A stretch of DNA of 39,482 nucleotides. It comes from Acidobacteriota bacterium. Lineage in GTDB: Bacteria; Acidobacteriota; Terriglobia; Acidiferrales; UBA7541. A program made the position numbers and the translations under genes. Position 1 is the first letter of the stretch. The number at the start of each line of letters is the position of its first letter. This document shows, piece after piece, positions 1 to 39,482 of the stretch. The notes beneath the pieces are model-generated. The model saw only the letters and a list, made by a program, of their open reading frames with translations, had not been told where the DNA came from and did not search any database. The DNA lies in contig QHYS01000076.1 in assembly GCA_003223325.1 (NCBI GenBank), positions 1 to 39,482 of the forward strand. The letters are read 5' to 3'.

Positions 1-52
1 CAGAAACTAGCTAAGCTAGCTCTCACCGTTCCCGATCTCGGAACGAAACCTT

Positions 53-83
53 AAAAGGGCTGGACTCAAGTCCGGCCCTTTTT
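53..83 (+). terminator. Intrinsic terminator of a gene lying upstream of the window
   Basis: The arms AAAAGGGC-GGAC and GTCC-GGCCCTTTT pair around a TCAA loop, and the hairpin ends in a T run. It reads in the + direction, so it should end a transcript that enters from the left edge. A second small hairpin (CGTTCC ... GGAACG) lies just upstream at 28-46. Confidence 0.8.
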
Positions 84-322
84 CATTTCGCACGCTCCGG
101 CTTTTGGCTTCTAATCCCCAGCCCTTGGCAAGCGTTTAACCTGTAGCTTCAGCCCTCAAAAGTCCGTATCTTCTAGTACAGCACCCACTCTTACGCGACC
201 GACCTTTTCCCCCTGGGGAATTTCCTTTTGGGTAAGCGGCGCCTCAGTCCGGCCTCTCCGGTTTTTCGCGCGGCCCACACGTCGCCCTTAGGTGTGGATC
301 CCTGCATCGCCTGCTGGCGTAC
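84..322. other. Intergenic stretch without a recognisable gene
   Basis: I see no open frame with coding character, no RNA gene and no clear repeat between the left-edge terminator and the stop codon of the minus-strand quinone oxidoreductase. Confidence 0.5.
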
Positions 323-1291
323 TCACGGCACGAGCAGCAACTTCCCTGTCGTCCTCCGCGTCTCCAGGTCCTGCTGCGCTCGCGCCGCGTCGCTCAGCTT
401 GTAGACCTGTTCGATGCGCAGCTTCAGCTTTTTGCCGGCAATCTGCTGGAAGACTTCACGCGACCTCTGCTCGAGCTCTTTTCGCGTGGCGATATGATGA
501 CCAAGCGAAGGCCGCGTCAGAAATATCGACCCCTTTTGCGAAAGTAGAATCGGATCGAACGCCGGGACGGGCCCGCTAGCCGCCCCGAATAACACAAGGT
601 AACCGCGCGGCCGCAGCAGATTCAGGTCCTTGTCGAAGGTGCTTTTTCCCACCCCGTCGTAGATCACGTGCACGCCCTTGCCATCGGTCAGGCGCTTGGT
701 CTCCGCCTCAAAGTCCTGCCGCGTGTAGACGATCACATCGCAGGCCCCGGCCTCGCGCGCCAATTTCGCTTTCTCGTCCGTTCCCACCGTAGCAATCACG
801 CGCGCGCCGATCCGCTTGGCCATCTGCACCAGTAGCAGACCCACGCCGCCCGCTGCGGCGTGAACCAGCGCGATTTCTCTTCGTTTCAGCGGATACGTGT
901 CGTACACCAGATAGTGCGCAGTCATGCCCTGCAGCAGCGCCGCTGCGGCCTGCCGGTCGCTGATGCCCTTCTGAATGCGTACGCCGCGATCCGCCGGTAT
1001 GGCTGCATATTCCGCATAGGCCCCGAGGACTCCGCAGTAGCCCACCCGATCTCCCGCCTTCCAGCCTTTCACGCCGCTGCCAATCGCATGGATCACGCCG
1101 GCGGCTTCCATGCCGTCCACGAATGGTAGCGTCGAGGGATAACGTCCTTCACGGTAGTAAACGTCGATGAAGTTGATGCCAATGGCCGATATCTTCACCA
1201 CGATTTCGTTAGCCTTGGGCTGGGGAACGGGAAGCTCGACCTGCGTCAAAACTTCCGCACCGCCATGACGCGGCACCTGGATCGCTTTCAT
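323..1291 (-). CDS. NADPH:quinone oxidoreductase (zinc-independent MDR family)
   Basis: The 322-residue protein belongs to the medium-chain dehydrogenase/reductase superfamily, QOR branch, which reduces quinones or enones with NADPH in the cytosol. It starts MKAIQVPRHGG, has the nucleotide-binding loop AAAGGVGLLL at about 146-155, and ends GKLLLVP, all typical of QOR. No Cys ligands for a structural zinc are seen. The ATG at 1291 is chosen because the family begins at MKAI; the frame stays open 18 codons further upstream, but that part is unlike the family. The gene stands alone, and the next gene upstream on the same strand is the damaged methyltransferase. A second, divergent QOR lies at 27.6 kb. 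The substrate cannot be told from sequence. Confidence 0.9.
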   Translation of the reverse strand: MKAIQVPRHGGAEVLTQVELPVPQPKANEIVVKISAIGINFIDVYYREGRYPSTLPFVDGMEAAGVIHAIGSGVKGWKAGDRVGYCGVLGAYAEYAAIPADRGVRIQKGISDRQAAAALLQGMTAHYLVYDTYPLKRREIALVHAAAGGVGLLLVQMAKRIGARVIATVGTDEKAKLAREAGACDVIVYTRQDFEAETKRLTDGKGVHVIYDGVGKSTFDKDLNLLRPRGYLVLFGAASGPVPAFDPILLSQKGSIFLTRPSLGHHIATRKELEQRSREVFQQIAGKKLKLRIEQVYKLSDAARAQQDLETRRTTGKLLLVP

Positions 1292-1485
1292 AATAGTCAG
1301 CCGTCTCCGTCTAACCTGATTGCGGAACCGATTGTCGCCAGCCAATGCATCAGCCCTGCTGTGCGACCTGCGCTCAGAACAAGTATTTTCGGCGCGCTAA
1401 TATACACTGAGACCAACCGCTCCGGCATCATCTTCCTTCTCAGGTGGCGTCTCAATTGAATTCTCATGCTTGGCTTTAGATGATC

Positions 1486-2180
1486 TTACCTGGTCCATAC
1501 CAGCGCAAAACTTACTGGCCAGTTCAAGTAGTTTCGCCACTTCGGTTTGCTGATCAACCATTTCTCATCGATTACGCACTCACGGAACTCCGTGATGACG
1601 AGGCCTGCCTTGCTGGCAGCATCGAAGTGTTCGCTGAAGAGGTGAACATAAGACTGGATCCCAATCGCCTCGTGCTGCGTGGTCTACGGTGGTAATGAGT
1701 CGACATCCCTCGCATCAGGAAAAAGGGGTGATATCCGATCAACACAAAACGGCCACCTGCTACGAGCAGCCGCACAGCTTCCCGATAGACAGGCTCAAGC
1801 TCAGCCAAATGCTCATCTGCCAGCACCAGCATGCAGAGGTCGTAGGCAGAGGAGAGCAGCGGCGTGCCTGCCACATCGGCAAGATGCAATTGCTCGTACG
1901 CATGCTTGGAAGCCGCGATGTCCAGCATTCGCTGCGTGAGATCAACACCGTGGATGGCTCCCAGACCATGATTCCTAAGCCACACCCCGGTGCGGCCTGT
2001 TCCACAAGCCAAGTCTGCCGCGCGTCGGACCTGCCGCCAATTTACTGATCTGAGCGAGTCCAATAACGGCTGATCCAATCCGGCCGCTACGGTGACGTCG
2101 TAGTCGTTGGCCCATTCCGCATATCCCGTCTCAACCGGAACCACGGGATACCCGCGGCGATCAAACAAGGAAAAGTCCAT
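1486..2180 (-). pseudogene. Class I SAM-dependent methyltransferase, frameshifted
   Basis: From the ATG at 2180, which follows a strong AGGAAGGTGG ribosome site, the product shows the SAM-binding motif DLACGTGRTG (about 57-66), then GVDLTQRM and a strand FVLIGYHPFF. Around residue 164 (about 1680-1690) the frame is lost: the annotated frame becomes an Arg/Ser-rich tail. A second frame then continues with good family-like sequence (EAIGIQSYVHLFSEHF ... KPKWRNYLNWP) to a TAA at 1486-1488. A one-base deletion or two-base insertion near CACCGTAGACC explains this. The methyl acceptor is unknown. It is either a recent pseudogene or a sequencing indel; the rest of the reading frame is well preserved. 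Confidence 0.75.
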
Positions 2181-2276
2181 GATCCACCTTCCTATGTCCC
2201 ATGCGCTTTTGCCAATTCTGGAACTCTGCGATCCCTTCGCGCATTCTTCTTACGATTTTTCGCCGCGCGCTGGATA

Positions 2277-2340
2277 ATGCTGACCGTCCGATCAGGATGG
2301 TCAGCCCGTGCGAGCGACGCGAGTCGAGAGATCTCTCTGA
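2277..2340 (+). repeat. Dispersed imperfect palindromic repeat, copy 1
   Basis: GACCGTCCGATCAGGATGGTC is followed by a GAGTCGAGAGATCTCTC end. It resembles the copy at 28.67 kb (GACGATCCGACCAGGGTGGTC ... GAGGAATCTCTC). It lies between the divergent methyltransferase and SDR genes. Confidence 0.5.
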
Positions 2341-2375
2341 CCTTTGAGGCTGACCGCAACAGGAATAATACCTGC

Positions 2376-3123
2376 ATGGGCAGACTCGACGGAAAATTTG
2401 CGCTGATTACCGGAGGAAACAGCGGCATCGGCCGTGCCACCGCGCACCTTTTTATCGACGAGGGCGCGAAGGTCGCTGCGGCGCGCCGCCGATTCGCTCG
2501 GCTCCGCCGCTTTCGCGATTCGCGCGGACGTCACCGACGCCGCCGAACGCGAGCGCATGTTTTCCGAAGTGAAGCTGCGCTTCGGCGCGCTCGATATCCT
2601 TTTCGCCAATGCCGGCCTCTCCGCGCCTACCCCGCTCGGCCATACAGAAGTCTCCACTTTCGAGAAGCAAGTCCAGCTCAACTTTATTTCCGTCTTCTTC
2701 ACGGTGCAAGGCGCGGTGCCGCTCTTGCGCGATGGCGCGGCCATCGTCCTTATCAGTTCTTTGACCAGCAAAATTGGCATCCCTGCCACTTCCGCCTACG
2801 CCGGCAGCAAAGCTGCCGTGCGCGCCATGGCCCGGTGTATGGCCGCCGAGCTCAGCCCGCGCGGCATTCGCGTCAACGTGGTAACGCCCGGCTACACGCG
2901 CACGCCGCTCTGGGAGCGCACTCGCACGCCGCAGCAAATCGCCTCGGTAAACGAACTCCTGCCGAAGATCGTGCCGCTCGAACGCTGGGGCGAAGCCGAA
3001 GAAGTAGCTCGCGCCGTGCTCTTCCTCGCTTCGAGCGATTCTTCGTACATTCAGGGCGAAGAAATCGTCATCGACGGCGGCACCAGCAATCTCCCCGGCG
3101 GCACCCGCGCCTTCCGCGGCTGA
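2376..3123 (+). pseudogene. Short-chain dehydrogenase/reductase (SDR), broken by an internal deletion
   Basis: The N-terminus ([19 protein letters not shown]) carries the TGxxxGIG cofactor loop. About 35 residues in, after EGAKVA, the frame shifts. The rest, in frame +1, holds the other SDR landmarks: FANAG, the catalytic SAYAGSK (Tyr and Lys), PGYTRTPLW and the C-terminal [18 protein letters not shown]. The spacing between EGAKV and ADSLGS is about seven residues shorter than usual, so a deletion of roughly 20 nt is more likely than one missing base. It removes the second beta strand of the Rossmann fold, and the product is unlikely to work. Divergent from the damaged methyltransferase. Confidence 0.8.
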
Positions 3124-3186
3124 TCGCCGCGAAATGCTACAGAAATTCTGTCGCGATACAATGACGAGCGCCGGTCGGAGGCAGGA

Positions 3187-3864
3187 ATGCACGCCGCTGC
3201 GGTCCTCATTTTCATCTTGGCAGCGTTGCTGTTCAGCTATCTCTATATCATTCGCCCCTGGCACTTACATTGGGGCGCCACGCATCTCGATCGCATCGCC
3301 GTCCTCCCTGGCGACGCGCTCTCGCCCTACGCCTCGGCCGTAGTCACCCACGCCGTCAATATTGATGCGCCTGCCGAAGCCGTTTGGCGCTGGCTCGTGC
3401 AGATCGGGCAGGATCGCGGCGGATTCTACAGTTACAGCTTTCTCGAGAATCTTGTCGGCTGCGACATGCGCAACACCTTTCGCATCGTCCCCGAATGGCA
3501 GCAGCGCGCTATCGGCGACACCGTCTGGTTCGGCTCGCCCAAGCGCTTGGGCGGACGCGCCCGCATGATCGCGGCGCTCGTCGAGCCCATGCGCACGATG
3601 GTTCTCGCCACGCCCGCCGATTGGGAATTGATACGCGCTGGCAAAGAAGGACTCGATACGACATGGGCTTTCGCCTTGCAACGCAAGGGCGCGAACACCA
3701 CGCGCCTGATCGCACGGCTGCGCTCCGCCGCCAACGTGACGCTGTGGCAGCGCGTGATCAATTTCTTTTTTGAGCTAACGCATTTCGTGATGGAACGCAA
3801 GATGCTCCTGAACATTAAAAAACTGGCCGAAGCCGATCCTCAAGTTAGGCTTAGCGCGGCTTAG
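3187..3864 (+). CDS. SRPBCC-fold protein with N-terminal membrane anchor
   Basis: The 225-residue protein starts with a hydrophobic helix (residues 4-22). From about residue 55 it has an SRPBCC / polyketide-cyclase-like pattern: VNIDAPAEAVWRWLVQIGQDRGGFYSYSF, then IGDTVWFG and MVLATPADWEL, and a C-terminal helix with FFFELTHFVMERKML. Such START-like folds bind hydrophobic ligands; the ligand here is unknown. It follows the SDR remnant by about 65 nt and may have been its operon partner. The first in-frame ATG is 3187, preceded by GGAGGCAG. Confidence 0.75.
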   Translation: MHAAAVLIFILAALLFSYLYIIRPWHLHWGATHLDRIAVLPGDALSPYASAVVTHAVNIDAPAEAVWRWLVQIGQDRGGFYSYSFLENLVGCDMRNTFRIVPEWQQRAIGDTVWFGSPKRLGGRARMIAALVEPMRTMVLATPADWELIRAGKEGLDTTWAFALQRKGANTTRLIARLRSAANVTLWQRVINFFFELTHFVMERKMLLNIKKLAEADPQVRLSAA

Positions 3865-4671
3865 CGTCGCGGCTCCTCCTCCCCCTGACTTTGTCAACGC
3901 CGCGAAGCTCCTGATGTCCATGACGTTCGCGGTGATGGCCCCTGGGGCCATTTTCTGCAAGTGTTGATTCGGGGCGGCTTTAAGTCTTGCAATTGCAAAA
4001 CGGAAATGCTGATTCTGCGCGAGTTGCCAGCGCGCTTTGCGCAAGTGCTGATGCTGAGGAGCTTAGCTCCTTCGAATCGCTATTGGACGGTTGTGAAGGC
4101 CGACAAGGACAAAGCCTCCGGGCCGGCGAACTCCGCCGCGCGCTGAGCTACAAGGGGGCGGGTAGCTAGGTGAGATCGCCTCAAGCTGGGCAGCTCCTCG
4201 AAAACTCGCAGAGAGGATTGGGCGCCTGAGCATTGTTCGAAAAAGCAGGTTCCTTTCGGCCCGGCAGACTGGGTGGTCATTTTTAGCCGGAGCCATACTT
4301 CCAAGAGAGATCCCTCGCGCGATACTTCGCAATCGTTACATCTATTTTTCCGGGCAGGTCAACCGATGCGGCAGCTAAGGTCCCGGCGTCCGTAGTTAGC
4401 GCCGCAGAGGGTTCCGCATCGAAGAGAACCCGCACCCTTGAAACCGAAGGGTGCGGCACCCAACCTCCAAACCCGTCCGTGCCGGAATGCTATGCTTCGC
4501 TTCGAATGAAACGCAAGTTACCCTCGATGCGCCGACCGTCCGAGTCGACCCCTCCCCGGAGATCCCGGAGAACCCGGAGAAGGGTCCGCTTGTCACACGC
4601 GGCTTCACATTGATATCATTCATGCCACTGAGGTCCCCACCAGCCTTTGTGACCCCACGGAGGATACTCGT
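3865..4671. other. Gene-poor stretch with hairpins and repeat-like sequence
   Basis: Open frames here (for example 3961-4146 and 4080-4304) look like nothing I know and lack good ribosome sites. On the minus strand, 4268-4325 reads GCGAGGGATCTCTCTTGG, similar to the end of the dispersed palindromic repeat family. I call no gene. Confidence 0.4.
4430..4461. repeat. Overlapping hairpins around GGGTGCGGCACCC
   Basis: CCGCACCCTT and AAGGGTGCGG form a perfect 10-bp stem with a 7-nt loop (4430-4456). The right arm also belongs to the palindrome GGGTGC-G-GCACCC (4449-4461), so two folds exclude each other. No T run follows. A related CCGAAGGGTGCG occurs near 25.64 kb. Confidence 0.45.
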
Positions 4672-5269
4672 ATGTGGGAAGATAACTCTTATTTCTGGGT
4701 GGTGCTCTGCAGAAACCATTGGTTTCACGCTCGGAAGCTTCACCTCTCGCCCTCCTGTCAACCGCCCCTTCAAGGTCCGATGTGACGAGTGCGGGAAGGA
4801 GTATGTCTATAAGCCCTCAGAAGTGCTAAGAACCGAACAAGAACCACCTGAGTCATTCATCCCACATCCGTTATTTCGTGGTGAAGGCGTTCCGTACCCC
4901 GGAGAATCTGACGCTGAAAAAAGCCCGCTGGACATCGGAAGCCCCATGCAGATCGAACGGCGCCGCGCTACCCGCCATCTCTTCGGAGGAGCCGCCGAAG
5001 TGATCAATGTAGAATCACAGAAGCAACTCATGTCACTTACTCGCGACCTGAGTCTCTACGGTTGCTTCGTTACAAGCAAGGCTCCTTTCCCCAAAGGGAC
5101 AGGAGTCAGACTGAAAATTACAAATTCTAAAGCGAACTTCTCTGCTGTAGGTCATGTGGCCTATAACCTGCCCGACGAAGGGATGGGCATCGCGTTTGTC
5201 CAGGTTGAGCCCAAGGATCGAGCGGTTCTCGAAAAGTGGCTGGCTCCGGCAAGCGCGGGGCGATCGTAG
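4672..5269 (+). CDS. PilZ-domain protein with N-terminal Cys-pair module, probably frameshifted near its start
   Basis: The C-terminal part (from about 4946) is an acidobacterial-type PilZ domain: ERRRATRH, then DLSLYGCFV, and GMGIAFVQ, so cyclic-di-GMP binding is possible. Before it lies VRCDECGKEYVYKPSEVLR with a CxxC pair. In the other frame an ATG at 4672, behind a GGAGG ribosome site, opens MWEDNSYFWVVLCRNHWFH. From memory this pairs with the CDECGKEY segment in acidobacterial proteins. The two halves are out of frame, with the junction between about 4741 and 4765. The PilZ part can also be read in an ORF that opens far upstream at 4451, but that extra N-terminus looks non-coding. A second PilZ gene lies at 38.7 kb. 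Confidence 0.65.
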
Positions 5270-5721
5270 ACCACACCCAATCGATCCGCGTGCGATTTGA
5301 GGAGCGCTGGGATTGAGGCCCAATGTGATGCAGGCGCGAATTGCGCGTGCACACCCGCCGGCTTTCCATTTCCATAGCTGTTCGCACATAGGGCGTTCCT
5401 TTCGTCTTCTCAGCAACGCCAACTTTGTTGCCGCCAATTTCTTGCACACCGCAGCTAGCTTTGCGCCTTCCGGCTCCCGGGAGGCCTTGTTCAAGCAGGG
5501 TCCCCTAAGGGTCAGCGAATGAAACTGGAATCGCGACTCCTTTAAATCTCTCGCGACCAGTGGCTAGGTTTTCGTTTTCCGCGTCGGATTCGATAACGTC
5601 GTCAATTTTGGAAACGCAGCAGGAGTTCAGACCAAGGTCCGTCAAGGGTTTTTATGAAATGCCGGCATAAGTTCAGGTGAATCCGAATGCCCCGTAACTG
5701 CCAGCAATAATCACTGTAGAT
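5270..5721. other. Intergenic stretch without a recognised gene
   Basis: Both strands have open frames of 70-150 codons, but none resembles a family I know. A basic minus-strand frame (5033-5494) overlaps the PilZ gene in antisense and is probably a shadow. Confidence 0.4.
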
Positions 5722-5916
5722 GTGAAACTGAGGGTTCAACACAAAGACGGGCGCATCGAGACTCCAGATATTGCACAGTCGGTTTCGATCCTGGAGGGCG
5801 CCGAACTGGACCGAATCAGCTCAGGTGGGACGGAGCACTTTTTCACAAAGGACGACTACTACTGGGGTAAGGCCTCCGTCAGTCTTGGCCTGAGTTCATC
5901 TGAGCTCCCGATGTAA
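5722..5916 (+). CDS. Small conserved-looking hypothetical protein, C-terminus probably replaced
   Basis: A GTG start opens a 64-residue product beginning MKLRVQHKDGRIET, with SILEGAELDRI and HFFTKDDYYWG. The first 50 residues look like a genuine compact soluble domain; I do not know its function. The last 15 residues (KASVSLGLSSSELPM) are antisense to a truncated GIY-YIG gene, so the natural C-terminus seems to have been lost at a junction near 5865. The ribosome site is weak. Confidence 0.5.
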   Translation: MKLRVQHKDGRIETPDIAQSVSILEGAELDRISSGGTEHFFTKDDYYWGKASVSLGLSSSELPM

Positions 5917-6020
5917 ACCACTATGCCGTTCTGGTCGTCGAGCTCGTACACGCCCGGCTGGCTTCGGTCGATGTTGACCAGGCTTTCGACAAACGACCAC
6001 CACTGGGCCTGAATCAGCAT
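5859..6020 (-). pseudogene. GIY-YIG nuclease-like gene, truncated
   Basis: This frame is too short for most gene finders. An ATG at 6020 sits behind GGGAGGTG and encodes 53 residues. The central PGVYELDDQNGIVVYIGSS is the GIY-YIG signature (here GVY ... VYIG), and DELRPRL follows. The domain normally needs about 40 more residues, including the catalytic Glu. Here it ends at two TAG codons right where it meets the tail of the plus-strand 64-residue gene. Only the N-terminal half of the domain remains, so nuclease activity is unlikely. Confidence 0.65.
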
Positions 6021-6139
6021 TAGTAAGCACCTCCCATCAATCCGCGAACTTAGTTAGCACAAAGCATGGTAATTCAAAAGTTTGTCGACGGAAGACGGTG
6101 ATGAGCATCTCTGGTGCAGGAAGATATCTCGCAATACTG

Positions 6140-6177
6140 CAGATCCATCGCTCACGATGTTCGCTCGGGATGACGAT
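6140..6177 (-). repeat. Dispersed imperfect palindromic repeat, copy 2
   Basis: Read on the minus strand: TCATCCCGAGCGAACATCG followed by TGAGCGATGGATCTGC. This is the family pattern 'TCATYCTGAGC ... GAGCGANGGATCT'. Confidence 0.6.
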
Positions 6178-6190
6178 GCTCGTCGCATCG

Positions 6191-6322
6191 TCAATTTGCG
6201 ACAGGGCGGGCGCCGCGCTCGGCGACGAGCGTTTTTAGCATAGAGAGCAGGCTCGAGCCTGCGTCCGTCTTGGTCATGCAGCCTCGCGCTCCAGCTTTGA
6301 GGGCATTGCGCAGAATTTGTAC
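6191..6322 (-). pseudogene. C-terminal fragment of a response-regulator receiver domain
   Basis: The frame encodes VQILRNALKAGARGCMTKTD followed by AGSSLLSMLKTLV, then stops. This is the beta5-alpha5 end of a NarL-type receiver, with the conserved Lys in MTKTD. No N-terminal receiver half precedes it in frame; the haloacid dehalogenase ends there instead. The missing half matches the fragment at 7720-8001. The two ends share a 12-bp imperfect direct repeat (CGCAGAATTTGT and CGCAGAACTTGT on the + strand). Confidence 0.6.
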
Positions 6323-6347
6323 CGGTTCGGCGAGGAGATAAGCATCG

Positions 6348-7190
6348 TTAGGCGCCCAGTTGTTGAGCCAAGTCGATTGCGCTTGCCGAGACGACGTCGT
6401 AGTCGCCGGGCTGGGCCTTATCGGGCTTGCCAACGCTGCCGTTGCCGAATTCATCGGGACGGTAAATAAATCCGGTTCGCAGACCACAGCTGGTCGCGGC
6501 CTGTAAGTCACCCTTGTGGGCCGCGACCATCATGACTTGCTCCGGCTTGAGATCCAAATAATACGCGGCGGAGACGTACACCTCGCGATCGGGCTTGTAA
6601 TGCTTGACAAGTTCGGAGCCGAGGATAGCGTCCCACGGTAAACCGCCGAACTTAGCGAGGTTGGCCATGAGGGCGATATTGCCGTTCGAAAGCGGCGCGA
6701 TGATGTACTTTTTCTTTAGGCGGGTGAGCCCTGCGACGGAATCCGGCCAGGGCTCAAGCCGCCGCCAAACGTAGGTCCACGAGACCTTTTCTTCTTCGGT
6801 CAGTCCTTGGATTTTGTATTCCTTGAGCAATTCCTCCAGGATGATGCGGTGCAAATCATCGAGGCGAGTCCAAGGAATCTCGCCCTTGCGAACCTTGTCC
6901 ATGGTGGGCCGGTAGCCGAGCCGCCAACGATCGGCAAACTGCGCCCAGTCGATCTGTATGCCCTTGGCTTTGCCCCACTTCATGCCTTCGGCAATAACCG
7001 AACTGCGCCAATCCACGACGGTGCCAAATGTATCGAATACGAGCGCTTTCACATTCTCCAATTCGGGCGCCAATTCGCCCTGCGTGTCGCGGTTCGCCCC
7101 TTGCGCGAGAACCGGGTGCAATCCGGGAATGGAGATGACCGCTGTGCCGGCACCCACGAGGAATCTTCGGCGATCGACTTTGAAGTCCAT
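6348..7190 (-). CDS. Haloacid dehalogenase type II-like hydrolase with Tat signal
   Basis: The 280-residue protein begins with a twin-arginine signal (DRRRFLVGAGTAVI, residues 6-19) and a likely cleavage site near VLAQGA, so it should act outside the cytoplasm. HAD motifs: VFDTFGTVVDW with nucleophile Asp53, PLSNGN with Ser168, KHYKPD with Lys199, and VAAHKGDLQAA with Asp228. This matches L-2-haloacid dehalogenase-like enzymes, which release halide from 2-haloacids; the substrate is not provable here. The ATG at 7190 follows AAGGGGG. The gene is intact although it sits between two halves of a receiver domain. Four 24-bp-spaced repeats lie upstream. Confidence 0.85.
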   Translation of the reverse strand: MDFKVDRRRFLVGAGTAVISIPGLHPVLAQGANRDTQGELAPELENVKALVFDTFGTVVDWRSSVIAEGMKWGKAKGIQIDWAQFADRWRLGYRPTMDKVRKGEIPWTRLDDLHRIILEELLKEYKIQGLTEEEKVSWTYVWRRLEPWPDSVAGLTRLKKKYIIAPLSNGNIALMANLAKFGGLPWDAILGSELVKHYKPDREVYVSAAYYLDLKPEQVMMVAAHKGDLQAATSCGLRTGFIYRPDEFGNGSVGKPDKAQPGDYDVVSASAIDLAQQLGA

Positions 7191-7259
7191 CTGACGAACC
7201 CCCTTATGGCACCCCAATAGGCGCAAAACTGGCGCGCCTTGGTCACCCCGCAAGCTTCG

Positions 7260-7343
7260 GCTCGACTTTGCTAGGCACAAAAAGCGCGACTCTGTTGTAC
7301 GGCAGAAGCACGACTTTGTTTCCCGCGAAAAGCACATCCTGTT
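7260..7343. repeat. Four direct repeats at exact 24-bp spacing upstream of the dehalogenase
   Basis: The cores GCTCGACTTTGCT (7260), GCGCGACTCTGTT (7284), GCACGACTTTGTT (7308) and GCACATCCTGTT (7332) recur every 24 bp. They lie 70-150 bp upstream of the minus-strand dehalogenase start, so they could be iterated regulator sites. Alternatively they are the trace of an eight-residue protein repeat: one minus frame reads KVVLLPYN then RVALFVPS. Confidence 0.55.
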
Positions 7344-7719
7344 GGCAGCCTTTTCAGGGAGGACGGTTACTCTTGCCGGAAATACGCCGCTGGACTTCGA
7401 TAAAAAGCAGATCCCTGGGCCTTCCTACCCCAGCGTACGCAAACGCGACGCACGCCGAGGACCCCTGGTCGGGCCTCGGGATTACGACAAACGCTTCTTC
7501 AAAACGCACGGCCTTTTCGCACCGGTGGCGCGCTCCTTGCTTGAACTGGCTTGCCATTCCGTCCTTGAACTCTCCAGATGGCAGACTTATACACCGTTCG
7601 CAGTCATCGCGCCAGACGAAATGCGGATGGCAGCGGATGGCTAAGAGGGATTCTTCGGGTGTAAGGCTCGCGAACCCGGGCACGCGCCGTGTGATCGGAT
7701 CGTCAGGCGGGGCCGGGGG

Positions 7720-8001
7720 ACGCAGAACTTGTTCCGATTCAACCACGGTTAGGATCAGCACATCGGTGCGGGGATGCGCCTTCAGGATCGAGCGCGTAGC
7801 CTGTAATCCGTCGATGCCCGGCAGCCTCAGGACCGTGATCACAATATCTGGCGCCGACCAGTACGCTTCGCAAATGGCATCTTCGCCAGTGGCGGCCTCG
7901 CCGCAGATTTCAAAACCCTCCGCTCCTTGCAGCAACCTGGCCAGATCCTGGCGTACGATTTCGTGGTCGTCCACGAGAAGCAGGCGCGCTTTGGTCTTGG
8001 C
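7720..8001 (-). pseudogene. N-terminal part of a NarL-type response-regulator receiver, degenerate
   Basis: KARLLLVDDHEIVRQDLARLL opens the receiver, with the acidic pair DD intact. GEAATGEDA, PDIVITVLRLPGIDG and DVLILTVVESEQVLR follow. In this family the phosphoacceptor Asp sits in a 'MDLRLPG' context, and here the same place reads TVLRLPG, so the Asp is gone. After SEQVLR the sequence no longer resembles a receiver, although the frame stays open to 7354. The missing end of such a domain is found 1.4 kb away at 6191-6322. Confidence 0.65.
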
Positions 8002-8330
8002 CGTGCCGTCGGCGCCTTTGTGGGTCTGGAGATGGGCACCGTGGCGCGCACGGTTGTTCCTGTCGAGCCAGAGGCAATTTCCCTTTGATGCCAATCCCCT
8101 CTACAAATTTGGGCGAGGCGCCCCGTCCCTGATCGATGTCCTCGAGCGTCAGCTTGTCGTCTTTGATGTGCATGCGCACAGAGGTCCGGGTATGGGCATG
8201 CCGATGAATATTTGCCAGACCTTCCTGCACCACGCGGAAGAGAGAAATCTCCGTCGCGTCCGGCAAGCGGCCCAAGTCGGCCGGTGCTTCCTCTTGCGGG
8301 CGCATGAGCTTGACGAATGTTGTGCCGAAT
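8002..8330 (-). pseudogene. Sensor histidine kinase C-terminal fragment (HATPase)
   Basis: One frame holds LPDATEISLFRVVQEGLANI followed by HRHA (N box), EDIDQGRGASPKF (G1-like) and EGIGIKG (G2). A second frame then gives GTTVRATVPISRP, the usual last strand of these NarL-partner kinases. The part between is deleted and the frame is shifted. No sensor, HAMP or phosphoacceptor region precedes it; the phosphoesterase gene ends there. Kinase and receiver fragments are adjacent, as in an intact two-component operon, but neither is functional as read. Confidence 0.65.
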
Positions 8331-8358
8331 TGAAATTGCCAAGCCGTCGCGACCCTTA

Positions 8359-8844
8359 CTACTTGCCTTCGGGCTTTGGTACCAATTCGATGAACTCGAC
8401 CCGCCAGGGTTTCCGCCTTAGATCCAGCCGCGCCAATGTAACGGACAGACTAAACCGCCGCGGCCCTGCGCTTCCCGGGTTAACGTAGAGGATGCCCTCC
8501 CGTTCCTCTTGCGCGGGCTTGTGCGAGTGTCCACTCACAACTATGGCCAGTCCAGCCGCTGCGGGGCTAAGGTCAAGCGTGTCAATATCGTGCAGCACGT
8601 AGATCAATGCCGGCCCCGCCCGCACCACGGCGGTCTCCGGCAGGTCGGCGCTCCACGCGCCAGCGTCAATATTTCCTTTCACCGCCACCACGGGCGCTAA
8701 TCGGCGTAATTCCTCCAGAATCCTCGGATCGCCCACGTCGCCTGCATGAATGATCAGGTCCGAGCCGCCGAGCGCCCGCACCGACTCGGGCCGAAGCAGC
8801 CCGTGAGTGTCGGATATGAGGCCGATAAGCTGGATCGTTCGCAT
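8359..8844 (-). CDS. Metallophosphoesterase, YfcE/MJ0936 type
   Basis: The 161-residue protein shows the full calcineurin-like metal set in order: SDTHG (Asp12, His14), HAGDVGD (34-39), GNID (57-60), His85 in VLHD and GHSHKP (105-110). NPGSAGPRR near the end is typical of the YfcE phosphodiesterase family. It is cytosolic and probably uses two Mn or other divalent ions; the natural substrate is unknown. The ATG at 8844 (MRTIQLIGLISDTHG) is chosen because the family starts there. It is complete, and lies downstream of nothing recognisable on its strand. Confidence 0.9.
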   Translation of the reverse strand: MRTIQLIGLISDTHGLLRPESVRALGGSDLIIHAGDVGDPRILEELRRLAPVVAVKGNIDAGAWSADLPETAVVRAGPALIYVLHDIDTLDLSPAAAGLAIVVSGHSHKPAQEEREGILYVNPGSAGPRRFSLSVTLARLDLRRKPWRVEFIELVPKPEGK

Positions 8845-9169
8845 CGTCGCTGGTTCTAAGGCATCCTCTAGTCTTGGGCGTGTGGGCCCTCGGGCTCCCC
8901 GGGCCGTGAGCATTCTGTGCCTTTTAATGCTCCGATGCTGGTGGGAGCTCCTTATTGCGGGACGCACCTATGTGACCTTCTGTTACACAGACGTGCTGCA
9001 ACTCTTTCAGCAAACTACGCCTTTCGCCGCGCGGCGAAAGCACAGCCAAGATCTTGGAACCGGTAGCTGGCTTGGCACAGAAAGCTCAGACGTGCAGCCG
9101 ATGACCGAAAAATGCTTTTCTGAGCCTATTGCCCACGAAAAGGGGCTGCGTTCGACGAGCCGTAATGCT
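8845..9169. other. Intergenic stretch, nothing recognised
   Basis: No frame on either strand looks coding between the phosphoesterase start and the DUF4188 stop. No convincing promoter or terminator is seen. Confidence 0.4.
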
Positions 9170-9691
9170 CTACTCCGCGGCGCGGCCGCCAAGATCGGCT
9201 TCGCTGACCGGTGGCGGCCCTGTCGCGGTCCCGCCGACGCCGAGGCGATTCCGCGCCGAAAACATCGGCCCGCTCGCGGGACGCGCCGGAGCAAAGCTCA
9301 GCAATCCCAGCGGCTCCTTCACATCGTCGTAGATGGCCTCGAAACCGCCACGGACAAAATACGTCTCGTGCCAGAAACCCGTTCCGCCGGAGTCGCGCAG
9401 AAACTTTTTCCACCATTCACGGTGCGGCTCCGAACGCGCCCACGTTTCGAGCGACGCGAAATCCTTCCAGTATTGCCGCATGCCGAGATGCACGGGAAAG
9501 AGCGAATAGATCAGTGAATCGTGCAGCAACAGTCCCTGCGGTCTTTGCGCCACCGAATCTGAAATCCTGCGGCCAAACCCGAGCAGCGTCTTCAGCCCCG
9601 TGAAGCGATTGACGCGCATGCCCAGATAGATCACCACGAGGTCCGGATAGCCGCTCAAGTCCACCGTGCGCCGCTCCACTCGTTTCGCCAT
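9170..9691 (-). CDS. DUF4188 (monooxygenase-like, dimeric alpha-beta barrel) protein
   Basis: The 173-residue product fits the DUF4188 family: DLVVIYLGMRVNRF near the N-terminus, HLGMRQYWKDFASLETWARS in the middle, and GIWHETY-like GFWHETYFVRGGFEAIYDDV. The family is described as 'monooxygenase family protein' by fold similarity, but no enzyme activity is established to my knowledge. An ATG at 9691 follows GGGGAG at suitable distance; a TTG two codons upstream is less likely. It stands alone. Confidence 0.8.
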   Translation of the reverse strand: MAKRVERRTVDLSGYPDLVVIYLGMRVNRFTGLKTLLGFGRRISDSVAQRPQGLLLHDSLIYSLFPVHLGMRQYWKDFASLETWARSEPHREWWKKFLRDSGGTGFWHETYFVRGGFEAIYDDVKEPLGLLSFAPARPASGPMFSARNRLGVGGTATGPPPVSEADLGGRAAE

Positions 9692-10140
9692 GGCCAAGCT
9701 CCCCAGCGCAACATCGCTTTGTCGCGAATTTCACGCCTGGCGGTTTTACACCGGAATGCCGGCGCGCACAATTGTGCCGTGTGCCGCCACGCGATATTCA
9801 GGTCAGGCCCCCAACGCGTGCTGTACAGCGAAATCCGTCAGAACCTAGCGGATTTCCTGGCGGAAGCTTGGGAAAACCGTCGATAAGTATCGCTCCTATA
9901 CCTCACCGCTCCCGCTCAGCCGTCCTATCGATGGACCCCCAACTGCGGCCCCGTATAACCAATGTCTGGGGTGCGTCCATCTACGCGAACCGAGGCTAAG
10001 CGAGCGGGGGGGACAAACACGTCATTCGCCGGGGGCTCTCGCATCACGAAGCGCATGCTCATCTTCGCCAATCGAGTGTATATTCCCAAGAACGTTCTGC
10101 GTATTACCGCTAGGTAAACGCCAAGAAAGGGGAAAAGCCA
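9692..10140. other. Intergenic stretch before the radical-SAM gene
   Basis: Apart from the ribosome site AAAGGGG just before 10141, I recognise no gene, RNA or strong repeat in this 450-nt stretch. Confidence 0.4.
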
Positions 10141-11456
10141 GTGGCTACTGCGGCTAAGTTCCGAATTGATGTTGCCATTCACGATCTCTTGATGAACTCC
10201 AATCCTCAAGGAGCCGCTCCTGCATTGGCTAAGGGCATGGAGCTTCCCGAACCCGTCTTCCCGCAATATCCCGAAAGGCTTGGCGATCCCGGCCCGGAAA
10301 CACCGCCGGAGCGTCGTCACTGGAACCGCGAAGAAATCTACCGCAAGATGCGCGGCTGGCTATTCCCTTACATTCGCTCGCGTGTGTTGCCGGGTGATTT
10401 CCATCCCATCACGGCTTATCTATTCCTCGAATACAAATGCAACGTCGATTCCTGGTCTTGCTGGGCCTCTAACAACAAAGTGATAGGACTGACGGAAGAC
10501 GTCGCCCGCCGCTCCATCGACTGGCTCCACGATCACGGATGCCGCGTGCTGGCGCTCATGGGCGGGGAACCGCTACTGCGCCCGCAGTTCGCGCACAAGG
10601 TCGTTTCCTACGCAGCGAAAAAAGGCCCCGAAGTGGCTGCTCGGCTCGCCGACGCCGGCACCGCCGTTTTCAATTTCGCTCTAGACTCCTGGAATTTGCA
10701 GCCCAGCCTGCCGAAGGCCGTCGAGCCCGCGCGCAAGAATCTCGATTATCTGCTCCGCAAACAGTACGTCTATGGCTACATGGTTTTCTTCAATCTCAAT
10801 ATCTGCCGCAATAATCTCGAAGACGTCCGCAAGATCACCGAGTTCGCCCACGAAAATCACGTCGCCACCGATTATCACATCAACGAAACGCCCATGCTCG
10901 AGCAGGACGAACACTTCAGGCATCTGGCCGAAAATCCAACCTACATCCGCCCCGAGGATTGGCGCGAAGTTGACGCCCTCATCGACTGGCTCATCGAGCG
11001 CAATAAGGCCGGCTACCAAATGGTCAATTCCGTGCGCCGCCTTCAGGAGATGAAGGCTTTCATGCGCATGTCTTCGGGCGTGGACCTAAGGAAATATGGC
11101 TGGAATGGCGATGGGACCGGCACCAACGGCGAAACCTCTAGGATGCTCGCCTCGATGCCCGGCATTGTGCAGGAGACCGACGGCGACATGCGCTTCAGCG
11201 ACTGGAACTGCCGCGCCGGCCAAAACAACGTCATCATCCGCACCGATGGCACTGTCGCACCCTGCTTCCCCATGTATCCCGCAACGATCGTCAGCAACTC
11301 GCGCATATGAAGCAGACTTGCCAGCGTCACTGCTTCTCTACTCTGAACCATAACCTGGCGTATTGCTATGACGATGCGCGCGTCATCAAATTCCTCTGGA
11401 ACCTGATGGTGACCCATCGCTTCCAAGGCGGCCACGCGCACAGCTTCGAAGATTAG
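10141..11456 (+). pseudogene. Radical-SAM/SPASM-type protein, decayed
   Basis: A GTG start behind AAAGGGG opens a long frame with a radical-SAM layout: LEYKCN at the cluster site, MGGEPLLRPQ, and a C-terminal Cys region (NCRAGQ, APCFPMY, then TCQRHC). Three lesions are visible. The cluster motif CX3CX2C reads C-NVD-S-WS-C, so the middle Cys is Ser. Between YAAKKG and PEVAARLADAG about 18 residues that normally follow 'KKG' are missing in frame. After CFPMYPAT the frame is lost and the tail (MKQTCQRHCFSTLNHNLAYC) continues in another frame to 11456. The missing Cys alone should prevent [4Fe-4S] binding. Confidence 0.75.
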
Positions 11457-11506
11457 CGATGTGGGCAGGACTGCTAGATCCCGAGGGAACGGCGTGAGCT
11501 AGGGTG

Positions 11507-11662
11507 TTAGCGGCCAAACACGCGCTTCAGGTATCTCTGCCTAGGAGGGCGTCGACGGATGTGACTCCGAACTTCGTCTGCATTTGCGAATCCGTAAACT
11601 CCGTCGGAAAGCTCGCCGGCGAGTGCCAAAGGAACGGCGGTAACCAGTGCCGCCACACACAT
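11507..11662 (-). CDS. Possible small secreted protein, unknown
   Basis: A 51-residue frame starts with a short hydrophobic segment (MCVAALVTAVPLALAGE) and ends in an Arg-rich tail (RRRPPRQRYLKRVFGR). It lies 30 nt downstream of the rhodanese gene on the same strand. The ribosome site (AGAGG directly at the ATG) is poorly spaced. It could equally be a remnant or chance ORF. Confidence 0.25.
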   Translation of the reverse strand: MCVAALVTAVPLALAGELSDGVYGFANADEVRSHIRRRPPRQRYLKRVFGR

Positions 11663-11691
11663 CCTCTGGGGCCTGACAACTGCGCGAGTTT

Positions 11692-12207
11692 CTAATGCGC
11701 TTTGGTCGTTGGCAGGCCTGCATTCATCCAATTCGCGCCGAAATTCTCGGCGATGTGCACGACCTTTACGTTGGTAAAGCCCATGGCATGCAGTGCGTCA
11801 TAGGCGGGCTTGACGTTAGGGCACTTGTCCCACGGACAGCAACCGCAATACAGCACGATGAGCTGCTCGGGCTGTAGCGATGCAACGCGTTGGCGCAGCA
11901 GTTCCAGACCCTCCGGCCTAAAGCCCGGCCCAGCGTAGTAAGAACCGGGAATACGCGCCTGATCGTAAAAATTCTTGAAGCCCACGTGGAGCACCACAGG
12001 CTTCGTCCCTGTCTTTGATCCCTGCAGCAGCTTTGCCAGTACCTCCGGTTCGATCTGCACTGCGGTTGCAAGTTCCGCCGCCTTTCCGGCGCTTGGAACC
12101 TGCGCCGGCCTCCCCGCGGCGCTTTGAGTCTCCAGGGCGAGCACGATGCACGCCATAAGCGCACCCATCGCCAACGTTGCCGAAACTGCCAAACCCATAC
12201 GTTTCAT
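11692..12207 (-). CDS. Exported rhodanese-like protein
   Basis: The 171-residue protein has a signal peptide (residues 1-31, hydrophobic core LAVSATLAMGALMACIVLAL). A rhodanese-like fold follows: VVLHVGFKNFYDQARIPGSY at 71-90 and the active-site loop LYCGCCPWDKCPN at 119-131, where Cys121 is the likely sulfur-carrying residue, with three further Cys close by. Rhodaneses move sulfane sulfur or act as redox or binding modules; an extracytoplasmic role is inferred from the signal. The ATG at 12207 follows AAAGGAGA. The loop has more Cys than classical thiosulfate sulfurtransferases. Confidence 0.8.
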   Translation of the reverse strand: MKRMGLAVSATLAMGALMACIVLALETQSAAGRPAQVPSAGKAAELATAVQIEPEVLAKLLQGSKTGTKPVVLHVGFKNFYDQARIPGSYYAGPGFRPEGLELLRQRVASLQPEQLIVLYCGCCPWDKCPNVKPAYDALHAMGFTNVKVVHIAENFGANWMNAGLPTTKAH

Positions 12208-12429
12208 CTTTCTTCTCCTTTGCTCGCACGCTCGCGGCCTCCTGCTCCCGGATTCTATGCCTTGGACGTTTAGGCGCAGAGAAAGAGGGCTTCCCGCAAA
12301 GGCAGCGCGGCACAAAACGCGCTTCGACTGCGCGTCCCGACACGGAAATCGTAAAGGCATGATTTCCGAGACAACAAGGTCGGGACACTCTCCTTAGAAT
12401 AACAAACTGACAGCACCATTTCTGCTTTC

Positions 12430-13632
12430 TCAGTCTCCTTGTTGGCCGATCTGCGGGCGTCCCGGAATTACGCCCGGCTGCGTCGGTGGCTGACTCTCAC
12501 GCCTCGGCGGCGTGCCCGAACTCGTCGGCGGCTTGGGGAAATTCCCCTGGGCCGGCGCCGTGGGATATTTCTCCCATGTATCGATGAAGGTCTCGAGGTA
12601 GGCGTTGAACTCGTCGGGGTGCTCGCGATAAATGAAGTGCCCGCCATTGGTGATAACGATAATCTGCACCTTCGTGTTCTTCGCCGCGATGATGTCAAAC
12701 AGTCCCATCTCTCCGCGCAGCTTTGCCGTCTCGTCGTTTACGCCCCAATCGAGGACGTCGTTCTTCCCCGCCACGAGCAGCACCGGCATCTGCAGCACGC
12801 CTTCATCCCGCACCTTGTCCAGCATCTTCTGCTTGAAGGCAGGAAAATCAAACGAGCGCCCAGCACCCGCGTTCAGCTTCGCCCGCGCCTCTTTCGATTT
12901 CGGCAGCGCGGCCATGAATTTATCGGCGTTCCAATATTCTTGGTCAAACGTCGTCGGCAGCCAGGCCAGCATGGCCACGCGGCATTGCAATCCTTCGTAT
13001 TGCGATTGATCCGGACACTTGCTCAAATCGAGGCGCGTTTTGTTTTCCGAAGCCGGCGAAGGATTCTCCGGCCCCATGGCCACAATCGTCAGCGTCTTGG
13101 CCGCTTCCGGATGCTCGATCGCCAGATATAACGCAATCGCGCCGCCCGCCGAATGTCCCACCAGGTGCACCGACCCGAGCTGCAGCGCCTGAATGAAACC
13201 ATAAATAAAATCGACGTCGCCCTGATACGTATAGTCGTCATCCTTCAGCGGATTGCCGCTCATGCCGCTCGCCAGGCGATCCACTGCAAAGACGTGGAAG
13301 CGCTTCGCCAATCCCTCAATGTTTCGCGAAAAGACATTTGCCGTAGATGAGCCCGCAGTGAAGCCACCGTGGATCATCACCATCGACTCGCCCGCGCCCG
13401 CCTCGTAGTAGCGCGCCTGCACGCCGTTCACGTCCACGAATTTGGAGTGCAACCCGCCGATCTCTGACTTCGGATCGGGCTTCTCCTCCACCCCAACACG
13501 CGCAAAACCGGCACGTGTTGGGAGCCCCGGCTGCGCCGCCGCCCTTATCCCGCCGCCCGCGAGTCCCAATAGCGCCACAAATCCTATCGCCGCCATTCGT
13601 AACCCGGATCCCCACAGAACCTGCGCTAACAT
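12430..13632 (-). CDS. Exported alpha/beta hydrolase
   Basis: The 400-residue protein starts with a signal peptide (residues 1-33). The hydrolase fold shows HGGFTAG (88-94, oxyanion region), GHSAGG with nucleophile Ser161, Asp292 in GKND and His332 in NGGH. A low-complexity Pro-rich tail (about 359-400) follows the fold. It likely hydrolyses an ester or a C-C or C-X bond outside the cytoplasm; the substrate is unknown. The ATG at 13632 is supported by AAGGAGG. Divergent from the NHL-propeller gene. No lesions are seen. Confidence 0.85.
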   Translation of the reverse strand: MLAQVLWGSGLRMAAIGFVALLGLAGGGIRAAAQPGLPTRAGFARVGVEEKPDPKSEIGGLHSKFVDVNGVQARYYEAGAGESMVMIHGGFTAGSSTANVFSRNIEGLAKRFHVFAVDRLASGMSGNPLKDDDYTYQGDVDFIYGFIQALQLGSVHLVGHSAGGAIALYLAIEHPEAAKTLTIVAMGPENPSPASENKTRLDLSKCPDQSQYEGLQCRVAMLAWLPTTFDQEYWNADKFMAALPKSKEARAKLNAGAGRSFDFPAFKQKMLDKVRDEGVLQMPVLLVAGKNDVLDWGVNDETAKLRGEMGLFDIIAAKNTKVQIIVITNGGHFIYREHPDEFNAYLETFIDTWEKYPTAPAQGNFPKPPTSSGTPPRRESQPPTQPGVIPGRPQIGQQGD

Positions 13633-13935
13633 GCCTTCCTCCTTCTTCGCCTCCCTTGCGGTCACCTTCGTGTGTTTATAGCTTCTCCTCCGCTCCCCTG
13701 GCAACGGAAAATCGAGCAAATTGAGTCTCTCCGCGACCCCATCTGGGGTATACTCCGCGGTAAGTGGGAATCGCAGTGATTCCGGCCTTTATCAGCGCAG
13801 GCTCGCGCGGTCGAGCACTTCGCAAGCCCACAGCGCGAGGCACCAATCTTCACCGCGAACGTCACCCGGAGGATAAGCTTCGCGGCGTAGAGAAGTTGTG
13901 CTCGCGCGCGCTAAAGAAGTCCTAGGGAGGATACT
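13633..13935. other. Divergent intergenic region (hydrolase / NHL propeller)
   Basis: It should hold promoters for both genes. GGAATCGCAGTGATTCC at about 13768 is a 6-bp inverted repeat with a 5-nt spacer and could be an operator; nothing else confirms it. Confidence 0.35.
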
Positions 13936-15033
13936 GTGAAATCGACCAAGCTTTGGTTCATCACCTTGCTCCTGCTGCTTTGCTCTTCGGCCTATGCCCA
14001 GCAGAACGTCCCTGAAATCCCCTTTGATTCCGTACCCGATTTCCTGAAGCTACCGCCGAACACGTATCTCGGCGAAGTCTCCGGCGTCGCCGTCAATTCC
14101 AAAGGACACGTCTTCGTGTTCCAGAGGGGCAACACCAACGGCCCGGCCTACGCGGCCGCGGCAGCTCAGCTCCTCGAATTTGGCCCAGACGGCAAGTTTA
14201 TCCGCGAGATCGGCCACAACTTGTACGCATGGTCGTTCGCGCATACCGTGCGCGTCGATAAGCAGGACAACATCTGGGTCACTGACAAAGGCTCCGATAT
14301 GGTCATCAAATTCAATCCCGAGGGCCGGGTGGTGATGGTTTTCGGACGCAAGCAGGAAGCTTCCGACGAAGGCACCGAGCCGCTCAAGCACCCCAAGCCG
14401 CCCCTTGCCCCTATCGACGGCATGTTCCGGCAAGTGACCGACGTGACCTGGGACCCGGAGGGGAACACCTACATCAGCGACGGCTACATCAATTCGCGCG
14501 TGGCCAAGGTGGATAAGGATGGCAAATGGCTGAAGTCCTTTGGTGAGCCTGGCGATGGCCCGGGCCAGCTCAATACGCCGCACAGCATCGCCGCAGATGC
14601 TCAGGGCAACGTTTATGTGGCCGACCGGGGAAACCGCAGGATTCAGGTGTTTGACGGCGACGGAAAACTGCTTCGCCAAATCCACATCGACGTGCCGTTC
14701 GATCCCAACGCACAGCCGGCCATCGGCAATAAGCCCGGCCCGAACGTAACCGGCACCATGGCGCCCGGCGCTCCCTGGGCGGTTTGCATCACGCCGGGGC
14801 CAACCCAGTACCTATACAGCTCCGATGCTTATCCTGGCCGCGTCTACAAACTCACGCTGGACGGAAAAGTTCTGGGCGTGCTCGGCGGGGCCGGCAAGCA
14901 GCTCAAGCAGTTCGGATGGATTCACGAAATCGCCTGCCCGTCCGAAAACGAGCTGTACGTCGGTGAGTTGCTGAATTGGCGCGTGCAAAAATTGCTTTTG
15001 CACCCCACGGCAACCCAAATCTCAAAGAAGTAA
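13936..15033 (+). CDS. Exported NHL-repeat beta-propeller protein
   Basis: The 365-residue protein has a signal peptide cleaved near AYA-QQN. Repeated strands follow the NHL pattern: GEVSGVAVNSKGHVFVFQRG, HTVRVDKQDNIWVTDKGSD, TDVTWDPEGNTYISDGYINS, HSIAADAQGNVYVADRGNRR and EIACPSENELYVGELLNWR, giving a six-bladed propeller like peptidyl-alpha-hydroxyglycine lyase-type proteins. It is probably a periplasmic binding or lyase-like protein; no substrate can be assigned. The GTG start at 13936 has a strong AGGGAGG at 5-nt spacing. Confidence 0.85.
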   Translation: MKSTKLWFITLLLLLCSSAYAQQNVPEIPFDSVPDFLKLPPNTYLGEVSGVAVNSKGHVFVFQRGNTNGPAYAAAAAQLLEFGPDGKFIREIGHNLYAWSFAHTVRVDKQDNIWVTDKGSDMVIKFNPEGRVVMVFGRKQEASDEGTEPLKHPKPPLAPIDGMFRQVTDVTWDPEGNTYISDGYINSRVAKVDKDGKWLKSFGEPGDGPGQLNTPHSIAADAQGNVYVADRGNRRIQVFDGDGKLLRQIHIDVPFDPNAQPAIGNKPGPNVTGTMAPGAPWAVCITPGPTQYLYSSDAYPGRVYKLTLDGKVLGVLGGAGKQLKQFGWIHEIACPSENELYVGELLNWRVQKLLLHPTATQISKK

Positions 15034-15052
15034 GGGCGAGTTTCGTCGCCGC

Positions 15053-15110
15053 TGTCATTCTGAGCGGCTCCCCCCACCCGCTCAGAGAGCCAGCCAGCGA
15101 AGAATGCGAT
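15053..15110 (+). repeat. Dispersed imperfect palindromic repeat, copy 3
   Basis: GTCATTCTGAGCGG then CCGCTCAG (arms CTGAGCGG / CCGCTCAG) and a GCGAAGAATGCG end. It lies right after the NHL gene and may act as a 3' hairpin. Confidence 0.6.
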
Positions 15111-15176
15111 GAACAACGGCTGCTGAAATCTTGCCGGAAGGCTTCTGCCAATTACTGCAACAAAGCCGACGCTCAG

Positions 15177-15320
15177 CTAAAAATGCGAAAACCCATGCTG
15201 GAGGGATGTGATACTTGCCCCGAGGGCAAAGGAACCAACAGTAAGCGCCGCTGCGAATAGCACGCAAATAACGAGGAGAGTTTTGTCCCGGATCGAGTTC
15301 CGTAACGTCTTCGTCATCAT
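15177..15320 (-). CDS. Small single-span membrane protein, unknown
   Basis: A 47-residue product: a basic N-terminus (MMTKTLRNSIRDKT), one hydrophobic helix (LLVICVLFAAALTVGSFALG) and a short polar tail. GAGG precedes the ATG closely. I do not recognise a family. Its topology would be N-in. Codon use looks ordinary for the window. Confidence 0.45.
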   Translation of the reverse strand: MMTKTLRNSIRDKTLLVICVLFAAALTVGSFALGASITSLQHGFSHF

Positions 15321-15458
15321 AGCCTCAGCGCTTCGAGTACCCCTATAAATCTTCCGATCAAGCGTACAATGCGCGCGTTTGCTCACTGGGCACACAAATG
15401 CGCCGTTCTCCAACGGCATGCCATTTTACATATTTCTTTTCGGCAGGCTAGGAGCAAA

Positions 15459-16070
15459 TCAGTGCAGCGGTGAAAACGACGCAGGCAGCGTTAAGCAATT
15501 CTCCATCTTCAGCAGCCATTCCCCCGTCACCGGCGGCCACATCTTGCGTTCCACCGCCTCGGCGCGAATGCGCTGCCGCTCCTCCGCATCCTGAAATGGC
15601 CAGATGTGCACCCACTGATGCTGGGGCCCAATCTCGGTGTACCAGCAGCCCACCATGGGCGAAAGCTTCATCCGCGCTTCGATCAGCGGAATCCACGCCT
15701 CGATCACTTTCGGTATCGTCCCGGATTGATAGATATACTGCCGGATTTCGTACACGTTGCCGAATTTTCCCGTTTTGAAAGGCGGGGAAAACGGCGCCGG
15801 CTTGAGAATTTTCGTCTCCTGCTCGATGACGAATTCGCGATTATCCGGCGGCCAGCCGATCTTCACGGCGCGCGCCTGCACGTCTTCGCGCTGCGCCATG
15901 CTTTCGTAGGGCCAGAGCTCGATGATCTGGTTGAGCGTGCCCACGTCGGTGTGAAAAAAGCCGCCCAGCAACGAAAGCTTCTGCCTTTCCGGCAGTGCCT
16001 GCGCGAACCCCTCCTCGGCTTTTTTTGCCGCAAAGGGCTTGACCAGTGTCGTGCGCATCTCCACGATCAT
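15459..16070 (-). CDS. NIPSNAP family protein, two tandem domains
   Basis: The 203-residue protein consists of two NIPSNAP (dimeric alpha-beta barrel) repeats, about 1-99 and 104-203. Each has a MIVEMRT- or VYEIRQY-type first strand, a LLGGFFHTDVGTLNQIIELW / MVGCWYTEIGPQHQWVHIW core and a final W-P-P element. The molecular function of bacterial NIPSNAP proteins is not settled. The ATG at 16070 follows CAGGGAGAGA; the frame continues upstream but without family similarity. Confidence 0.85.
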   Translation of the reverse strand: MIVEMRTTLVKPFAAKKAEEGFAQALPERQKLSLLGGFFHTDVGTLNQIIELWPYESMAQREDVQARAVKIGWPPDNREFVIEQETKILKPAPFSPPFKTGKFGNVYEIRQYIYQSGTIPKVIEAWIPLIEARMKLSPMVGCWYTEIGPQHQWVHIWPFQDAEERQRIRAEAVERKMWPPVTGEWLLKMENCLTLPASFSPLH

Positions 16071-16385
16071 TTGTCTCTCTCCCTGAATCTTTGTGACATC
16101 ACGGTGTGGCGCCGCGTTGGAATACGTTTCGGAACGGGTTCTTTTGAGCCCAGAACTTCCATCCAAACGTTGCAGACGCTGTGAGAATCACCGCCGGCTC
16201 GGCTGAAAAGCCTAATGGCCGCGGTGCATTCCTGTCAAATCAGCATTCCAACGTGCGCGCGGATGGCGGCAAAGGCGAGGCTATAAAACCAGTTACGGTG
16301 CCAAAGAAGGTAAAGGTAAAAGAAGAATAGCGCCTGAACTCGCTGGCCCAGTTTCGGCCGCCGAATCTTCCTGACGCCGTGGAAT
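16071..16385. other. Intergenic stretch between NIPSNAP and DinB genes
   Basis: A minus-strand frame contains an aromatic-rich hydrophobic run (ALFFFYLYLLWHRNWFYSLA), but it has no start codon or ribosome site, so I call no gene. Confidence 0.35.
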
Positions 16386-16970
16386 TTACACCTTTCGTTC
16401 GCTTGCTTGCGAAGAGGCCAAAGGAAGGTGCGTGAAGCCGAGGTCTATCCCCCGCTTTAGTTTCGTCACATAAATGATCTGCCCGAGGTGATAGGCAACG
16501 TGCTCGATTACCTGCGTCGCGGCTTGGTATCCCGAGACATCATACTCTTGAATGCGATAACGCCGCGCAAGATCACCTGCCTTCAGGCGCGCCAGCACGG
16601 CGCAAGCTTGCCTTACGGTCTGCTGCAACTCTTCGCGCAACTCGCCTCGCGCGATCGGTCCGCGCTCGGAAAATTCTTTGTCCCGCTCGCGAATGTCTGC
16701 CGCGCCGCCCAGCCCGGAGATAATCCACTGCCGCATATTGCCGCAAAGATGCAATACGAGATTGCCGATGCTGTTGGAAGCCTCGTTCGGCCTCCACCAG
16801 ATCTCCTCCTCTGAAAGGTGCCCCAGGCACTCGATGATGCGCGGCAAAAAGAGCTCCCGGAGTCGCAAGCGCCATTCGCGCACACAGGCCCTCGCGAGTC
16901 TCGCCTCAGCTAGGCCCGGCGTGGCCGCCTGGCTCGGTTTCGTTTTCCTTCTCGCTCTCTTTCCAGCCAT
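16386..16970 (-). CDS. DinB-like four-helix protein (DUF1572 type)
   Basis: The 194-residue protein has a Lys/Arg-rich N-terminus. A DinB/DUF1572 pattern follows: FLPRIIECLGHLSEEEIWWRP, SIGNLVLHLCGNMRQWI with His74, and QVIEHVAYHLGQIIYV with His157 and His161, which would be the three metal-ligand histidines. Related proteins are putative thiol-dependent metal transferases; the role here is unknown. Two start codons fit: ATG 16970 (MAGKRARRK) and ATG 16991 (MLGAFDSM); neither has a strong ribosome site. Confidence 0.8.
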   Translation of the reverse strand: MAGKRARRKTKPSQAATPGLAEARLARACVREWRLRLRELFLPRIIECLGHLSEEEIWWRPNEASNSIGNLVLHLCGNMRQWIISGLGGAADIRERDKEFSERGPIARGELREELQQTVRQACAVLARLKAGDLARRYRIQEYDVSGYQAATQVIEHVAYHLGQIIYVTKLKRGIDLGFTHLPLASSQASERKV

Positions 16971-16991
16971 CGAATCAAATGCGCCGAGCAT

Positions 16992-17600
16992 ATCCGCATG
17001 ACGCCCTGAACGCAATCGTAGGGCCTCAGTCCTAATGTAAATCCTGCAGAAAGCGCACCAAATCGCGCGCCCGCACATGGGATTTTGTGAGCTCCGGTTT
17101 TCCCCGCACGGAACCGACGTGCAAATTTTCAGCCGAAGCTGGGGTGTATACGCTATGCCAAGCTGGTTCCGCGCAGGAAGAAAATCCCAAGACATCGTCG
17201 CCGATGAAAGTGTCATACGCGTTTACCTGGTGAGCCGCGATCCGGCGCTGATCCAAGAGGTACACAAGGATTTGTTCGTCGGATTCTGGACGCGTGGCAG
17301 TTATGAATTCCAGAGCGATCATCCCGATTTCCAGCAGCGTTCGTGCTGTTCGTGGACTTGCGCAAGGCCATGTGGGGTCCTCAACACCGCCGGTTATGCC
17401 GGTGTTGGGGTGAAAAACCGGATCGAAGTAGAAACAACCGTCGAAGTCAATTTCCTCTTGATGCGTACCCCCCCTCCCTGACCCGCAGCCCGTCCCTTGG
17501 CTCTCATGTCGTTTTTATGCATCGCATGGCATGCAGGCTTGTGCAGCGTTCCCAGACAGCTCATAATGAATTCTGGTGACCATCACGAGTGCCACCTATT
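16992..17600. other. Unresolved stretch, open on both strands
   Basis: The plus frame (17077-17481) contains ADESVIRVYLVSRDPALIQE and DLFVGFWTRGSYEF. The minus frame (17032-17322) contains VNAYDTFIGDDVLGFSS and ends RARDLVRFLQDLH. Both have believable composition, but neither matches a family I know and neither has a good ribosome site. One is probably real or a remnant; I cannot say which. Confidence 0.3.
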
Positions 17601-18500
17601 ATGGATAAACACAGAACTCAGCTCATTCTGGCTATTGCTCTCGTCATCGCGGCTGTGCTGGCGCTCGGTACCTCGATTCATGCCCTGCGCCGGGCGCGCC
17701 AGGTTTCGTCGGCAGGCGGCGCTTCCGCGGACAAGGCCAATATTATCCGCTTTGCCAAGGATCCCGAAATGGCGCCCCCATTTTTGCTCCACGATATCAA
17801 CGGCGGGATCGTCTCCACGGCAGACTGGAAGGGCAAAGTTGTGATCCTGAATTTCTGGGCCACCTGGTGTCCTCCTTGCCGCGAAGAGATTCCCGAACTC
17901 GTGAAGCTCCAAGCTATGTACAGGGACAAACTGCAGGTGATCGGCATCTCGGAAGATGACGATGGGCCCCCGAAGGTGCAGCAGTTCGTGAAGATGTACA
18001 GGATGAATTACCCCATCGTAATGGCCACCAAGGAACTCATCGACAATTACGGCGGCGTTCCCGCGCTGCCCACTTCGTTCGTTATCGACCCGCAGGGCCG
18101 CGTGATGACCAAGCACACTGGCCTCTACGAATATGAGGTTTACGAACGCGAAGTCCGCGTGCTCGCGGGCCTTCCCGTGGATGCGCGTATCGAAACCTTC
18201 GCTGACACCGGGCAGATCTTCCTCAAGAACGCTGCGAATGCCACCGAGCTTCCCGACGTCGATCTCTCCGGACTTACCGCGGCTCAGAAAAAGGAAGCCC
18301 TGCATCGGCTCAATGCGGAAGGCTGCACGTGCGGGTGTACGTTGACGATGGCGCAGTGCCGCATCAACGACTCTTCTTGCCCCGTCAGCAAAGGCGCCGC
18401 GAATGACGTCGTGAAGCGCGTCCGTGCCGGCCAGCCCGAACCCGAAGCACCGCCAGCCGCGCAGCAACCTGGGGCCCGCCCGCAACTTCAGCAGCCTTAA
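17601..18500 (+). CDS. TlpA-like thioredoxin with Cys-rich C-terminal extension
   Basis: The 299-residue protein has an N-terminal membrane anchor (about 8-27). The thioredoxin fold carries WCPPC at 89-93, after VVILNFWAT, and the cis-Pro segment ALPTSFVIDP at 156-164. It is a membrane-tethered thiol:disulfide reductant facing the periplasm. After the fold an extra segment (242-260) reads CTCGCTLTMAQCRINDSSC, five Cys in 19 residues, then a Pro/Gln-rich tail. The extension may be a metal-binding or redox-relay element. ATG 17601 or GTG 17589 could be the start, since both ribosome sites are weak. Confidence 0.85.
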   Translation: MDKHRTQLILAIALVIAAVLALGTSIHALRRARQVSSAGGASADKANIIRFAKDPEMAPPFLLHDINGGIVSTADWKGKVVILNFWATWCPPCREEIPELVKLQAMYRDKLQVIGISEDDDGPPKVQQFVKMYRMNYPIVMATKELIDNYGGVPALPTSFVIDPQGRVMTKHTGLYEYEVYEREVRVLAGLPVDARIETFADTGQIFLKNAANATELPDVDLSGLTAAQKKEALHRLNAEGCTCGCTLTMAQCRINDSSCPVSKGAANDVVKRVRAGQPEPEAPPAAQQPGARPQLQQP

Positions 18501-18777
18501 TCCGCAAGCCCCAAGACGTGAAGAAAGCTGTGCCCTTGGCGTCGCCCCACCTAGTCTTTGTCTTTCTTGCCGTACACAGAGCCCTGCTGCAGGAACTTCC
18601 GGCAAAGCGCGATGTTTATCTGTGGGCGGGTCATTTTCATCGAGCTTTGACGGCGGCCCGCGATTATCTGCGGAGATCCTCAAGGCTTTAGGTTAGGCAA
18701 TTTCGGAATCCCGATGAGCATAGACAGCTACTCCTCCCACGATCAATCCTGACCCTTCGCGAGAGCGACGAGGTTCG

Positions 18778-18991
18778 CTATCCCGTTGGGCCGCTTGGCC
18801 GCCACGTAAACCCGACGGTCAAACCGATCAGCAATCCCACAGTGCTGCCGAGCAAGAGCCCCGAAACGCCCGGCGTCAGCGCAAACCCGAAGAAGATTAG
18901 CTCTGGCACGTTCAAGTGGGAGAGAGCAACTGTAACCCCAGGCTGCTCCGAGCACGAGACCTCCAATCGTTGCCCTAACAGTTTGGGACAT
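18778..18991 (-). pseudogene. Small membrane protein, frameshifted in a G run
   Basis: Frame 1 from the ATG at 18991 gives MSQTVRATIGGLVLGAAWG. Frame 2 takes over at the next residue with VTVALSHLNVPELIFFGFAL and a Gly-rich second helix (GLLLGSTVGLLIGLTVGF) to the stop at 18778. One extra G in the TGGGGTT run would join both into a 70-residue, two- to three-span protein. It could be a sequencing error. I do not recognise the family. Confidence 0.5.
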
Positions 18992-19229
18992 TCAGTATCC
19001 CTTTCGGACTCTTTTTTTTAGAACAACTCAGGACCCACCGGCGGATTATAAAGTGCGCAAGGCCACTACTCGCTCCTAATTGCTAGGACAATCCCTAAGA
19101 AGAACGCCCAAAGACATTTGAGCGCGCACTTCGTGTCATGTTGAGTGTCTTACGCAGATGGTGGGTAAACCAGGGTAAAAGGTAGGTCTGGAACTCTTTC
19201 GTGTGTCCCGAAACCGTTCTGCCACGCGA

Positions 19230-19352
19230 AGCGTGGCCCATGATGAAGAGGAAAATGAAGAACAGGATTTTCGCGATTCCCGCGGCCGCCGAAGCAATCA
19301 CGCCAAATCCTAGTAACCCGCCGATCACGGCGATAACCAAGAAGCCCTGGAA
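19230..19352 (-). pseudogene. DUF1328-like membrane segment, remnant
   Basis: [20 protein letters not shown] followed by [15 protein letters not shown] is the characteristic DUF1328 core (two short helices with LLGF and GIAKILFF). The natural start (MLxWA...) is not present. The frame reaches upstream to 19439 through unrelated sequence, and the C-terminus runs on into non-family residues. It is either a decayed gene or one whose start has been replaced. Confidence 0.5.
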
Positions 19353-19658
19353 AGCTTTGTCCGACAGCAGGCAGTTGGTTGATCGTTGACCTTGATGAGT
19401 AAAACGCATTGCTACGTTCACCATAGCCTCGGCTCCCAATACGCCAAACGCGGTAAATCAATTCGGAGCGACCCCCTGGCTTTCTGGTTGACTCGCTTAC
19501 GGTTGGGAGAAGTTCGCAGACCGCGCGGCCCTGCACTTGCTCGTCCGCTCGAAGTGGCGTCTTCGAGCCACAAAATCCACAATTATTCACAGGCCAATTG
19601 CTTGTGTCGCGTCGGCGCGACTAAGATCATCGGCAGACAAATGCTGAGGGAGGTGACT

Positions 19659-19823
19659 ATGCCCTACTACGAGTACCTCTGCCAAGACTGCAACAAGAAG
19701 TTCTCTCTGGCGTTGACCGTTGCTGAACACGATAAAGGAAAGATCAAGTGTCCGAAATGTGGCAGCTCCAAACTGGAACAGCAGTGGGCCGCTTTCTACG
19801 CGACAACCTCGAAGAAAAGTTAG
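19659..19823 (+). CDS. FmdB-family zinc ribbon protein
   Basis: The 54-residue protein begins MPYYEYLCQDCNKKF and has the second Cys pair KCPKCGSSKLEQQW, which gives a CxxC...CxxC zinc ribbon of the FmdB/CxxC_CXXC_SSSS type. It was first described as a putative regulator; its molecular function is unclear. The ATG at 19659 follows GAGGGAGGTGA. The frame opens far upstream, but this start is where the family starts. Its transcript runs directly into the TTAG repeat. Confidence 0.85.
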   Translation: MPYYEYLCQDCNKKFSLALTVAEHDKGKIKCPKCGSSKLEQQWAAFYATTSKKS

Positions 19824-19837
19824 TGGGATCTTCGCGG

Positions 19838-20816
<979 letters not shown>

Positions 20817-21181
20817 AGGCCCCCGCGCGCTTATCTATTCTGGCACGGGCGGCTTGTCAGGCCATAGTACTCAGGCCGTTGAATGCCCGATTAGTTATTG
20901 CCACCGCCGCGCGGTGCCGCCCGTCGATGAAGACCCTGTCAAGAAAAGACTCACCTTTGCAGAACGTGCCCGACAGACTAAAAACGCTATACTTGCGCCA
21001 TGCTTCCATGCGCGTGCACCTTGGATAGACTCACTTGAATCAATGCAGCACTGAAGGGAAACAGCAAGATCCTTGCACGGGGACGCCTATAACCAAGAAG
21101 GTTCCGACTTCACCGAACAGGGGGATTCTCGTGGGCCGCTCGGGCGCGGATTGCTTCTCAAGCGCGGCTACAAACGAGTAA
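20817..21181. other. Intergenic stretch, nothing recognised
   Basis: It contains the upstream region of the diguanylate cyclase. I see no convincing coding frame, riboswitch core or terminator. Confidence 0.4.
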
Positions 21182-21328
21182 CTACGCGGCCCTCACGCGC
21201 CTCTTACGCGCGCGCAGGATCGCCGCGGTCTGACTCTTGGCGTTAACGGCGGCACGACGCAGAAGTTCCTCGAACTCACGATCTTTTGCGGAAATCCTGC
21301 GGCCGATGGTCTTGTGCTGGGCGGTCAT
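21182..21328 (-). CDS. Small basic protein, unknown
   Basis: The product has 48 residues, helical and strongly basic at its end (KDREFEELLRRAAVNAKSQT then AAILRARKRRVRAA). GAGGT lies about 9 nt before the ATG at 21328. It may be a nucleic-acid-binding small protein, but I recognise no family. Confidence 0.4.
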   Translation of the reverse strand: MTAQHKTIGRRISAKDREFEELLRRAAVNAKSQTAAILRARKRRVRAA

Positions 21329-21647
21329 ACTTACCTCACTCTTCCAGGCCGTGGTGATAAGGGTAAACCTGGATGCCCCGGCCCGGTACACCCCCCGAAT
21401 AGGCCAACAAAGTAACGATTTCTCTCTTTATTGTCAATAATTTTCGGTTCTTTTCGGTTGGGGAAACCGTAGGGCGCCCAAGGGAGCCTAACGGCGCCAA
21501 CCTCGATCTGCTGCACATCAACACTTTTCCTACATTTTCCACAGGATTGCCGTTTTTCCACCGCATCGCGTCCGATGACCCTTCAATTCGCCTTGATTTT
21601 GGGTGGTAGCGCACCAATCATTGCTGCCGTAACAGGCGGAGCTTGAC
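21329..21647. other. AT-richer intergenic stretch
   Basis: It contains a tandem 10-mer (TTTTCGGTTC TTTTCGGTTG, about 21438) and one sequence matching the loose DnaA-box pattern (TTTTCCACA near 21535). I see no cluster of such boxes and no gene. Confidence 0.35.
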
Positions 21648-21971
21648 ATGACCGTCCGACTCTCCCAGCAGTTGGAGCAGGTACAGAACGAACTCGCCCG
21701 CAAACTCGGGGAGGCCGAACGCATCGGAGATTGCCTCGTGGAACTGGGCGTGCGACTTCAGCAAGAACCCTGGAAATGGTCGCTCGGCTGGGCGGAAAGC
21801 GCCTTCCCTGTTTCCGACTCGATTTCTTCAGTCGATGCCGAGATTGTTGAGTCGCTCGACCGCAATCGTCTCGAGTGGCTGCTCGAAGATATTCGCATAT
21901 TGAAGCGACGCGAGGCAGAATTGAAGCGCCTTGACGATGCCTCTAGCCGCTCATCGCGCCAGCTTGCGTGA
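21648..21971 (+). CDS. Coiled-coil protein, unknown
   Basis: The 107-residue product is mostly heptad-like helix: LSQQLEQVQNELARKLGEAE at the start and LLEDIRILKRREAELKRLDD near the end, with a central WKWSLGWAES turn. GGAG precedes the ATG at 21648. I do not recognise a family. It lies upstream of the Cys-ORF unit but has its own stop 75 nt before that unit's promoter. Confidence 0.55.
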   Translation: MTVRLSQQLEQVQNELARKLGEAERIGDCLVELGVRLQQEPWKWSLGWAESAFPVSDSISSVDAEIVESLDRNRLEWLLEDIRILKRREAELKRLDDASSRSSRQLA

Positions 21972-22046
21972 CGCGATGCTAGCTGAGCCAAGCCCCGGGG
22001 CGATTTGATCCTACGCGCCGCCACACGCTCCACACGCCGCCACCGC

Positions 22047-22075
22047 TTGACCGACGAAGGTATCTTGGCTAGCAT
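22047..22075 (+). promoter_or_regulatory. Sigma-70-type promoter placing the start site on an ATG
   Basis: TTGACC (22047-22052) and TAGCAT (22070-22075) are separated by exactly 17 bp. Six bases follow the -10, and the seventh is the A of the ATG at 22082. Transcription would therefore begin at or next to that codon, giving a leaderless mRNA. Confidence 0.55.
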
Positions 22076-22081
22076 ACCCGC

Positions 22082-22174
22082 ATGATCCATCGCGCCTGCA
22101 CTTGCTGTTACGACGGTTGCTGTCGCGCCTGTTGTCGCAACAGCATGCCAGTATGCAGGTGCGTTTCTAAGTAA
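22082..22174 (+). CDS. Leaderless Cys-rich 30-residue ORF, candidate attenuator leader peptide
   Basis: The frame codes for 30 residues, nine of them Cys: CTCCYDGCCRACC in the centre and CRC near the end. No Shine-Dalgarno sequence precedes it, which fits the promoter that starts transcription on the ATG. An intrinsic terminator follows 30 nt after the TAA, then a small membrane protein and a putative sulfate exporter. Ribosome pausing at Cys codons when Cys-tRNA is scarce could control read-through. From memory, leaderless poly-Cys short ORFs act as cysteine attenuators in mycobacteria; none is known to me here. Alternatives are a metallothionein-like micropeptide or a chance ORF. Confidence 0.5.
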   Translation: MIHRACTCCYDGCCRACCRNSMPVCRCVSK

Positions 22175-22203
22175 CCGCAAGCAATCGCTACCGAAAGAAA
22201 CGC

Positions 22204-22240
22204 CCGCTCGCTGGCACCAAAACCAGCGAGCGGTTTTTTT
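22204..22240 (+). terminator. Perfect intrinsic terminator, likely conditional (attenuator)
   Basis: CCGCTCGCTGG and CCAGCGAGCGG form an 11-bp perfect stem with an 8-nt loop and seven T. Only 16 nt lie between the T run and the next ATG, and these hold its ribosome site, so no separate promoter fits in between. GCGTTTCT inside the leader ORF (22161-22168) can pair with AGAAACGC (22196-22203), directly abutting the terminator stem. Confidence 0.85.
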
Positions 22241-22256
22241 AGTAGAAGGGCAAAAT

Positions 22257-22427
22257 ATGGCACATGGACCTCAGCACGAACTCGTTTCCGACGAAGCGCG
22301 AACTCTCGCGCATAAAGCCAAGCAGGGATCCGCCTGGCCTATCTCGCTGGATGCCTGGGCCGTGGCGATCGCGCTGGCGCTGACGGCGCTGGTTTGGGTC
22401 GGCTGGATCAAGCGCATCCCGTGGTAA
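22257..22427 (+). CDS. Small membrane protein upstream of the YeiH-type transporter
   Basis: The frame encodes 56 residues. A polar N-terminus (MAHGPQHELVSDEARTLAHK) leads to a single helix (LDAWAVAIALALTALVWVG) and a short tail KRIPW. GAAGGG lies 7 nt before the ATG. It is likely a partner or stabiliser of the transporter 85 nt downstream; I have no family name for it. It can be reached only by read-through of the terminator just upstream. Confidence 0.65.
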   Translation: MAHGPQHELVSDEARTLAHKAKQGSAWPISLDAWAVAIALALTALVWVGWIKRIPW

Positions 22428-22440
22428 CAGAATCACGCGT

Positions 22441-22485
22441 GTCATTCTGAGGTCGCCGGGGCGACCGAGGAATCTCTCTTTTTTT
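22441..22485 (+). repeat. Dispersed imperfect palindromic repeat, copy 4
   Basis: GTCATTCTGA, the perfect inverted repeat GGTCGCC-GG-GGCGACC, then GAGGAATCTCTC. It sits between the small membrane protein and the transporter gene. Confidence 0.65.
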
Positions 22486-22511
22486 AGAAGGACTAACTAA
22501 GGAGCAATGAC

Positions 22512-23594
22512 GTGGCCACATCCGTAGCAATACCGGCGCCCTTCTCGGACAATCTCTTCAAGCGCCTGGCCCGACTCATCCCAGGCCTTTTTCTGCTGAT
22601 CGCTGTAGGCTACGCCGGAAAATTCGTAGAGCAGTCGATTGCGCGTTACGGCAAAGCGTACCACCTCACTCTGCCGAATATCGAATACGTCCTATGGGCC
22701 ATTCTCATCGGCCTCGTGATCTCGAATACCGTGGGCATTCCCGCAGCTTTCCGTCCGGGCCTCGCCACGTATGAATTCTGGCTCAAGGCGGGCATCGTCT
22801 TGCTCGGGTCGCGCTTCATCCTCGGGGACGTGCTCAAGCTCGGCGGCGTGAGCTTGGTTCTGGTGGTCATTGAAATCAGCATCTCGCTGCTCTTCATGAC
22901 CGCGCTCGGCCGCGCCTTCGGGCTCACTCCGAAGCTTACTTCCCTGCTGGCCATCGGCTCATCGATCTGCGGCGTCTCCGCCATCATCGCCGCCGAAGGC
23001 GCCATCGAAGCCGATGAAGAAGACACGTCCTACGCTATCGCCGCTGTGCTCGCGCTGGGCGCCGTCGCGCTCTTCACATTTCCGCTCATCGGGCATTGGT
23101 TGGGCATGAGCGACACGAGCTATGGACTGTGGGCCGGCCTCGGCGTCGACAACACCGCCGAAGCTACTGCTGCGGGCGCGCTTTACTCCGATGCCGCGGG
23201 CAAAGTTGCCGTTCTGGCTAAGACGGCGCGCAACGCCATGATCGGCTTTGTCGTGCTGGGCTACGCCATTTATTGGGCGCGCAAACAGGGCACGGCGGGC
23301 GTCGGCAATAAGGCCGCCTTCCTGTGGAGGAAGTTCCCCAAATTCGTGCTCGGCTTTTTGTTGATCTCCGCCTTGGCCACGGCAAAATTTTTCGACGGCG
23401 GCCAGCTCACCAGCCTCGCCAACCTCTCACGCTGGGCCTTCCTGCTGACGTTTGCCGGCGTGGGCCTGCGTACGAATATCGGCGAAATGCGCAAGCAAGG
23501 TTTGCGGCCGTTTCTCGTCGGCGCCATCGGCGAAGTCGCGGTCGCCCTGCTCACGCTCGGCCTCGTCCTCGGCGCCGCCCGCTTCCTGCATTAG
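22512..23594 (+). CDS. YeiH-family putative sulfate exporter
   Basis: The 360-residue, about ten-helix membrane protein belongs to the YeiH / Cons_hypoth698 family (PF03601). Family-typical parts are [74 protein letters not shown] and [17 protein letters not shown]. Members are annotated as putative sulfate export transporters, but direct evidence is thin. GTG 22512 follows AAGGAG at 8 nt; an ATG just before it runs into a stop. It shares a unit with the small membrane protein and, by inference, with the Cys-rich leader. No lesions are seen. Confidence 0.9.
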
Positions 23595-23664
23595 GGCATC
23601 ACAAGTCCGAAGCGCGAGAGTGGCAATCTTGACTTGGCGACCGCCTTAGGCAGAATGCGCCCAG

Positions 23665-24288
23665 GTGTATGAATGCCTCGCCTTCGACGTTGGTGGGGAC
23701 TTGCTCGTTCAGAGCACTTCGCTGACTCAAGATTACGTTCAGGCGACTCTCGGACATGGGTTTCGGATTTGGTGGGCGTTCTGGTGGAGGAATACGCTGC
23801 TGTCCGTGAGTATCTTCAGGACCTTCTTTCAATCCTCACTAATCCGAGAACTGGTTCCTTGCGATTTCAAGTCCTCTTTGCGGTTATGCTACTGCGATTT
23901 TCATCGTCCATCGCGTCTTCCGCAAGAAATTTCGAGGATTCCGCGTAACTCTCGTTTCAACTCAGTCTGAAGACTCCGACCGACAAGTGAAGCAAACGTT
24001 TCGGCGTACCTTCCGAATCTGGTGGGTCTTTACTTGGCGTAGCATTGTTTACGGCCTCCCCTTAGGCTGAGTAACAAGCATTCCGTTCGGATTCGTAACC
24101 GGGCAGTTACAGCCGTCTCTCTGGCAGCAGGTCAAATAATTCTCGAGGTCATCCGCTTTGCCCTTTCGGCGGCGGTTGGTCTTTTCACAATCTACTCAAA
24201 CATTGTCGATGAAGAAATTACTGGCTTCCGGGTTACTTTGGCCTCACGAGAACCGACCGACGCCACAGGCCGCATTGGGCCTGCCTGA
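23665..24288 (+). pseudogene. Membrane protein with two tandem copies of an unnamed domain, frameshifted
   Basis: Copy 1 starts near 23740 (ATLGHGFRIWWAFWWRNTLL) and ends in another frame with FRKKFRGFRVTLVSTQ. Copy 2 begins at about 23985 (VKQTFRRTFRIWWVFTWRSI) and ends DEEITGFRVTLASREP in a third frame. Each copy thus runs from an FRIWWxFxWR motif through hydrophobic helices to GFRVTLxS. At least two frame changes and one in-frame stop (24068-24070) break it. I do not recognise the family. It is either a duplicated decaying gene or two small genes fused by decay. Confidence 0.5.
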
Positions 24289-24555
24289 GACATCCGCACC
24301 CGGTGCCCTCCCTGGTTGTCGGGGCTCCCCTCTCCGGTGTAGACTCCCGCTTATAGAAATTCGGCAAGAGTGCGAAGAGCGTACCGCATGTGGTCCTCAA
24401 GACGCGCCGCTTTTGCGTGTGTTGGGATGAAATCGGGGTCTCCGCCGAGCGCCGGTTTTTGCGCATGGTGGGGTGGATCGAGGGAGACACTTTTCGCACT
24501 CGCCTTAGCCTTGGCACTTATGGGCCGATAGGCCCTTGGCATTGAGGAGGATCAG

Positions 24556-25488
24556 ATGAAGCGATGGTTCATGACTTTGCTGCTTACCGTTGTCATCGCA
24601 GCTGGCGTCCTCGCCGCGCTTAGTACTCGGCGTGCAGCCGCCGCCGACGATGAAGTCATCACCGCCGATCGCGCGGTTACGGCCGCCTTCGAGAAAGGCG
24701 ATAAAGCAATGATCAATAAGTTGGTCGATCCGGAATTTACCTGGATTGATACTGACGGAATGATGTGGCCGCTGCGCGAAGCGCTGGAATCTCACGTCAA
24801 GCCGCTTGTGCCCAGCACTGGCGATATCAAAGTGACCGAGCACAAATACGGTAACGTCGTCTGGATCCAGGATAATCTCGGCAAAGACTATGTCGCCCAC
24901 ACCTGGGTGAAGCGCGATAAGGGCGGATGGAAGCTGCTGCAAACCTCGGAAATTTCGGTGCACCCGCGCGACTATACGGCCGTGCGGCCAAACTACGCCG
25001 TGCCCTGCATCAATCCTTGCGAATACGTGCCCTACAAGCCGCAGACGGAAAACGAAAAGGCTTCATTAGCCGCCTGGATGGAACAGGAATCCGGTAAGCC
25101 CGGCATGTGGGCCAAGCATATTGCCGATAATTACGATCAGCGCGCTGTGAGCAGCTACGGTGGGCCGCGGGGACCGAAGTCTCAAATGGTCGCCGCAATC
25201 GCCAAAGCACAAGAGGAAGTCGCCGCGAAGCATCAGCCCGAAGTCGCCACGGTCCCGTTCCTGTGGTCACGCTGGTGGGATTACGGCACTGCCGTAGTGA
25301 TGATCTCGGTGCAGCCTACCTACGGCGAGCGTGCCTACTGGGCCAGCCGTGTTTTTGCGCCGCTTAATGGCACGTGGATGATGATGGAGAGCTATCACAA
25401 CTACATCGATGCCGCTCCGGTCATGACGGCCGTGCCGCTCGATCAATCCAAGGACCCCAAGGGCCTGAAGATGATCAGCCAGAAGTGA
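24556..25488 (+). CDS. Exported NTF2-like (DUF4440-type) protein
   Basis: The 310-residue protein has a signal peptide cleaved near AAA-DDE. The first half is an NTF2/SnoaL-like fold: DRAVTAAFEKGDKAMINKLV, FTWIDTDG, VVWIQDNLGKDYVAHTWVKR and GGWKLLQTSEI. The second half looks like a partial repeat of such a fold (ISVQPTYGERAYWASRVF ... NGTWMMMESYHNY). Ligand and role are unknown. ATG 24556 has a strong GAGGAGG. The 300 nt upstream hold an open frame ending exactly at the ribosome site, which I cannot assign. Confidence 0.75.
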   Translation: MKRWFMTLLLTVVIAAGVLAALSTRRAAAADDEVITADRAVTAAFEKGDKAMINKLVDPEFTWIDTDGMMWPLREALESHVKPLVPSTGDIKVTEHKYGNVVWIQDNLGKDYVAHTWVKRDKGGWKLLQTSEISVHPRDYTAVRPNYAVPCINPCEYVPYKPQTENEKASLAAWMEQESGKPGMWAKHIADNYDQRAVSSYGGPRGPKSQMVAAIAKAQEEVAAKHQPEVATVPFLWSRWWDYGTAVVMISVQPTYGERAYWASRVFAPLNGTWMMMESYHNYIDAAPVMTAVPLDQSKDPKGLKMISQK

Positions 25489-25516
25489 TCGCGCCGACAG
25501 CGCCTAATCCACTCTC

Positions 25517-25607
25517 GTCATTCTGAGCCGAGCATCCCCATGCTTCTTCCTCGGGAAATCGTGCCTTTACGATTTCCGTCGGGACGCGAAGTGAAAGAAT
25601 CCCTCTG
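25517..25607 (+). repeat. Dispersed imperfect palindromic repeat, copy 5
   Basis: GTCATTCTGAGC, an inserted perfect hairpin GGAAATCGT-GCCTTT-ACGATTTCC, then GTGAAAGAATCCCTC. It lies 3' of the NTF2-like gene. Confidence 0.6.
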
Positions 25608-25696
25608 CGGGCGCCTACCTTCACCTTTGCATTCCGAAGGGTGCGTTTTCGCCGTACGTGCGTCCGCCACCTCTAGGGCGGCATCAGCTTGCAATC

Positions 25697-26683
25697 CTAC
25701 ATCGTGAGCACCGCCCGGAAGCGCGCCTTTCCGTCCACCACGCGCTGATACGCCTTCGCGGCTTCGGCCAGAGGGTACGTTTCGACCATTGTTTTCACTT
25801 TGCCTTGGGCCACGAAGTCGAGCGCTTCGTAAAGATATTCAGGGCCGTTCTGCGAACTTCCAATTACGCGCATGCGTTTCACGAGCAGATCCGTGAGCGA
25901 GACGGAAAGCGGTTCCGCATCGACGCCCATGGTGACGATGCAGCCCTCGGGCCGGAGCCCTTGAATGCTGTCCACCATTGACTTGGTTGAATTGGAGGTG
26001 CTGAGGATGATGTTCGCGCCGCCCGCCGCGGCCAGGCCCTTTCCGTCGCGGACGACTTCATCCGCGCCCAGCTCACGGATCGTCTTGTCTTTATCGGGCG
26101 AGTGGGAAATGGCGATCGTCTTGAATCCGGCGGCCTTCGCGTATTGCACGGCGAGGTGCCCGAGGCCGCCGATGCCGAGCACGGCCACGCGCTCGTGCGG
26201 CTTGGGGTCGGCCGAGCGCAGGCCGCTATACACCGTGTACCCGGCGCAGAAGATCGGAGCCGCCTGTTCGTAGGAAACTTTATCGGGGATCAGGTAAGTA
26301 GCATCCGCAAACATCGGCATGTATTCGGCGTGGCCGCCCTGTAGATGGATTCCCGTGCTCTTCTGATACGGGCAGAACATTCTCTTGCCCCGTTGGCACC
26401 ATTCGCAGCGCCCGCAAGTTTGCTGAACCCACGCCGTACCCACCCGATCTCCTACTTTTCGCGTGGTGACGTCGGGGGCCACGGCGACGATCTCGCCGAC
26501 CGGCTCGTGTCCCAAAATTCGCGGGAATTGGCCAGGAATGTGTCCCAGAGTTTCGTGTACGTCCGTGTAGCAGATGCCGCTTGCGTGCATCTTCACCAGG
26601 ACTTGATTGGGGCCGGGTTGGGGCTGCGGAACGTCTTTGACCTGCCAAGAACCGCTTACAGCGGGTACAACAGCAGCTTGCAT
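25697..26683 (-). CDS. Zinc-dependent alcohol dehydrogenase (AdhP type)
   Basis: The 328-residue MDR enzyme has catalytic zinc ligands Cys38 (GICYTDVH) and His59-Glu60 (GHEPVGE) and the structural zinc set Cys90, 93, 96 and 104 (CGRCEWCQRGKRMFC). The nucleotide-binding loop is GIGGLGHLAVQYAK. It oxidises alcohols or reduces aldehydes with NAD(P). ATG 26683 follows GGGAGGAAG. It lies 131 nt downstream of the TetR gene on the same strand, likely co-transcribed, which suggests induction by an aldehyde, alcohol or electrophile. No lesions are seen. Confidence 0.9.
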   Translation of the reverse strand: MQAAVVPAVSGSWQVKDVPQPQPGPNQVLVKMHASGICYTDVHETLGHIPGQFPRILGHEPVGEIVAVAPDVTTRKVGDRVGTAWVQQTCGRCEWCQRGKRMFCPYQKSTGIHLQGGHAEYMPMFADATYLIPDKVSYEQAAPIFCAGYTVYSGLRSADPKPHERVAVLGIGGLGHLAVQYAKAAGFKTIAISHSPDKDKTIRELGADEVVRDGKGLAAAGGANIILSTSNSTKSMVDSIQGLRPEGCIVTMGVDAEPLSVSLTDLLVKRMRVIGSSQNGPEYLYEALDFVAQGKVKTMVETYPLAEAAKAYQRVVDGKARFRAVLTM

Positions 26684-26814
26684 ATGTCTTCCTCCCATGC
26701 AGGGTCCCCAACGCTCGCCTCCTCAGGCAGAGCGCCTTGTCGCCGTCGGGGTGCTCAAGAGCAATTGGATGCGCCCGCCTTTGGAATCGGCGCACGATTT
26801 TCGTGCGGAGACTC

Positions 26815-27450
26815 CTAGCGCTGCAAGCCCTTAATGATGAGCCGCAAGCCCTGCTCGAAGTGTTTGTCGAAATCCACAAACGTGTGCTCCCCTGCCCGGG
26901 CGGCGAGCGGAAATCGTTTGTTGTCGACGCGCTTGGCCCGCTCGGCCAGCTGGTAGCGTTTGCGTCGCTTTCCCGGCCGCGGATAGACGGCCTGCTCTTC
27001 GATAGCGAAGCCAATGGTGTAGCAGTAGATCGTATTCAGGCACTGCGTCGCCTCGCGCAGCGAGAATCCCGCATCGGTGAGCTTGCGCAGCCCGGCTTCC
27101 ATGGATCCATAGAACGAGCTGTCGGTTAGGTATCGTCCGCTGAACATCCTCGCCCCATCGCGGTAACGGAGCAGCATCTCGCGCAGCCGCTTGCCGAATT
27201 GCTCCGCCCATTCCGGCCAGTTCGCGTCGGGGCGGGGCCATCCCGAGTCGCGAACCGCATCGAGGAATACGGTAGTAGCCATTTCCTCGAGCAGCTCTTC
27301 CTTATTTTTGAAATGCCAATAGAGCGCGGGAGCCTGTACGCCGAGCTCGCCGGCGAGTTTGCGCACGGTCAATCCATCGAGCCCTGCGCGGTCCAGCAAA
27401 CGCAGGGCCGCACGCGCCACGGTCTGGCGGTCCAGATTCGCCTGCGGCAT
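26815..27450 (-). CDS. TetR family repressor
   Basis: The 211-residue protein has an N-terminal HTH (LTVRKLAGELGVQAPALYWHF, about 26-46) followed by KNKEELLEEMA. The C-terminal ligand domain is helical, of the TetR_C type, with an unusually basic stretch (RPGKRRKRYQLAERAKRVDNK). It likely represses itself, the ADH gene downstream and the divergent quinone oxidoreductase through the two palindromes 30-65 bp from its start codon. The inducer is unknown. Confidence 0.9.
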   Translation of the reverse strand: MPQANLDRQTVARAALRLLDRAGLDGLTVRKLAGELGVQAPALYWHFKNKEELLEEMATTVFLDAVRDSGWPRPDANWPEWAEQFGKRLREMLLRYRDGARMFSGRYLTDSSFYGSMEAGLRKLTDAGFSLREATQCLNTIYCYTIGFAIEEQAVYPRPGKRRKRYQLAERAKRVDNKRFPLAARAGEHTFVDFDKHFEQGLRLIIKGLQR

Positions 27451-27471
27451 AGGCCGAGCTTAACATTTTGC

Positions 27472-27501
27472 TTGACGCTTTAACATCGTTAAGCTAATAC
27501 T
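27472..27501 (+). promoter_or_regulatory. Putative promoter of the quinone oxidoreductase unit
   Basis: TTGACG (27472-27477) and AATACT (27496-27501) are 18 bp apart. The spacer contains the first operator and the -10 touches the second, so repressor binding would block RNA polymerase. Confidence 0.45.
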
Positions 27502-27516
27502 TAACGCTGTTAAGTA
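27480..27516. promoter_or_regulatory. Two TetR-type operators, centres 21 bp apart
   Basis: Site 1 is TTAAC-ATC-GTTAA (27480-27492). Site 2 is TACTTAAC-GCT-GTTAAGTA (27498-27516), a perfect 8-3-8 palindrome. A third, half-conserved CTTAAC lies 20 bp further left. The 20-21 bp phasing places sites on the same DNA face. Confidence 0.75.
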
Positions 27517-27543
27517 CACCGCCCGGCGCACAGGGAGACTAAT

Positions 27544-27636
27544 ATGATTCTTCCCATGATGATCCTGCTTGCGATCCTCATCTTCCGTTCGAGCCGCCCT
27601 GCAGATCTTTCCTTGCATCTACGAAATCGGAGCTAA
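27544..27636 (+). CDS. Short hydrophobic peptide upstream of the quinone oxidoreductase
   Basis: An ATG at 27544 behind CAGGGAG opens 30 codons: a hydrophobic start (MILPMMILLAILIF) and a basic tail. Its TAA overlaps the ribosome-site region of the next gene, four bases before that ATG. It could couple translation of the oxidoreductase or be a remnant of a membrane protein gene. Confidence 0.4.
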   Translation: MILPMMILLAILIFRSSRPADLSLHLRNRS

Positions 27637-27640
27637 TGTC

Positions 27641-28666
27641 ATGCAGGCGATTCGCATTCACGAGTACGGCGGACCCGACGTCATGCGCCTGGAAGAGCTG
27701 CCCACGCCGGTCCCCGGCCCAGGCGAAGCACTAGTGCGCATCCACGCCGCCAGCGTTAATTTCCTCGACGTGCAAAAGCGCCGCGGCGAACTCGTCGGTC
27801 AGGCCTTCTACAATCGCCAGTCCAGCACGCGACGGCAAGTACCGCCCGGAGTCCGAGCGAACATCGGCGACGAATTCCCCGCATTTCTGGGCAGCCAGGG
27901 AGTCGGCATCGTGGAGGGGGTGGGCGCGGGCGTCACAAACGTCAAATCCGGTGATCGCGTCAGCTTCTGGGGAAATTCCTACGCCACACACGCTGCGCTT
28001 CCGGCCGCGCGCCTGATTGGCATTCCCGAAGAAGTGAGTTTCGAAATTGCCGCCGCCGGAATGAACCAGGGGTTTATCGCCTATGCCTTCACGCATCACG
28101 CGTATCCCGTCAAGCCCGAGGACTGGTGCCTCGTCCAGGCCGCCGCCGGAGGTGTTGGCTTGCTGCTCTGCCAGATGGTCAAGATTCGCCGCGGGCGCGT
28201 CATCGGCGTGACCTCGAAAGACGAAAAAGCGAAATTCGTGCGCGACGCCGGCGCCGACGAAGTCATCATCTCCTCGCGCTCCGATATCGCCAAAGAAGCC
28301 CGCCGCATCACCGACAATCGCGGCGTGAACGTAGTCTACGATGGTGTCGGCAAGGACACCTTCGAGGCTAATCTCGATAGCCTCGCTCCAGCGGGCTATC
28401 TCGTGATCTACGGCCAATCGAGCGGCTACGTGCCGCCCTTCGATATCATGCTTTTGCAGGAGAAGGGCTCGCTCTTTCTCACGCGCGCCAACGCCCTTCC
28501 CTGGATCGGCGAATATCCCCGCTACCTGGAGCAATTCGTCAACTGGATTCAGCAAGGTCGCGTTTCCGTGCGCATCCCTTGCACTTATCCCCTGGCCGAG
28601 GCAGCGCAGGCGCACCAAGCCTTTGAACAGCGCCAGATCAGCGGCCGCGTTTTGCTGTTCCCGTAG
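27641..28666 (+). CDS. NADPH:quinone oxidoreductase (zinc-independent MDR family), TetR-controlled
   Basis: The 341-residue protein starts MQAIRIHEYGGPDVM. It has the QOR-type N-terminal fold (VRIHAASVNFLDVQKRRG), a 25-residue loop before FLGSQGVGIVE, the NADPH loop AAAGGVGLLLCQM and the C-terminal GRVLLFP. It is similar in layout to the QOR at 0.3-1.3 kb but carries the extra loop. ATG 27641 follows GGAG at 9 nt. Its position behind tandem TetR operators suggests a stress or detoxification role against quinones or enones. Confidence 0.9.
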   Translation: MQAIRIHEYGGPDVMRLEELPTPVPGPGEALVRIHAASVNFLDVQKRRGELVGQAFYNRQSSTRRQVPPGVRANIGDEFPAFLGSQGVGIVEGVGAGVTNVKSGDRVSFWGNSYATHAALPAARLIGIPEEVSFEIAAAGMNQGFIAYAFTHHAYPVKPEDWCLVQAAAGGVGLLLCQMVKIRRGRVIGVTSKDEKAKFVRDAGADEVIISSRSDIAKEARRITDNRGVNVVYDGVGKDTFEANLDSLAPAGYLVIYGQSSGYVPPFDIMLLQEKGSLFLTRANALPWIGEYPRYLEQFVNWIQQGRVSVRIPCTYPLAEAAQAHQAFEQRQISGRVLLFP

Positions 28667-28729
28667 GCGACGATCCGACCAGGGTGGTCGTCCCGAGTCC
28701 GCCTCGTGCGGTTGAGCGAGGAATCTCTC
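28667..28729 (+). repeat. Dispersed imperfect palindromic repeat, copy 6
   Basis: GACGATCCGACCAGGGTGGTCGTC is followed by GTTGAGCGAGGAATCTCTC. It starts at the stop codon of the quinone oxidoreductase. Closest to copy 1. Confidence 0.65.
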
Positions 28730-28828
28730 CTCCGTTGCCGCTTGAAGCGGCTTAGTGTTGAGAAGCTTTGGTGTTAACCTTCCTCCGGCTTCGGCGCCAG
28801 GAACGTTTGGCAGGCGAAAGGGGCAAGC

Positions 28829-29842
28829 ATGCGAGTCGTCCGGTTCCTGCTCAAAGGCTTGGGGCTGCTCGTCGGACTCATCATTCTAGGCCTTAGCGGT
28901 TTTTATGTTTATCTCTCCACGCGCCCGGCACCGAAAACCATCAAAGCCGCCGGCATCATTACTCCGCCCGCGCCATCTCGATTCCCGCTCAAGTTCATCG
29001 ACTATATGTTCGTGAGCGGCTCGAAACTCTACGCGGGCTACACTACCCAGGGCCTCGTCGCGGTAATTGACACCGCAACGAACCAGGTGGTCGCAGAAAT
29101 CGGCGGCTTGCCGCGTCCCCACGGTATCGCCGTTGCCGGAGGCAACGGTTTTGCGACGGCCAGCGGCGACGACACGGTCGGCATCTTCGATCTGAGCAGT
29201 AATCGCCTGCTGAAAAAAGTTCCTGGAGGCGCCGATCCCGATGCCATCGTCTATGACGAGAAAGCGCGCTTAATCTACGCCGCCGATCATAACGGCAAAG
29301 CCGGCACGCTCATCGATCCCGTCACCATGACGGTGGTTGCGACCGTACGGCTTGGCGGCGTGGCAGAATATGCCCAAGCCGACCCGCAGAGTGGACTGAT
29401 TTATCAGAACCTCGAAGACACCAGCGAACTCGTGGTCGTCGACGCGGAAAAACAGATGGTCACCCGGCGCTATAAGCTCGGTGAGGGCACAGGCCCTTCG
29501 GGACTCGCCTTCGACGCTGCCAATCGCCGCCTCTTTTCCGCCTGCGACAATAAAAAGCTCGTCGTCCTCAATGCCGACACGGGACAGATCGTCGCAACTC
29601 TTCCCATCGGATCGGGCGTGGATGGCGCAGAATATGATCCGGTTCTGCGTCGCGTATACACCTCCAATGGCGCCGGCAGCCTGACCGTCATCCATCAGGA
29701 TTCGGCGGATTCCTATCGCGTGCTCGAGGATGCACCCACTCACTTTGGCGGCCACTCCGTCGCCGTGGACCCAGCGACGCACCGCATCTACGTTGCCTAT
29801 TTCGGATCCGTAGCCGCCTATGATCCCGTCCCGAATCCCTAA
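28829..29842 (+). CDS. YncE-like beta-propeller protein, membrane-anchored
   Basis: The 337-residue protein has an N-terminal membrane helix (about 9-31) and then seven blade-like repeats of the YVTN/YncE type: GLVAVIDTATNQVVAEIGG, GDDTVGIFDLSSNRLLKKV, AGTLIDPVTMTVVATV, LVVVDAEKQMVTRRY, LVVLNADTGQIVATL. It lies outside the cytoplasm; such proteins bind ligands or act as scaffolds, and no activity can be assigned. ATG 28829 follows AAAGGGG. It is separated from the upstream gene by repeat copy 6. Confidence 0.85.
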   Translation: MRVVRFLLKGLGLLVGLIILGLSGFYVYLSTRPAPKTIKAAGIITPPAPSRFPLKFIDYMFVSGSKLYAGYTTQGLVAVIDTATNQVVAEIGGLPRPHGIAVAGGNGFATASGDDTVGIFDLSSNRLLKKVPGGADPDAIVYDEKARLIYAADHNGKAGTLIDPVTMTVVATVRLGGVAEYAQADPQSGLIYQNLEDTSELVVVDAEKQMVTRRYKLGEGTGPSGLAFDAANRRLFSACDNKKLVVLNADTGQIVATLPIGSGVDGAEYDPVLRRVYTSNGAGSLTVIHQDSADSYRVLEDAPTHFGGHSVAVDPATHRIYVAYFGSVAAYDPVPNP

Positions 29843-29854
29843 GCGTGCCTGAAG

Positions 29855-29909
29855 ATCGCAGAGATCCTTCGCTCCCGTCTTAATCGGGATGAGCATCCTG
29901 AGCGGATGC
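29855..29909 (-). repeat. Dispersed imperfect palindromic repeat, copy 7
   Basis: Read on the minus strand: GAGCATCC-GCTCA-GGATGCTC palindrome, then GAGCGAAGGATCTCTGCG. It lies between convergent genes; the outer arm overlaps the cupin stop codon. Confidence 0.65.
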
Positions 29910-30461
29910 TCACTTCTCTTCCGCCGCCGTTTGCGTTGCCGGGCCCTCGCCCACGATCTCCAGCACCACGTCTTCGTCTTTGGCTCCGTCGTAATGGACC
30001 TGCTTGCCATAATGCGTGGCAAACGTGCCCGGCGGAAGCGGCACGGTGCTATCGGGATCGTACTTGCCGCCCGTACCCACCCACCACGTTCCCGAAAGCA
30101 CCATCACGAAACGATCATTGGGGTGAAAATGCGGGCGGCTCATGTGATGCGCCGTCCATTTCGTCAACACGATATACGGCCCGGGTTTCGACGGATCGCC
30201 GTGGAGCACGGCATTAATCGCGCCGTTCGGCTGCGTTATCCACTTGAGCTGGTTGGGCAATTGGTAGGCAATCGCCGCGGGGTTGAGATTGGCCGGATTG
30301 CCATCAGCCCTGGCCGGCCGAATGAAAACGACGCCGAATAGGACTCCCGATACGAAAATTGTTGCGACCCCTGCGCAAACCAGCGCCACGAGGCCGTAAC
30401 GCCGTCCGAGACGTCGCGAGAAGTGTCGCCCAAATTTTTCTATCGCTGCCGCCGTGAGCAT
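29910..30461 (-). CDS. Membrane-anchored cupin-domain protein
   Basis: The 183-residue protein has an uncleaved membrane helix (about 22-46) and a cupin barrel: HHMSRPHFHPNDRFVMVLSG with likely metal ligands His111 and His113, and ATHYGKQVHYDG with His156. The barrel faces the periplasm. It may bind a metal or a small molecule; the function is not assignable. ATG 30461 follows GGAGGAGAG. Convergent with the propeller gene, with repeat copy 7 in between. Confidence 0.8.
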   Translation of the reverse strand: MLTAAAIEKFGRHFSRRLGRRYGLVALVCAGVATIFVSGVLFGVVFIRPARADGNPANLNPAAIAYQLPNQLKWITQPNGAINAVLHGDPSKPGPYIVLTKWTAHHMSRPHFHPNDRFVMVLSGTWWVGTGGKYDPDSTVPLPPGTFATHYGKQVHYDGAKDEDVVLEIVGEGPATQTAAEEK

Positions 30462-30647
30462 CTCTCCTCCTGTACCTTCTTCACGCAAATGTCTAAACCA
30501 AAATGGCCGGAGCAGCCGGCATTCGTGTCCGGTCGATTCTAACTTCTTTTGCCCCGCGACGCTGCCCCCATGCGCCGAGAGACGAATCTAGCGCCGGCAT
30601 CCTGCCGACTCTCTTTCCCGATGTGGCACCATCCTCAGGGTTCGGAG

Positions 30648-30675
30648 TTGTTGCTCCACTCAGTTGTGATATAAG
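30648..30675 (+). promoter_or_regulatory. Putative promoter of the TPR gene
   Basis: TTGTTG and TATAAG are 16 bp apart, about 40 nt upstream of the TPR protein's ATG. The -10 is good and the -35 moderate. Confidence 0.4.
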
Positions 30676-30712
30676 CCACGTCATGGCGCGCTATGATTCG
30701 CGGAGGTGAACG

Positions 30713-32435
30713 ATGCTGTCTGCCAAATACAGGAAGCGGACTCGATGGTCCGGTCTATTTCGCCAGCTTGCTGTGCTATTGATGCTGACTGCTTTGGCGC
30801 CCGCCTTCGCCGCGCCTGCGCAGCAGCACTATCATGCCGCCCCCTCGGCTGTCTCCGCCGTCTGCACTGCGCCAGGTTTCGGCAAGATACACCACCCCGT
30901 GAAGACCGCGAACCCGCGGGCGCAGCGCCTGTTCGAGCAGGCCATGGCGCTCGATTATGGCTTCAACCACAGTCAGGCCGAACAGTGCTTCCGCCGTGCC
31001 GCCGAGCTCGAACCCAAAATGGCCATGGCGTACTGGGGCATAGCGCTGGTGCTTGGAACGAACTACAACCTGCCCGTGGATGACGAGCGGGAAAAGGCCC
31101 GTGGATGACGAGCGGGAAAAGCTGGCTTACGAAAGCGTGCAGAAGGCTTTGGCGCTTTCCGCAGACGCTCCGCGCAACGAGCGCGATTACATTGAGGCGC
31201 TCGCCAAGCGGTACACCAAGCAGCCCCATCCCGACTATGAACGCCTCGAGGCCACCTATCACGATGCCATGCGCGAGGTCTATCAGCGCTATCCCGATGA
31301 TCTCTACGCCGCGACGCTCTTTGCCGAAAGCGGCATGAACTTGCATCCGTGGAAGCTGTACGATCGTGAGGGAAAACCCGCACCGGGAACCCAGGAAATT
31401 GTAGCCGTGCTGGAGTCTGTGTTGAAGCGCGATCCTAGCCATCTCGGCGCAAATCACTTCTACATTCACGCGGTCGAGGCTTCCACGCATCCCGAAGCTG
31501 CCTTGCCCTCGGCGCAGCGACTCGCGGGGCTCGCGCCGGCTTCCGGACATCTGGTGCACATGCCTGCGCACATCTACATCCGTATCGGCGATCATGAAAG
31601 CGGAGAGAAAACAAACGTCGCTGCAGTGCGTGTCGACGACGTTTACTTTGCCGTTGTGCATCCGCAGGGCGTTTATCCTTTGATGTACTATACACATAAT
31701 CTTCATTTCATCGCTGCGGAAAATGCCTTCCTGGGCAACTACGCGGCATCCCTTCAGGCGGCCAAGCGCGCACAAGAGCATGTCGCGCCCCAAGTCAAGG
31801 AAATGAATATGCTAGATGTTTTCTATTCCTTGCCGCTAGAGATAATGGTGCGTTTCCACCGTTGGGACGAAATTATGGCCCTGCCGCAGCCGGATACTTC
31901 GCAGCCCGTGACGACCGTCGAATGGCACTACGCGCGCGCCCTGGCTGCCGCCAACACCTCAAAGCTGGATCAGGCGCGAAGCGAGTTGGCAGCTTTGCAG
32001 GCCCTCGCGCCCGCCATGGCCAAGATTCCCATCAACACCCAAGGACCGCACAATTCTGAGGTGATTCCGCAGATGATGTCGGAGATTGTCGAAGCGAGTC
32101 TGGCAAACGCCCAGCGCCAGTCAGACGTAGCCATCGCGCACTTGCAACGCGCGGTGTCGCTCGAGGACACGCTTGACTACGACGAGCCGCCCGATTGGCT
32201 CGCACCCACGCGTGAGTCGCTCGGCTCCGCGCTTCTCGCTGCAGGAAAGGCCGCCCAAGCGGAAACAATATTCCGGGAAGACCTCAAGCGCAACGCGCGC
32301 AATCCGCGCTCCCTGTTTGGACTTGCCGAGACACTCAAAATCGAGGGCAAGACGGCCGAGGCTGCTATCGTTCAGCAGCAGTTCCAACGAGCATGGAGGA
32401 AGGCTGATACGAAGCTTACTCTCTCAGACTTGTAA
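30713..32435 (+). pseudogene. Exported TPR-repeat protein, interrupted by a 25-bp tandem duplication
   Basis: ATG 30713, behind GGAGGTGA, opens a signal peptide (LAVLLMLTALAPAFA) and the first TPR (AQRLFEQAMALDYGFNHSQA). The frame ends at 31108 inside a perfect 25-bp tandem repeat. Removing one unit gives NLPVDDEREKLAYESVQKAL and one uninterrupted frame to 32435 (565 residues), with further TPR helices and SHLGANHFYIHAVEAS, HMPAHIYIRIGDH and YYTHNLHF. His-rich helices like these are seen in large exported TPR proteins; the function is unknown. Apart from the duplication the sequence is undamaged, so the event is recent, reversible or an assembly artefact. Confidence 0.8.
31072..31121. repeat. 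Perfect 25-bp tandem duplication inside the TPR gene
   Basis: Two identical units beginning GCCCGTGGATGACGAG and ending CGGGAAAAG lie head to tail (31072-31096 and 31097-31121). Since 25 is not a multiple of three, the second unit shifts the frame and creates a TGA. Confidence 0.95.
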
Positions 32436-32606
32436 ATCCGGAATGCGTCGCATCTCCCTGCCATCTAAGGAAAATTATCGTTTACCAACGATGCTGCTAG
32501 ATTGGTCGATGCTTTTCGTAGCGCTCGAAAGCAGACGTGTTATGAGAAGGCCCTAAAGTTAAGATAAGAGAAGGTGCGGCAGTGGGGGCGGCGACTACGG
32601 GGGCGG

Positions 32607-33374
32607 CTACACTAGCCGCTTCCGGCGGAAGAATACTCCCAAACCGGTTAAGCCCGTGCCCAGCAGGAGCAAAGAAGAGGGCTCCGGAGTTTCCGTGAGC
32701 TGTTCCTGAAAGCCGCCACACAATGCCGCGCTCGAACCATGACACGTGGTCATCGTGGAATCGCTGACGATACGGAAATCTGTTAGGAAGCTATCGCGCA
32801 GAGGAGCACTTGTCGAGTTGAACCAAGTTGCGGCAGACTCCAGGGCCTCACTTGGATTCCCGATCGCAGGAAAGGCGGGAGCGCTGCTGGGGTCCAGAAT
32901 CATCCAAATCGCCTCCTGAATCCCGTTGTTCGATGCGTTCCCTTGGGCCGCAAAGTTATATTGCGAGACGAGAAAAGCCGCCATTTGGTATCTGCCTAAC
33001 GCGTTTGCATTATTAATGATGCTTTGGTCAGTGGCGTCGTTGAGATCGCCGTCACTGACTGCAACGGTGTGCCACGATGTGTTGTGGCCCAACCGAGTGT
33101 TGCTGAGATTGCTACCCGATACTAAGGCCGTCTCGTACGCGCTGTAATTCTGATGCGGAACGAATATCTCGTTTGCAAAATCCACGCAGTAGATCTCAGT
33201 CTTGATGGTGTGATCCAGCCTGGCGGACGAACCCCCGCCACCGCCACTCACCTGGAAATTGTAAGTGAGTGTATCCAGCGTGTGGACGGTATCCGCAAAC
33301 GACGTTGCCACTAACCCCAGAGTTGCGGCCAATCCCAGGGCCATAATAAGAATTCGCACTCGTATCACCCTCAT
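32607..33374 (-). CDS. PEP-CTERM sorting-domain protein
   Basis: The 255-residue protein has a signal peptide (cleavage near SFA-DTV), a Gly-rich stretch and a mid-part with WFNST- and TTWH-like segments (NTSWHTVAVSDGDLNDATDQ). It ends with a classic PEP-CTERM: TPEPSSLLLLGTGLTGLGVF then RRKR. It should be cut and sorted by an exosortase outside this window, and is probably a surface or extracellular-matrix protein. The ATG at 33374 has only AGAAG before it. A sigma-54-like promoter lies about 110 bp upstream. Confidence 0.9.
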   Translation of the reverse strand: MRVIRVRILIMALGLAATLGLVATSFADTVHTLDTLTYNFQVSGGGGGSSARLDHTIKTEIYCVDFANEIFVPHQNYSAYETALVSGSNLSNTRLGHNTSWHTVAVSDGDLNDATDQSIINNANALGRYQMAAFLVSQYNFAAQGNASNNGIQEAIWMILDPSSAPAFPAIGNPSEALESAATWFNSTSAPLRDSFLTDFRIVSDSTMTTCHGSSAALCGGFQEQLTETPEPSSLLLLGTGLTGLGVFFRRKRLV

Positions 33375-33794
33375 CTTCTGTTCAGCTAAAGACTTATCCT
33401 CGGATTTCGTGCCTCCCCTTATTTCTCGCCGGGCTGACCCACTTCTCCTTGCAGTCCCGCAATATGGGCTACGAATCAATGTGCAATCGCCCAGCCATCT
33501 TGACTTCACTAAAAAAAGGACTTACGCCCGCCCTCCCGAAATTCTGGGAACATCGTTGTCCCTTATTTCCAAACCATTGCTCTGTCGAAGAATGGCACTA
33601 ACGCGTTTCGCGGGAGTTTTTGCGGGCGCCCACCTTTGATTTGTAAGGGTGGGTCTTGCCGTTACAAAGTCCACGCCGCGTTAGTCGCATAACAAAGTCG
33701 CCGGGAGGAGGCCGAGGAGGCCTCCAGGGCTCGACTCAGGACCTAAGCACTATGCTAGACTCGGGCACCGGTCACCTGCCAGGGAGGAACCCAC
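33375..33794. other. Divergent intergenic region (PEP-CTERM / amidohydrolase)
   Basis: It holds the sigma-54-like element at 33482-33497. Near the amidohydrolase start, GGAGGCC-GAG-GAGGCCTCC can form a hairpin (about 33710). No gene is seen. Confidence 0.45.
33482..33497 (-). promoter_or_regulatory. Sigma-54 (-24/-12) promoter-like element for the PEP-CTERM gene
   Basis: On the minus strand TGGCTGG-GCGA-TTGCA matches the TGGCACG-N4-TTGCW consensus in both GG and GC cores and in spacing. The mRNA start would be near 33471, about 97 nt before the ATG. PEP-CTERM genes are known to be controlled by PrsK/PrsR-type systems with sigma-54. Confidence 0.55.
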
Positions 33795-35507
33795 GTGAAC
33801 AACTCCATACATAAGCTGAAGGCGGCGGCGTTGGTCTTGGCAGGACTGGCGATGACCCTGCCGGCATGGCCACAAAACGCCGACACTGTCCTCCTGAACG
33901 GAAAAATCCTGACCGTAGACATTCATTTCTCCACTCGCGCGGCCCTGGCCATCCGGGATGGCAGCATCGTGGCCCTCGGCAGCAGCGCGGAAATGAAAAG
34001 GCTGGCAGGTCCGAATTCACGCGTTATTGACCTGCAAGGCCACACGGTCATTCCTGGCCTGATCGATAACCACATACACTCAATTCGCGCCGCGCAGACC
34101 TTCAGCACAGAAGTGAATTGGATCGGGGCGACCTCGCTGGCCGAGGGGCTGGCCCGAATTCATAACGCGGCGCAGACGATGAAACCCGGCGCCTGGCTGA
34201 TCGTGGTGACGCCGCCGGCCACGATCGACACCTTCAAAGAAAAACGCCGCCCGACGCAGGTCGAACTCACTGCTGCAGCGCCCAACAATCCGGTGTACGT
34301 GCAGCTCGGCTATGGCTGGGCCATGATGACGCCCCAGGCCTTCGAGGCGCTAAAGATCACGAGCGACGCCGACCTGCCGCGCGGCGCCAAGCTGGAGAAG
34401 GCCGGCGAGAAGCCAACTGGAGTCGTTACCGGCAACATGATCGACTTATTCGACCGCCTGCCCAAGCCGACCTTGGAGGAGCAGGTCGAGGGCACGAAGG
34501 AATTTTTCCGCGAACTGAATCGCCTGGGTTTGACCGGCGTCGTGGATCCCGGCGGAAATAACGTCACGCCCGAAAGTTATCAGGCGCTATTCCGTGTCTG
34601 GCGCGACGGCCAATTGACGCTTCGCGTGGTCTACAGCCTCTGCGGGATGACGCCGGGCCAGGAGTTCGAGGAATACAAAAATTATTTGGCAATAATGCCG
34701 ATGGGATTTGGCGACGAGATGCTGCGCTTCAATGGCATCGGCGAACGCGTCACCTGGGCCATGAACGGCATTACCGGACAGGCGCCGCAAGCTGACCTCG
34801 ACAAGTATTACGAAATCGCGCGCTGGGCCGCGCAGCATAATCTGACACTCACGATGCATTGGGCGAACAATAATAATGTCGGCCAGCTCCTGACAGTTTT
34901 CGAGCGCGTCAATATGGAGTTCCCCGTCGGCAATCTGCGATGGACCATCGCACATCTCAACGACGGCTCCGAGGCCACATTCCAGCGCATGAAAGCGCTG
35001 GGTGTGGGTTGGACGATGCAGGACGCCATGTACAACGATGGCGACCAGGTCGTGAAAGAGGAGGGTGCCGAAGCGGCGCGGCGCATGCCTCCGGTAATGA
35101 CGGCAAAAAAGATCGGCATTGTCGTCAGCGCGGGCACGGACGCGCATCGCGTCTCCACCTACAACCCCTTCACCGTGCTGCAATGGTTGATCGACGGCAA
35201 GACCGCCAGCGGCCGGCCGCTGCGCGGACCGGAGGAAGCGCCCAGCCGCGCCGACGCCTTGCGTTTCTACACTAGTGGAAGCGCCTGGGTGGCTCACGAC
35301 GAAGATAAGCGGGGTTCGCTCGAAGTGGGCAAATTCGCCGATCTCGCCGTTCTCAGCCAGGATTACTTGACAGAGCCCGTGGAAGACATCGGGAAGAATT
35401 CATCGCTGCTCACGATGCTCGGTGGGAAAATCGTTTATGCCGCCGGGCCGTATGCCCAACTCGAGAGCAAGCCCAGCGCACCGAAAGCCGTCGTCAGCCA
35501 GAAGTAA
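33795..35507 (+). CDS. Exported amidohydrolase, YtcJ type
   Basis: The 570-residue protein has a signal peptide (cleavage near WPQ-NAD). The amidohydrolase fold starts with TVLLNGKILTVD and the metal pair His93-x-His95 in VIPGLIDNHIHS. Later come LTMHWANNN, WTIAHLND, VVSAGTDAHR (metal Asp) and GSLEVGKFADLAVLS, which is typical of the YtcJ/imidazolonepropionase-like group. It hydrolyses an unknown amide or cyclic substrate outside the cytoplasm. A GTG start follows AGGGAGG. It is long and free of lesions, which makes the damage in neighbouring genes more striking. Confidence 0.9.
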   Translation: MNNSIHKLKAAALVLAGLAMTLPAWPQNADTVLLNGKILTVDIHFSTRAALAIRDGSIVALGSSAEMKRLAGPNSRVIDLQGHTVIPGLIDNHIHSIRAAQTFSTEVNWIGATSLAEGLARIHNAAQTMKPGAWLIVVTPPATIDTFKEKRRPTQVELTAAAPNNPVYVQLGYGWAMMTPQAFEALKITSDADLPRGAKLEKAGEKPTGVVTGNMIDLFDRLPKPTLEEQVEGTKEFFRELNRLGLTGVVDPGGNNVTPESYQALFRVWRDGQLTLRVVYSLCGMTPGQEFEEYKNYLAIMPMGFGDEMLRFNGIGERVTWAMNGITGQAPQADLDKYYEIARWAAQHNLTLTMHWANNNNVGQLLTVFERVNMEFPVGNLRWTIAHLNDGSEATFQRMKALGVGWTMQDAMYNDGDQVVKEEGAEAARRMPPVMTAKKIGIVVSAGTDAHRVSTYNPFTVLQWLIDGKTASGRPLRGPEEAPSRADALRFYTSGSAWVAHDEDKRGSLEVGKFADLAVLSQDYLTEPVEDIGKNSSLLTMLGGKIVYAAGPYAQLESKPSAPKAVVSQK

Positions 35508-35566
35508 AGCAAAAACTGTGTCAGCCCTTGTGGGGCTTCGTGCCGGCTTGAACGCAGGGGGAAGAC

Positions 35567-36656
35567 ATGTTGCGAATTCTCGTGGCTTTTCTTATCGGGG
35601 TCGCGAGTGTCACTGTTCAAGCTCACGACAACAACCAAGCGACTTGGTTTCGGTTGATCTGGGAAAGGATCACTTCGTCGCAGGTCAGGATGTGACGGTG
35701 GGGAGGGCTGTCGCTGAAGATCTTCTGGCCGCGGGTAGGGAGATCGTTCTCGATGATAAGATCGGAGGCGATGCCGTTGCTGCAGGCGGTACCCTGCGCC
35801 TGAATGGCAACATCTCTGACAATACCTACGCGGCGGGCAGCCAGGTGTTTATTAATGGCACGATCGCTCGCAATGCGCGCATAGCGGGCAGGGAACGTGG
35901 AGATTGCTCCTTCGTCGCGAATCGAAGGCCGGGCCACGCCGCCGGCCAGGCGCGAGTGATGGGTTCGATCGGCGGTTACCTGCAAGCGGCAGGCAGAAGC
36001 CTTTACCTTGATGGACCGATCGGCGGAGACGTGGACGCGACGGCAAGTCAAGTTGAGCTGGGGCCGAATGCGCGGATCAATGGACGGCTCGGTATCTCAG
36101 CCCCAGCGCGCTGAAACAGGATGCCGGAGCGCAGGTGCTCGGCGGCATCGAGCAGCTTCCTTTCGAAGTTCGCACACCTCGTGCGGTCGGGCGCGGTCTC
36201 GCACGACTGGCGTTCTGGGTTTGGACCTTGGGACTGATCCTGCTGGCAATCCTGCTGCTTCTGCTTCTGGGCTTCGGCAACGTGATCGGCATGATGGAAG
36301 CTCGTCCTGGCATGAGCGCCTTGCTCGGGTTTGCCCTTCTCGTGTTCGCTGATTTTGGTGATCACGCTCATCGGTGCTCCGCTGAGCCTATTGGCCATGG
36401 CCGCCTATTTCCCGCTTCTACTGGTGGGCTATCTGGCGGCAGCCGCGGCAACGGGCGATCTGCTCTTGAAGCGGCTGCGGCACGGGACGGTCGAAACCGT
36501 TGGTTGGCGCATTGTTGCCGCAATCTGTGGAATTTTCATAATTGCGCTGCGGGGGCGAATCCCTGTGTTGGGTGGCCTGATCGTCTTTGTCGCACCATGG
36601 GCATCGGCGCCGTGGTCCTGGAGATGACCAGGGCCCTCCGGCCGGCGTCCCACTAA
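35567..36656 (+). pseudogene. Bactofilin-like (polymer-forming) protein with C-terminal membrane helices, multiply frameshifted
   Basis: ATG 35567 behind GGGGGA gives a signal peptide (MLRILVAFLIGVASVTVQA). After a frame change, beta-helical repeats follow: VAEDLLAAGREIVLDDKIGG, DAVAAGGTLRLNGNI, YAAGSQVFINGTI and MGSIGGYLQAAGRSLYLDGP. A third frame continues with LGGIEQLPFEVRTPRAVGRG and helices (LILLAILLLLLLGFGN). A fourth switch gives ITLIGAPLSLLAMAAYFPLL ... IIALRGRIPVLGGLIVF, and a last one GAVVLEMTRALRPASH. At least four shifts, with two more inside the repeats (NVEIAPSSRIEGRAT reads only in another frame), make a product impossible as read. Confidence 0.65.
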
Positions 36657-36746
36657 GTCTCAAGGAACGTGATAAAGCACGGCCGCCCTGCGACCTGCGT
36701 GCTAAGGTAAGGGACGAAGAGAGAACCCGGACCGCGTGGCGCGAAT

Positions 36747-37172
36747 TTATTCCTTGCCTTCGATGTGCGCTTGGAGGTGCTTGGCGCAAGCCTCGGCGGT
36801 GCGTTGCTCGCCGTGCAAAATATTCTTCTTGTTCACAGCGTAGGCAAATATGACGGCGCTGGTCTTGGCGTTCACGACGGAAATGCTGGCCTGATCATCG
36901 GAATGGATGCTGCCCTGAAAGGCGATTTTGGCCCCTCCGGCTTTTTCGTGTTGCGCGGTGCCGGTGATGACGAAGTCCGCGGCTTGCCGATCCGCCACTA
37001 CCATCAGCTGTACCTTCTTTTTCTGAATCGCGGCGGCGAGATAGTTTTCAAATCCGTCCATTGGCTCGATGTAAACCTTGGAGTCTACCGGTAGATTCAA
37101 GATCGTCTCCTGCGCGTACACACCGCACAACATGCTCAAAATCAAAATCAGAATTGCTGTCAACTTTTTCAT
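36747..37172 (-). CDS. Small exported protein, conserved in Acidobacteria (unknown)
   Basis: The 141-residue protein has a signal peptide (LTAILILILSMLCGVYA) and then a compact alpha/beta domain: SKVYIEPMDGFENYLAAAIQ, VVADRQAADFVITGTAQ, ASISVVNAKTSAVIFAYAVN and TAEACAKHLQ. I remember similar proteins from acidobacterial genomes, all hypothetical. The alternation of strand and helix recalls small outer-membrane-assembly domains, but I assign no function. ATG 37172 follows GGAGGGC. Confidence 0.7.
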   Translation of the reverse strand: MKKLTAILILILSMLCGVYAQETILNLPVDSKVYIEPMDGFENYLAAAIQKKKVQLMVVADRQAADFVITGTAQHEKAGGAKIAFQGSIHSDDQASISVVNAKTSAVIFAYAVNKKNILHGEQRTAEACAKHLQAHIEGKE

Positions 37173-37431
37173 TCTGCCCTCCGCGCCGCAGCTTCCGGCA
37201 TTGCTGCGCACGCGGGGAGCGTACGAGAGTACTACTGTGCCGATAGCGTCACGTCAGCCCGCAGCATTGCAAAGGCGCATCCCCGGGGATACGCGCCACG
37301 AGTTCGTGTGGAGTATTCGCCTAGTCTTCGCTAGACCCTCCGGTGAATTCCGTATTGCGCAGACGCCTGTCCATTCGATATCTATCCTGCGGCGTGGCCG
37401 GCCTAGGGCCTCGCTTTGCCGCCGGTGACGA

Positions 37432-37821
37432 GTGCCTGCTGCCGCCAAAATCCTCATCGCTGATGATCACGAGTTGGTGCGTCGCAGCTTGCGCTCCCTG
37501 CTAGCCTCGCAGCGGCACTGGAAGATTTACGAGGCTGCCGACGGCCAGACGGCCGTTGAGGAGAGTCGGCGGCTCAAGCCAAACGTAGCGGTCCTGGACA
37601 TCGTCATGCCGGTGATGAGTGGCATCGAAGCAGCCTATGAAATGCGCCGCCTTGTGCCAGACACAAAGATCATCCTCATGAGCAGCCACTACACGCCTGA
37701 AGAAGCCGAGACTTTGGCGCGGTTATTCGGGGATGGCAACTTCGTGGCGAAATCCGAGGTCGGCACAGATCTTGTGCCGGCGATCAACCGGGTTTTGCCA
37801 TTGGAATTGCAATCCGTGTGA
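37432..37821 (+). CDS. Stand-alone response-regulator receiver domain
   Basis: The 129-residue protein is a single receiver: ILIADDHELVRRSLRSLL, phosphoacceptor Asp56 in VAVLDIVMP, Ser84-Ser85 in LMSSHYTPEEA and Lys107 in FVAKSEVG. There is no output domain, so it would work as a phosphorelay or adaptor protein. The start is GTG 37432 with a weak ribosome site. No kinase gene is adjacent. Unlike the receiver remnant near 7.8 kb, all active-site residues are kept. Confidence 0.85.
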   Translation: MPAAAKILIADDHELVRRSLRSLLASQRHWKIYEAADGQTAVEESRRLKPNVAVLDIVMPVMSGIEAAYEMRRLVPDTKIILMSSHYTPEEAETLARLFGDGNFVAKSEVGTDLVPAINRVLPLELQSV

Positions 37822-37854
37822 CCGAACCCGCCTTTCTTGTTCCTAGCGAAGAAG

Positions 37855-37900
37855 AGAATTCTTCGGGTATGGACGTAAACCCGCTCAGAATGAGCGTACG
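37855..37900 (-). repeat. Dispersed imperfect palindromic repeat, copy 8
   Basis: Read on the minus strand: GCTCATTCTGAGCGGGTTTA followed by ...CCCGAAGAATTCTC. It lies between the convergent receiver and PEGA genes. Confidence 0.65.
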
Positions 37901-37925
37901 TGCGGGCAGGAGCTGAATGCCAGCT

Positions 37926-38519
37926 CTACGGCTTGTCCTGGGAATCGCCTTCTTTCTCGAGGACGATCTTCATGTGGGATTTTTCGCTGGCGACGGGATT
38001 GATGTCGGATTCGTACGCGCGATAGCCGTTGAGGGTAACCTTCAGCCGGTGTTTTCCCGGCGCGACCAGCATAGAATGAAACCTGCCTCCAAAATCGCCG
38101 CCATGGCCCACGTAAGCATCGTCGAGAAAAACGGCGGCGCGCTTGGGTTGAATGTCTAAACGCAGCTCAGCGGCATCGTCGCCGGGATAGATGGCCTTCG
38201 GGTTCTCTTCCATGACCACTTCTACGATCTGTGGCTGGCCCGGCTCGACGGCGATCTTTTTGACGAAATCCATGTATCCGTCCTGACGGATTGAAATTTC
38301 ATGTTCTCCGGGCGCAAGCAGCACTTTCTTATCCCCCTTCAGTTCCTTGACGTAGCCGAAATATTTGCCGTCGATCCAGACGCCTGAGTCTCTCTCTTGT
38401 TCGTTATCCGCAGAAAAGCGCACTTCCCCGGGCTGCTGATTCTGCTGAGGGCGAGCGCCGCCAGCTGCCGGCGCGAGGATTAACAAAAACAGTACGCTTG
38501 AAATGGCCGCAAGCCGCAT
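37926..38519 (-). CDS. Exported PEGA-domain protein
   Basis: The 197-residue protein has a signal peptide (about 1-21) and two PEGA-type units. About 46-105: SGVWIDGKYFGYV, LLAPGEHEISIRQDGYMDF. About 119-187: LRLDIQPKRAAVFLDDAYVG, MLVAPGKHRLKVTLNGYRAY. PEGA modules are thought to contact surface or cell-wall structures. ATG 38519 is supported by AGGAGG; the open frame reaches 70 codons further without similarity. Confidence 0.85.
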   Translation of the reverse strand: MRLAAISSVLFLLILAPAAGGARPQQNQQPGEVRFSADNEQERDSGVWIDGKYFGYVKELKGDKKVLLAPGEHEISIRQDGYMDFVKKIAVEPGQPQIVEVVMEENPKAIYPGDDAAELRLDIQPKRAAVFLDDAYVGHGGDFGGRFHSMLVAPGKHRLKVTLNGYRAYESDINPVASEKSHMKIVLEKEGDSQDKP

Positions 38520-38667
38520 CTCGAACCTCCTGCTGCACCGCACACCGGGAGGGTGCGCGTGCTCGGGTATCAATACCACAAATGGATATCTCTCGGAGGC
38601 TCGCGTTTTGTTGTGGTGCGCTGAAGGAAATAACGCCGGGAGCACCGGGCCGGACAGGAGTACGCGG

Positions 38668-39192
38668 TCAGGAGTCGAGTTCGCGGAGGAGTTCGGCGGC
38701 TTCCGACGGGGTGAGAATTCCTTTGTGTTCAAGGACCTTCAGGAGCTTCCTGGCGAAGTGCATATTCGTTTTTGGCGCGCTTTGCGAGACGGCTGTGGAA
38801 GTAATGGCCGGCAAAGGGGGTTCCGCGGGAGAAGAAGTGCCCTCCAACCACGATACGACGATGTCCATCTGCGGCGGCGTGAGTTGTTCGAAGAGCACAC
38901 CCATTCCTGAACCCACGTGGCAAGACGTCACTTCGGCTCGGAATTCCAGGCGCTGATCATTCTTCGTTATCTGCAAGCGGACCCGAGTGCCCACGGGAAA
39001 TGGATTCAGAGTGTCGACATAACAGCCGCGCAAGCTCAAGTCGGATGTACGGGCGGAAATCCGGGTGCTGCCGTCGACGGTAATAAGTTCGACGGGACAG
39101 ATGAAAGGGTAACGCCGAGCTTCGCGACGCTCGGCCGCGGCCGTTTGCCCATCGCTGGACTGGTCGAGAGGCGGATCGAGTTCGTTGGGCAT
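38668..39192 (-). CDS. PilZ-domain protein
   Basis: The 174-residue protein has a PilZ domain at about 20-118: ERREARRYPFICPVEL, then TSDLSLRGCYVDTLNPFPVG and GSGMGVLFEQLTPPQ. The RxxxR and D-S-xxG elements needed for c-di-GMP are present in slightly unusual form (RREARR, DLSLRG). A C-terminal helix pair (FARKLLKVLEHKGILTPSEA) follows a linker. It is likely a c-di-GMP receptor. Only 14 nt separate it from the partial gene upstream on the same strand. The PilZ core resembles that at 4.9 kb. Confidence 0.8.
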   Translation of the reverse strand: MPNELDPPLDQSSDGQTAAAERREARRYPFICPVELITVDGSTRISARTSDLSLRGCYVDTLNPFPVGTRVRLQITKNDQRLEFRAEVTSCHVGSGMGVLFEQLTPPQMDIVVSWLEGTSSPAEPPLPAITSTAVSQSAPKTNMHFARKLLKVLEHKGILTPSEAAELLRELDS

Positions 39193-39206
39193 TCGTGGCG
39201 GCAGAT

Positions 39207-39482
39207 CTAATTGGTGTGGTGCACTCGAGTGTAGGTGTATCCATAACCATTCTGCTCAATACGGTAGGCTTGAGGCAACCACCGAGCTTGCGCACGATGC
39301 CAAAACGTGACGTGCGCATTTTGTGCCCGCCCAGGCCGCGCCCATAGCGCAGGCCGCGCTATAGGCATACATGGCCGTCGGGTGGCCCAGCATCGGACGC
39401 AGCAAAGGGTTGTGCTCGTGGAATCCACCCAACTCGAAATCGCGCTGCGCTTGGCAATATTCCATCGTCTTGGCAATCAGAC
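39207..39482 (-). CDS. Partial gene at the window edge, unknown, probably frameshifted
   Basis: The frame entering from the right edge reads LIAKTMEYCQAQRDFELGGF and HEHNPLLRPMLGHPTAMYAYS with a hydrophobic segment (ACAMGAAWAG). About halfway the plausible sequence continues in another frame (RWLPQAYRIEQNGYGYTYTR) to the stop at 39207. It is perhaps a small membrane protein; I do not recognise a family. The 5' end is outside the window. Confidence 0.45.

Follow-up and report, generated by a model that had tools for sequence, protein, structure and literature searches.

The stretch of DNA analysed here, referred to below as the window, comprises 39,482 nucleotides of contig QHYS01000076.1 from an Acidobacteriota bacterium (GCA_003223325.1). 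Between positions 22,047 and 23,594 it carries a promoter, a short Cys-rich ORF, an intrinsic terminator and the genes for a small membrane protein and a YeiH-related transporter (Table 1), all of which the initial annotation had described and our analysis recovered. The terminator lies 29 nt past the stop codon of the leader ORF, and the region from leader to terminator folds with a z of -3.7 relative to shuffled sequences. The terminator scan, taken by itself, found 4 sites versus 3.8 expected, and promoter-like sites in the scanned 3 kb numbered 2 versus 0.7 expected. No Rfam 15 covariance model, whether riboswitch, T-box or other, matched the window above its gathering score. Elsewhere in the window, positions 11692-12360 of the reverse strand encode a secreted, rhodanese-like protein containing the motif CGCCPWDKCPN, which is possibly related to sulfur as well.

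Table 1. Features of the leader and the genes that follow it in the window
Feature	Positions	Strand	Remarks
Sigma-70-type promoter, TTGACC-17-TAGCAT	22047..22075	+	9/12 consensus bases; -10 element ends 6 nt 5' of the leader ATG
Leader ORF (putative sensor), 30 codons, 9 Cys, MIHRACTCCYDGCCRACCRNSMPVCRCVSK	22082..22174	+	close relative MIYRTCACCYAGCCCACCRGSVPACGCVSK in L016
Segment 1, possible protector hairpin	22091..22101	+	predicted to pair with 22154-22163 in the minimum-energy fold of the ribosome-free leader; weak
Segment 2, antiterminator 5' side	22146..22168	+	leader codons right past the last CC pair
Segment 3, antiterminator 3' side	22196..22216	+	shares sequence with the terminator's 5' arm
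Intrinsic terminator, stem 22204-22233, 11 pairs, loop of 8, T7	22204..22240	+	-22.5 kcal/mol
Small single-span membrane protein, C-terminus IKRIPW; putative transporter partner	22257..22427	+	motif kept before yeiH
PF03601 (YeiH-related) membrane transporter; putative regulated gene	22512..23594	+	PF03601 E 1.6e-78

The transporter had initially been called a YeiH-type sulfate exporter. Its relation to YeiH holds, with a score of 264.1 bits against PF03601 (gathering score 24.5). The model for YeiH putative sulfate exporters, TIGR00698, gave 133.2 bits, below its cut-off of 232.6, and "sulfate exporter" is only a family label here. The small membrane protein encoded directly upstream has no match in Pfam or NCBIfam. 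A motif of the form (L)SLDxWAVxxALLxALLVRxGxxKxxPW-stop stands directly before yeiH in at least 57 of the 79 loci compared below, and the small protein is probably a partner of the transporter.

In the window, 6 nt separate the -10 element of the promoter from the leader ATG, a spacing that predicts a leaderless transcript. The initial annotation had proposed such a start, and the promoter geometry of 43 leaders supports it. Promoters scoring at least 8 of 12 consensus bases precede 26 of the 43, compared with 2.4% of background ATGs, and promoters scoring at least 9 of 12 precede 16 of the 43 but none of 1600 background ATGs. Among the 26 well-scoring promoters, 22 have a distance of 6-8 nt from the end of the -10 element to the ATG, a geometry which suggests that leader transcripts begin at the ATG or within 1-2 bases of it.

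The Cys codons of the leaders are themselves unusual. TGT is used for 4 of the 9 Cys codons in the window leader, whereas the 17 window ORFs taken as genes contain 4 TGT and 44 TGC. The leaders overall contain 95 TGT and 59 TGC, and those of a group that ends in CCC and a stop (see below) 46 TGT and 4 TGC. Such a preference for a rare codon would fit a sensor of Cys-tRNA supply, and constraints from RNA structure could also contribute to it. Outside the Cys runs, the leader peptides of different targets have little sequence in common.

For comparison, 80 loci related to the window yeiH were retrieved, the nearest named records being Acidobacteria, and counts were made over 79 of them. Short ORFs within 650 nt upstream of yeiH were searched, with the reverse strand and dinucleotide shuffles as controls. 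The initial annotation had made its case depend on Cys-rich ORFs upstream of related YeiH genes, and these are present: short ORFs containing CCC occur at 25 of the 79 loci, whereas the reverse strand gives 1 of 79 and the shuffles 0.4. ORFs with at least four Cys in ten residues occur on the sense strand at 14 of the 79, compared with 1 and 0.65, respectively. For roughly half of the yeiH homologues, the 650 nt searched contained no Cys leader that qualified. In L016, the nearest relative, whose transporter is 97% identical, leader, terminator and spacing are all kept. Among the units in which a terminator was found, it lies 20-34 nt past the leader stop in most.

Some genomes without a direct leader have a Cys leader, such as MKTCCQMMCCPCACNAACRKTRISGQRSFRT, located 2-3 kb upstream, before a sulfite reductase gene with yeiH codirectional downstream. 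At L044 a Cys leader (-1166 to -1094) is followed by a cobA-like uroporphyrinogen methyltransferase gene and then by yeiH. When read by eye, genes for Rrf2-like regulators were seen just before yeiH at L025 (-797 to -290) and L061 (-744 to -240), loci where no direct Cys leader was found, and these regulators possibly represent an alternative control of yeiH.

The genome from which the window derives (G000) was searched for PAPS reductase/CysD and sulfite reductase genes, and this revealed a Cys leader with a terminator before cysDN, MIAGATAKFACRQMCCCLCCKSPLSGVPRCAI, and another before sulfite reductase, MGEWQIMCACCCRITAPRCAG. Together with the yeiH unit, G000 thus has at least three Cys leader units at loci of cysteine metabolism. 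In related genomes, Cys leaders precede cysDN, sulfite reductase, operons of sulfite reductase, cobA and yeiH, or yeiH itself. When the motif CCC-[RS]-stop was sought in 250 genomes of the class, most hits lay at yeiH, and others at a MoeB/ThiF-like and a TonB-receptor-like gene. A Cys leader ending in GGCCPLAACCCR precedes a MoeB/ThiF-like gene (L157), and in three genomes belonging to a single genus (L159, L160 and L161) leaders that end in (R)ES-CCC(C)R lie about 110 nt upstream of a carboxypeptidase-regulatory/TonB-receptor-like gene. A genome scan with TGYTGYTGYNNNTRR was rejected as a means of counting leaders because it was too unspecific. Several poly-Cys leaders in one mycobacterial genome have reportedly been termed a "ribulon" by Canestrari et al. 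(2020), and on the sequence evidence the window unit is best read as one member of an Acidobacteriota cysteine ribulon.

An antiterminator of the classical kind had not been found by eye at the time of the initial annotation. Computed folds now identify one, in which segment 2 pairs with segment 3 (22146-22152 with 22210-22216, 22155-22156 and 22158-22159 with 22204-22207, and 22161-22168 with 22196-22203). The last of these pairings had been noted as an 8-bp hairpin abutting the terminator; the pairing is confirmed, although not as a separate hairpin, since it lies at the centre of a larger antiterminator, which engages most of the terminator 5' arm as well. With a ribosome at codon 18 and the RNA extended to the terminator loop, the antiterminator has a free energy of -29.3 kcal/mol, compared with a mean of -17.0 kcal/mol for shuffled leader tails (z -4.7; 0 of 200 shuffles as low). 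Across most units this comparison gives z values of -2.2 to -6.8; at L059, L212, L216 and L266 the antiterminator was not significant against shuffled leader tails. When the ribosome is placed at the stop codon of the window leader, the antiterminator cannot form and about -6 kcal/mol is left in the computation. The computed switch point lies just beyond the last core Cys, which is codon 18.

The position of the ribosome also alters how far the terminator 5' arm is occupied by competing pairs. As the ribosome is moved from the last core Cys to the stop, the arm becomes freer in the other units too, most clearly in the sulfite reductase-yeiH units, where computed occupancy is 0.80 before the move and 0.05 after it; in L016 it drops from 0.78 to 0.02. 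The window shows a smaller decrease, from 0.82 to 0.59, the latter value being kept through weak alternative pairs. Equilibrium folding was rejected as a means of discriminating the two states, as the full-length RNA favours the terminator at every ribosome position, and the switch must consequently be kinetic and formed during transcription. Known attenuators fold during transcription. When the modelled transcript stops short of the terminator 3' arm, the antiterminator is the preferred fold, and for this reason a protector hairpin at segment 1 is a weak suggestion. Covariation of base pairs adds little: the sulfite reductase group shows a single double change, no more than shuffles would give, and the signal is weak because the antiterminator and terminator arms are nearly invariant.

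Taken together, the window unit is very probably a cysteine-dependent transcription attenuator that is on at cysteine starvation. In the proposed mechanism, transcription would start at the leader ATG or within 1-2 bases of it, and a ribosome would translate the nascent leader. With ample Cys-tRNA the ribosome would reach the stop codon and cover segment 2 (22146-22168), the terminator (22204-22240) would form, and transcription would end before the genes for the small membrane protein and YeiH. With scarce Cys-tRNA the ribosome would wait at the core Cys codons (6-18) and leave segment 2 free to pair with segment 3 (22196-22216), so that most of the terminator 5' arm would be taken and RNA polymerase would read through. 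The initial annotation had proposed a leaderless cysteine-responsive attenuator before a YeiH-type transporter; the attenuator is supported by leaders that recur at yeiH, cysDN and sulfite reductase, and the cysteine response itself is predicted. Sequence and computation show the elements of the unit, how they are conserved, which structures compete and where the Cys codons lie with respect to segment 2; we infer the leaderless start, the stalling of the ribosome, the direction of the response and the physiological role.

Other explanations of the unit were weighed against this one. It is very unlikely that the window uses translation attenuation as in mycobacteria, in which a ribosome stalled on poly-Cys would unmask the ribosome-binding site of the gene that follows, with the terminator playing an incidental part. 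There is precedent for such a device, as leaderless poly-Cys ORFs of M. smegmatis are reported (Canestrari et al. 2020, cited in PMC9031893) to act on downstream genes through the cysteine-dependent speed of ribosomes, and translation attenuation is the term applied to the mycobacterial system in PMC13236596. The yeiH leaders of the Edaphobacter, Terriglobus and Granulicella type, which end in CCC-R/S-stop, would also suit it, as no terminator was found after them. However, the window and its terminator-type relatives have a strong intrinsic terminator at a near-constant distance, and their antiterminator outperforms shuffled leader tails. Even in the CCC-stop group, the accessibility of the Shine-Dalgarno site with and without a stalled ribosome showed no consistent change.

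The CCC-stop leaders also bear on a Rho-dependent or dual device, in which unpaired, C-rich and G-poor RNA past the leader stop would load Rho when free of ribosomes, alone or together with the hairpin. The RNA following these leaders (L018-L092) has a C content of 0.35 and a G content of 0.16, compared with 0.27 and 0.32 in the upstream control, and in the terminator group the short spacer has a similar composition. Rho has also been proposed for the mycobacterial cys leaders (PMC1262725). From its composition, Rho-dependent termination is a possible output of the CCC-stop leaders that lack a terminator. The window terminator, however, is complete with its T7 run and needs no Rho, and composition is an indirect argument, and a Rho device appears very unlikely there.

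We consider it very unlikely that the ORF encodes a functional thiol or metal-binding micropeptide, or that its nascent peptide senses metal or redox state instead of cysteine supply. The density of Cys would be in keeping with either role, and PMC9973294 describes a nascent exported protein that senses metal, but the peptides share little between targets except Cys runs, the downstream genes (cysDN, sulfite reductase and yeiH) are those of cysteine synthesis, and the leaders are enriched in the rare codon TGT, as suits a sensor based on decoding. A chance pairing of an unrelated short ORF with the ordinary terminator of an upstream transcript has a negligible probability, for although short ORFs and hairpins are common and terminators alone are no more frequent here than expected, such a pairing conflicts with the recurrence at orthologous and functionally related genes, the strand bias, the shuffle controls, the promoter geometry and the fixed spacing of leader and terminator.

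If the window unit is a cysteine-dependent attenuator, its membership in a set of at least three (yeiH, cysDN and sulfite reductase) implies that yeiH would be expressed alongside sulfate assimilation under cysteine shortage, and the co-occurrence with cysDN and sulfite reductase suggests as much. Export of sulfate would make little sense in that state. A role for YeiH in handling sulfite during derepressed assimilation seems most likely, and the protein may instead be an uptake transporter. Experiments with YeiH of Salmonella point to sulfite resistance, and yeiH is activated there by sulfite through the LysR-type regulator YeiE (PMC12880088). The two systems are alike in that a YeiH-type membrane protein is linked to sulfite handling; they differ in that the window yeiH is apparently governed by an RNA switch that reads cysteine rather than by sulfite and YeiE.

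The analysis gave no support to YeiH as the sole sulfate transporter: SulP transporters occur in relatives, G000 has a SulP fragment, and genes resembling sulfate ABC permeases are present, with scores below the family cut-off. The only SulP match in G000 (C148:261-401; L205) lies close to the end of a contig and consists of a short fragment containing a stop, which may reflect an assembly gap or decay. The nearest relative, G003, has a full-length SulP gene. Among the SulP transporters checked, no Cys leader recurs just upstream.

A broader reading seems to us evenly balanced between being right and wrong. It holds that ribosomes alone operate a cysteine regulon in Acidobacteriota, in which leaderless Cys leaders with terminator outputs would jointly switch sulfate activation, sulfite reduction and YeiH with its small protein. 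YeiH-type proteins in this group would then be assimilatory, serving sulfite retention, uptake or overflow control, and not stress exporters, and the device would have an origin separate from the mycobacterial one and a different output stage. If this is true, an abundant soil phylum controls sulfur assimilation through cysteine sensed by ribosomes and not only through a protein regulator, attenuators in Acidobacteriota gain an assigned function, and leaderless poly-Cys sensing reaches beyond the Actinobacteria with a terminator-type output. The link to cysteine shortage, sulfate activation and sulfite reduction would in that case also provide a physiological clue to YeiH transporters and the conserved small membrane protein.

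Leader peptides with Cys codons were predicted upstream of cys operons in Actinobacteria in 2005, with no terminators or antiterminators found (PMC1262725), and were tested in M. smegmatis in 2020 by Canestrari et al. (PMC8764745), as cited in PMC9031893 and PMC13236596. The Acidobacteriota units share with the 2005 predictions the runs of Cys upstream of cys operons. With the mycobacterial poly-Cys attenuators they share contiguous Cys codons (CC pairs in the window leader), a leaderless start as predicted from promoter geometry, a location before cysteine or sulfur operons, and several copies per genome, as seen in G000. In contrast to the mycobacterial systems, which have no conserved terminators (PMC1262725) and reportedly act on translation, the units described here combine an intrinsic terminator with an antiterminator, both of which are present in the window. 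They also belong to another phylum, and the target in the window is a YeiH-related transporter.

The architecture is that of the trp, his and leu attenuators, with runs of the regulatory codon in a short leader ORF (9 Cys in 30 codons, conserved in relatives), an intrinsic terminator between leader and first gene, and Cys codons so placed that translation is coupled to a competing antiterminator that draws on the terminator 5' arm and, in the computed kinetic model, is governed by the position of the ribosome. It differs from them in its amino acid, cysteine, in a leader without a Shine-Dalgarno site and with a predicted leaderless start, and in its phylum. A survey of attenuators in 2010 contained almost no predicted Acidobacteriota attenuator with an assigned function (PMC2965389), and our literature search, which was of partial coverage, returned no report of cysteine attenuators in Acidobacteriota. 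Leader-peptide attenuation itself is known; the combination of cysteine, a leaderless start and an intrinsic-terminator output is a well-supported candidate for a new variant of it.
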